DNA of 40,806 bases from Isosphaera sp. (GTDB lineage: Bacteria > Planctomycetota > Planctomycetia > Gemmatales > Gemmataceae), in contig PNKH01000075.1 in assembly GCA_013822345.1 (NCBI GenBank), positions 1-40,806 of the forward strand, in the 5' to 3' direction. A program made the position numbers and the translations under genes. Positions 1 through 40,806 of this stretch are shown here, in pieces. The number at the start of each line of letters is the position of its first letter. Position 1 is the first letter of the stretch. The notes under the pieces were generated by a model. The model was not told where the DNA came from. It was given only the letters and a program-made list of their open reading frames with translations, and made no database searches.

Positions 1-1545
1 TCACTTCTTCTTCGGCGGCGCGAACAGGCTGCCGAACGCCTCCTTCGGCATCTCGTCCGGCACCTTCAGCTCCTTCCGCAGCCGCTCCAGCTCCGCCCGC
101 AGCTCCTTGACCGTGCCGGCGTACCCCGGGTCGGCGTAGAAGCTCTTCGTCTCGTGCGGGTCCTTCTCCCGGTCGTACAGCTCCCAGTAGTCCGGGTCGG
201 CCTTGCCGTCCGCCTTCGGGACGTAGAACCGGGCCAGCTTGTACCGGTCGGTGACCACCGCGTAGTGCGGGATCACCCGGTGCGGGCTCGGGTACTCGTA
301 GTACGCGTAGTAGAAGCTCTTCCGCCAGTCCGCCGGGGCCGCGCCCTTCAGCAGCGGCACCAGGCTCGCGCCCTGCATCCCGGGGTCCGCCGGGACGCCG
401 GCCGCGTCCAGGAACGTCTGGGCGAGGTCGAGGACGCTGACGAGGTTCTTCTCGGCGTGCCCGGCCTTCGCCACCCCCGGCCAGCGGGCCAGCATCGGGG
501 TGCGGACCGACTCCTCGAACACCCACCGCTTGTCGAACCACCCGTGCTCGCCCAGGTAGAACCCCTGGTCCGAGCAGTACACGACCAGCGTGTTCTTCGC
601 CAGCCCCTCGTCGTCCAGCGTCTTCAGCAGCTTCCCGACCGCCTCGTCCACCGCCTTCACGCACCCGAGGTAGTCGTGCATGTACCGGTTGTACCGCCAC
701 CGCACCAGGTCCTTGCCGGCGGGCTTGGCCTCGCGGAACGCCTGGTTCCGCGGCCCGTAGTACGCGTCCCACTGCTTCAGCTCCTCGGGCGTGATGCCCG
801 GCGGCGGGACGAGCTTGGCGTCGAGCTGGGTGAACGTCTTCTCGATCGTCATGTCCTGGTCGCGGACCCCCGGCCCGCGGCCGGCGTAGTCGTCGAACAG
901 GGTTTCCGGCTCCGGGTACTTGCGGTCCTTGTCGTGGCCGAGGTGCCGCAGCGGCGGGGCCCACTCGCGGTGTGGCGCCTTGTGCTGCGTCATGAGCAGG
1001 AACGGCTTCGACTTGTCGCGGTTCTTGATCCAGTCGGTGCTGAGGTCGGAGATGACGTCGGTGACGTACCCCTGGTGCTGGACTTGCTTCCCGTCCTTGG
1101 TCATCGGCGGGTTGTAGTACCGCCCCTGGCCGGGGAGGATGTGCCAGTGGTCGAACCCGGTCGGCTCGGACACGAGGTGCCACTTGCCGACCACCGCGGT
1201 CTGGTATCCGGCCTTCTGGAGGAGCTTCGGGAAGGTGACCTGGCCGCCGTCGAACCGGCTGTTGGTGTTGTTGTAGAACCCGTTCCGGTGGCTGTACTGG
1301 CCGGTCAGGACGGTGGCCCGGCTCGGGCCGCAGATCGAGTTCGGGACCAGCGCCCGGTCGAACCGGACGCCCTCGGCGGCGAGCCGGTCGATGTTCGGGG
1401 TGTCGACCAGCTTCCGCCGGTCGCCGTAGGCGCCGATCGCCTGGTACGCGTGGTCGTCGGTGAAGACCAGGACGATGTTCGGCTTGTCGGCGGCGGCCGC
1501 CGGCCCGGCGAGGGCGGCGGCGAGGAGGGTGAGCAGCGTTCGCAT
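1..1545 (-). CDS. Secreted sulfatase (formylglycine-dependent, arylsulfatase family)
   Basis: A 514-residue enzyme predicted to hydrolyse sulfate esters, probably on sulfated polysaccharides, outside the cytoplasm. Residues 1-19 form a short Sec signal peptide (hydrophobic, ending in AAAA before DKPNIV). The family hallmarks are visible: the metal-binding start PNIVLVFTDDH (acidic pair at 30-31) and the modification motif CGPSR at 72-76, in which Cys72 would be converted to formylglycine, followed by ATVLTGQ. Further family segments GKWHL and CSDQGFYLGEHGW are present. The start was set at the ATG right before the signal peptide; an in-frame extension upstream to 1662 only reads through an inverted repeat. 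The frame is complete, ending at position 1. It is the last of a run of minus-strand secreted enzymes. Substrate cannot be told from sequence. Confidence 0.95.
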   Translation of the reverse strand: MRTLLTLLAAALAGPAAAADKPNIVLVFTDDHAYQAIGAYGDRRKLVDTPNIDRLAAEGVRFDRALVPNSICGPSRATVLTGQYSHRNGFYNNTNSRFDGGQVTFPKLLQKAGYQTAVVGKWHLVSEPTGFDHWHILPGQGRYYNPPMTKDGKQVQHQGYVTDVISDLSTDWIKNRDKSKPFLLMTQHKAPHREWAPPLRHLGHDKDRKYPEPETLFDDYAGRGPGVRDQDMTIEKTFTQLDAKLVPPPGITPEELKQWDAYYGPRNQAFREAKPAGKDLVRWRYNRYMHDYLGCVKAVDEAVGKLLKTLDDEGLAKNTLVVYCSDQGFYLGEHGWFDKRWVFEESVRTPMLARWPGVAKAGHAEKNLVSVLDLAQTFLDAAGVPADPGMQGASLVPLLKGAAPADWRKSFYYAYYEYPSPHRVIPHYAVVTDRYKLARFYVPKADGKADPDYWELYDREKDPHETKSFYADPGYAGTVKELRAELERLRKELKVPDEMPKEAFGSLFAPPKKK

Positions 1546-1573
1546 GGGGTCTCCGGAGAGGTGCGGTTCAGTT

Positions 1574-1667
1574 GTAGGGTGGGCCGAGCCGGCGCTTCGC
1601 CGGCGAGTCCCACCGGGGCTGAGGGTGGTGGGACTCGCCGGCGAAGCGCCGGCTCGGCCCACCCTAC
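1574..1667. repeat. Family F inverted repeat, copy 1 (perfect 41-bp arms)
   Basis: Arms 1574-1614 and 1627-1667 are exact reverse complements separated by 12 bp. Each arm begins/ends with GTAGGGTGGGCCG and itself contains a small hairpin (CCGGCG-CTT-CGCCGG), so a cruciform or a branched RNA is possible. It ends 7 bp after the stop codon of the isomerase-like gene, between two co-directional genes. Related copies lie at 20390-20485 and 37280-37389. No T-tract follows, so it is not a classical intrinsic terminator, though it could still stop or protect transcripts. Confidence 0.95.
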
Positions 1668-1674
1668 TGGCCGT

Positions 1675-2709
1675 TCAACCCGCGAGCTTCGCGGCGGCGA
1701 AGGCGAGGCAGCGGTCGATGCTCGCGGCCTCGGCCTTCAGCTGGCCGGCGTGGTCGAGGGTCGAGATAGTCGGGAGCGGGCGCGGCGGCTTGTTCCGGCG
1801 GACGCGGGCCAGCGCGTCGGCCAGGTCCCGGGCCGGCAGCGCCGGCATCGTCGCCCAGTACTTCGCCGTCAGGCACGGCACCCGGAGCGGGTCGCGGGTG
1901 ATCATCTCCAGGTTCAGCCGGACCCGCGGGTTCGCCTTCCGCAACACGCCGACGACCTTGGGCAGGTCGAGGAAGCCGTCGCCGAACGGCACCTCCGACA
2001 GCAGGAACCCGTCGTCCGACTCGCTCGCGGCCATGTCCTTCAGGTGCGTGGTGACGGTGAACGGGGCCAGCGCCTCGGCGGTCGCGGCCGGGTCTTCGAG
2101 AAGGGCGACGCTGTTACCGGTGTCGAGGCAGACCCGCACCCGGTCGCTCCCGAGCTTCTTCAGCCACCCGACCATCTCGTCCGTCCGCCAGTCCTTGTGG
2201 TTCTCGACCGCCAGCGTCACCTTGTGTTTCGCGGCCACCGGCTCCGCCCGCTTCAGCGCCTCCCACGATTCCCCGGCGAACGCCTTGAACTGGTCCGCCG
2301 ACTCGAACACCTCGTACCGCCGCCCGCTCATGCAGACGGTGCGGAGGATGTCGGCCCCGGCCGCCGCACACGCCTTCACGTCCGCCTCGAACCGGGCGAC
2401 GTCGGCGTCGGTCTTCGGCAGCCCGACACTCCCTTCCAAATACAACCCGTGCTTGTCCGCCGCGTCCCGCAACTTCTTCGTGTCGGCGTCGGCGGGGATG
2501 CGCGTCTGGACGCCGGCCGCGCCGACGCGGGCGGCCTCGGCCACCAGCGCGAGCGGGTCGGACACCGCCGGGAAGTCCGGCGGCAGCGGCTTCTTCGCCC
2601 GCACCCAGTACGAGTGGACGACCAGGCCCATCGGGTTGCGGGCCGCGGCGGTGCGGGCGAGTGCGAGCGGCCCGAGCGGGGCGGCGAGGAGGAAGGCGCG
2701 GCGGTTCAT
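1675..2709 (-). CDS. Xylose-isomerase-like TIM-barrel protein (sugar phosphate isomerase/epimerase family), exported
   Basis: 344 residues. The N-terminus MNRRAFLLAAPLGPLALA carries a twin-arginine-like export signal, common for planctomycete enzymes of this family. The body has the features of AP endonuclease family 2 TIM barrels: LAVENHKD, VCLDTGNS, TTHLKDM and LNLEMI supply the Glu, Asp, His and Glu expected to bind a divalent metal. Such proteins isomerise or epimerise sugars or act on keto-sugars; the exact reaction is unknown. The start codon overlaps the stop of the upstream oxidoreductase by four bases (ATGA), so the two are probably translationally coupled and act in one pathway, a very frequent pairing of these two families. 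An inverted repeat follows the stop. Confidence 0.9.
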   Translation of the reverse strand: MNRRAFLLAAPLGPLALARTAAARNPMGLVVHSYWVRAKKPLPPDFPAVSDPLALVAEAARVGAAGVQTRIPADADTKKLRDAADKHGLYLEGSVGLPKTDADVARFEADVKACAAAGADILRTVCMSGRRYEVFESADQFKAFAGESWEALKRAEPVAAKHKVTLAVENHKDWRTDEMVGWLKKLGSDRVRVCLDTGNSVALLEDPAATAEALAPFTVTTHLKDMAASESDDGFLLSEVPFGDGFLDLPKVVGVLRKANPRVRLNLEMITRDPLRVPCLTAKYWATMPALPARDLADALARVRRNKPPRPLPTISTLDHAGQLKAEAASIDRCLAFAAAKLAG

Positions 2710-4082
2710 GGTCCCACCCCGAGGGCCTTGAGTTCGGCGTCCCACGGCTTGCGGTACGGCCGCACCAGCATCGCCGACGCCTCCTTGTCGTCGACCACGT
2801 CCTGCTTCGCCGCGTCCCACCGCAGCTGCCGGCCGAGCCGCAGCGACAGGTTCGCGAGGTGGCAGGCGACGGCCGTCCGGTGGGCGCCGGCGAGGTCCGA
2901 GACCGGGGCCCCGCGCGACTTCACGCAGTCGAGGAAGTTGCGGGCGTGGGCCAGGTACTGCTCGGCGGAACTCCCCGAGTTGTCCTCGACCGCGTCGGCC
3001 CGGAGCTTTCCCGGGTTCGCCACCGCGACCGCCTTCGGCCCGCCCACCGGGTGGCCCTCCTTCACCCCGGGGACCGCGTTCCCCGCCGGGGTGTCGGGGT
3101 CGGCGACCAGCTTGAAGCCGCCACGGTCGATCCCGAGCCGGCCGCCCGTCCCGTGGAACTCCAGCCCGAACCGCGGCCGCTCCCCGGCCGAGCACTCGCG
3201 GTGCGACAGGGTCGCGGTCCACCGGTCGAACGCGAACAGCGTGTCCTGGGTGTCCGGCGTCTCGGTGTTGTCGGCCACCACGAACCGCCCGCCGGCCGAC
3301 GCCACCGACCGCAGGTCGCCGAGGCCGATCACCCAGTCGACGATGTCGAGGTGGTGGGCGCCGAGGTTGGTCGTCTGCCCGCCGGCGGTGTCCCAGAACC
3401 AGCGGAAGTGGTAGAGGCCGCGGTTCGGGTTGTACTTCCGCGGCGGGGCCGGGCCGAGCCAGGCGTCCCAGTCGAGGTCGGCCGGCGGCTCGCCGTCGGG
3501 CGGGTTGCCGAACCCGGGGTGGATGTTCCGGACCGCCGACATCCGGACCGAGTGGACGCGGCCGAGCTTCCCGCCGCGGATCAGGTCGTGGGCCCGGCGG
3601 TAGTGCGGCCCGGACCGCTGCTGCGTCCCGACCTGCACGACCCGCTTCGTCCGGGCGGCGACCGCCTGCATCCACTCGCCCTCGCGGACGAACAGCGTCA
3701 GCGGCTTCTCGACGTACACGTCCTTCCCGGCGGCGCACGCCAGCATCGTGACCAGTGCGTGCCAGTGGTCCGGGGTGGACACGACGACGGCCGACACCCG
3801 CTTGTCGTCGAGGAGCTTGCGGAAGTCGGGGTGGGCGGTGGCGTCGTTGCGGAGGCGGGGGAGGCACTCCTCGCGCCGGCCGCGGTGCACGTCGGCGACG
3901 GCGACCAGGTCCGCGTCGGCGAGCCTGGCGAACGTGCCGACGTGGCCCTTCCCCATCAGCCCGTACCCGACGAACCCGACCCCGACGCGGTCGTTCGCCC
4001 CGGGCACCCGGGCGTAGGCCGCCGCGGACAGCGCGGCGGTGCCGGCGGTGGCGTGGAGGAAGGCCCGGCGGTCGGGGGTCAT
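2706..4082 (-). CDS. Gfo/Idh/MocA family oxidoreductase, Tat-exported
   Basis: 458 residues. MTPDRRAFLHATAG is a twin-arginine signal. The Rossmann NAD(P)-binding segment follows (VGVGFVGYGLMGKGHV), then the VVVSTPDHWH strand and the family EKP motif (DVYVEKPLTL), whose lysine takes part in catalysis. The C-terminal half contains the W-rich DLDWDAWLGPAP and GAHHLDIVDWVIG segments typical of the planctomycete branch of this family. These enzymes oxidise or reduce sugars or inositols, or use NAD as a bound redox cofactor for glycoside cleavage; substrate unknown. The start was chosen at the ATG before the Tat motif because the longer frame to 4994 runs through a repeat and antisense to the next gene. 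Coupled by ATGA overlap to the isomerase-like gene downstream. Confidence 0.93.
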   Translation of the reverse strand: MTPDRRAFLHATAGTAALSAAAYARVPGANDRVGVGFVGYGLMGKGHVGTFARLADADLVAVADVHRGRREECLPRLRNDATAHPDFRKLLDDKRVSAVVVSTPDHWHALVTMLACAAGKDVYVEKPLTLFVREGEWMQAVAARTKRVVQVGTQQRSGPHYRRAHDLIRGGKLGRVHSVRMSAVRNIHPGFGNPPDGEPPADLDWDAWLGPAPPRKYNPNRGLYHFRWFWDTAGGQTTNLGAHHLDIVDWVIGLGDLRSVASAGGRFVVADNTETPDTQDTLFAFDRWTATLSHRECSAGERPRFGLEFHGTGGRLGIDRGGFKLVADPDTPAGNAVPGVKEGHPVGGPKAVAVANPGKLRADAVEDNSGSSAEQYLAHARNFLDCVKSRGAPVSDLAGAHRTAVACHLANLSLRLGRQLRWDAAKQDVVDDKEASAMLVRPYRKPWDAELKALGVGP

Positions 4083-4094
4083 CGGCGGCCTCCT

Positions 4095-4228
4095 GGACCG
4101 CGGCCGTCCCGGCCGCTCCACCGACACGGCTCCGATCGCCCCCGGGTTGGTCGTGTCGCATCCCGACCGGGGTAGCAGCGGCCGGGACGGCCGCGGCCCA
4201 GGAGAAGAGCGGCCGTCCCGGCCGCGCT
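4095..4228. repeat. Family D inverted repeat cluster, copy 1
   Basis: Three copies of a 17-bp core (gcggccgtcccggccgc, itself a 7-3-7 palindrome) stand in alternating orientation. Arms 4098-4117 and 4177-4196 are a perfect 20-bp inverted pair; a third core occupies 4208-4228. The cluster fills the space between the PIG-L gene (stop 9 bp away at 4238) and the oxidoreductase start at 4082. Sister copies lie at 15111-15302 and 17899-17920. Confidence 0.9.
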
Positions 4229-4237
4229 CCGGGACGG

Positions 4238-5137
4238 TCACTCGTAGAACGGGAACAGCTTCTTCACCTGCTCCGGGGTCACCCGCCGGCCGTACTCGCA
4301 GACCTCGAACGCCTCGGCGTGCTTCACCGCCTTCCCCTTCTCCGGCCCGTACCACGTCACCAGCGCCTCGCGGTACTGGTCGGCCGCCGCGGCGTCCCGC
4401 TTCCCCCACGGGTGCTCCTTCCGGAACCACGCCTTCCGGGCCGCCTGGTCGGACGCCGGCGGCACCAGCCGGAACGCCTCCTCGCTCCCCAGCGCCCCGC
4501 CCTCGTACAGCTGCGACTCGAGCTGGTGGATCGCGTCGAGCTTCGCGTCGATCACGTCGTCGATGGACACCGCGATGTCCGGCTTGAACGGGTACGGCTT
4601 CTTGAACCCGTCGCTGGCGTACAGGAACAGCGGGTTCTCCTTCAGCGGTGGGGCGTCCGGGCAGAAGTGCGGGACGGCGACCATGAACGCCGCGTCCTGC
4701 ACCAGCACCCCGACGTACCGGTGGTCCGGGTGGTAGTCCCACGGGCGGTGCGAGATGACCACGTCCGCCCGCCAGTTGCGGATCAGCCGGGTGATCGTCT
4801 TCCGGTTCTCCAGCGTCGGCTCGAGTTCCCCGTCGTGGATGTCGAGCACCTCGGTGGTGACCCCGAGGAACTTGGCCGCCGCCCGCACCTCGGACAGCCG
4901 CCGCCGGGCGAGCGGCCCGCCGGCCTCCTTCCAGTGGCCGATGTCGCCGTTGGTCACCGACACCAGCTTGACCTCGTGACCGAGTTTCGCCCACTTCGCG
5001 GCGGTGCCGCCGGCCTTCAGCTCGGCGTCGTCCGGGTGCGCCCCGAAAACGATGACCCGGAGCTTCGCCGGCGGGTCGGCGGCCGCGGCCGGGGCGGCCG
5101 CGAGCAGCAGCGCGGCGACGGGGAGGAGGTGGCGCAT
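4238..5137 (-). CDS. PIG-L family de-N-acetylase (LmbE-like), secreted
   Basis: 299 residues with a Sec signal peptide (residues 1-20, ending AAAA). The zinc-site motif AHPDDAE is at 33-39 and the second metal histidine is in the segment SHRPWDYHPDHRYVG, a pattern typical of GlcNAc-type deacetylases (MshB/LmbE/PIG-L). The family removes acetyl groups from N-acetylglucosamine conjugates; here the signal peptide suggests action on extracellular or periplasmic amino sugars. It belongs to the run of secreted sugar enzymes and is separated from both neighbours by inverted repeats of different families, so it may be transcribed alone or with 3' processing. The start before the signal peptide was preferred over the long in-frame extension, which reads into a repeat. 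Confidence 0.92.
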   Translation of the reverse strand: MRHLLPVAALLLAAAPAAAADPPAKLRVIVFGAHPDDAELKAGGTAAKWAKLGHEVKLVSVTNGDIGHWKEAGGPLARRRLSEVRAAAKFLGVTTEVLDIHDGELEPTLENRKTITRLIRNWRADVVISHRPWDYHPDHRYVGVLVQDAAFMVAVPHFCPDAPPLKENPLFLYASDGFKKPYPFKPDIAVSIDDVIDAKLDAIHQLESQLYEGGALGSEEAFRLVPPASDQAARKAWFRKEHPWGKRDAAAADQYREALVTWYGPEKGKAVKHAEAFEVCEYGRRVTPEQVKKLFPFYE

Positions 5138-5171
5138 GGCGGTGACCCAGAGGTGAGAGTGGTTTCGGAAA

Positions 5172-5232
5172 GGTGGGGCAGGCATTCCTGCCTGCCAGAT
5201 CTCACGCGGCAGGCAGGAATGCCTGCCCCACC
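5172..5232. repeat. Family E inverted repeat, copy 1 (perfect 25-bp arms)
   Basis: Arms 5172-5196 and 5208-5232 are exact reverse complements with an 11-bp loop; core is ggcaggcattcctgcctgcc, which is itself nearly palindromic. The repeat ends 6 bp from the stop codon of the alpha/beta hydrolase. A near-identical copy with a different loop lies at 6898-6956. Confidence 0.95.
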
Positions 5233-5238
5233 AGCAGC

Positions 5239-6330
5239 TCACTTCTTCAACGCCCACTCGAAGAACCGGTACAGGGCCTCGTTCGACTCCGGGGTCGGGC
5301 CGTGCGTCTTCCGGTTCGTCATCGCGACGCGGTTCTCGTGCCCGAGGAGCTTGTTCACCGCGACGCTGTGGTTCAGTGCCTTCCACCGCTCCGGCGGGTC
5401 CTCGGCCCCGCCGGACACGAGGAACGGCCGCGGGGCCATCAGGGCGTGCAGCTCGTGCAGGTCGCGGCCGTCGGCCATCATCTTCCGGTACGGCCCGGTC
5501 CGCGGGCTCGCGTCGTTGGGGATGCCGCGCTTCCGCTGCTCCTTCAACCCCGGGTCGAACCCCAGGTACCACGGCTCCCAGTAGTTCACGTTCGACCGCT
5601 TCTCGTCGAACACGATGCCCGGGTCGGACGTCGCCATGCACGCGAACTTGTCGTAGAGGCAGCCGGCGAACATGGCCCACTTGCCGCCGTAGGAGTGGCC
5701 GACCACGCCGACCCGCTTCGGGTCCACCTGCGGCAGGTTCGCGAGGGCCTGGTAGCCGTTGGCCGCCTCGTAGGCGTGGAACGACAGCGGCTGGATCCGG
5801 CACTTGTCCTTGTCCGGGTAGTACGTGTTCGGGTCGCCGCCGAGAGACAGGGTGACGAACCCGCGCTTCGCCAACTGCAGGGCGAAGTCGCGCAACTCTG
5901 CCTTCCCGAGGCCGACCCCGGTCTTCGCCTCGTAGTACACGACCAGCACGGCCGGGAACGGCCCCTTCCCGTCCGGGACGAGCAGGTACGCGTCGTCGAC
6001 GGTCCGGCCGGGGGCGGTCTCGACCTTCGCCGCGTACTGCGTGACGCCCTCGCGCCGCTCCTTCGCGCCGAGGTCGAGCTTCGGCTTCTCGATGACCGGC
6101 GGCCAGGCCCCCATCGCCCCGTGCCAGTACGCCAGGATCTCGCCCCGCCGCTGCTCCCAGCCCTTCGCGTCGCGGACGGGGGTGCCGTCGTCGAACCGGA
6201 GCGGGGAGCGGTACGGGCCGAGGTCGGCGGCGAGGTCGGCGGGCGGCTTGAAGAACGGGGCGAGGTCGGCGGGCGGGTCGGCGGCCGCGGCCGGGGCGCA
6301 CAGGGCGGCCGACGCGAGGAGGGTGCGCAT
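5239..6330 (-). CDS. Secreted alpha/beta hydrolase (dienelactone hydrolase / acetyl-xylan-esterase-like)
   Basis: 363 residues, signal peptide at 1-17 (ending APAAAA). An alpha/beta-hydrolase core contains the nucleophile elbow GHSYGG with Ser213; a likely acid is Asp311 (GGAEDPPERW) and the base His343 (KTHGPTPES). The upstream half (AYLLVPDGKGPFPAVLVVYYEAKTG, shown as separate short segments in the chain at about 114-137) is the cap-proximal strand region seen in planctomycete acetyl-esterase-like proteins. It probably cleaves esters on polysaccharides, matching the surrounding sulfatase and deacetylase. Start chosen at the ATG immediately before the signal peptide. Not distinguishable from a peptidase of the S9/S15 type by sequence alone, but size and motifs favour an esterase. 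Confidence 0.88.
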   Translation of the reverse strand: MRTLLASAALCAPAAAADPPADLAPFFKPPADLAADLGPYRSPLRFDDGTPVRDAKGWEQRRGEILAYWHGAMGAWPPVIEKPKLDLGAKERREGVTQYAAKVETAPGRTVDDAYLLVPDGKGPFPAVLVVYYEAKTGVGLGKAELRDFALQLAKRGFVTLSLGGDPNTYYPDKDKCRIQPLSFHAYEAANGYQALANLPQVDPKRVGVVGHSYGGKWAMFAGCLYDKFACMATSDPGIVFDEKRSNVNYWEPWYLGFDPGLKEQRKRGIPNDASPRTGPYRKMMADGRDLHELHALMAPRPFLVSGGAEDPPERWKALNHSVAVNKLLGHENRVAMTNRKTHGPTPESNEALYRFFEWALKK

Positions 6331-6382
6331 GGGAACTCCGGGGGCGTGCCCGGAGTGTACCGGCCGGCGGGGCGGGGGGCAA

Positions 6383-6823
6383 TCACCCGGTGGCGGCGAC
6401 GGCGGCGTGCGGGCGGGCGGCGGCGGTCGACCCGGGCGGCAGCTTCACCACCAGGACGGAGCACCCGGCCTCGCGCATCACCCGCTCGGCCACGCTCCCC
6501 AGCGCCGGCCGGTCCGCCCCGGTCCGCCCGTGGGTGCCGATCACCACCACGTCGATCCCGGCGTCGGCCGCGTACCGGGCGATCTCGGTCGCCGGGTCGC
6601 CCTCGAGCAGGACGTGGCGGACCGGGATCTTCGGGTCGGCCGGGCGGACCTGCTCGAGCTGGCCGAGCCAGTACGCCCGGTCCCCGGGGCCGCCCGGGGG
6701 CCGGACGTAGACGACGGTCAGCCCGGCCCGGTACGTCTCGGCCAGCCCGAGGGCGTGGAAGTACGCCTGGTTCGAGTAGCTCGAGAAGTCGGTCGGGTAC
6801 AGGATCTTCTTGACGTGGATCAC
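6383..6823 (-). CDS. Universal stress protein, UspA family, ATP-binding type
   Basis: 146 residues, one Usp domain. It starts with the family strand KKILYPTDFSSYSNQA and ends with the nucleotide-binding pattern GTHGRTGADRPALGS, which fits G-x2-G-x9-G-S of the ATP-binding (UspFG/MJ0577-like) class, followed by VAERVMREAGCSVLVVK. Cytoplasmic; such proteins help survival under oxygen, energy or redox stress, but their direct action is seldom known. It lies between the hydrolase and protoglobin genes on the same strand; the protoglobin, a putative oxygen or NO binder, is a plausible functional neighbour. A C-terminal tail of about 15 Ala/Pro/Arg-rich residues is unusual. Confidence 0.93.
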   Translation of the reverse strand: MIHVKKILYPTDFSSYSNQAYFHALGLAETYRAGLTVVYVRPPGGPGDRAYWLGQLEQVRPADPKIPVRHVLLEGDPATEIARYAADAGIDVVVIGTHGRTGADRPALGSVAERVMREAGCSVLVVKLPPGSTAAARPHAAVAATG

Positions 6824-6897
6824 GGGTCGCCCTCCGCGCCGCCGGACCCGGACATGGTACCGCGCCGCGGGGCGAGTCCAAGTCGGGAAACCCGGTC

Positions 6898-6956
6898 GGG
6901 TGGGGCAGGCATTCCTGCCTGCCGGACCTTGGCAGGCAGGAATGCCTGCCCCACCC
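6898..6956. repeat. Family E inverted repeat, copy 2 (perfect 26-bp arms)
   Basis: Arms 6898-6923 and 6931-6956, 7-bp loop. Same arm sequence as the copy at 5172-5232 while the loop differs. It ends 3 bp before the stop codon of the protoglobin gene and separates it from the stress-protein gene. Confidence 0.95.
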
Positions 6957-6959
6957 GGA

Positions 6960-7544
6960 TCAGGCCGCCCGCGGCCCCTGGTAGTGCCGCGCGATCAGGT
7001 CGTTCTGCACCCACAGCAGCTTGCCGAACGCCCGCAGGGTCTTCGCCTCGGTCTCGCGGTCGAGGCCGAACCCGAGGATGGTCGCCGTCAGGGCGTCGGC
7101 CACGAACCCGAGCAGGGCGTTCATCTGCACCAGCGGGACGTCCAGGTCCTTGCTCCCGGCCTTCGGGGTGTGGATCTTCCCGACCATGTCCAGGTACTCG
7201 ACCATCTTCCCGTCGTACGGCCGGGTGACGAGGGCCGCGAGGTACCGGCCGAGGTGCTGCTTGCGGAACGCGATCTGGGGGTGGTCCGTCGTCAGCCCGG
7301 CGAGCGTCGCCGGCACCTCGCCGGTGTACCCGTGCTGCCGCGGCAGGAAGTGCCGCCAGGTGGCGTCCTGCTGGTGGAGCTTGTCGTACACCGCGTCCAC
7401 CAGGGCCGGGACGAGCGGGGCCAGCTTCGGGGCCGCGGCGTGGATCGCGGCCACGTCGTCCGGCCCGAACCCGATGAACCCGGCCACGTACCCGAACCGG
7501 TACTGGGTGTCCGCCTCCAGCCGCGGCTCGTCGACGTGCGTCAT
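6960..7544 (-). CDS. Protoglobin (single-domain haem globin of the globin-coupled-sensor lineage)
   Basis: 194 residues, a single protoglobin domain with no signalling module attached. Signs of the family are the N-terminal Y-R-F-G-Y-V-A-G-F-I-G-F segment (pre-A helix region), the helical body WRHFLPRQHGYTG, and the segment FRKQHLGRYLAAL whose His97 is the likely proximal haem ligand, followed by RPYDGKMVEYLDMVGKIH. Known protoglobins bind O2, CO and NO. The gene is divergent from an Rrf2-family regulator and preceded by a strong promoter with a palindrome immediately downstream, so expression is probably controlled by that regulator, perhaps in response to NO or redox stress. The stress-protein gene downstream may be co-regulated, although a repeat lies between. 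Confidence 0.88.
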   Translation of the reverse strand: MTHVDEPRLEADTQYRFGYVAGFIGFGPDDVAAIHAAAPKLAPLVPALVDAVYDKLHQQDATWRHFLPRQHGYTGEVPATLAGLTTDHPQIAFRKQHLGRYLAALVTRPYDGKMVEYLDMVGKIHTPKAGSKDLDVPLVQMNALLGFVADALTATILGFGLDRETEAKTLRAFGKLLWVQNDLIARHYQGPRAA

Positions 7545-7562
7545 GACCGACCTCCGGGGGTT

Positions 7563-7593
7563 GAATCGGAATTCGGACTCCTGATTCCGATTC
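7563..7593. promoter_or_regulatory. Palindromic operator candidate in front of protoglobin
   Basis: GAATCGGAAT (7563-7572) and ATTCCGATTC (7584-7593) are perfect inverted 10-mers around an 11-bp spacer. The site covers roughly +2 to +32 relative to the predicted start, a good position for repression. Size and dyad symmetry suit a dimeric winged-helix regulator; the obvious candidate is the divergent Rrf2 protein. That link is inference. Confidence 0.55.
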
Positions 7594-7601
7594 CGGAGTT
7601 T

Positions 7602-7629
7602 ACTCTATCCGGCTATAATCGGCTGTCAA
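7602..7629 (-). promoter_or_regulatory. Sigma70-type promoter of the protoglobin gene
   Basis: Read on the minus strand: TTGACA (7629-7624, consensus -35), 16-bp spacer, TAGAGT (7607-7602, 4/6 match to -10). It lies in the only AT-rich island of the intergenic region and would start transcription at about 7595, giving a leader of some 50 nt to the ATG at 7544. Confidence 0.6.
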
Positions 7630-7682
7630 CCCGGGTCGGGGGTTTCGGCAGGGCCGTTCGGGGTACGGGGTTGGGTCGGTTT

Positions 7683-7749
7683 CACCCGCTCCCTGACGGT
7701 CGCGGTTCGCCCCGGCGCACGGCGAACCGCGACCGTCAGGGAGCGGGTG
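7683..7749. repeat. Family P inverted repeat (perfect 29-bp arms)
   Basis: Arms 7683-7711 and 7721-7749 are exact reverse complements with a 9-bp loop; the arm contains ccctgacggtcgcggttcgc. Unlike most repeats of this window it does not follow a stop codon but sits between two divergent genes, 40 bp upstream of the Rrf2 start, so it could separate the two promoters. Confidence 0.95.
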
Positions 7750-7789
7750 CGGCACCGAACCGCCCGGGGGTTTCGGGACGGGAGGCCGG

Positions 7790-8245
7790 ATGTTCTCGCA
7801 GACGGTCGAGTACGCCCTGCGGGCGGTCGTGTACCTGGCGGCGGAGGCGCCGGCGGCCCGCACCACCGGGCAGATCCACGCCGCCACCCGGGTGAACCAG
7901 GCGTACCTGTCGAAGATCCTGCAGGGGCTAGCGCGGGGGGGGATCGTGACGACCCGGCGGGGGGCCGGCGGCGGGGTGGCGCTGGCCCGCCCGCCGGCCG
8001 CGCTGACCATCCTGGACGTGGTGAACGCGGTCGAGCCGGTCCGGCGGATCACCACCTGCCCGCTCGGGCTGGCGGCCCACGGGGCGCGGCTCTGCCCGCT
8101 CCACAAGCGGATGGACGCGGCCCTGGCGGCGGTCGAGGCGGCGTTCCGCGACACCACCCTGGCCGAGGTGCTGGCCGAGCCGTCGGAGAGCGTGCCGCTG
8201 TGCGACGGCCCGGCCCCGCAGCCGCTGAAGGTGCGGCGGAAGTAG
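7790..8245 (+). CDS. Rrf2-family transcriptional regulator (NsrR/IscR-like) with altered cysteine pattern
   Basis: 151 residues. The N-terminal winged helix-turn-helix is clear (QTVEYALRAVVYLA; recognition region NQAYLSKILQGLARGGIV; wing RRGAGGGVALARP). In IscR and NsrR three cysteines spaced by five residues bind an iron-sulfur cluster. Here Cys90 and Cys102 keep the outer spacing but the middle position is alanine, with His97 one residue further, and another cysteine stands near the C-terminus (Cys138). It may hold a cluster with a His or a distal Cys ligand, or sense by other means. It is divergent from the protoglobin gene and probably controls it. ATG at 7790 begins exactly at the family start MFSQTVEYALRA. 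Confidence 0.93.
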   Translation: MFSQTVEYALRAVVYLAAEAPAARTTGQIHAATRVNQAYLSKILQGLARGGIVTTRRGAGGGVALARPPAALTILDVVNAVEPVRRITTCPLGLAAHGARLCPLHKRMDAALAAVEAAFRDTTLAEVLAEPSESVPLCDGPAPQPLKVRRK

Positions 8246-8257
8246 GGCCGGCCCTAC
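8242..8257. terminator. Perfect 16-bp palindrome joining two convergent stop codons
   Basis: GTAGGGCCGGCCCTAC reads the same on both strands. It includes the TAG stop of the Rrf2 gene (8243-8245) and, on the other strand, the TAG stop of the amidohydrolase (8256-8254). It may serve as a compact bidirectional end signal; there is no loop or T-tract, so terminator activity is uncertain. Confidence 0.4.
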
Positions 8258-9150
8258 GACCCGAACCCCATCAGCTTCACGGCGGTCCCGCCGAACACCT
8301 TCGCCCGGTCGGCGGCGCTCAGGTGGGCGAGCAGCCCCGCCACCCGCTCGCGCTCGGCCCGGTAGCTCTTGCCGGTCGCCGCGGCCCCGAACCCGCCGCC
8401 GAACATCAACCGGTCGGCCCCGAACGCCTCGGTCAGCTGCTTCACCACCGGCTGCGGGTCGCGGTGCGGGTAGGTGCTGTCGTTCGGGACGGCGGACAGC
8501 TTCATCACGACGTGGTCGAACTTCGCCCACCGGAGCACGACGGCGTGCTCCTTCGCGGTCCCCTGGAACGGCCGGCCGAGGTGGTCGACGAAGACGCGGG
8601 CGTCCTTGAACTCCTTGATGTACGGCTCGAACCCGTCGGCGTACCGCGGCTCGAAGTGGAGCTGGACGGCGAGGCCGGCGTCGGCGGCCGCCTGCCACAG
8701 GGCCTTGAGCTCGGGCTTGCCGAACGGCGGCAGGCGGTCGGGGTTGTAGGCGTGGACGCGGACGGCGACCAGCGGCAGCGCCTTGGCGAGTTCCTTCAGC
8801 CTGGCGGGGGCGTCGGCCCGGTCGGCGAAGAACAGGCACGTCCCCTTGAGCTTCTTCTTCCCGACCGCGAGGCAGTGCTCGAGGTACCGGTGGTCGTCCG
8901 CGTACGGCTCCGGGTGGACGACGACGGCGAAGTCGACGCCGGCGTCCTTCATGCAGGCGAGGAGGTGTTCGGGGGTGGCCGGGTCGGCGGGCCGGTACGG
9001 GGCGTCCGTGTGGTACGGGAACTTCGGGTCGTCCTTGCCGGCGAAGCAGTGGAGGTGGGTGTCGACGACGGGTGCGGGGTCCGCGGCGGCGAGCCGCGGG
9101 GCGAACGGGAGGGCGCCGGCGGCGGCCAAGAACTCACGGCGGGTGGGCAT
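8254..9150 (-). CDS. Amidohydrolase-2 family metal-dependent hydrolase, Tat-exported
   Basis: 298 residues. MPTRREFLAAAG is a twin-arginine signal. The mature protein begins with the family metal motif DTHLHCF (HxH), followed by KDAGVDFAVVVHPEPY, a conserved VQLHFEPRY strand, VFVDHLGRPF, and a C-terminal DRLMFGGGFG where most relatives have a D-R-x-M-x-G-S/T-D motif. The family (related to 2-pyrone-4,6-dicarboxylate lactonase and other TIM-barrel hydrolases) opens lactones or decarboxylates/hydrolyses ring compounds. The replacement of the usual terminal Asp in MFGGGFG by a Gly-rich stretch is unusual and may reduce or alter activity. Converges tail to tail with the Rrf2 gene through a 16-bp palindrome. 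Substrate unknown. Confidence 0.85.
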   Translation of the reverse strand: MPTRREFLAAAGALPFAPRLAAADPAPVVDTHLHCFAGKDDPKFPYHTDAPYRPADPATPEHLLACMKDAGVDFAVVVHPEPYADDHRYLEHCLAVGKKKLKGTCLFFADRADAPARLKELAKALPLVAVRVHAYNPDRLPPFGKPELKALWQAAADAGLAVQLHFEPRYADGFEPYIKEFKDARVFVDHLGRPFQGTAKEHAVVLRWAKFDHVVMKLSAVPNDSTYPHRDPQPVVKQLTEAFGADRLMFGGGFGAAATGKSYRAERERVAGLLAHLSAADRAKVFGGTAVKLMGFGS

Positions 9151-9179
9151 GATGAATACTCGAGAAGGTCGGGGCGGCG

Positions 9180-11021
9180 TCAACTTGGTGTCTGAACCAT
9201 TGAAGCCTTCACGATCGCGTCGCGGACGGCGTTCAACAGCTCCAGGACGTTGTTTCTGGACGGGCCCACCTCGAAGTACATCCCCTCTCCATAGGAGATG
9301 AAGGACGTCCATGCCTTCTCGAACCGGCGTTCGGGGAACTCCGTGTACGGGATCCGGCCGGGATTTGGCTGGGACCGGTACTTGTGGTAGTGGAAACCGT
9401 CCCGGGTGAAGACCAGGCAGTCCGAGGCCGACCCGAACAACGTGATGTCGATCAACCCGAGAACCTTACCGTCGGGCTGCCAAGGGGGGGGTAGCAGAAA
9501 AGCACAGGACCGCTGAGCATTCGCGAGCTTGGCGGTTGGAATGTCCGGCGCGAGGTAAAGCCAAAGTTTCGCCCGGAACGGCTTCAGCACCTCCGCAACG
9601 ACCGCTCCGAGATCGGGGCCGGTCCGGACGTGTCCCGAGGGCGGGTCGGGCGCCGGCGTCGGGTTCCGGGGCGCGCCGGTCTGCACCGGGCTGGTCGTAG
9701 GAGAGACGGGCGGGATCGGCGGTGGCGGTGACGGCGGACCGTTTGCCGAAGTCGGCATCGGAGCGGCCGCGGGCAGGCTTTCGAGCCGTCGTCTCAACTC
9801 CCCGGCGTCCGCCGGCCTCCTCTCCGGGTTCTGGGCGACGCACCGACCGAGTAGGCGGATCAAGTCCTCGGGGACTTCGGCGTCGCGGAGGTCGTCGGCC
9901 GCGTCCGTCCCCGGGGCCTGGTCGAGCCGGCCGGTGAGGAGCTGGTATCCGATCACCCCGAGGGCGTGGACGTCGTCCCGCGGGTCCGGGTCGGCCCCGG
10001 CCCGCTGCTGCGGACTCGAGTAGAGCGGGGTGTGAGACCCGCGGAGGTAGCTTGCCAGCCGCCCGGGGTGTGTCATCCCCCGGCGCGACTCCTCCAACAG
10101 TGCCGCCTTCGCCGCGGCGGCCCCGATCCCAAAGTCCGTGATCCGGAGGTGCTTGTTGGCCCGGTCCACCAGGATGTTGGCCGGCTTCAGGTCGCGGTGG
10201 ACGACGGGCGGGGTGAGATGGTGGAAGTGGGCGACGGCGGCCGCCAGTTGCTTCAGCGCCGCCACCGCCTGGACGACCCGCCGCTCCTTCGCGTGCTTCT
10301 GCCACTGCCGGATGACGTCGGCGAGGTCCCCGCCGGGGACGTACTCGTACATCAGCCACGGGGCCTCGCCTTCCAGACACACGTTCGTCAGCGGCACGAT
10401 GTTCGGGTGCCGGCCGGCGGCCATCACCCGGTCGATCAGCCCGCTCTCGTGCTTCAAGTCTCGGGCCTGCTGGCCATGGCAGAACTTCACCGCCCCGCAC
10501 AGCGACGCCATCGTCCGGTGCCGGGACAGCCACACCTCTCCGAACCCGCCGGACCCGAGCGGCTCCACCAGCGACCACCCCGCCAGTCCCGGCACCGGGT
10601 CTCCCGGCTTGAACCGCGGGGGGCGACCGGCCAGCAGCTTCAGCACGTCGTCCGGGGTGTTCAGGGCGAACGCCGCCGGCAGTGATCTTCCGCTCGGGTC
10701 GTCCGGCCGCTTCTGCGACGCCCGCGCCGCCCCCGGCGCCTGCGACAGGAATAGTTCGAGGGTGATCCGGTCCTCGATCGGGGCGTCCGGAACCGCGGCC
10801 TTCGCCGCCTCGGCCCCCGCCCTGCGGGCCTCCTCGAAGTTCGCCTGCGCGAGCTGCTGGATTTCGGCGCGGATCTCGGCGTCCCTCCGCCGGTCGCGGT
10901 ACTTCTTCAGCGCGGCGGCTGCGACCTCACAGGCGTACGGCCCGCCCGGCACCATTTCCGCCAGCCCCCGGACGCCCTTTTCGGCCACCGCCTCGGCGAC
11001 GCACCGGAAGAACACGAGCAT
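9180..11021 (-). CDS. Serine/threonine protein kinase with N-terminal helical region and C-terminal sensor-like domain
   Basis: 613 residues, no clear membrane segment. Residues 1-75 form a charged helical region (FFRCVAEAVAEKGVRGLAEMVPGG, then a Lys/Arg/Glu-rich stretch). The kinase domain spans about 148-415: glycine loop GSGGFGEV (156-163), Lys179 in AVKF, catalytic HRDLKPANIL (HRD at 275-277), DFG at 296-298, and YSSPQQ in the activation-loop end. A Pro/Ser/Thr-rich linker (about 418-462) leads to a C-terminal domain (about 485-613) with the segments KLANAQRSC and LIDITLFGSASDCLVFTRDG, reminiscent of PH-like domains fused to other bacterial signalling proteins; this assignment is tentative. 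Likely cytoplasmic Hanks-type kinase; partners unknown. Divergent from a membrane protein gene. Confidence 0.92.
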   Translation of the reverse strand: MLVFFRCVAEAVAEKGVRGLAEMVPGGPYACEVAAAALKKYRDRRRDAEIRAEIQQLAQANFEEARRAGAEAAKAAVPDAPIEDRITLELFLSQAPGAARASQKRPDDPSGRSLPAAFALNTPDDVLKLLAGRPPRFKPGDPVPGLAGWSLVEPLGSGGFGEVWLSRHRTMASLCGAVKFCHGQQARDLKHESGLIDRVMAAGRHPNIVPLTNVCLEGEAPWLMYEYVPGGDLADVIRQWQKHAKERRVVQAVAALKQLAAAVAHFHHLTPPVVHRDLKPANILVDRANKHLRITDFGIGAAAAKAALLEESRRGMTHPGRLASYLRGSHTPLYSSPQQRAGADPDPRDDVHALGVIGYQLLTGRLDQAPGTDAADDLRDAEVPEDLIRLLGRCVAQNPERRPADAGELRRRLESLPAAAPMPTSANGPPSPPPPIPPVSPTTSPVQTGAPRNPTPAPDPPSGHVRTGPDLGAVVAEVLKPFRAKLWLYLAPDIPTAKLANAQRSCAFLLPPPWQPDGKVLGLIDITLFGSASDCLVFTRDGFHYHKYRSQPNPGRIPYTEFPERRFEKAWTSFISYGEGMYFEVGPSRNNVLELLNAVRDAIVKASMVQTPS

Positions 11022-11080
11022 GGGTCACCCGCCCGGGTGGGCGTTCACGGGTGGAGGGTCGGGATGGATCGCGCGAAACG

Positions 11081-11089
11081 ATCATACCA
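11081..11089 (-). promoter_or_regulatory. Extended -10 promoter candidate of the kinase gene
   Basis: On the minus strand the segment reads TGGTATGAT, a TGn extension plus a 5/6 match to TATAAT, in an otherwise GC-rich gap. It would start transcription near 11074 and leave a leader of about 50 nt. No convincing -35 box is visible, as usual for extended -10 promoters. Confidence 0.4.
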
Positions 11090-11143
11090 GACCCCGCCGG
11101 CCGCGGGCTACCCTCCGCCCGCCGCCGCCGTAGGACAACACCG

Positions 11144-12733
11144 ATGACCCCACCGACCCGCCCCGGCCGCCCCCTCGAAGCGCTCCTGCTGGCGGCCGCG
11201 TTCGCCGCCGCCCACACCCAGGCCCCGCTCTACTACTCGAACCAGAACCAGTACCTCCTCCACGGCCTCGCGGCCGGCGGCCTCGGCCACCTCCGGCACG
11301 ACTGGCTCGCCACCGCCGCCGACCCCACCCCCGTCTTCTCGGCGCTCGTCATGGCGGGCTACCAGTACCTCGGCGAGTGGTCGTACCAGGCCGCGTACTT
11401 CGCCCTCCTGATGGTCTACTTCCTCGGCGTGCGGGCGCTCGTGGCGGCGCTGCCGGGAATCCCGGACACGCGGGCGTTCCGCGTCCTGTGGGCGGCCGGG
11501 TTCACCGCCGCCCACGCGGCCGTCCTGCGGGTCGCGTCGGTCGGGCTGTGCGGTGTCGACTACCCGTGGTACTTCCAGGCCGGGGTTGCCGGGCAGTACC
11601 TGCTCGGGCCGGGGCTGCAGCCGTCGGCGTTCGGGGTGCTGCTCGTCGCCGGGCTGGCCGCGTTCGCCCACCGCCGGCCGGGCCTCGCCGGGTTCCTGAC
11701 TGCCGCCGCGTGCGGGTTCCACGCCACCTACCTGCCGGCCGCCGCGTCGCTGCTGGTCGGGATGGGGGTGGTGATGTTCCGGTCGGACGCGAACCCCGGG
11801 CCGGCGGCGTTCCGCGGGCTGCTGGCGGCGTCGGCCGTGCTCGTCCCGGTCGGGGCGTACACCCTGTTCACGTTCGGCCCGGCCGACCCGGTCACGTTCG
11901 CCAAGGCCCAGCAGATCCTCGCCGAGGTCCGCATCCCGCACCACGCCGTGATCGACCGCTGGCTCGACCCCGTCGCCGCGGCGCAGCTCGGGTGGGCGGC
12001 CGTCGGCTTGGCGCTGCTGTGGGGGTCGCGGGTGTTCCCGGTGCTGCTGGTCGCGGCCGTCGTCGGGCTGGTGCTGTCGGTCGCCCAGTACGAGTCCGGG
12101 AACCCGACGTTCGCGCTCACCTTCCCGTGGCGGATCTCGGTCGTACTGGTGCCGGTGGCGACGGCGGTGATCGCGGCGAGGGTCGCCGCGGTGCTCGCGC
12201 GGTGGCCGCAGCTCGGGTGGGTCGGGCTCGGCGGCGTGGTCCTGCTGGCGGCCGGCGGGGTGGGGGTGACGGTCGCCCGGGTCGGCTACCGGACCGGCGA
12301 GGACGAGGCGCCGCTGTACGACTTCGTCCGCGCGACGGCCGGGCCGAAGGACGTGTACCTGCTGCCGGTGCGGATTCCCGCGGTCCAGACCGGGAAGGGG
12401 TCGGTGTCGACGAGCTTCACCCCGCCGCCGCGGCCGGACCCGGGGTCGAACCTGATCCCGGTCGACCTGCAGCGGTTCCGGCTCCACACCGGGGCGGCGA
12501 TCTACGCCGACTTCAAGGCGGTGCCGTACCGGGACCGAGAGGTGCTGGAGTGGCACCGGCGGGTGCGGCAGGCGGAGAGGTGGTTCGACGACGGCGAGTG
12601 GAAGGAGTACGAGACGGTACTGCGGATCGCCGGGGTGACCCACGTCGTCGCCCCGGCCGGCAGCCCGCCGGAGGCCGACTACCTGGTGGAGGTGCACCGC
12701 GACCCGGCGTACCGCGTGTACCGGCTGCGGTGA
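11144..12733 (+). CDS. Polytopic membrane protein of unknown function, possibly GT-C-like
   Basis: 529 residues. The first ~370 residues hold about ten hydrophobic segments (for example LEALLLAAAFAAAHTQA, ALLMVYFLGVRALVAALPG, AFGVLLVAGLAAFAHRR, VVLVPVATAVIAARVAAVLA). The last ~150 residues are soluble and include TAGPKDVYLLPVRIP and RIAGVTHVVAPAGSPPEADYLV. This arrangement of a multi-spanning core with a C-terminal soluble domain resembles GT-C glycosyltransferases and planctomycete DUF-type membrane proteins, but no GT-C catalytic signature is certain; I do not assign a function. ATG at 11144 follows a purine-poor leader; an extension to 11051 has no hydrophobic or conserved content. It converges on the cstA-like gene with a hairpin between. 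Confidence 0.8.
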   Translation: MTPPTRPGRPLEALLLAAAFAAAHTQAPLYYSNQNQYLLHGLAAGGLGHLRHDWLATAADPTPVFSALVMAGYQYLGEWSYQAAYFALLMVYFLGVRALVAALPGIPDTRAFRVLWAAGFTAAHAAVLRVASVGLCGVDYPWYFQAGVAGQYLLGPGLQPSAFGVLLVAGLAAFAHRRPGLAGFLTAAACGFHATYLPAAASLLVGMGVVMFRSDANPGPAAFRGLLAASAVLVPVGAYTLFTFGPADPVTFAKAQQILAEVRIPHHAVIDRWLDPVAAAQLGWAAVGLALLWGSRVFPVLLVAAVVGLVLSVAQYESGNPTFALTFPWRISVVLVPVATAVIAARVAAVLARWPQLGWVGLGGVVLLAAGGVGVTVARVGYRTGEDEAPLYDFVRATAGPKDVYLLPVRIPAVQTGKGSVSTSFTPPPRPDPGSNLIPVDLQRFRLHTGAAIYADFKAVPYRDREVLEWHRRVRQAERWFDDGEWKEYETVLRIAGVTHVVAPAGSPPEADYLVEVHRDPAYRVYRLR

Positions 12734-12747
12734 GGGGCGGTGTCGCG

Positions 12748-12766
12748 GACGCTTCTTCGAAGCGTC
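12748..12766. terminator. Bidirectional hairpin between convergent genes
   Basis: GACGCTTC-TTC-GAAGCGTC: an 8-bp perfect stem with a 3-nt loop, 14 bp after the stop of the membrane protein gene and 1 bp before the stop of the cstA-like gene on the other strand. No T-tract follows on either strand, so it is a weak intrinsic terminator candidate. Confidence 0.5.
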
Positions 12767-12767
12767 G

Positions 12768-15086
12768 CTAACCGGGGGGTCGGCCGCCCCGGCCCAGCGC
12801 CACGGTCAGCCACCGGGCGACCGCCAACAGCACCACCGTCAGCACGCACGCCACCACGCACACCGTCAGGGCCGCGTTCAGGTACCCGGTCATCACCAAC
12901 TTCCCGCCGGCCGACTCCTGCCCCTTCGCGATCAGGTCCCGCCCGTCGGCGATCAGCTTCGAGAACGACCCGGTGATCAGCATGCTCCCGGCCGTCAGGG
13001 TGGTGCTCACCACGAACAGCATCGGCAGCACCGTCACCCACGCGTACCGGCCGCGGCCGTTGTTCACCAGCCACGTCGTCACCAGGGCCAGGGCCAGCAC
13101 CGCCAGGAGCTGGTTCGCGATCCCGAACATCGGCCAGATGGTGGCGATGCTCCCGGTCGAGATCAGCCACCCGTACCCGAACGTGACCAGGCCGCTGGCG
13201 ACCAGGGCTCCGGGCAGCCAGTCCGGGCGGGCGAACGGCTTGTACACCCGCCCGGCCGACTCCTGCAGCAGGAACCGCGCGATCCGGGTGCCGGCGTCGA
13301 TCGTGGTGAGGATGAACAGAGCCTCGAACATGATCGCGAAGTGGTACCAGTACTTCAGCAGGGTGCCGACCTCCAGCCCGGTGAACGCGAACGCCTGCTG
13401 GAAGATCACCGCCATCCCGACCGCCAGCGTCACCGCCCCGCCGGTCCGGCCCCGCAGCGACTCCCCGCCGACCAACTCCTCCATCTGCCCCAGGTCGAGG
13501 TGCTGCACCGAGGTCACCCCGGCGGCGTGCGCCCGGTCCTTCGCCTCGGGCGGCAGCGCCCGCCCGCTCACCCCGTACTTCTCCTTCACCTCGTCCACCG
13601 ACTGCTGGTACGCCGGGGCCCGGTCGATCGGGACGTTGATGTCGTAGTACAGCTCGGCCGGGAGGCTCGCGGCGGCGATCAGGGCGATCGCCCCGACCAG
13701 GGCCTCGATCAGCATCGCCCCGTACCCGATCCGCCGCACCTGGCTCTCCTTCTCGACCATCTTCGGCGTCGTCCCGGACGACACCAGGGCGTGGAACCCG
13801 CTGACCGCCCCGCACATCACGCAGATGAACACGAACGGGAAGATCGGGGCCGACACCCCCGGGATGCCGAGGAACGTCGGCCCGCCGTTCACGAACACGT
13901 CGTTGATCGGCGGGGCCTCGAGCGTCGGGTTCGCGACGAACACGCTGACCACGAGCAGGATCACGGTGCCGATCTTCAGGAAGCTGGACAGGTAGTCGCG
14001 CGGCCCGAGCAAGAGCCACACCGGGAGCACCGCGGCGATGAACCCGTAGACGCACAGGGCCCAGATCGTCTGGTCCTTGGTGAGGGTGAAGAACTCCCCG
14101 AGCCGCGTCCCGGGGACCCAGTTCCCGGCGACGACGGCGAACAGGGTGAGGACCCCGCCGATGACCGACGCCTCGACCACCCGCCCCGGGCGGAGGCGGT
14201 ACATCCACAGCCCGACGAGCAGGGCGATCGGGATGGTGCAGGCGATGGTGAAGGTGCCCCACGAGCTGCCCGGGATGACCTGCGACCACCCGGCCGGGAG
14301 GACCCAGGTGTGGCGGCCGTCCGCCTCCTTCCGCTGCCGGGTCGCCTCCTCCGGCGGCGGGTTCGGCACCTTGAGCAGCAGCGCCTCCGGCCGCAGGCTC
14401 CGGGCCGGGCCGCCGGGGTAACGGATTTCGGACCCCGGCTCGATCCGGATGACGCGGTAGCCCTCGCCCTCCTCCACCACCTGCGGGAGGATGACGACGT
14501 ACTCGTTGTAGACCGGCGGCAGGGTCAGCTCGGTCCCGGTCGGCAGCTTCACCTCCTCGCCGCCGAGCGCCTTCACCACCACGAACCCGAGCCCGGCCAG
14601 GGCGATGATGACGATGAACAGGATCGCCACCGACGCCACGACCGCGGCCGGCCGGCCGAGTTCCGCCCGGGCGATCTCGGCCAGCGACTTCCCGTCCCGC
14701 CGCACGCTCGCGGCGAGCACCAGCATGTCCTGCACCGCCCCGGCCAGGCAGACGCCGATCACGAGCCAGATCAACCCGGGCATGAACCCGTACTGGATGG
14801 CGAGGACCGGGCCGATCAGCGGACCGGCCCCGGAGATCGCCGCGAAGTGGTGGCCGAACAGCACCCACCGGTTCGTCGGGTGGTAGTTCTGCCCGTCGTT
14901 CAGCCGGTGGGCCGGGGTGACCCGGCGGTCGTCGAGAGCGGCGACCTTGGCGGCCAGGAACGCGGAGTAGTAGCGGTACGCGATCGCCAAGCAGACGAGG
15001 ACCAAGAGCAGCACCGGCATGGCGTGGACGAGCACGCGGCCGGTGACCGGGTCGGTGTGGTAGAGGGCGAGGGCGAACGGCGGCAT
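12768..15086 (-). CDS. cstA: Carbon starvation protein CstA family transporter (peptide/pyruvate transport)
   Basis: 772 residues, mostly membrane segments. The family signature is present: HPTNRWVLFGHHFAAISGAGPLIGPVLA (in pieces over about 69-96), then AGAVQDMLVL, VFICVMCGAVSGFHALVSSGTTPKM, and YWYHFAIMFEALFILTTIDAGTR. CstA proteins take up pyruvate or peptides under nutrient limitation. Compared with the roughly 700 residues of the E. coli protein this one carries a soluble insert of about 100 residues (173-275, PPVYNEYVVILPQVVEE... to ...PAGWSQVIPGSSWG) between membrane helices, and a second hydrophilic stretch (about 530-590). Start at the ATG of MPPFALALYH; a longer frame reads into a repeat cluster. 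Downstream of the DUF1559 gene but separated by 230 bp of repeats. Confidence 0.93.
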   Translation of the reverse strand: MPPFALALYHTDPVTGRVLVHAMPVLLLVLVCLAIAYRYYSAFLAAKVAALDDRRVTPAHRLNDGQNYHPTNRWVLFGHHFAAISGAGPLIGPVLAIQYGFMPGLIWLVIGVCLAGAVQDMLVLAASVRRDGKSLAEIARAELGRPAAVVASVAILFIVIIALAGLGFVVVKALGGEEVKLPTGTELTLPPVYNEYVVILPQVVEEGEGYRVIRIEPGSEIRYPGGPARSLRPEALLLKVPNPPPEEATRQRKEADGRHTWVLPAGWSQVIPGSSWGTFTIACTIPIALLVGLWMYRLRPGRVVEASVIGGVLTLFAVVAGNWVPGTRLGEFFTLTKDQTIWALCVYGFIAAVLPVWLLLGPRDYLSSFLKIGTVILLVVSVFVANPTLEAPPINDVFVNGGPTFLGIPGVSAPIFPFVFICVMCGAVSGFHALVSSGTTPKMVEKESQVRRIGYGAMLIEALVGAIALIAAASLPAELYYDINVPIDRAPAYQQSVDEVKEKYGVSGRALPPEAKDRAHAAGVTSVQHLDLGQMEELVGGESLRGRTGGAVTLAVGMAVIFQQAFAFTGLEVGTLLKYWYHFAIMFEALFILTTIDAGTRIARFLLQESAGRVYKPFARPDWLPGALVASGLVTFGYGWLISTGSIATIWPMFGIANQLLAVLALALVTTWLVNNGRGRYAWVTVLPMLFVVSTTLTAGSMLITGSFSKLIADGRDLIAKGQESAGGKLVMTGYLNAALTVCVVACVLTVVLLAVARWLTVALGRGGRPPG

Positions 15087-15110
15087 GGGGTAGGGCTTCC
15101 GTCTTGGAGC

Positions 15111-15302
15111 GCGGCCGTCCCGGCCGCTCTTCTGCCTGGACCGGCCGCTCTTCTGCCTGGACCGCGGCCGTCCCGGCCGCTGCTTCGCGGGTCTGACCCG
15201 TAGGCGGCCGGGCGGACTGGTGACGTCCCCGCGCCGGGTCGGTGGAGCGGCCGGGACGGCCGCGGTCCAGGCAGAAGAGCGGCCGGGACGGCCGCGGTCC
15301 AG
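15111..15302. repeat. Family D inverted repeat cluster, copy 2, with a 21-bp tandem duplication
   Basis: Left side (15111-15181) and right side (15246-15301) are long reverse complements built from the gcggccgtcccggccgc core joined by a tcttctgcctgga-type linker. The left side differs from the right by one extra tandem copy of a 21-bp unit (15120-15140 and 15141-15161), the mark of recent slippage or recombination. The cluster fills the gap between the cstA-like start (15086) and the DUF1559 stop (15317, 15 bp away). Nothing coding is seen in 15087-15316. Confidence 0.93.
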
Positions 15303-15316
15303 TTGTACCCCGGCCG

Positions 15317-16123
15317 TCAGGGGGCGTCCACCGGCTCGCCGCCGGCCCGCGTCGCCAGCCGGCCGAGCACCCGCAGGTCGGTCGAGTCCGGGAGGAACCG
15401 CACCGACCCGTCGGCCAGGCAGACCGGGGTGCCGTTCCGGTGGAACGCGTTCGTCTCGCCGAACACCTGCCGCAGCCCGGTCGGCGACAGCGGCGAGCAC
15501 CACGCCACCGCCGGCCGGCCCGCCGCCTCCGCGAGCAGCAGCGTGCTCGACGTGCCGTCGGTGACATCGGCCAGCTTGATCCGCTTGTTCGCCGGCAGCG
15601 CGCTCTCGAAGTTCCCGACCGGGTCGATCAGCCCGAGGTCGGCGAGGAACGGGTTCACCTCGATCGTGACGTAGTCGGCCACCGCCCCGGCCCGCGGCGG
15701 CGTCTCGAATTCTTCGACGCGGGTCGGGTCGGCGTTCGGGCACATCAGGACCGCGAGCCGGGCGTTCGCCGCCGGCTGGTTGTCGGGGTGGTCGAACGGG
15801 AGGTCGAGGCGGTACAGGTCGGCGACGGGGGCCTGGTCGAGGTGCGGCAGGAGGAACACCCACATCCCGTGCCCGGCGCCGGCCGGGACGCCGAGTTCCG
15901 GGAACGGCCCCTGCACCGCCCCCGGCGGCAGCCGGCCGTGGACGGACTCGTAGTGGAGGACCGCCAGCCCCTGCTGGCGGAGCCGGTTCAGGCAGTCGGT
16001 CCGGCGGGCGGCCTCCCGCACCCGCTGGACGGCCGCCAGCGTCAGGGCGACGAGCACCCCGACGATGGCGAGTACGACGAGCAGTTCGATGAGGGAGAAC
16101 CCGCGGCGCGCGAGGGGTGACAT
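15317..16123 (-). CDS. DUF1559 family type II pseudopilin-like protein
   Basis: 268 residues. The N-terminus has the prepilin cleavage and methylation pattern RRGFSLIELLVVLAIVGVLVAL (cleaved after Gly, Glu at +5), followed by AAVQRVREAARRTDCLNRLRQQGLAVLHYES, the standard DUF1559 continuation. The C-terminal half carries DVTDGTSSTLLLAEAAGRP and the C-terminal H-x-N-G-T-P-V-C-L-A-D-G-S-V-R-F-L signature. These proteins occur in large paralogous sets in planctomycetes and are thought to be exported by a type II secretion/pilus system; function unknown. ATG at 16123. It lies downstream of metK on the same strand, separated by a perfect 29-bp inverted repeat. Confidence 0.95.
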   Translation of the reverse strand: MSPLARRGFSLIELLVVLAIVGVLVALTLAAVQRVREAARRTDCLNRLRQQGLAVLHYESVHGRLPPGAVQGPFPELGVPAGAGHGMWVFLLPHLDQAPVADLYRLDLPFDHPDNQPAANARLAVLMCPNADPTRVEEFETPPRAGAVADYVTIEVNPFLADLGLIDPVGNFESALPANKRIKLADVTDGTSSTLLLAEAAGRPAVAWCSPLSPTGLRQVFGETNAFHRNGTPVCLADGSVRFLPDSTDLRVLGRLATRAGGEPVDAP

Positions 16124-16127
16124 AATG

Positions 16128-16195
16128 TCCGTCCGAGCCGGACGCGTGAGCGACGGCCGGGTTCGCCCGTCGCTCACGCGTCCGGCTCGGACGGA
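16128..16195. repeat. Family H inverted repeat (perfect 29-bp arms)
   Basis: Arms 16128-16156 and 16167-16195, 10-bp loop; each arm carries the core cgtcgctcacgcgtccggct or its complement. Ends 11 bp from the metK stop. Single, unpaired copies of the same arm lie at 18836-18860 (degenerate) and 38240-38267. Confidence 0.95.
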
Positions 16196-16206
16196 GCGGC
16201 CGTGGG

Positions 16207-17478
16207 TCACACCCCGGCGGCCTTCTTCAGGGCGTCGGCCTTGTCCGTCTTCTCCCACGAGAACGTCGGCAGCTCCCGGCCGAAGTGCCCGTGCCGGGCC
16301 GTCTCCCGGTAGATCGGCCGCCGCAGGTCGAGCGTCTCGATGATCCCCTTCGGGGTCAGCTTGAAGTGCTCCCGGATCAGCGCGACCAACTTCGCCTCGG
16401 TCACCCCCGGGGCGGTCGTGTTGTTCGTGTTCACCCAGATGTTCAGCGGGTCGGGGTAGCCGATCGCGTAGGAGAGCTGCACCTCGCACTGCCGGGCCAG
16501 CTTCGCCTTCACGATGTTTTTCGCGATGTACCGGCAGATGTACGCGGCCGACCGGTCCACCTTGGTCGGGTCCTTGCCGCTGAACGCCCCGCCGCCGTGC
16601 CGGCCGCGGCCGCCGTAGGTGTCGACGATGATCTTCCGCCCGGTCAGCCCGCAGTCCCCGTGCGGGCCGCCGCACAGGAAGCAGCCGGTCGGGTTGATGT
16701 GGCAGGCAATGTCCCCGTCCGCCAGCTTCGGCAGCGGCTTGCCCGGCTGGATCAGCACCAGCTTCCCCTTGATCAGGTCCTTCCGGTCGGCCTCCAGCGT
16801 CGGCCGGATCAGCTTGTCGATGATGAGCTGGCGGGCGTCGTCGGTGAAGTAGTCCTGGCCGTTGGCGGTGGTCATCACCTCGCGGGTGTGCTGGGTGCTC
16901 AGCACCACCGTGTGGATCCGGGCCGGGGTGCCGTCGGCGTTGTACTCGACGGTGACCTGGCTCTTGGCGTCCGGCCGGAGCCACCTCAGGTCGCCGTTCT
17001 TCCGCATCTTGGCGTGGTTGTCGACGAGCCGGTGGGCGAGGTCGATCGGGAGCGGCATCAGGGTCGGGGTCTCGTCGCAGGCGAACCCGAACATCAGCCC
17101 CTGGTCGCCGGCCCCGCCGATGTCCACCCCCTGGCTGATGTGCGGGCTCTGGGCGTGGACCCGGCAGTCGACCTGGCAGGCGTCGGCGGTGAACCCGATC
17201 TCCTCCCGCTCGGCCTGGTCCTTGGCGACGTACCCGATCTCCCGGATCACGTCCCGGACGAGCTTGTCGACCGCCTCGCGGGTGAGGGCCGCCTTGGTGG
17301 TGATCTCGCCGGCGACGACCGCGAGGTCCGTGGTCACCAGCGTCTCGCACGCCACCCGGCTGGTCGGGTCGGCGGCGAGGCAGAAGTCGAGGACGGCGTC
17401 CGAGATCTGGTCGGCCACCTTGTCCGGGTGGCCCATCGACACGGACTCGCTGGTGAACAGGTAGCGGTCGGCGGACAC
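16207..17478 (-). CDS. metK: S-adenosylmethionine synthetase
   Basis: 423 residues from a GTG start. It makes S-adenosylmethionine from ATP and methionine in the cytoplasm. All family signatures are present: [20 protein letters not shown] at the N-terminus, [17 protein letters not shown] (the GAGDQG hexapeptide), and [19 protein letters not shown] with the phosphate-binding lysine and following [12 protein letters not shown]. An ATG 45 bp upstream (17523) is in frame and would add [15 protein letters not shown], which matches no family start; moreover it lies at or before the transcription start predicted from the promoter at 17525-17553. The GTG has a GAGG Shine-Dalgarno 10 bp upstream and starts [12 protein letters not shown], the usual beginning. 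I prefer 17478 but the longer form cannot be excluded. Confidence 0.93.
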
Positions 17479-17524
17479 GGCGGGTCCTCGGGAAGCGTCG
17501 TGGGGCGGCAACGGTGACGCCATT

Positions 17525-17553
17525 GTTATATGTCACCCGACCGGCCCGGGCAA
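17525..17553 (-). promoter_or_regulatory. Sigma70-type promoter of metK
   Basis: On the minus strand TTGCCC (17553-17548, 4/6), 17-bp spacer, TATAAC (17530-17525, 5/6). The predicted start near 17518 gives a 40-nt leader to the GTG start and leaves out the upstream ATG, which supports the shorter MetK. No SAM riboswitch could be fitted into so short a leader. Confidence 0.6.
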
Positions 17554-17633
17554 ACGGCCGGACCCCGCCGGCTTGACCGGGCCGGGCGGGGCGGGTAGAC
17601 GAGCGGGCCGTCGCCCGTGCCCAGAGGTCCGCC

Positions 17634-17825
17634 ATGTTCCTGACGTTCGACCTGACGTGCCCGCGGTGCGGCCGCCCGGCCCGGTGCGAAGCCCGGGCCG
17701 GGGACGCCGACCCGGCCGGCGAGTTCCGGTTCCAGTGCCCCCGGTGCCTCCAGGTGATCGCCGCCCCGGCGGCCGCCGGGACGCCGTCCGACGTGCCGAC
17801 CCCGTGGGCCGTCCGGGCCGCCTGA
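17634..17825 (+). CDS. Small double-CxxC zinc-ribbon protein
   Basis: 63 residues with two CPRC knuckles (LTCPRCGRPARCE and FQCPRCLQVIAAP), about 24 residues apart, which together should form one rubredoxin-like or zinc-ribbon site. No other domain; the C-terminal third is Ala/Pro-rich. A Shine-Dalgarno-like AGAGG lies 7 bp before the ATG. Divergent from metK. Could bind nucleic acid or act as a protein adaptor; function unknown. Confidence 0.7.
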   Translation: MFLTFDLTCPRCGRPARCEARAGDADPAGEFRFQCPRCLQVIAAPAAAGTPSDVPTPWAVRAA

Positions 17826-17898
17826 CCGGCGGGGGCCGTCGCCCGGGGGCGGTTCGTGTCGTGGACCGGACGGGCAGACGGCCGGACCGCCTGCCCGG

Positions 17899-17920
17899 AG
17901 CGGCCGGGACGGCCGCGCTC
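17899..17920. repeat. Family D repeat, single core copy
   Basis: One copy of the agcggccgggacggccgcgct core, a 7-3-7 palindrome with flanking matches, 4 bp from the stop of the TIGR03000 gene and in the space between two convergent genes. It can form only a short hairpin, unlike the paired copies at 4095-4228 and 15111-15302. Confidence 0.8.
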
Positions 17921-17924
17921 CCGC

Positions 17925-18653
17925 TCACTTCCCGGCCACGGCCGCCCGGCCCTCGGCCGCGGCGATCAGCTTCCCGAACGTCTCCGTCACCGTCGCCCCG
18001 GCCTCCACCACCACCCGCCGCTCCTCGACCACCGGCGCCCCACCCACCGTCAACTCGGCCCGCACGTCGTAGAAGTACCGGCCGGCGGCCAGCGGCGGGG
18101 TGCTGAACACCCGCTCCGCCCCGGTCAGGGCGGTCGGCCGGCCGTCCACGAACAGCCGGGCCGCCGCCGGCAGGTGGAACCGGATGTTCGCCCCCATCCC
18201 GTCCTTCTTCGGGTCCGGGTCCTTCTTCGGGTCCGGGTCCTTCATCGGGTCCGGGTCCTTCTTCGGCTCCGGCGGGACGACCATGACCGGCGGGTTCATG
18301 TTCGTCACCGACCCGTACACCCCGGCGCACCCGTACCCCGGGGTGATGGAGTACGGCGGCATCGCCACCGTCGGCCCCATGACCGCCCCGCACCCGAAGT
18401 ACCCGTGGCACCCGCCGCACCCGAAGCTGTACGCGTGGTACCCGTGGCACGACCCGAAGCAGTTGTACCCGGAGCAGCTGTACCCGGAGCACCCCAGGCA
18501 GGAGTGCCGGGGCCGGGAGAACGGCATCCCGCCGCGGTACACGTGCCCGCCGCACCCGAAGCCCCCGCCGTAGCACCCGAAGCACCCGCCCCCGGCCGGG
18601 GCGGCGAAGTCCGCCCCCGGGGCGAGGGCGGTGACCAGGACGAGACTGTACAT
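17925..18653 (-). CDS. TIGR03000-type planctomycete protein with Gly/Cys/Tyr-rich segment and KKDPDP repeats
   Basis: 242 residues. After a weak signal-like N-terminus (MYSLVLVTALAPGADFAAPA) comes a Gly/Cys/Tyr/His-rich stretch (about 22-110: repeats of GCGG, CSGY, CHGY) with about fifteen cysteines. Then four tandem copies of a six-residue unit (KKDPDP and variants) encoded by an 18-bp DNA repeat at 18201-18272. The last ~85 residues are the TIGR03000 domain: ANIRFHLPAAARLFVDGRPT, RVFSTPPLAAGRYFYDVRAEL and VVVEAGATVTETF. The domain occurs in planctomycete paralogue families, often behind low-complexity regions; function unknown, perhaps a cell-envelope structural protein held by disulfides. 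The shorter ATG start is supported by a promoter about 50 bp upstream. Confidence 0.85.
   Translation of the reverse strand: MYSLVLVTALAPGADFAAPAGGGCFGCYGGGFGCGGHVYRGGMPFSRPRHSCLGCSGYSCSGYNCFGSCHGYHAYSFGCGGCHGYFGCGAVMGPTVAMPPYSITPGYGCAGVYGSVTNMNPPVMVVPPEPKKDPDPMKDPDPKKDPDPKKDGMGANIRFHLPAAARLFVDGRPTALTGAERVFSTPPLAAGRYFYDVRAELTVGGAPVVEERRVVVEAGATVTETFGKLIAAAEGRAAVAGK
18201..18272. repeat. 18-bp tandem repeat, four copies, inside the TIGR03000 gene
   Basis: Units 18201-18218, 18219-18236, 18237-18254 and 18255-18272, each gtccttcttcgggtccgg with one base change in the third and one in the fourth. It encodes the KKDPDP spacer and is in frame, so unit number can change without frameshift. Confidence 0.95.
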
Positions 18654-18701
18654 GGCGGGTTCGACCTCCGGGGTGCGGGGCGGCGGCGGGGCGATGCTCG
18701 G

Positions 18702-18730
18702 ATGGTAGACTTGAGGGAAAAGGGCGTCAA
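18702..18730 (-). promoter_or_regulatory. Sigma70-type promoter of the TIGR03000 gene
   Basis: On the minus strand TTGACG (18730-18725, 5/6), 17-bp spacer, TACCAT (18707-18702, 4/6). Predicted start near 18694, about 40 nt before the ATG at 18653. The surrounding stretch is richer in A/T than its neighbours. Confidence 0.55.
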
Positions 18731-18835
18731 AGGCAAACGGGGCCAACCGGGCACTTTGGGCGACCGGGGCGGCCGTTACGAACGGAACCGGGGCGGCGTT
18801 CATGTTATGAAGAATTAGCGACTGTCTGACCGAAT

Positions 18836-18860
18836 CCGTCGCTCGCGCGTCCGGCTCGGG
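18836..18860. repeat. Family H repeat, solo degenerate copy
   Basis: A single copy of the ccgtcgctcgcgcgtccggc arm of family H, not paired with an inverted partner. It ends 4 bp from the stop of the permease gene, the same placement as the paired copy behind metK. Confidence 0.8.
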
Positions 18861-18864
18861 TCGG

Positions 18865-20070
18865 TCACTGCCACCCGCGGCGACGGAACAGCCACCCGGC
18901 GGCGGTCAGCCACGCGACCGCCAGGCCGGCCGCCCCGAGCAGGCTGTACCAGTGGTACGGGGTGACGCTCCCGTCCAGGGCGGCGTGCAGGATCCGCGGG
19001 CCGTGGTACTCGACCGCCAGCCACGGCAGCACCGGGATGTGGTTCATCGAGCAGATCATCAGCAGCATCGACACCGTCAGCAGGTAGCACATCCCGCCGA
19101 GGAACGCCGCCTTCTGCGTCCGGGCCAGGGTGGCGATGGTCATCCCGATCCCCAGGAACCCGCCCCCGACCGCCAGCAGGGCGAGCCAGAAGAACAGGCT
19201 CGACAGCACCGCCGTCTTGTACACCGCCGCGATCGTCAGGGCCAGGGCCAGCCCGGCCGCCGGGTAGAACAGGAACTTGGCCGCCACGATCTCGGCCGGG
19301 CTCGCCGGGGAGAGGGCTTGGGCCAACAGCACCCCGCGCTCCCGCTCCTCGCAGTTCAGCGTCGGGAGGAGATACACGCAGGTGAAGTACAGGGCGAACA
19401 CCACCAGCCCGGTGGCCACCGCCGACCGCAGGTCGAGCACCTTCCCGCCCAGCCCGTGCCGGGTCACCTCCAGGTCCGGGACCGCGACCCCCCCGGCCGC
19501 CGCCCGGTCCTGGAGCCGCTTGTGCGCCTCGGCCAGGGCCCAGTCGTCGCGGTCGAAGTTCGGGTCGTCCCCGACCGCCGCCCCGGCCCTCCGGGCCCCG
19601 GCGGCGCACGCCCGCCGCAGCTCCTTCCACAGCCACGCCTCGTACCCGGCCAGGGCCGCCGGGTCCCCGTCCGGGTGGCGGACCGACACCGCCAGGGTCG
19701 CCCGCCCGGTCGGGCTCTCCGAGGCGAACGTCTGACGCAGCTGGATGGCCGCCGTCCCGGTCGGGTAGGCGACCAGGGCGTTCACGTCGTCCGGCCGGGC
19801 CAGCTGGCGGAAGATGATCTGCTCCTTCAGCCCGGGCGGGCGGTTGTCCTCCAGGTGCTTGACCAGCGGGGTGGGGCGGTCGAACTCGACGAAGCAGTGG
19901 CGGACCCCGCCGACCGCCCCGGTCCCGGCGGCCGCCGACTCGCCCGGGGCGAACACCGACAGGAGCACCGCGGCGGCGACCAACAGCAGCCCCAGCGCGA
20001 TCCCGCCGCGGTTGGCGAGGTGCCGCTGCCACTCCTTGACGACCAGGGTGCGGATCACGTACCAGCGCAT
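18865..20070 (-). CDS. ABC-2 type transporter permease
   Basis: 401 residues. One N-terminal membrane helix (GIALGLLLVAAAVLLSVFA) follows the amphipathic start MRWYVIRTLVVKEWQRHLANR, then a soluble domain of about 150 residues outside the membrane, then about five helices (VATGLVVFALYFTCVYLLP, AAGLALALTIAAVY, LLAVGGGFLGIGMTIATLA, MCYLLTVSMLLMICSM, LLGAAGLAVAWLTAAGWLF). EERERGVLLAQALSPAS between helices is the usual coupling loop of ABC-2/NatB-type exporters. The partner ATPase is the next gene upstream on the same strand (20496-21353), but a small opposite-strand gene and an inverted repeat lie between, leaving a 425-bp gap. Exported substrate unknown. ATG at 20070 was chosen over an upstream frame with no family match. 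Confidence 0.88.
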   Translation of the reverse strand: MRWYVIRTLVVKEWQRHLANRGGIALGLLLVAAAVLLSVFAPGESAAAGTGAVGGVRHCFVEFDRPTPLVKHLEDNRPPGLKEQIIFRQLARPDDVNALVAYPTGTAAIQLRQTFASESPTGRATLAVSVRHPDGDPAALAGYEAWLWKELRRACAAGARRAGAAVGDDPNFDRDDWALAEAHKRLQDRAAAGGVAVPDLEVTRHGLGGKVLDLRSAVATGLVVFALYFTCVYLLPTLNCEERERGVLLAQALSPASPAEIVAAKFLFYPAAGLALALTIAAVYKTAVLSSLFFWLALLAVGGGFLGIGMTIATLARTQKAAFLGGMCYLLTVSMLLMICSMNHIPVLPWLAVEYHGPRILHAALDGSVTPYHWYSLLGAAGLAVAWLTAAGWLFRRRGWQ

Positions 20071-20156
20071 CGGGGCTCGGGGGTGCGGGGAACAGGCACG
20101 CCGGTTGCACGTGACGGCCAACCGGGTCGGATCGTTACTCGCCCATGGAGCACGCC

Positions 20157-20369
20157 ATGTCCGCGAACAGCAAGCGCTCGTGGAAGATGGAGCGGGCCAG
20201 CGTCACGGTGGCCGGCAAGTCCCGGCCGCGGTCGAACAAGTATTCGGGCGGCGACGCGGGGAAGAAGCCGGCCCCGGGCACCCGGGAGCGGGTGTGGGTC
20301 GGCGGGTACACCCGGGCCGACGGCACCAAGGTCGAGGGCCACTACCGCGGCACCGCCGGGAACGGGTGA
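20157..20369 (+). CDS. Small basic protein with GY-R-DGT-V-GHYR motif
   Basis: 70 residues from the ATG at 20157 (an ATG at 20145 adds MEHA). Ser/Lys/Arg-rich N-terminus, then VWVGGYTRADGTKVEGHYRG, which matches a short motif (G-Y-x-R-x-D-G-T-x-V-x-x-H-x-R) met at the ends of many small bacterial proteins of unknown role. It runs opposite to the permease and ATPase genes and sits in the gap between them; its promoter region would overlap the permease start. Real coding is supported by the motif and by the short length of competing frames; function unknown. Confidence 0.55.
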   Translation: MSANSKRSWKMERASVTVAGKSRPRSNKYSGGDAGKKPAPGTRERVWVGGYTRADGTKVEGHYRGTAGNG

Positions 20370-20389
20370 GTGGTTCGTCCGTCCGAGTA

Positions 20390-20485
20390 GTAGGGTGGGC
20401 CGAGCGGGCGCTTCGCCCGCGAGTCCCACCACCGCCCCGCCCGGTGGGCCGAGGCCGGCGAAGCGCCGGCCTCGGCCCACCCTAC
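20390..20485. repeat. Family F inverted repeat, copy 2
   Basis: Outer arms GTAGGGTGGGCCGAG (left) and CTCGGCCCACCCTAC (right) pair; the inner hairpins are CGGGCG-CTT-CGCCCG on the left and a CCGGCG/CGCCGG hairpin on the right. The two inner stems differ from copy 1 by compensating changes. Located 20 bp after the small plus-strand gene and 10 bp from the ATPase stop, so it separates two convergent genes. Confidence 0.93.
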
Positions 20486-20495
20486 CGGACCGGCG

Positions 20496-21353
20496 TCAGT
20501 CGAACGCCAGGCCGGTGAGCTTCAGGAACGTCGCGTGGAAGTCGAACTCGCGGGTCCGCATCGTCGCCACCCCGCCGCCCGACACCACCGCCGCCAGCTC
20601 CCCGCGGCTCCGGTCGCTGTCCAGGTCGAACACCAGCCGCTCGCCGTCCGGGCGGGTCACGTCCACCTTCCGCTCGGTGTGCACCTGCTTGAGCGCCAGC
20701 GGCGAGTCGAGGGCGACCAGCTTCCCCCGGCAGACGATCCCGACCCGGTCGCAGATCTTCTCCACCTCGTCCATGTCGTGGGTGGTCATCACCACCGTCG
20801 CCCCGGCCTTCACCCGCTCCCGCAGGATCCGGTGGACGACCTCGGCCGAGTGGATGTCGAGGTTGGCGGTCGGCTCGTCGAGGTACAGGATGTGCGGCTC
20901 GTGCAGCAGGGCGCGGGCGAGGAGCAGCTTCTTCCGCATCCCGAGCGAGTACCCGCGGACCGGGAGGTCGGCCGCCTCGCTCAACTCGACCATCTTCAGC
21001 ACCACGTCCGCCCGCATCTTCGGGACGCCGTAGAGCTGTCCGAAGAACTCGAGGTTCCGCCGCCCGGTGAACTCCTCGAAGTGGTTCTCCCGGTCCGGGA
21101 CGTACCCGAACAGCGGCTTGATCGCGGCCCACTCCCGGACCACGTCGTACCCGCCGACCGTGACCGTTCCGGCGGTCGGGCGGCGCTGGCCGATGAGGAC
21201 GCGGATGGTGGTACTCTTGCCGGCCCCGTTCGGCCCGAGGAGCCCGAACAACTCGCCGCGGCGGATGTCCAGGTCGAGGCCGTCGACGGCCGCGAACGAG
21301 CCGTAGTGGACCCGCAGGCCGGCGAGCCGGATCATCACGTCGGAGGTGTCCAA
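20496..21353 (-). CDS. ABC transporter ATP-binding protein (partner of the ABC-2 permease)
   Basis: 285 residues. Walker A GPNGAGKST (40-48), Q-loop region replaced by a P-D-R-E-N-H segment (GYVPDRENHFEEFTG), signature YSLGMRKKLLLARALL (135-150; the usual LSGGQ is S-L-G-M-R, as in NatA/CcmA-type exporters), Walker B ILYLDE (155-160) and switch His192 (TTHDMDEV). The C-terminal ~75 residues (KVDVTRPDGERLVFDLD...) form the small extra domain of drug/Na+ exporters. It energises export by the permease at 18865-20070. The separation of the two genes by an opposite-strand gene and a repeat is unusual for such a pair. Confidence 0.94.
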   Translation of the reverse strand: MDTSDVMIRLAGLRVHYGSFAAVDGLDLDIRRGELFGLLGPNGAGKSTTIRVLIGQRRPTAGTVTVGGYDVVREWAAIKPLFGYVPDRENHFEEFTGRRNLEFFGQLYGVPKMRADVVLKMVELSEAADLPVRGYSLGMRKKLLLARALLHEPHILYLDEPTANLDIHSAEVVHRILRERVKAGATVVMTTHDMDEVEKICDRVGIVCRGKLVALDSPLALKQVHTERKVDVTRPDGERLVFDLDSDRSRGELAAVVSGGGVATMRTREFDFHATFLKLTGLAFD

Positions 21354-21451
21354 GGCCGGTCACCGCGGGTGCGGACGGGGGCGCACCCGGGAGCATAGAA
21401 CACGAAGTGGGGGCGGGGAAACCCGTCCGGAGTCGGCCGCCCGGGGTTGGC

Positions 21452-21554
21452 ACCCCGGGCTATTGGCTGCCCACCCCTTCGGGGTTCAAAGCCTGTAGCC
21501 CCGAAGGGGCGGTGAGGGAATAGCCCGGGGTGGAGCGCAGCGCAACCCCTGGCG
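21452..21554. repeat. Family A/B/C complex inverted repeat, copy C
   Basis: Nested arms: accccgggctatt (21452-21464) pairs perfectly with aatagcccggggt (21519-21531); inside, ccccttcgggg (21474-21484) pairs with ccccgaagggg (21499-21509). The right end carries the modules ggtggag and gcaacccctggcg that also occur in copies A and B around the transposase. Ends 11 bp from the stop of the small basic gene at 21566. Nothing coding is seen between 21354 and 21565. Confidence 0.88.
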
Positions 21555-21565
21555 AGCGCGGCAGG

Positions 21566-21721
21566 TCAGGCAGGTACACTTCGATCCTTGCCCGTTCGGA
21601 CAGCGGCGACGAACTGGTCCTTTCTCTTGGCGAACACCTTCGCGCGCTTGACGGACTCCGCCGCGGACAGCTTCTTCCGCGGCGGCCGGGTCTTCCTCGG
21701 CTGGGATTGCCTTTCGGCCAT
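21566..21721 (-). CDS. Small very basic protein downstream of thrS
   Basis: 51 residues, about one third Lys/Arg (MAERQSQPRKTRPPRKKLSA...). The start follows the thrS stop by 15 bp with a Shine-Dalgarno-like GAGG 7 bp ahead of the ATG, so it is probably co-transcribed with thrS. The Pro/Arg/Lys-rich N-terminus followed by a short helix (AAESVKRAKVFAKRKDQFVAAV) could bind nucleic acid. No family recognised. Confidence 0.5.
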   Translation of the reverse strand: MAERQSQPRKTRPPRKKLSAAESVKRAKVFAKRKDQFVAAVRTGKDRSVPA

Positions 21722-21735
21722 TGCGCGACCTCGCC

Positions 21736-23589
21736 TCACGGCACGAGCTTCAGGGTCCGCGAGGTGACCACCCGCTCCAGCAGCGCCAGGAACTCGGCGA
21801 CCGGCTTCGCCCCGAGGTCGACCTTGCCGCGGAGCCGCACGCTCACCGTCCCGGCCGCCAGGTCCTTGTCCCCGACCACCAGCATGTACGGCACCTTCTG
21901 GTCCTCCGCCTCCGCGATCTTCGCCTGCATCCGCCGGTCCCGCAGGTCCACGTCCACCCGGTAGTCCTTGGCGAGGAGGTCGTCGCCGAGCTTGCGGACG
22001 AACTCGAAGTGCCGGTCGGCGATCGGGACGACCGCCACCTGCACCGGGGCGAGCCACGGCGGGAACGCCCCGGCGTACAGCTCGATCAGGTACGACATCA
22101 TCCGCTCCATCGTCGAGATGACGCCGCGGTGGATCATCACCGGCCGCTTCGGGGTGTCGTCCGCGTCCTTGTACTCCAGCTTGAACTGCTCCGGCAGGTG
22201 CTGGTCGCACTGGATGGTCGAGAGCGTCTCCTCCCGCCCCATCACGTCCTTCACCTGGACGTCGATCTTCGGGCCGTAGAACGCCGCCTCGCCGTCCGCC
22301 TCGAAGAACGGCAAGCCGGACTCCTGCAGCGCCTCCCGCAGCACCGCGATGCTGCTCGCCCACATCTGCGGGTTGTCGACGTACTTCACCCTGTCCGCCG
22401 GGTCGTGCTTCGACAGCCGGAACCGGTACTCGCCGATCCCGAGGTCGGCGTACGCCCTCTTCATCAGGGCGAGCACGCCGGCGATCTCCGCCTTCACCTG
22501 GTCCGGGCGGACGAACAGGTGGGCGTCGTTGAGCGTCATGCACCGGACGCGGCTCAGCCCGCCGACGACGCCGGACTTCTCGTACCGGTACATCTTGCCG
22601 AGCTCGGCGATTCGCACCGGCAGGTCGCGGTAGCTCCGCGGCTTCGCGTTGTATACCTGGATGTGGTGCGGGCAGCACATCGGCCGGAGGCACAACTCGT
22701 CCCACTCCTGCCCGCCCTCGGCCAGGTCCATCGGCGGGAACATCCCGTCCTTGTAGTGCTCCCAGTGGCCGGAGATCCGGTACAGCTCCTTCTTCGCCAC
22801 GTCCGGGGTGTACACGTGCTGGTACCCGGCCCTCCGCTCGTAGTCGGTGATGAACTGCTCGAGCAGCCGGCGGACGGTCGCCCCCTTCGGCAGGAGCATC
22901 GGGAACCCGGACCCGAACACCGGCTCGTTGGCGAACAGCTCCAGCTCGCGGCCGAGCTTGCGGTGGTCGCGGCGGGCGGCCTCTTCCACCCGGGCGAGGT
23001 GGGCCTTCAGGTCGTCGGCGGACGCCCAGGCGGTGGCGTGGAACCGCTTCAGCCGGGCGCCCTTCTCGTCCCCGCGCCAGTACGACCCGGTCACCTGGGT
23101 GATCTGGAACGCCTTCGGGTCGAGGTCGGTGGTGACCTCGACGTGCGGCCCGCGGCACAGGTCGGTGAACGTGTCCTGGGTGTAGACGGTGATGGTCGGG
23201 GCCGACGCGGCGGCGTTGCCGTACTCGTCCTGCCCCTTGGTGAGGCCGTCGATGAGGTCGAGCTTGTACGGGTTGTCCTTGAAGAGGGCGCGGCCCTCGT
23301 CGGCCGACACCTCGCGGACCCGGAACGGGTGCTTCCCCTTGACGATCCCCCGCATCCGGTTGGCGATGAACTCGAGGTCGCCGTCGGTCGGGTTGGCGTC
23401 GAGGTCGAAGTCGTAGTAGAAGCCGAATTCGGTCGGCGGGCCGATGGTCGGCTTGGCCTGGGGGAACCGCTCGACGACGGCCTGGGCGAGGACGTGGGCG
23501 AAGGAGTGGCGGAGCTTGTACAGGGCGGGGTCGTAGTCCTTCGGGATGTACTTCTCGCCGGCGGCCTTGAGGTCGGCTTCGGATGCCAT
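21736..23589 (-). CDS. thrS: Threonyl-tRNA synthetase lacking the TGS domain
   Basis: 617 residues; charges tRNA-Thr. It starts directly at the editing (SAD) domain with HSFAH (28-32) and CRGPHV (145-150), so the usual ~60-residue N-terminal TGS domain is absent. The catalytic core follows: zinc ligands Cys305 (RPMCCPHH, where most enzymes have MNCPGH), His357 (DAH) and His487 (VMIHR); motif 2 RIAELGKMYRYEKSG...RVRCMTLNDAH; motif 3 PVMIHRGVISTMERMMSYLIE. The anticodon-binding domain begins at APVQVAVVPIADRHFEFV and ends near 610. The loss of TGS is known in some lineages. Start ATG at 23589; the longer frame upstream has no family match. Confidence 0.95.
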   Translation of the reverse strand: MASEADLKAAGEKYIPKDYDPALYKLRHSFAHVLAQAVVERFPQAKPTIGPPTEFGFYYDFDLDANPTDGDLEFIANRMRGIVKGKHPFRVREVSADEGRALFKDNPYKLDLIDGLTKGQDEYGNAAASAPTITVYTQDTFTDLCRGPHVEVTTDLDPKAFQITQVTGSYWRGDEKGARLKRFHATAWASADDLKAHLARVEEAARRDHRKLGRELELFANEPVFGSGFPMLLPKGATVRRLLEQFITDYERRAGYQHVYTPDVAKKELYRISGHWEHYKDGMFPPMDLAEGGQEWDELCLRPMCCPHHIQVYNAKPRSYRDLPVRIAELGKMYRYEKSGVVGGLSRVRCMTLNDAHLFVRPDQVKAEIAGVLALMKRAYADLGIGEYRFRLSKHDPADRVKYVDNPQMWASSIAVLREALQESGLPFFEADGEAAFYGPKIDVQVKDVMGREETLSTIQCDQHLPEQFKLEYKDADDTPKRPVMIHRGVISTMERMMSYLIELYAGAFPPWLAPVQVAVVPIADRHFEFVRKLGDDLLAKDYRVDVDLRDRRMQAKIAEAEDQKVPYMLVVGDKDLAAGTVSVRLRGKVDLGAKPVAEFLALLERVVTSRTLKLVP

Positions 23590-23737
23590 GAGGTGGTGGT
23601 CCTGGGGGCGACGCGCGTGGCACCCGGTCGCACAGCCGGAACCTCCCGCGCGTCACGGGCAGTGTACGCCACGACGGACCCGCCGGCCGGGCGGCGGGTT
23701 CGGGGGCTGGGTGCGTTCCCGTTGGTCCGCCTACGCC

Positions 23738-23896
23738 GCCAGGGGTTGCGCTCCGGCCCTGGCGGGCCGTCGCTCCACCCCTGGCTACACTCGGTCGTCC
23801 CTCCGGGACTACAAACCCGGTGCAGCCGCGGAGCGGCGACCGCCGGTAGCCAGGGGTGGAGGTCCCGCCCGGGACGGGCGGGCCGGAACCCCTGGC
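23738..23896. repeat. Family A/B/C complex inverted repeat, copy A (left of the transposase)
   Basis: Outer arms gccaggggtt (23738-23747) and aacccctggc (23887-23896); inner perfect 16-bp arms ctccacccctggctac (23773-23788) and gtagccaggggtggag (23846-23861); a central variable part. It resembles the REP/BIME layout of stem plus conserved tips. Read in reverse complement it matches copy B at 24451-24616 over most of its length, so A and B face each other around the transposase gene. Together with 23590-23737 this accounts for the space between thrS and the transposase. Confidence 0.93.
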
Positions 23897-23920
23897 TACG
23901 GAGACAGCCGGCGGGCCGGT

Positions 23921-24373
23921 TCAGTCCCACAGGTACTCCTCGTCGAACTCGACCCCGTGCTTCACCAACATGGCGCGGAACTCGTCCTGGAAGGTCCGCT
24001 CCCGGTGGTGCTCCTCCTGGTTGGCGATGTAGTCCCGGACCGCGCCGATCCCGGAGTGGCTGACGGTGAACGCCCCGTACCCGGTCTGCCACCACAGGCC
24101 GCCGGCGTCGGGGAACGTGTCGTGCACCCACCCGGACGAGCCGGCCTTGAGCTCGCGCATGAAGTCGGCGAGGGCCGTCACCTGCCGGAGGGTGACGAGC
24201 AGGTGGACGTGGTCGTCCACCCCGCCGACCTGGATCGGAACCCCGCCCGCCCCGCGGACGATCCCGCCGAGGTACTCCCACAACCGGGGGCGGACGTCCG
24301 GGGTGATCGTCGGCAGGCGGCCCTTGGTGCTAAACACGAGATGGTAGTGCAGGCAGGTGTAGGACTGCGGCAC
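23921..24373 (-). mobile_element. IS200/IS605-like Y1 transposase gene (RAYT-like), intact
   Basis: 150 residues from a GTG start (VPQSYTCLHYHLVFSTKGR), the full length of an IS200-type TnpA. The HUH metal motif is in VDDHVHLLVTL and the nucleophile tyrosine in GIGAVRDYIANQEEHH, followed by the usual tail FRAMLVKHGVEFDEEYLWD. These enzymes cut and join single-stranded DNA at subterminal hairpins and leave no target duplication. No TnpB/IscB partner is present. The flanks are two long related palindromic repeats in opposite orientation (copies A and B), as expected for REP-associated transposases that act on short dispersed hairpins. The long frame that continues upstream from here is just read-through antisense to a repeat. 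Confidence 0.9.
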
Positions 24374-24450
24374 TGGCGCACCGGGGGTTGGGGTCGGGGG
24401 TCTTCCGCGTCGCCCGCCGGGGGCTGCGCACCGGGACCTCCGCCGTCGCC

Positions 24451-24616
24451 CGCCAGGGGTTGCGCCCTCCGGGCCTCGCGGCCCGTCGCTCCACCCCTGG
24501 CTACCCTCGGTCGCCGCTCCGCGGCTGCAACGTGGGTTGTAGCCCCGGAGGGGCGGCCGACGGTAGCCAGGGGTGGAGGTCCCGCCCGGAGGGCGGGGCC
24601 GCAACCCCTGGCGGCG
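24451..24616. repeat. Family A/B/C complex inverted repeat, copy B (right of the transposase)
   Basis: Outer arms gccaggggtt (24452-24461) and aacccctggc (24603-24612); inner perfect 16-bp arms at 24489-24504 and 24563-24578 identical to those of copy A; centre ctcggtcgccgctccgcgg, which is the reverse complement of the centre of copy A. A partial direct duplication of its left end (gtcgcccgccgggggctgcgc, seen in 24409-24430 and again in 24445-24465 with small changes) lies just before it. It fills the gap between the transposase and the BNR protein gene. Confidence 0.93.
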
Positions 24617-24660
24617 TACACGGGACCGCGACGGGCCTTGGAACGGAACCGGGTTCGCCC

Positions 24661-27327
24661 CTACTCGTCCACCTTGCGGTCCTTCTCGTCGGCCTTCACC
24701 ACCACCTTCTGCGACACCGTCACCCCGCGGGCCTCCAGCGTCACCGTGTACGTCCCGGGTTTGAACTCCCCGAGCGGGTGGTAGTGCAGGCCCGGCCCCG
24801 GGACCGCGACCGCCGCCGTCCCGGACTCGCCCCCTTCGGACTTCCACCGGAACGTCACCCGCTCCGGGCCGGGGCCGTTCAGCAGGAACGCCGCGACCGG
24901 CCCGGCCGGCGGGTTCTTCGCCGCGAACGCCCCCTTCGGGATCGCCGCCGCCATCGGCGCCGGGGCCGGCCGCGGACGCTCCTTCACCACCGCCACCGGC
25001 TTGAACGGGAACAGGTGGGCGTCGGCGGTCAGCACCTGGTCGGTCAGCTGCTCCAGCGGGGCGATGTCCATCACCCACACGCCGCGGCCGTGCGTCCCGA
25101 TCACCAGCTCCCGCTCCCGCGGGTGGATCACCACGTCGTCCACCCGCACCCCCTTCGGCATCCTGGTCTTGTCGAGCAGGTGCCAGCGGACGCCGCCGTC
25201 GAGGCTGGCGAACAGCCCGATGTCGGTCCCGGCGAACAGGAGGTTCTTCGCCTTCGACGACTGCCGCACCACCCCGACCACCGCCCCGTCCGGCAGGTCG
25301 CCGGCCACCGACTTCCACGTCTGCCCGTAGTCGGTCGTCAGGAAGATGTACGGCTTGAAGTCGTCGTTCCGGTGCCGGTCGATGGCGACGAACGCGGTCC
25401 CGGGGTCGGTCGCCGGGCACTCGATCTTCGGGAACGCCCGGGCCTTCGGCACGCCGGGGATCTTGTCCCCGACCTCGGCCCAGTCCTTCCCGTCGTTCTT
25501 CGTCACCCACAGCCGGCCGTCGTCCGTCCCGACCCACAGCACCCCCGCCTTCGCCGGCGACTCGGCGGCCGACAGGATGTTGTGGGCGAAGGTCAGGACG
25601 CCGCCGTCCTTCGGCGCGGCGGACAGGTCCGGCGAGATCTTCTCCCACTTGTCGCCGCGGTTCACCGACTTGAACAGGTACTGGGCCCCGTAGTACAGCG
25701 TCTTCGGGTCGTGCGGCGAGAGGACGATCGGGGCGTTCCAGTTGTACCGGTTGGTGGCCTCCCCCTTCGGGGCGGCGGGCGGGCGGATCCCCTTCGGGGC
25801 CGCCCCCTTCGCCCCGCCCAGGGTGATCCGGCTCAGGGCCCCGTACTGGGCCTCGGCGTACACAGTGTTCGGGTCGGTCGGGTCGACCACCGCCTGGAAC
25901 CCGTCCCCGCCGAGCAGCCGCTGCCAGTCGGCCACCGTCACCCCGTCCGGGTACGGGGTGGCGACCGGGCCGCCCCAGCTGCCGTTGTCCTGCAGCCCGC
26001 CGTACACGCGGTAGTACGGGGCGCGGTCGTCCACCCCGACCCCGTAGAACTGGCTGATCACCATCCCGCGCTTCGCGGCGTACGTCTTCCCACGGTCCTT
26101 CGACACGTACAGCCCGCCGTCGTTGCCGACGATCAGGTGGTCCGGGTTCCGGGGGTTGACCCACAGGGCGTGGTGGTCGGAGTGCATCCCCTTGCCGATG
26201 CTGTCGAACGTCCGCCCGCCGTCCGACGACCCGTGGAACGCGACCCCCAGGACGTACAGGTTCTTCTCGTCGACCGGGTCGACCCGGACCTGGCCGTAGT
26301 AGAACGGCCGCGGCACGAGGTCGTTGATCTTCTTCCACGTCAGCCCCTTGTCCTCGGACCGGAAGACCCCCCCCTTCTCGACCGGCCCGACCTTCCCGGC
26401 CGCGCTCGCCGGCTGGCCGGTGTTCGATGTCTGGCCGGCCGTCTCGGACGTGTGGACGACGGCGAACACCACCTTCGGGTCCTTGCGGTAGACGCTCAGC
26501 CCGCACCGCCCGTAGTCGGCCTTCTCGGGGAGCCCGCCGGCCATCTTCGCCCACGTCTTCCCGGCGTCGGTCGACTGGAACAGCCCGCCGGCCGGGCCGA
26601 CCTGGGTGCGCGGGCTGCCGCCGGAGTACCCGTCGCGGCGCAGCTGCCACGCGGCGGCGTACAGGGTGTTCGGGTCGGACGGGTCCATCTGCAGGTCGAC
26701 GAACCCGGTGTCGGCGTCGAGGAACTGGACCAGGTCCCACGTCTTCCCGCCGTCGGTCGTCTTGTACAGCCCGCGGGACTTGTTCGGCCCCCAGAAGTGG
26801 CCGAGGGCGGCGACGTAGGCGGTGTCCGGGTCGGTCGGGTGAGCCACCACGCGGCCGATGTGGTGGGTGTCGGCCAGCCCGCAGTCCCGCCACGTCTTCC
26901 CGCCGTCGCCGGAGCGGAACACGCCGTACCCGCGGCTGACCGAGTTCCGCGGGTTCCCCTCGCCGGTCCCGACCCACACCACCTCCGGCTTCGCCTGGCA
27001 GACGGCGACGGACCCGACGCTCTGGGTCGGCTGGTCGTCGAACACGGGGGCGAGGGTGGTGCCGCCGTCGGTCGTCTTCCACACCCCGCCGCCGGCGGTG
27101 GCGAGGTAGAACGTGTCCGGGTTGCTCTCGACGACGGCGAGGTCGGTGACGCGGCCGCCCATGTTCGCCGGCCCGATGTTCCGGGCCTTCAGCCCGGCGA
27201 GGACGGCCGGGTACGGGTCGGCGGGGGCGACCTTCGGCCGCGGCTGCGGGACGGCCTCCGGGGCGGCGGTGGCGGACAGGTGGACGAGGGCGATGGCCGC
27301 GAGCGCGGCCGCCGGCAGGCGGGACAT
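24661..27327 (-). CDS. Secreted BNR/Asp-box beta-propeller protein (sortilin/Vps10-like, often annotated glycosyl hydrolase)
   Basis: 888 residues with a signal peptide (about 1-21, ending ATAAPE). Residues 45-780 carry many Asp-box repeats (S/T-x-D-x-G-x-T/R-W/F), for example TTDGGTTLAP, SGDGGKTWRD, TTDGGKTWDL, STDAGKTWAK, SEDKGLTWKK, SSDGGRTFDS, SKDRGKTYAA and TTDYGQTWKS, spaced as in two beta-propellers of the sortilin/BNR class. The last ~100 residues form an Ig-like tail (VTVSQKVVVKAD). Such proteins bind or cleave glycans or peptides; no catalytic residues can be named. Start at the ATG before the signal peptide. Preceded by a repeat element and followed, on the same strand, by the transposase repeat B. 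Confidence 0.9.
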   Translation of the reverse strand: MSRLPAAALAAIALVHLSATAAPEAVPQPRPKVAPADPYPAVLAGLKARNIGPANMGGRVTDLAVVESNPDTFYLATAGGGVWKTTDGGTTLAPVFDDQPTQSVGSVAVCQAKPEVVWVGTGEGNPRNSVSRGYGVFRSGDGGKTWRDCGLADTHHIGRVVAHPTDPDTAYVAALGHFWGPNKSRGLYKTTDGGKTWDLVQFLDADTGFVDLQMDPSDPNTLYAAAWQLRRDGYSGGSPRTQVGPAGGLFQSTDAGKTWAKMAGGLPEKADYGRCGLSVYRKDPKVVFAVVHTSETAGQTSNTGQPASAAGKVGPVEKGGVFRSEDKGLTWKKINDLVPRPFYYGQVRVDPVDEKNLYVLGVAFHGSSDGGRTFDSIGKGMHSDHHALWVNPRNPDHLIVGNDGGLYVSKDRGKTYAAKRGMVISQFYGVGVDDRAPYYRVYGGLQDNGSWGGPVATPYPDGVTVADWQRLLGGDGFQAVVDPTDPNTVYAEAQYGALSRITLGGAKGAAPKGIRPPAAPKGEATNRYNWNAPIVLSPHDPKTLYYGAQYLFKSVNRGDKWEKISPDLSAAPKDGGVLTFAHNILSAAESPAKAGVLWVGTDDGRLWVTKNDGKDWAEVGDKIPGVPKARAFPKIECPATDPGTAFVAIDRHRNDDFKPYIFLTTDYGQTWKSVAGDLPDGAVVGVVRQSSKAKNLLFAGTDIGLFASLDGGVRWHLLDKTRMPKGVRVDDVVIHPRERELVIGTHGRGVWVMDIAPLEQLTDQVLTADAHLFPFKPVAVVKERPRPAPAPMAAAIPKGAFAAKNPPAGPVAAFLLNGPGPERVTFRWKSEGGESGTAAVAVPGPGLHYHPLGEFKPGTYTVTLEARGVTVSQKVVVKADEKDRKVDE

Positions 27328-27432
27328 GGGGGACTCCGGATGGGCGAGCGAGCCAACGGGTTGATCCGGACAGGATACCCGGGCGGCGGGCGGGGTGCGA
27401 ATGAGAAAGCGCGCCGCGGGGAATCCCGCCGC

Positions 27433-27494
27433 CACGAGCCCGCAGCGCGAGCAAGGGTCTGGCCTCGCCCCCTTGCTCGCGCTGCGGGCTCGTG
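27433..27494. repeat. Family G inverted repeat (perfect 25-bp arms)
   Basis: Arms 27433-27457 and 27470-27494 with a 12-bp loop; arm core cacgagcccgcagcgcgagc. Ends 11 bp from the stop of the substrate-binding-protein gene. Single member of its family in this window. Confidence 0.95.
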
Positions 27495-27505
27495 TGCCGC
27501 GGCGC

Positions 27506-28720
27506 TCAGTTCTTCCCGTCGCTCGCGTCCAGCACCTTGACCGGCTTGAACTTCCCGTCCTCGACCTTGCTCACGGTCACCTGCTGGAGGGAGGTGTCGC
27601 CGTCGGCGTCGAAGCTCCACTTCCCGAGGATGCCCTTGTCGAAGTCCTTGGTGGCGAGGACGGCCTGGCGGATCGCCTCGCGGTCCTTCTTCCCGACCTT
27701 CCGGATCGCCTCCAGCACGACCGCGGCCGCCTCGTACCCGTACACCGCGTACGCCTCCGGGTCGGCCTTGTACTTCTCCTTGTACCGCTTCACGAAGTCC
27801 GCCCCGGCCCCCTTCAGTTGGCTCGGGTCGACGCCGCCGATGGTGGCGTACACCCGCCCGTTCACCGCGTCTTTGCCGGCGCCCTGGATGAACGCCTCCT
27901 CGTAGCACCCGTCCGGGACCACGAGCGGGAACGTCACCCCGGCCGCCTTCAGGTCCTTCGCCACCTGCGGGCCGCCGCTCTGGGACGTGCCGCCGAAGTA
28001 CACCACGTCCGGCGAGATCGCCCGGATGCCGGCGACGAGCTTTCGGTAGTCCCGGGCCCGCGGGTCGACCGACTCGCGGCCCAGCACCTTCACGCCGAGG
28101 TCCTTGCACCTCACCTCGAACGCGTCGGCCACCCCGGACCCGTACAGTTCCTTGTCGTCGAGGACGTACACCGTCTTCGCCTTCAGCTCCTGAGCCACGA
28201 ACGCGGCGGCCTGCGCCCCCTGGACGAAGTCGTGCGGCACGACGCGGCAGAAGGTGATCTTCCCGGACTTGCGGTAGACGCCCGGCTCCCCGCTCGCCTC
28301 GTTCCCCTTGATCTTCTTCGTCAGGCCGGGCCAGGTGCAGGCCGGCGAGACCTGGACGAGCCCGGCCTCGTTCAGGATCGGCATCGACACCTTCGCCGCC
28401 CCGGAGTTGTACGGCCCGATGTACGCCACCACGTCCTTGTCCGCGGCCGCCTCCCGGGCGTTGCCGGCCTCGAACTTGGCCTCCCACGTCCCCGAGATCA
28501 CCGACGCGTTGTCATAGTCCCAGTACTCGACCGCGACCGGGAAGTCCTTCTCCCGGTCGGCGATGGCGAGCTTGATCGCGTTCGAGATGGCGTCGGTCTG
28601 GCCCTTCGCCGCTCCCGTCCGCGGCATGCTGGAGACGATCGTAATCGTCTCCTTCTTCTGGGCGACGGCGGGAACCGCGACCAGCCCGGCGGACGCGGCG
28701 AGGAACGTGCGGCGGTCCAT
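27506..28720 (-). CDS. Branched-chain amino acid ABC transporter substrate-binding protein (LivJ-like), Tat-exported
   Basis: 404 residues with a twin-arginine signal (MDRRTFLAASAGLVAVPAVA). The body is a type I periplasmic binding protein: ITIVSSMPRTGAAKGQ, YWDYDNASVISGTWEAK, VAYIGPYNSGAAKVSMPIL and QVSPACTWPG at the ligand cleft, then DDKELYGSGVADAF and VVYFGGTSQSGGPQVAKDL. It should bind Leu/Ile/Val or related ligands. No permease or ATPase gene for it lies nearby, so it is an orphan binding protein unless the transporter is elsewhere. The ATG follows the stop of the tRNA deacylase gene by 5 bp, so the two are co-transcribed. Confidence 0.92.
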   Translation of the reverse strand: MDRRTFLAASAGLVAVPAVAQKKETITIVSSMPRTGAAKGQTDAISNAIKLAIADREKDFPVAVEYWDYDNASVISGTWEAKFEAGNAREAAADKDVVAYIGPYNSGAAKVSMPILNEAGLVQVSPACTWPGLTKKIKGNEASGEPGVYRKSGKITFCRVVPHDFVQGAQAAAFVAQELKAKTVYVLDDKELYGSGVADAFEVRCKDLGVKVLGRESVDPRARDYRKLVAGIRAISPDVVYFGGTSQSGGPQVAKDLKAAGVTFPLVVPDGCYEEAFIQGAGKDAVNGRVYATIGGVDPSQLKGAGADFVKRYKEKYKADPEAYAVYGYEAAAVVLEAIRKVGKKDREAIRQAVLATKDFDKGILGKWSFDADGDTSLQQVTVSKVEDGKFKPVKVLDASDGKN

Positions 28721-28725
28721 ACGCT

Positions 28726-29175
28726 TCACTCCTTCACGGGGGTGTCGATCACGAACGTCACGGGCCCGTCGTTCACCAACTCGACCTGCATGTCCGCCCC
28801 GAACCGGCCGGTCGCGACCGGCACCCCGAGCAGCCGCAGCTCCGCCACGAACCGCTCGTAGAGCGGCTCGGCGACGGGCGGCGGGGCGGCCCCGGTGAAC
28901 CCCGGCCGGCGGCCCTTCAGGCAGTCCGCGTACAGGGTGAACTGGCTGACCGCCAGCACCGCCCCGCCGACGTCCTGCACCGACAGGTTCATCTTCCCGT
29001 CGCTGTCCGGGAACGCCCGCAGGTTGGCGACCTTGTCGGCGAGCCAGGCGGCGTCCGCGGCGGCGTCGGCCGGGGCGACCCCGAGCAGCACCAGCCACCC
29101 GGCCGCGACCTCCCCGGTCACGTCCGCCCCGACCGTCACCTTCGCCCGCCGCACCCGCTGCAGCACCGCCCGCAT
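28726..29175 (-). CDS. dtd: D-aminoacyl-tRNA deacylase
   Basis: 149 residues, full length for the family. It removes D-amino acids (and Gly on tRNA-Ala) from tRNA. The catalytic SQFTLYAD segment and the [11 protein letters not shown] motif at the C-terminus are both present, as is the N-terminal [21 protein letters not shown] at 29175. Encoded directly upstream of, and probably in one transcript with, the LivJ-like protein; the biological link is not obvious. Confidence 0.96.
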
Positions 29176-29250
29176 GCGCCCCTCCCGCCTTGACCGCGGC
29201 GGCCGTTTGCGGTGTTGTAGGGTGTCGCGAACCGCCGGAGGAGCCGACCG

Positions 29251-29517
29251 ATGGGGATGGAGAACTACACCAAGTACCAGCAGGGGATCATCAAGCGGTA
29301 CTACGAGAACTTCGACCAGATCACGTGGCAGAAGCTGTCGGAGCTGGTCGGCGACCTGTACCTGGCCGAGGGGAAGAAGCGCGAGAAGTTGTGGCAGACC
29401 GCCGCCACCCACATGGAGAAGCTCGGGGTGCCGAAGGACCGGGTCGCCGCCCTGCTGGCGAAGAAGGACCCGGCCCTGCTCGCGAACCTCGTGAAGGAGT
29501 TGATGCAGAAGGGGTGA
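29251..29517 (+). CDS. Conserved small helical protein
   Basis: 88 residues, charged and helical, with no Cys. Pattern [43 protein letters not shown] followed by [29 protein letters not shown]; it looks like a small all-alpha domain. A strong Shine-Dalgarno GGAGGAG lies 7 bp ahead of the ATG. Divergent from dtd. Family not identified, function unknown. Confidence 0.85.
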
Positions 29518-29546
29518 TCCCGTCCGGCGTTGCTTCCCCGCCACGT

Positions 29547-29569
29547 CCCCGCAACCGGTCGCTGCGGGG
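29547..29569. terminator. Hairpin between convergent genes
   Basis: CCCCGCA (29547-29553) and TGCGGGG (29563-29569) form a 7-bp GC-rich stem with a 9-nt loop, 29 bp after the stop of the small helical protein and 43 bp from the stop of the coiled-coil protein. No T-tract. Confidence 0.3.
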
Positions 29570-29612
29570 GGAAGCCTGTCCGCCGTCCGGTCGCCGTCCG
29601 GCCCCGCGGGGG

Positions 29613-29966
29613 TTAGTCGTCCGGCCCGGACGGACGAGGTCGGTCCTCCCGCTCCCGCCGCAGCCGCCGGTTCTCCTCCCGCAGCCGCCGGTTCTCCTCC
29701 TCGGCCGCCGACCGCCGGGGCGGCTCGCGGGTGCCGTCGACGACCAGCAGCACCACCCCGGCGACCAGGGCCAGGCCGGCGCCGAGGAACAGGAGGTTCA
29801 CCACCCCGGCCCACGGGCTCAGCCGGCCGACCGTGTCGAACAGGTCGTCCGGCCCGCGGACCGTCCGGAACGACTCCACGGCCGACTGGACGAGCAGCGT
29901 CTGCCCGCCGACGGCCAGGACCAGCAGCACGACGCCGGCGGTCAGCCACCCCGCCCCGCGACTCAT
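29613..29966 (-). CDS. Small membrane protein with two helices and a C-terminal coiled coil
   Basis: 117 residues. Two membrane helices ([20 protein letters not shown] at about 8-27 and [21 protein letters not shown] at about 56-77) flank a short loop; the C-terminus has the heptad pattern [20 protein letters not shown], encoded by two exact copies of a 21-bp unit (29659-29679, 29680-29700). Last gene of the predicted sigma/kinase operon, 43 bp after the lipoprotein gene. Function unknown; the coiled coil may tie it to another membrane protein. Confidence 0.8.
29659..29700. repeat. Two exact 21-bp tandem units encoding coiled-coil heptads
   Basis: cgcagccgccggttctcctcc occurs twice in direct succession. 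21 bp equals one heptad, so the duplication adds exactly one turn-pair to the coiled coil without changing phase. Confidence 0.95.
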
Positions 29967-30009
29967 GGTCGGCCCTCCCGAAGGCGCGAACGGACACCCC
30001 GCCGGCGCC

Positions 30010-30741
30010 TCACGGCGCCCCGAACCGGAACGAGTCGACGGCCGCGGCCAGCGGCCCGTCGCCGTCGCCGCGGCTCACGGCCACGACCAGCAGCCCGGAC
30101 GGCCGGTCGCCCGGGGCCGGGAGGATGAGGGCTCGGACGGTGTACACCTGGCCGGGGGTGGCCGGGCCGGTGTCGGCGTACACCGCCGGGATGATCAGCG
30201 GGGCCCGGCCGGGCCGGGGGATCACCTGCTGCGGCCGGACCAGCCGCCGCCCGCCGCCCCCGGCGGACTGCTGCCGGAGCCGCACCTCGTAAGCGCCCAC
30301 CCCGCCCACGTCCCGCCGCCCCTCGGAGGTCACGGCGGTCCCGGGGCCACCGAACGCGTCCCGGAGGTCCGCCGCCAGCTCCGTCAGCTTCGACCGGACC
30401 GTCTCCCCCGGGGTGTCCACCCAGACGTGGCCGACGTTCAACTCCTCCACCGTCTCGCGCCCGTCCCCGGACCCGGTTTGCCGGCGGACGGTGACGTAGT
30501 TCCGCGGGTTGTCCGGGCCGTGGGGGACGACCTCGCACCCGGCCGGGTAGTCGAACCGGAACGGGTGGTAGTCCGACGCCATCCGCCCGGTCAGGCCGGC
30601 CGGGGAGCTGACGTACCGCGCGAACCCCGGGGGCGGCCCCTCCTTGGCCCCGAGGGCCGTGGGCCCGCCCCGGCCGCACCCGGCGGCCACGAGGACGAGC
30701 CCGGCCAGGAGCGGGCGCGGGCCGAGACGGGTGGGACGCAT
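30010..30741 (-). CDS. Predicted lipoprotein of unknown function
   Basis: 243 residues with a lipoprotein signal: LLAGLVLVAAGC, cysteine at about 22 as lipidation site. The mature part is a soluble beta-rich domain (FRFDYPAGCEVVPHG, VEELNVGHVWVDTPGETV, VGAYEVRLRQQ, YTVRALILPAPGDRPSGLLVVAV), similar in outline to PsbP/DUF1795-like domains but not assignable with confidence. Encoded 47 bp after the giant kinase gene on the same strand. A role as envelope sensor or partner of the kinase is possible but unsupported. Confidence 0.8.
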   Translation of the reverse strand: MRPTRLGPRPLLAGLVLVAAGCGRGGPTALGAKEGPPPGFARYVSSPAGLTGRMASDYHPFRFDYPAGCEVVPHGPDNPRNYVTVRRQTGSGDGRETVEELNVGHVWVDTPGETVRSKLTELAADLRDAFGGPGTAVTSEGRRDVGGVGAYEVRLRQQSAGGGGRRLVRPQQVIPRPGRAPLIIPAVYADTGPATPGQVYTVRALILPAPGDRPSGLLVVAVSRGDGDGPLAAAVDSFRFGAP

Positions 30742-30788
30742 CACGCACCTCGGGAATGTGGAGTCGTTCGGGCGGGCCGGCCGCCCGG

Positions 30789-33700
30789 TCACTGCGGGCG
30801 GACGAGCCCCTCGGCTTCCTTCACCAGCACCTCCAGCGCCGCCCGCTCCTGCCACGGCAGCGCGTCCCACCGCGACGGCCTCCCGCCGCCCGCCGGCTTG
30901 CGCGCGTCGTCGACCCACGCCTTCGCCTTGTCGAGCCAGTCGGCGGCCGCCTTGTCGCCGGTCTGGTGGAGGGCCATCGCCAGGAACAGCCACACCGCCG
31001 GGGACGGGTCCGGGCGGAGGCGGCGGGCGGCGTCGAGCTGCTTGACCGCCTCGTCGAACTTCCCGGCCCGGTACAGGACGGCCCCGTAGCTCCGGGCGAA
31101 CGGGTAGCTCCGCGGGTCGGCCCGGGCGCAGGCGAGGGCCGCCGCGGCCAGCCGGTCGTAGTCCGCCACCGCCTCCGGCCGCAGCGCGCACACCCACGCC
31201 GCGAGGGAGACCGTGTGCGGGTCGAACGCGGTCGGGGTGCCGAACGGGTGGACCGTCTGGCGGCCGAAGTCCCCGGTCACGATCCCCTGCTTCTCCCCGG
31301 GGACGGCCGGGACGAACACGTGCGCCAGGTTCCGGCACGCGGCGTCGCACTCGGCCCCGCGGCCGGCGGCCAGGTACGCCCGGGCGAGGTCGAGCCACGC
31401 CGCCGGGTTGAGCGGGCCGTTCACGTTGATCAGGTTCTGCGGGATGCGGGTCAGGTCGAGGTTCTCCCCGTGCGACTCCCCGAGCGCGGCCCGGCGCAGG
31501 TCCCCGATCGCATTCGCCCACTCCCCGCCGGCCGCCCGGGCGGCCCCGCGGCCGTGCCACAGGTGCGACGGCACCCCGTCCGCCTCCCGCCAGTACCCGA
31601 ACAGGCCGGTCTTCGGGTACCCGGCGATGGCCCGGTCGAACGCCGCCGCCGACCCCTTCCAGTCCCCGACCCGGGCCGCGACCCGGCCGAGATGGGCGTG
31701 CGGCTCCCACCGGTCCGGGGCGAGCGCCGCCGCCCGCTCGAACTCCCGCCGGGCCGGGTCCGGGCGGTCGACCCGGAAGAGGGCCGCCCCGTGGCGGAGC
31801 CGCAGGTCGGGGTCGGCCGGGTGCCGGGCGGCGAGGCGCTCCAGGTGCCACCGGGCCGCCTCCCACGCCCCCTCCGCCTCCCCGAGCGCGGCCGACCGGC
31901 GGTGCCACCCGTCCGGGTCGGGCGACGCCGGCTCCCCCGCCGCGGACTTCCGGAACCCCGCCCGCGCCTCGGCCCACCCGGCGGCGTCGAGGAGCCGGGT
32001 CACCCCGTCCGCGTCGCGGCGCATCCCGGTGACCACCTCCAGCCACGCGGTCACGTCCCGGGGCGGTAGGGCGACCGGCCCGGGGACCGCCCACAGCGCC
32101 CCGGCCCCGTCGTCCCCGGCGGTGACCGCCGCGCGACCGTCCGGGCGGAACGCCGCCACCCGGACCTGGTCCCGGTGGGGCAGCGGCGGCCCGACCGGCA
32201 GCCCGGTCGCCGCGTCCCACAGCCGCCCGGCCCCGTCCTCCCCGCCGGACAGGATCAGCCGGCCGTCCGGCGAGTAGGCCGCCGCCAGCACCCGCCCCGG
32301 GTGCGGCATCGACCGGCCGACCGGCCCGCCGGTGTCGGTCCGCCACGTCCGGACCGACCCGTCCCAGCTCGCCGTCAGGAACGTCTTCCCGTCCGGGGCG
32401 AACGCCGCCGCCACCACCGCCGCCCGATGCCGGGCCGGCTCCCCGATGAGGTTGCCCGTCTCGGTCTCCCACACCCGGGCCGCCCCGTCCCCGCCGGCCG
32501 TCAGGACCGTCTTCCCGTCCGGGGCGAAGGCGACCGCGACCACCGGGCCGTCGTGCCGGGCGGGCCGGCCGACCGGCTTCCCGTGCCACCGGTCGCCCGG
32601 CCGGTCGTTCGGGTCCCGGGCCGGGGTCACGTCCCAGACCCGCACCGTGCCGTCCCTCCGGCCGACCGCCACCCGGGTCCCGTCCGGGCCGACGGCGACC
32701 GCGTACACGTCCCGCTCGTCGCCCGGGCCGAACCCGCCGAACGCCGGCTCCTCCCGCGGGTCGGCCAGCGTCATCTTCACCCACAACTCGTCGGCGTCGA
32801 CCCGGTACGCCTTCCCGTCGCGACACCCGAACGCGAACCACGCCCCGCCCGGGGCGAACGCGAGGGCGTGGACCGGGGAGGTCTGGTTCCGGCGGCCCGG
32901 GACCCGCCCCGTCCCCTTCCCGCGGGCCGGGCCCCAGACCGGGTCCGGGTCGTCGAACCAGTTCCACGAGTCGCGGTCGCCGCCGAGCCCGAGGGCACCC
33001 GGGCGGGCGCTGGTCACCCGGACCGGGAGCTTGTCCGGGATCCCCGGGGTCGGCGCCTTCCCCGGCCACGTGTCGCGGACGACCGCCCGGCCGAGCCGGG
33101 CGTCCCAGAACAGGACCTCGCCGGTGTCGCCGGCGGACAGCAGGAGCTTGCCGTCCGGGGCGAACGCGAGGGCGTTCACCTCGTTCCCGTGGGGGAGCGG
33201 CCCGCCGACCGGCTCCCCGGTCCGGGCGTCCCACAGCCGGGCGGTCCCGTCCCGGCTCCCGGTGGCGAACCGGGTCCCGCCGCGGTCGACCGCCACGCAC
33301 AGGACCGGGCCGGCGTGGGCCAGCGGCGGGCCGGCGACCTGGCCGACCCCGACCCGCCACCGGCGGGCGTCCCCGGCCCCGCGCCCCTGGGCGGTGAACA
33401 CCGTCCGCCCGTCCGGCCCGAACGCCACCCCGAGCACCTCCTCGGAGTGCGCCAGCAGCTGCCCGACCGCGGCCCCGCCCGGCACTTGCCACACCCGGGC
33501 CGTCCGGTCGGTGCCGCCGCTGACCAGGGTCAGCCCGTCCGGGCTGAAGGCCACGGACGTGACCCGCCCGGTGTGGGCCAGCGGCGGGCCGGCCGCCTCC
33601 CCGGTGCCGGCGTCGAGCACCCGGGCCGCCCGGTCGTCCCCGCCGACCGCCAGCCACCGGCCGTCGGGGGAGAAGGCGACCGCGTTCACCGGCTCGTCCG

Positions 33701-35777
33701 ACCCGCCGACCGAGTACCGCGGCTCGCGGGTCTTCGCGTCCCACGCCACCACCCCGCCGGTGCGGTACCCGCAGGCGATCACCGCCCCGTCCGGCGACCA
33801 CGCGACCGCCCGCACCCACCCGCGCGCCGGGACCGCCGCCCCCGTCGGCCCCCGCTTCGCCACGTCCCAGAACCGCAGCTTGCCCGCGCTCCCGCCGGTC
33901 ACCACCGCCGCCCCGTCCGGGCGGAACGCCGCCGCCGAGATCAGCCCGCCGTCCTTCTCGAACAGCTCCCCGACCGGCTTCCCGGACACCGGGTCGATCA
34001 GCACGACGCGGTCGTGGGCGACCGCCAGGAGCGTCTTGCCGTCCGGCGAGAAGGCGAGGCCGGTGACCCAGTTCTCGGCCGTCACCGGCCCGGCAACCGC
34101 CTCCCCGGTGGCCGCGTCCCGGACCCGGACGTTCTTCGCCCAGTCGGCCGTCGCCACCCGGGTCCCGTCCGGGCTGACCGCGACCGCCGCCACCCCGGTC
34201 GGGTGCGGCCAGACGTCGTCGAGGGCGTTCAGGTGGGCGTGCCACACCCCGAGGTTCCGGCGGATCAGGTCGGCGAGGTCCGGGGCCTCGGCCTGGTCGG
34301 CCAGGGCGAGGCCGTGCCCGAGCGCGACCAGCCCGCGGGCCACGTCCCCCTTCTCGCACAGGTCCTGCCCCTGCCGGTACGCCAGCAGCGTCGCCTCCCG
34401 CTCGGCCGCCCGCTTCTCCCGGCGGGCGTTCTCCGCCTCCGCCTTCTGCGCCGCCGCCAGGTTCCCGTTCACCCGCGCGAGTTGCTCCTGGTCGGCCGCG
34501 ATCTGCTCGTTCCGCTCGGCCAGCGCAGCGTTCCGGCCGGCGAGGCCGAGGGCCCGGTCGCGGGACTGGTAGATCAGGACGAACGCCACCAGGGCGACGA
34601 CCGACACCACGGCGGCCGCGGCCGTCGGGACCGGGTTCCGGCCGCACCACCGGCGGGCCCGGCCGAGCGGCCCGACCGGGCGGGACCGGGGCGGCCGGCC
34701 GGTCAGGAACCGGCCGAGGTCGTCGGCCAGGTCGGCGGCGGTGGCGAACCGCCGGGCCGGACTCTTCTCCAGGCACCGGAGGCAGATCGTCTGCAGGTCC
34801 CGCGGGACCGCCCGGTTCAGCCGGCGCGGGGCCGGCGGGGCGTCGTGGAGAACCATCCGCACCGTCTCGGACGGCGTCTCCCCGCGGAACGGCGGGCGGC
34901 CGGTCAACAGCTCGAACAGGACCGCCCCGAGGGAGTACACGTCCGACGGCCGGCCGACGAGGTGGCTCCGCCCGTCGGCCTGCTCCGGGGACATGTACGG
35001 GGGCGACCCGAGGACGGCGTTCGTCCCGGTCAGTGGCTCCGGCGCGTCGAGCAGCTTGGCCAGCCCGAAGTCTGCGACCTTCCACCGCCCGTCCGCGGTC
35101 CGCAGCACGTTCCCCGGCTTCAGGTCGCGGTGGACCACGTCGCCGTCGTGGGCCGCCTGCACCGCGGCCGCCAGCTCGGCGACGATCCGGGCCGCCTCGG
35201 CCGGGGTCACCGCCCCGGCCCGGAGGTGGGCGGCGAGCGACCCGCCGGGGCAGAACTCCATCGCCAGGTACGGCAGCCCGTCATGTTCCCCGACCTCGTA
35301 CACCTGGACGATCCCGGGGTGGGACAGCCGGGCGGCGGCCTCGGCCTCGACCCGGAACCGCTCCCGGTCGGCCGGGCGGGCGTGCCGGCCGGCGAGGATC
35401 AGCTTCAGGGCGACGACCCGCTTGAGCACCCGGTGCCGGGCCCGGTACACCACCCCCATCCCCCCGTACCCGACGAACCCGAGCAGGTCGTACTCGCCGA
35501 ACGCCGCCCCGGGCGGCGGGGCCCCGTCCGGGGGGAGGGTGCGGTCGGCCCCGCCGGACACCGTGTTCGCCCCGCCGGCGGCCGCCCCGGGCGGGCCGGC
35601 GACCTCGGCCAGCCGCCCCTCGGCGGCGAGGAACGCCCGCAGCTCGTCGGCGAGGTGCGGGTGGCGGGCGATCAGGTCGGCCGGGTCCGGCGGGCGGCCG
35701 GCGTCGACCGCCTCCAGGTAGGAGGCGACGACCCGGCTCAGCTCGGGCTCCGGGAGCGGGCAGGTGTCGTCCGGCAT
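30789..35777 (-). CDS. Giant membrane Ser/Thr kinase with WD40 propellers and TPR region
   Basis: 1662 residues. Order: leader (1-90); Hanks kinase (about 94-360) with glycine loop GYGGMGVV (103-110), Lys125 (VALK), HRD 216-218, DFG 236-238 and SPEQ; one membrane helix (about 384-403); coiled coil (405-465); at least 15 WD40-like repeats (about 520-1290), recognised by repeated V-x-A-V-A-F-S-P-D-G-x-x-L ... R-V-W-D units; then a helical repeat region with TPR-like units (about 1320-1655; AAARWHLERLAARHPADPDLRLRHGAALF and similar). Full set of kinase residues, so likely active. The domains outside the membrane may bind proteins or ligands. It is the core of an operon with an ECF sigma factor at the front, a pattern established for planctomycetes. 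Confidence 0.93.
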   Translation of the reverse strand: MPDDTCPLPEPELSRVVASYLEAVDAGRPPDPADLIARHPHLADELRAFLAAEGRLAEVAGPPGAAAGGANTVSGGADRTLPPDGAPPPGAAFGEYDLLGFVGYGGMGVVYRARHRVLKRVVALKLILAGRHARPADRERFRVEAEAAARLSHPGIVQVYEVGEHDGLPYLAMEFCPGGSLAAHLRAGAVTPAEAARIVAELAAAVQAAHDGDVVHRDLKPGNVLRTADGRWKVADFGLAKLLDAPEPLTGTNAVLGSPPYMSPEQADGRSHLVGRPSDVYSLGAVLFELLTGRPPFRGETPSETVRMVLHDAPPAPRRLNRAVPRDLQTICLRCLEKSPARRFATAADLADDLGRFLTGRPPRSRPVGPLGRARRWCGRNPVPTAAAAVVSVVALVAFVLIYQSRDRALGLAGRNAALAERNEQIAADQEQLARVNGNLAAAQKAEAENARREKRAAEREATLLAYRQGQDLCEKGDVARGLVALGHGLALADQAEAPDLADLIRRNLGVWHAHLNALDDVWPHPTGVAAVAVSPDGTRVATADWAKNVRVRDAATGEAVAGPVTAENWVTGLAFSPDGKTLLAVAHDRVVLIDPVSGKPVGELFEKDGGLISAAAFRPDGAAVVTGGSAGKLRFWDVAKRGPTGAAVPARGWVRAVAWSPDGAVIACGYRTGGVVAWDAKTREPRYSVGGSDEPVNAVAFSPDGRWLAVGGDDRAARVLDAGTGEAAGPPLAHTGRVTSVAFSPDGLTLVSGGTDRTARVWQVPGGAAVGQLLAHSEEVLGVAFGPDGRTVFTAQGRGAGDARRWRVGVGQVAGPPLAHAGPVLCVAVDRGGTRFATGSRDGTARLWDARTGEPVGGPLPHGNEVNALAFAPDGKLLLSAGDTGEVLFWDARLGRAVVRDTWPGKAPTPGIPDKLPVRVTSARPGALGLGGDRDSWNWFDDPDPVWGPARGKGTGRVPGRRNQTSPVHALAFAPGGAWFAFGCRDGKAYRVDADELWVKMTLADPREEPAFGGFGPGDERDVYAVAVGPDGTRVAVGRRDGTVRVWDVTPARDPNDRPGDRWHGKPVGRPARHDGPVVAVAFAPDGKTVLTAGGDGAARVWETETGNLIGEPARHRAAVVAAAFAPDGKTFLTASWDGSVRTWRTDTGGPVGRSMPHPGRVLAAAYSPDGRLILSGGEDGAGRLWDAATGLPVGPPLPHRDQVRVAAFRPDGRAAVTAGDDGAGALWAVPGPVALPPRDVTAWLEVVTGMRRDADGVTRLLDAAGWAEARAGFRKSAAGEPASPDPDGWHRRSAALGEAEGAWEAARWHLERLAARHPADPDLRLRHGAALFRVDRPDPARREFERAAALAPDRWEPHAHLGRVAARVGDWKGSAAAFDRAIAGYPKTGLFGYWREADGVPSHLWHGRGAARAAGGEWANAIGDLRRAALGESHGENLDLTRIPQNLINVNGPLNPAAWLDLARAYLAAGRGAECDAACRNLAHVFVPAVPGEKQGIVTGDFGRQTVHPFGTPTAFDPHTVSLAAWVCALRPEAVADYDRLAAAALACARADPRSYPFARSYGAVLYRAGKFDEAVKQLDAARRLRPDPSPAVWLFLAMALHQTGDKAAADWLDKAKAWVDDARKPAGGGRPSRWDALPWQERAALEVLVKEAEGLVRPQ

Positions 35778-35796
35778 CGTCCGGCTCCGAAGGGGA

Positions 35797-36531
35797 TCAG
35801 GGCGTGGGCGCCAGGTTCCGGATCAGTTGCTCGACCTCGCGCACCCGGGGGATGCCGAAGAACCCGATCTCCCGCACCGACCACCCGCCGGGGACGTGGT
35901 GCCCGCGGCCGGGCGGCCCGGAGGTGTGGCCCGGGACCCAGTACGGCTCCTTCGCCAGGATCAGGTCCCCGGACCCGTCCGGCCGCTGCCGCCGCTCGAC
36001 CGCGGTCAGGTCGGCCGGGCCGAACGACCGGACGTGGGTGCTCCACCCGCCGTCGAACACGACCGCCCGCCGGTCGGTCACGACGTACACGGTGTTCGTC
36101 GCCTTGTAGGCCGCCCACACCGGGGCGAGCAGCATCCCCAGCCCGACCGTCAGGAACAGCAGCCCGAAGTACGGGAACAGGTCGTGGAACGAGAACCCGG
36201 AGTCCTCCTTCGGCGGCGGAACCGGGGCCGGGGCGGGGGGCGGGGCGGCGCCCCACGGGTCGCGGTCCATCCGGTCCCGGGTCTCGTTCCACCGCCGGTC
36301 GAAGTCGGCGTGCCGCTGCTTCATCTCCTTGTGCTTCTCGCCCATCTCGAACGCCCCGGCCATCCAGAACGCGGCGAACCCGGCGACGAAGAGGCCGAAG
36401 AACGCCGTCGGCAGCGACCGGGCGACGCGGCCGAACACCGCCGGCCGGCCGGCCCACCGGACCTGCTCCCCGGCGTTCAGCTCCTCCGCGACCATCCGCC
36501 GCAGCCCGTCCGGGAGCGATGCGAGGCTCAT
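35797..36531 (-). CDS. Membrane protein with PH-like domain
   Basis: 244 residues. Two hydrophobic segments (about 40-62, SLPTAFFGLFVAGFAAFWMAG, and about 118-140, YFGLLFLTVGLGMLLAPVW) flank a charged and Pro-rich stretch. The C-terminal third has the bacterial PH-like pattern NTVYVVTDRRAVVFDGGW and SFGPADLTAVERRQR, as in YdbT-type membrane proteins. Located 12 bp after the zinc-ribbon gene and 19 bp before the giant kinase. It may localise or sense lipids for the signalling complex. Confidence 0.85.
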   Translation of the reverse strand: MSLASLPDGLRRMVAEELNAGEQVRWAGRPAVFGRVARSLPTAFFGLFVAGFAAFWMAGAFEMGEKHKEMKQRHADFDRRWNETRDRMDRDPWGAAPPPAPAPVPPPKEDSGFSFHDLFPYFGLLFLTVGLGMLLAPVWAAYKATNTVYVVTDRRAVVFDGGWSTHVRSFGPADLTAVERRQRPDGSGDLILAKEPYWVPGHTSGPPGRGHHVPGGWSVREIGFFGIPRVREVEQLIRNLAPTP

Positions 36532-36543
36532 GACGGTCCCCCT

Positions 36544-37242
36544 TCACGAGTACTTCGCCACCAGCTTCGAGATGTCGCCCAGGATCGCGGCGGCGATCGC
36601 CTGGCCCATCTTCTCACGGAACAGCCCGGTGGAACAGAATCCGTTCATGGACTGGGTGACGGTGCCGGTCACCTGCCCCTCGCCGGCGAACGACGACCAG
36701 GGGGTCTCGGCGGCCAGGGTGTAGCTGGCGGTGAAGCTGCACGACCCGCTCTTGAAGAACGGCACCCAGTCGGACCCGTCGGGGGCGACGCGGGTGATGG
36801 TGATCTCCAGCCTCGACTGCCCCGGCCCGCCGCCGGTGCCGGCCTTCCGGATCGCGTCCGCCGCCGCCGTGGCCAGGTCGTGGCCGGTGCCGCGCGGCAC
36901 CCCGACCGTCACCGCCGGGGTGAACTGGACGCCGCGGAGCGGGGCCGGCCGGCCGCGCCCGGCCGTCTCGTACCGGGCCTTGTTCTGCCCCTCGGCCGAC
37001 CACTTCGACTCGGTCTTCTCGGCGGTGACCGCCCCGGTCTCGGCCAGGACGACGGCGACGGCGAGGAGGCCGAGGCCGCCGAGCAGCAGGCAGCCGAGGA
37101 GCTTCGGCCCGCCGCCCCGGGCCGGGGACGGTGCCGCGCCGGGGGTGCCCGGGGGCGCCCCGCACTTCGGGCACGGCGGGCTCCCCTCGCCGGTGAACAC
37201 ATCCTGCGCCCCGCAGCGGGCGCAGTGGGGATTGACGGACAT
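36544..37242 (-). CDS. Membrane protein with N-terminal zinc ribbon
   Basis: 232 residues. Residues 1-30 hold two CxxC knuckles (HCARCGAQDV and PCPKCGAPPG) of a zinc ribbon, a Pro/Gly linker, then one membrane helix (about 50-69, LLGCLLLGGLGLLAVAVVLA). The exterior part (about 75-232) is a mixed beta domain with TRVAPDGSDWVPFF, CSFTASYTLAA and a C-terminal amphipathic helix. Encoded 12 bp upstream of the PH-like membrane protein gene. Cytosolic zinc ribbon plus membrane anchor suggests a scaffold; function not identified. Confidence 0.82.
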   Translation of the reverse strand: MSVNPHCARCGAQDVFTGEGSPPCPKCGAPPGTPGAAPSPARGGGPKLLGCLLLGGLGLLAVAVVLAETGAVTAEKTESKWSAEGQNKARYETAGRGRPAPLRGVQFTPAVTVGVPRGTGHDLATAAADAIRKAGTGGGPGQSRLEITITRVAPDGSDWVPFFKSGSCSFTASYTLAAETPWSSFAGEGQVTGTVTQSMNGFCSTGLFREKMGQAIAAAILGDISKLVAKYS

Positions 37243-37279
37243 GGCGGCGGGCTCCTGTTCCGCAGGTTGCTGGGTCGGC

Positions 37280-37389
37280 GTAGAGTGGGCCGGACCCGGG
37301 CGCTCCGCCCGGGGAGGCCCACGCGCGCCACCTCGACGGTTCCCGCGTGGGCCTCCCGCGGCGAAGCGCCGCGGTCCGGCCCACCCTAC
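37280..37389. repeat. Family F inverted repeat, copy 3
   Basis: Outer arms gtagagtgggccggac and gtccggcccaccctac, with a single mismatch; inner stems cccgggcg-ctc-cgcccggg on the left and ccgcggcg-aag-cgccgcgg on the right; the middle contains a further gcgtgggcctcccgc/ggaggcccacgcg pairing. It ends 8 bp from the ECF sigma stop and lies between that gene and the zinc-ribbon gene, so it may set differing expression within the operon. Confidence 0.93.
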
Positions 37390-37397
37390 CCCTCTCG

Positions 37398-37976
37398 TCA
37401 CCCCGGGTCGGGCGGGTCGGCGAGCAGCTCCTTGAGGCGGATCAGCCCGCGGCTGACCAGCCCGCCGACGGCCGGCACCGTCCGCCCCATCCGGGCGGCG
37501 ACCGCCTTCACCGTGAGGCCGTGGAAGTACCGCAGCTCGACCGCCTCCCGCTGGTCGTCCGAGAGCCGGGCGAGGGCGGACGCGAGGCGGAGGGCCAACT
37601 CGTCCCGCTCGGCCCGGGCCGGGGGCGACAGGCCGCCGTCGGCCGCCCACGCCTCCAGCCGGACGGACGACGCCTCGACCTCGGCGTCGAGCGACCGGAG
37701 CCGCCGCACGTCCCGCTGCTGCCGCCGCCCGTCCCGGACGACGGTCCGGATCTGGTTGGCCAGGATGCCGCGGAGCCAGGCGGCGTACCGCCCGCCGGTC
37801 CCGCCCGCGAACTGGTCGGCGTCCCGGTGGGCGAGCAGCAGGGTCTGGTTGACGATGTCGGACGGGTCGACCCCGAACAGGGCGCGGAGGTCCGGCGGGA
37901 AGTGGCGGCGGGCGAGGAGGAGCAGGTAGTCCCGGTACCGGCCCAACTCCCGGACCGGGTCGGCGGCCTCCGTCAT
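37398..37976 (-). CDS. ECF-type RNA polymerase sigma factor
   Basis: 192 residues. Sigma2-like segment: PSDIVNQTLLLAHRDADQFAGGTGGRYAAWLRGILANQIRTVVRDGRRQQRD; sigma4-like helix-turn-helix: RLSDDQREAVELRYFHGLTVKAVAARMGRTVPAVGGLVSRGLIRLKELL. Size and composition fit the planctomycete ECF group linked to Ser/Thr kinases. Start ATG at 37976 has a strong GGAGG Shine-Dalgarno 8 bp ahead; alternative ATGs at 38003 and 38048 lack one. First gene of the operon running to 29613 (zinc-ribbon protein, PH-like protein, kinase/WD40/TPR, lipoprotein, coiled-coil protein). No anti-sigma domain is visible in the neighbours, so control by kinase phosphorylation is plausible. Confidence 0.93.
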   Translation of the reverse strand: MTEAADPVRELGRYRDYLLLLARRHFPPDLRALFGVDPSDIVNQTLLLAHRDADQFAGGTGGRYAAWLRGILANQIRTVVRDGRRQQRDVRRLRSLDAEVEASSVRLEAWAADGGLSPPARAERDELALRLASALARLSDDQREAVELRYFHGLTVKAVAARMGRTVPAVGGLVSRGLIRLKELLADPPDPG

Positions 37977-38239
37977 GGCTCCGTCCTCCGGCGTCCGGCT
38001 CATCGCACACCCCCGGCAGGAGTACGGACGGCGCCCCGCCGCCGTCACCGGTCCTCCCCAGTGGTACGGGTGCCGTCCGCGGCCGGGTGATGCGCGGAAA
38101 GTGAGAGAAAGTCCGGGTCGGGGCTCCTGACGGGCGTGAGAATCGCAGTCGGCATCCGACCGGCGGGGGGCATGTGATGCGTGCGCGGACGCGGACGCCG
38201 CGACGTGGTCGCCAGCCCGTGGGAGGTGCGGGATGTCGG

Positions 38240-38267
38240 CCGTCGCTCACGCGTCCGGCTCGGACGG
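38240..38267. repeat. Family H repeat, solo copy
   Basis: ccgtcgctcacgcgtccggc plus flanking bases, a near-exact match to one arm of the inverted repeat at 16128-16195 and without a paired arm here. One of the few repeats in the window that is not next to a stop codon. Confidence 0.85.
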
Positions 38268-38300
38268 CACCGTCTGCGGGCCGCGGGGGCGGGGTTCCGG

Positions 38301-38308
38301 TATAGAAT
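38301..38308 (+). promoter_or_regulatory. -10-like box upstream of the DUF1549 gene
   Basis: TATAGAAT stands out in a very GC-rich stretch 58 bp before the ATG at 38366. No convincing -35 box at the right distance; weak support. Confidence 0.3.
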
Positions 38309-38365
38309 CCTCCCCGCCCGCCGCCCCGCCTCCGCACGCCGCCCCGCCGCTCACGAGTCCCCGCC

Positions 38366-40801
38366 ATGCGCCTCCACCTCGTCGCCGCCGCCGCACTGAC
38401 CGCCCCTGCCGCCCACGCCGCGCCGCTGACCGTCGAGACCGGCCCGTTCACCCTCGCCGGCCGCGACGCCACCCGCCAGCTCGTCGTCACCGCCACCGGG
38501 CCCGACGGCAAGCCCCGCGACGCCACCCGCGAGGCGAAGTACGACGCGGCCCCGGCCGGCGTCGTGGCGGTCGACGCGACCGGGTTCGTCACCCCGCTCA
38601 AGGAAGGGGCCGCCACCGTCACCGCCCGCCTCGGCGGCGACGCCGCGACGGTCGCCGTCACCGTCACCGGGCTGGTGACCGACGCCGCGGTGTCGTTCGA
38701 GAACCAGGTGGTGCCGATCTTCACCAAGTTCGGGTGCAACGCCGGCGGGTGCCACGGCAAGGCCGACGGGCAGAACGGGTTCAAGCTGTCGCTCCTCGGG
38801 TTCGAGCCGCGCGAGGACTACGAGTACCTCGTCAAGGAGGGCCGCGGCCGCCGGCTGTTCGCGGCCGCCCCGGAGCACAGCCTGCTCCTCCGCAAGGCGG
38901 CCGGCAGCTCGCCGCACGGCGGCGGGAAGAAGCTCGACCCCGGGTCGCCGTTCTACCGCGTCCTGTCGCGGTGGGTCGAGCAGGGGGCGCCGTTCGGGTC
39001 GGCCGCCGGCCTGGCCGTGACCGGCATCCGCGTCGTCCCGGACGCCCGGGTGCTGGCCCGCGGCGCGAGCCAGCAGGTCGCCGTCCTCGCCGTCCACGCC
39101 GACGGCTCCGTCTCCGACGTGACCCGGATGACGCAGTTCGAGTCGAACGCCCCGGACCTCGCCACCGCCGACGGGAACGGCCTCGTCACCGCCAAGCAGA
39201 TCCCCGGCACCGTCGCGGTGATGGCCCGGTACCAGTCGCACGTCGGCGTCTTCCAGGGGACCGTCCCGCTCGGGGCGAAGGTCGAGAAGCTGCCGGCGTC
39301 CGACCACCCGGTCGACACGCTCGTGTTCGCCCGGCTGAAGGAGCTCGGGCTGCCGCCGTCGGCGGTGTGCGACGACGCCACCTTCCTCCGCCGGGCGACC
39401 ATCGACATCTGCGGCCGGCTGCCGACGAAGGATGAGGTGGAGGCGTTCGCGAAGGACGCCGCCGCCGACAAGCGCGAGAAGCTGGTCGACCGGCTGCTCG
39501 CCGACCCGGGGTACGCGGACTACTTCGCGAACAAGTGGGGGGCGGTGCTGCGGAACCGGCGGAAGAGCGACAAGGACGACCCGAAGCCGACGGCCGCGTT
39601 CCACGAGTGGATCCGCGACTCGCTCAAGGAGAACAAGCCGTTCGACACGTTCGTCCGCGAGGTGCTGACGGCGAGCGGGGCGGAGGTCGAGACGCCGCCG
39701 GTCGTGTGGTACCGCGAGCTGAAGGACCCGACGGCCGCCGCCGAGGACGCGGCGCAGCTGTTCCTCGGGCAGCGGGTGGCGTGCGCGAAGTGCCACCACC
39801 ACCCGCTGGAGAAGTGGGCGCAGCAGGACTACTGGGGGTTCGCCGCGTTCTTCACCGGGGTGAAGGTGACGGACGCCAAGCCGAGCAAGAAGGTGAAGAA
39901 CGAGACGGTCGCCGGGGAGCCGGCGCGGGTGGCGGCGAAGGCCGGGCCGGCGAGCGCGACCAACCCGCGGACCGGCAAGCCGGTCCCGGCCACCGGCCTG
40001 GCCGGCGAGCCGGCCGCGATCGGCAAGGAGGACGACCCGCGGGCCAAGCTCGCCGACTGGATGACCGACCCGAAGAACCCGTTCTTCGCCCGCACCCTCG
40101 CCAACCGGTACTGGAAGCACTTCCTCGGCCGCGGCCTCGTCGACCCGGAGGACGACCTCCGCCTGACCAACCCGCCGACCAACCCGGCCCTGCTCGACTT
40201 CCTGGCGAAGTCGTTCGCCGACGGCGGGTACGACCTGAAGAAGCTGGTCCGCCTCATCTGCACGTCGAAGACGTACCAGTTGAGCGGCACCCCGAACGCG
40301 GACAACGCGGACGACCGGCAGAACTACTCCCGGTTCGTGCCGAAGCGGCTGACCGCGGAGGTGCTGCTGGACGCGATCGACGACGTGACGCTGTCGCGGA
40401 CGAAGTTCAAGACGGCCCCGGCCGGGACGCGGGCGGTGCAGCTGCCGGACAACCTCGCCGAGTCGTACTTCCTCGGGGTGTTCGGCCGGCCGGACGCGTC
40501 GAGCGCCTGCGAGTGCGAGCGGGGGGGCGGGTCGAGCCTGGCCCAGGCGCTGCACATGCTGAACTCGGCCGAGGTGCTGGCGAAGGCGGCCGGGCCGCGG
40601 GCGCAGGCGCTGGCCAAGGACACCCGCCCGCCGGCCGAGCGGGTCGCCGACCTGTACGTGGTGGCGCTCGGGCGGAAGCCGACGGCGGACGAGTCGGCGG
40701 CGCTGGTCGGGTACGCGGCGAAGCGGAACAACTCGCAGGCGGCGTGGGAGGACGTGGTCTGGGCGGTGATCAACACCCGCGAGTTCCTGTTCAACCACTG
40801 A
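38366..40801 (+). CDS. DUF1549/DUF1553 protein with Ig-like domains and cytochrome-like haem motifs
   Basis: 811 residues, signal peptide at 1-19 (ending AAHA). Order: Big2-like Ig domain (about 21-101), a cytochrome-like segment FTKFGCNAGGCHGK (CX4CH at 124-130) and the PSCyt1-like continuation to about 210, a second Ig-like domain (217-303), DUF1549 (about 316-500) with CAKCHHHPLEKW (473-484, a CxxCH site), and DUF1553 (about 535-800) with NRYWKHFLGRGLVDPEDDLR and the SKTYQLS and LPDNLAESYFLGVFGRP segments. The class is planctomycete-specific and usually paired with a DUF1501 protein; the region past 40801 should hold that partner. Possibly a haem-dependent enzyme acting on polymers in the periplasm. 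Confidence 0.95.
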   Translation: MRLHLVAAAALTAPAAHAAPLTVETGPFTLAGRDATRQLVVTATGPDGKPRDATREAKYDAAPAGVVAVDATGFVTPLKEGAATVTARLGGDAATVAVTVTGLVTDAAVSFENQVVPIFTKFGCNAGGCHGKADGQNGFKLSLLGFEPREDYEYLVKEGRGRRLFAAAPEHSLLLRKAAGSSPHGGGKKLDPGSPFYRVLSRWVEQGAPFGSAAGLAVTGIRVVPDARVLARGASQQVAVLAVHADGSVSDVTRMTQFESNAPDLATADGNGLVTAKQIPGTVAVMARYQSHVGVFQGTVPLGAKVEKLPASDHPVDTLVFARLKELGLPPSAVCDDATFLRRATIDICGRLPTKDEVEAFAKDAAADKREKLVDRLLADPGYADYFANKWGAVLRNRRKSDKDDPKPTAAFHEWIRDSLKENKPFDTFVREVLTASGAEVETPPVVWYRELKDPTAAAEDAAQLFLGQRVACAKCHHHPLEKWAQQDYWGFAAFFTGVKVTDAKPSKKVKNETVAGEPARVAAKAGPASATNPRTGKPVPATGLAGEPAAIGKEDDPRAKLADWMTDPKNPFFARTLANRYWKHFLGRGLVDPEDDLRLTNPPTNPALLDFLAKSFADGGYDLKKLVRLICTSKTYQLSGTPNADNADDRQNYSRFVPKRLTAEVLLDAIDDVTLSRTKFKTAPAGTRAVQLPDNLAESYFLGVFGRPDASSACECERGGGSSLAQALHMLNSAEVLAKAAGPRAQALAKDTRPPAERVADLYVVALGRKPTADESAALVGYAAKRNNSQAAWEDVVWAVINTREFLFNH

Positions 40802-40806
40802 CCCGG

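Follow-up and report, generated by a model that had tools for sequence, protein, structure and literature searches.

A single-copy Y1 transposase gene of subclass 1.2 type framed by GTAG-foot REP pairs in a planctomycete genome

The Y1 gene and the repeats of the window

The window, i.e. the whole stretch of 40,806 nucleotides that was analysed, is contig C75 of an Isosphaera sp. genome (7.47 Mb, 226 contigs, completeness 95.2%). At 23921–24373 it carries on the (-) strand a Y1 HUH transposase gene of the TnpA-Y1 subclass 1.2 type, which starts with GTG and encodes 150 aa. Its neighbors are a class-II tRNA synthetase gene according to Pfam, named thrS in the original prediction, on one side and a Sortilin/Vps10-type gene on the other. 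The gene had been predicted to lie intact between two repeat copies, A and B, and this was confirmed: the open frame is uninterrupted by stop codons and the protein matches Pfam Y1_Tnp with 79.3 bits. The HUH motif is formed by D54-H55-V56-H57, the catalytic tyrosine is Y115, and W95-Q96 and Q119 are further characteristic residues. Two protein alignments (31 and 52 rows) show no variation at H55, H57, W95, Q96, Q119 and H122; at Y115 one of them shows none either, and the other at least 90% conservation. When the genome was searched for other transposase copies, this gene was the sole match of its protein group.

Repeats A and B are both REPINs, each consisting of two inverted REPs that point apart around a palindromic centre. 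Every REP is a GTAG foot on a hairpin with the pattern GTAGCC[AG]GGGGT...ACCCC[CT]GG. REPIN A (23738–23899) is located 3’ of the Y1 gene, about 21 bp from the stop codon. It comprises REP A1 (23739–23788, (-) strand; GTAG foot and CCAGGGGT...ACCCCTGG hairpin), a centre (23789–23845) of beta palindrome (GTCCCTCCGGGAC), short spacer and alpha palindrome (GCCGCGGAGCGGC), and REP A2 (23846–23895, (+) strand; GTAG foot and hairpin). A2 is followed by CTAC at 23896–23899 and therefore has a foot at both ends. REPIN B (24453–24612) lies on the 5’ side, some 79 bp away from the start codon, and comprises REP B1 (24453–24504, (-) strand), a centre (24505–24562) in which alpha precedes beta, the polarity opposite to A, and REP B2 (24563–24611, (+) strand), both REPs again with GTAG foot and hairpin. 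The hairpins nearest to the gene are B1 and A2, in inverted orientation.

A and B are genuine repeats, well outside chance expectation: folded as single strands they reach z values of -6.6 and -10.5, respectively, with 0 of 200 shuffles as good in either case. Within the A/B family the evidence for pairing is weak (93.4% of cells paired vs 92.9% in shuffles), as is that for covariation (score 0.073 vs 0.059; 12 of 500 shuffles as high). No Rfam family matched positions 21300–24800 at gathering scores. The two 16-bp arms (CTCCACCCCTGGCTAC / GTAGCCAGGGGTGGAG) and the outer GCCAGGGGTT / AACCCCTGGC arms were found as originally described; what is added here is the GTAG foot, which makes each arm a canonical REP, and the copy number in the genome. 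The description of A and B as opposed copies holds for their centres (beta-alpha in A, alpha-beta in B) and not for the repeats as a whole, which are near-palindromes matching both ways, slightly better in direct orientation (84%) than in reverse complement (80%).

Repeat C had been taken for a third relative of A and B. It is instead a REPIN of a different family with ATAG feet and the stem CCCGGGGT, better bounded by 21440–21552 than by the earlier 21452–21554. Its perfect REP lies at 21440–21463 ((-) strand, ATAG foot), the second, recognised by eye and with one stem mismatch, at 21520–21552 ((+) strand). The hairpin pair is real (single-strand fold z -4.6), and the family (ATAGCCCGGGGT) has 51 pattern matches in the genome, with 0 in the control; the matches listed are mostly paired, and a few read one site more than once in overlapping form. 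On account of its foot, its stem and its own 51 matches C was rejected as an A/B copy. C-type REPs frame L067 and L068 in genome G090, which has 37 matches, and also L090 and L123. A likely cognate enzyme was not found in the window’s own genome, where only one gene of the protein group is present. With 51 matches and no cognate gene, C looks like an orphan REP family, the trace of an enzyme that was lost or lies in the unassembled part of this 95.2% complete genome.

Two further repeat types of the window resemble repeats that frame class-2 Y1 genes of the same genome or their homologues. GTAGGGTGGG repeats (1574–1667, 20390–20485 and 37389) correspond to those found around L285 and L235. These two genes are homologues of L237, a class-2 gene of the window’s genome that has GTAGGGTGCG hairpins on its own flanks. 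GGCAGGCATTCC repeats, or GGCAGGCATTCCTGCC-type nested palindromes (5177–5227 and 6904–6950), are of a type that also frames the own class-2 Y1 gene L031 (G000:C14:8378) and runs into its open frame upstream. A rule of one enzyme for one repeat family seems to hold among the window repeats. Elsewhere in the window (32164–33636) a 75-nt repeat occurs seven times, mostly at a spacing of 126 bp, and is perhaps a coding repeat of WD/beta-propeller type.

Dispersal of the repeats and hairpins at related genes

A genome search for A/B copies bore out that the repeat is dispersed. The foot-plus-hairpin pattern gave 103 matches and its reversed control none; the 16-base core GTAGCC[AG]GGGGTGGAG occurred 49 + 50 times and the reversed pattern once. 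Leaving aside an overlapping A site (C75:23850) and three further matches, 99 typed REP sites were obtained, 88 of them in 44 close pairs and 11 single. The feet point inward in 38 pairs, 37 of these with a gap of 54–62 bp, and outward in 6. The outward pairs, a second dimer type, are located on C23, C29, C52 (two), C61 and C68. Of 26 distinct REPIN centres of the own genome 25 could be classified (the exception is L025), and all 25 are alpha/beta, 13 one way and 12 the other, in a sample that is non-random because the loci were the best matches to A. The alpha palindrome is GCCGCGGAGCGGC and the beta palindrome G[CT]CCC..GGG[AG]C; 24 of the centres were aligned. We read these polar centres as descendants of one asymmetric founder that spread as a pair. 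Among 11 centres from other genomes 3 were alpha/beta, 6 beta/beta and 2 unclear. The dispersal of two inverted REPs as a unit (44 pairs among 99 typed sites) is like that of REPINs or BIMEs as characterised in Bertels and Rainey 2011 and Quentin 2018; unlike these, the repeats have a palindromic polar alpha/beta centre and, in many arms, extra apical hairpins.

The surroundings of related genes were scanned for all 256 tetranucleotides located directly before a perfect 8-bp stem (loop 3–60) within 700 bp of the gene. Of 95 genomes of the family, 58 had a match to the protein at E <= 1e-10, 141 matches in total, and 110 genes were scanned after 31 matches had been left out. GTAG (94 hairpins at 34 genes), ATAG (54 at 29) and TTAG (38 at 16) took ranks one to three, and 72 of the 110 genes had an NTAG hairpin. 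Beyond 900 bp, the counts at the family loci were 4, 3 and 2, respectively, in 178 kb. The scan was repeated with 78 genes from a separate search, for which 80 loci had been kept from at least 584 in named genomes and L204 and L209 were dropped as the same loci as in G052 and G015. Again GTAG (55), ATAG (40) and TTAG (38) led, the next best tetranucleotide reaching 15, and 59 of 78 genes had an NTAG hairpin; beyond 900 bp GTAG was found 11, ATAG 6 and TTAG 3 times in 208 kb, and 16 of the 78 loci had an NTAG hairpin at this distance.

Pooling both sets, an NTAG hairpin is present at 131 of 188 subclass-1.2 genes vs 6 of 67 loci of IS200 proper (Fisher p 8e-19, relatedness ignored); near the remaining 57 genes no NTAG hairpin of such strength was found. 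The count for IS200 proper, from 80 subclass-1.1 loci minus 13 with identical cores, is at background level. At six further planctomycete IS200-like loci GTAG and ATAG were each found 0 times and TTAG once. Class 2 is an only fair positive control: at 30 genes its known foot GTGG ranked second (32 hairpins, 11 genes) behind CCGC (34 hairpins, 9 genes), and GTAG gave 12 hairpins at 4 genes. NTAG hairpins flank 79 subclass-1.2 genes on either side, and at 61 of these the two closest to the gene have the inverted +/- orientation. By record title, the genes with NTAG hairpins come among others from Planctomycetota, Verrucomicrobiota, Acidobacteria, Methylobacter, Desulfobacteraceae, Geotalea, Nitrospirae, Zixiibacteriota, Calditrichaceae and Bacteroidetes; for a few with a single hairpin this may be a chance occurrence. 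Two very similar subclass-1.2 genes, L099 (G012) and L101 (G009), have no NTAG hairpins and are framed by CAGCCCAGGGCAACGCCCTGGG palindromes, perhaps with another foot.

The predicted link between repeat and gene recurs in the close clade of the window gene. The core GTAGCC[AG]GGGGT was located within 700 bp of 12 of the 13 genes at least 65% identical to the window protein (window included) and of 4 of the 174 genes below 65%. Stem and protein diverge together: an 8-nt stem arm is shared by 69% of gene pairs at 70–80% protein identity, 42% at 60–70%, 9% at 50–60% and 4% at 40–50%. The foot base likewise clusters on the protein tree, with 28 changes compared to a shuffled mean of 52.7 (range 45–61). 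Of all residues, position 6 in the first strand stood out most in its excess mutual information with the foot base, T/S going with G, A/V/I with A and L with T. Restricting the comparison to independent pairs on supported branches left 10 pairs and little power (sign test median p 0.625), and a residue-foot code at position 6 is a lead only, its independence from descent not being demonstrable. For the E. coli enzyme, the sections of PMC8266576 (2021) on GTAG contacts place these in strand 1, around strand 4 and at the C-terminus, and tie the foot to the choice of cleavage site.

We then compared genome counts of GTAGCC[AG]GGGGT hairpins (loops 6–45) within the family. The 58 genomes with a gene of the group contain 481 REP matches in sum and the 37 genomes without it 21, a comparison confounded by relatedness. 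Abundance of the repeats in relatives lacking the transposase had been named as evidence against a link. By this measure the outcome is mixed. Of the 37 gene-less genomes (E <= 1e-10) 33 have zero A/B-type REPs, but REPs occur without a close intact gene in G010 (11, no group gene), G012 (47, distant homologues only, 49% or less) and G013 (38, half a gene only, with no A/B core near it). Outside the family, the NTAGCC[AG]GGGGT hairpin is repeated in the genomes of L149 (Pan216, 35), L214 (28), L179 (19), L178 (11) and L206 (7) and nearly absent in those of L192 (4), L147 (2) and L187 (1). None was found in the genomes of L184, L195, L212 and L213, where the gene is accompanied by REPs of another kind or by none. 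With the reversed pattern, none of the 18 genomes searched gave a match.

Sites from G012 were queried against G009, and for 15 of 19 the flanks were found at 86–99% identity. At 6 of these 15 sites the orthologous stretch of G009 lacks the core that is present in G012. At one of the six (L269/L293) another REP type stands in its place. At L277/L300, as we interpret the aligned sequences, the G012 REPIN occupies the loop of a different palindrome whose G009 counterpart is short and empty. No clean empty site was obtained between G012 and G009, the flanks being too diverged for exact ends or a target duplication. Presence or absence of single copies, which the original prediction had suggested looking for, thus differs between relatives; the difference shows turnover of REPINs without identifying their mover, G012 having no close gene. 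At L277 and L283 of G012, longer palindromes with arms such as CCACAAAAAGGCACAAA... enclose REPINs in their loop, and hairpins may grow by nesting at their tips.

Relationship of the enzyme to IS200 and RAYT proteins

Placed by its sequence motifs (Y---Q--HH, WQ, DH[IV]H), the window enzyme is a TnpA-Y1 protein of subclass 1.2, which forms a class-1 branch separate from 1.1. Aligned members of the group share W95-Q96 and Q119--H122. In a tree of 47 rows, 26 subclass-1.2-type proteins fall on one branch (96/88), IS200 proper (1.1) on another (97/87), and class 2 is far off (100/100). Quentin 2018’s own sequences and class 3 were not among these rows, nor was L154, a 33-aa frame included in the hairpin count. 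The class-3 features W[TA], YV[VI][AENY]EQ and about 178 aa are absent, the window protein having WQ, YIANQ and 150 aa. The subclass table in Quentin 2018 (PMC6006769) gives WQ and Y---Q--HH as the signature of 1.2 and lists it with “REP: no” and with Cyanobacteria/Bacteroidetes. The window group resembles this entry in Y---Q--HH, WQ, DH[IV]H, a length of about 148–150 aa and a low, divergent copy number, and departs from it in the NTAG hairpins within 700 bp of 131 of 188 genes across many phyla. The W-Q motif is common to several REP-bearing subclasses of the same table. Among the titles and abstract beginnings found by searching open-licence literature none reports REPs at subclass 1.2, which is no proof of absence in print. 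GTAG repeats are reported for R. baltica and O. terrae in PMC3733652 (2013), whose main text mentions neither ATAG nor TTAG.

Among the 70 proteins listed, at least three relatives (L044, L051 and L056) lack the catalytic tyrosine. One of them, L051 of G045, is nonetheless framed by A/B-type REPs, of which G045 has 29 matches.

A phylogeny of the protein against RAYT and IS200 groups had been proposed as a check. It gave a divided answer: the protein groups with IS200 transposases, yet it does not behave like an insertion sequence. With very low probability, A and B could be the ends of an ordinary IS200/IS605 insertion sequence whose deletion derivatives make up the dispersed copies. In favor of this, the protein scores 58.4 bits with the NCBIfam IS200 model, above the cutoff of 55, and its AlphaFold model (pLDDT 93.3) is closest to the TnpA proteins of ISDra2 and IS608 (Z about 14) as compared to 10.1 for TnpA-REP (4er8); Foldseek and VIA rows beyond IS200-type and TnpA-REP proteins were set aside as common ferredoxin-like folds. 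Sister branch, Y---Q motif and a length of about 150 aa also recall IS200/IS605 TnpA (1.1). This reading is disfavored by the copies: the gene is single in its own genome, and 112 pairs of within-genome copies in relatives have a median identity of 46% and a maximum of 84%, with 0 of 112 at 90% or above, so that no gene multiplying as an IS unit in near-identical copies was found. In addition, most dispersed copies are whole REP pairs separated by 54–62 bp, and a scan of viral contigs with the subclass-1.2 alignment returned 0 relatives from 56 candidate stretches, compared to 367 with the IS200-proper alignment. Unlike IS200/IS605, the genes of the window group occur once or in a few divergent copies, with high-copy REPs around them, and their proteins have HH after the Y motif and WQ where 1.1 has W[TS].

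The RAYT-defining paper of 2010 reportedly has Nunvar as author. The defining passages of PMC2817692 (2010) name inverted flanking REPs, a GT(A/G)G head, REP numbers in step with presence of the gene, and the motif NP(L/V)(R/K)xG. At the window gene the two inverted flanking REPs (B1 and A2) and the GT(A/G)G head are present; NP(L/V)(R/K)xG is absent beside the catalytic tyrosine, where YIANQEEHHRER stands. Together with the score against the NCBIfam RAYT model NF047646 (18.4 bits, curated cutoff 80) and the grouping with IS200 transposases, the missing NPxxxG rules out a classical RAYT. Of the original proposal of a REP/RAYT system, the layout of a single-copy Y1 gene between inverted REPs was retained and the classical RAYT identity was not.

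A probable REPtron and its alternatives

We regard the locus as a REPtron, with a probability of roughly 80%: a resident single-copy HUH/Y1 enzyme of subclass 1.2 that is framed by, and most likely acts on, GTAG-foot REPs arranged in asymmetric REPINs. It is a REPtron of a new variety, in which an IS200-side enzyme behaves in a RAYT-like way; that the enzyme recognizes, cuts, joins and moves the REPs is what we infer. The single-copy Y1 gene and the inverted GTAG-foot hairpins are like those of RAYT/TnpA-REP REPtrons (described in part in PMC2817692; class 2 in Quentin 2018; E. coli, PDB 4er8), as are the many dispersed REP pairs, the co-divergence of REP and protein and a gene that does not multiply as an IS. 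The differences from RAYTs are the position on the IS200 side of the tree, YIANQEEHH instead of NP(L/V)(R/K)xG, the RAYT score of 18.4 against a cutoff of 80, and feet that in sister clades are also ATAG and TTAG.

A REP strand that turns single-stranded, e.g. during replication, would fold, and the enzyme would read the hairpin stem together with its foot, which is GTAG in the present case and in sister clades ATAG or TTAG. The presumed substrates are single-stranded GTAGCCAGGGGT hairpins. Y115 would cut next to foot and stem, and the enzyme would stay joined to the 5’ end and then rejoin the ends. In this way a whole REPIN could be cut out or copied and settle at a new site, the gene staying in place.

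The REPs might also be mere landing sites, the gene having settled in an existing REP cluster and the palindromes being kept as terminators, mRNA ends or sites for nucleoid proteins. REPs without a close gene in G010, G012 and G013 and the nesting of other palindromes with REPINs speak for this. We consider it hardly probable, since a chance landing site gives neither the co-divergence of stem and protein nor the inverted +/- layout in 61 of 79 genes. Least likely is that A and B are moved by a class-2 RAYT encoded elsewhere in the genome, the framed gene being a bystander: there are three class-2 matches, one of which, L237 (C14:52618), lies about 1.7 kb from a REPIN at C14:54686, but the flanks disfavor it, as GTAGCC[AG]GGGGT is found at 0 of 11 class-2 loci scanned, L237 included, other repeats frame L237 (GTAGGGTGCG), L285/L235 (GTAGGGTGGG) and L031 (GGCAGGCATTCC), and the REP-rich genomes G009, G013, G018 and G045 have no class-2 match at E <= 1e-20 (one model).

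Returning to the REPtron, we lean, with less confidence, towards extending it to subclass 1.2 as a whole, which would then stand beside the class-2 RAYTs as a second, parallel lineage of REP transposases, spread over many phyla and with a relaxed foot DTAG (GTAG, ATAG or TTAG by clade). If so, a GTAG-guided REP life arose twice or predates the split of IS200 and RAYT. Subclass 1.2, filed as REP-free and without an assigned role, gains a likely substrate, and several hairpin families of one planctomycete genome are tied to likely enzymes, one of them to an enzyme that was seemingly lost. Natural pairs of enzyme and REP with differing foot bases and stems are numerous in the subclass. They make it possible to test how foot and stem are read by a Y1 enzyme, and whether IS200-type enzymes were tamed into REP movers once or repeatedly.
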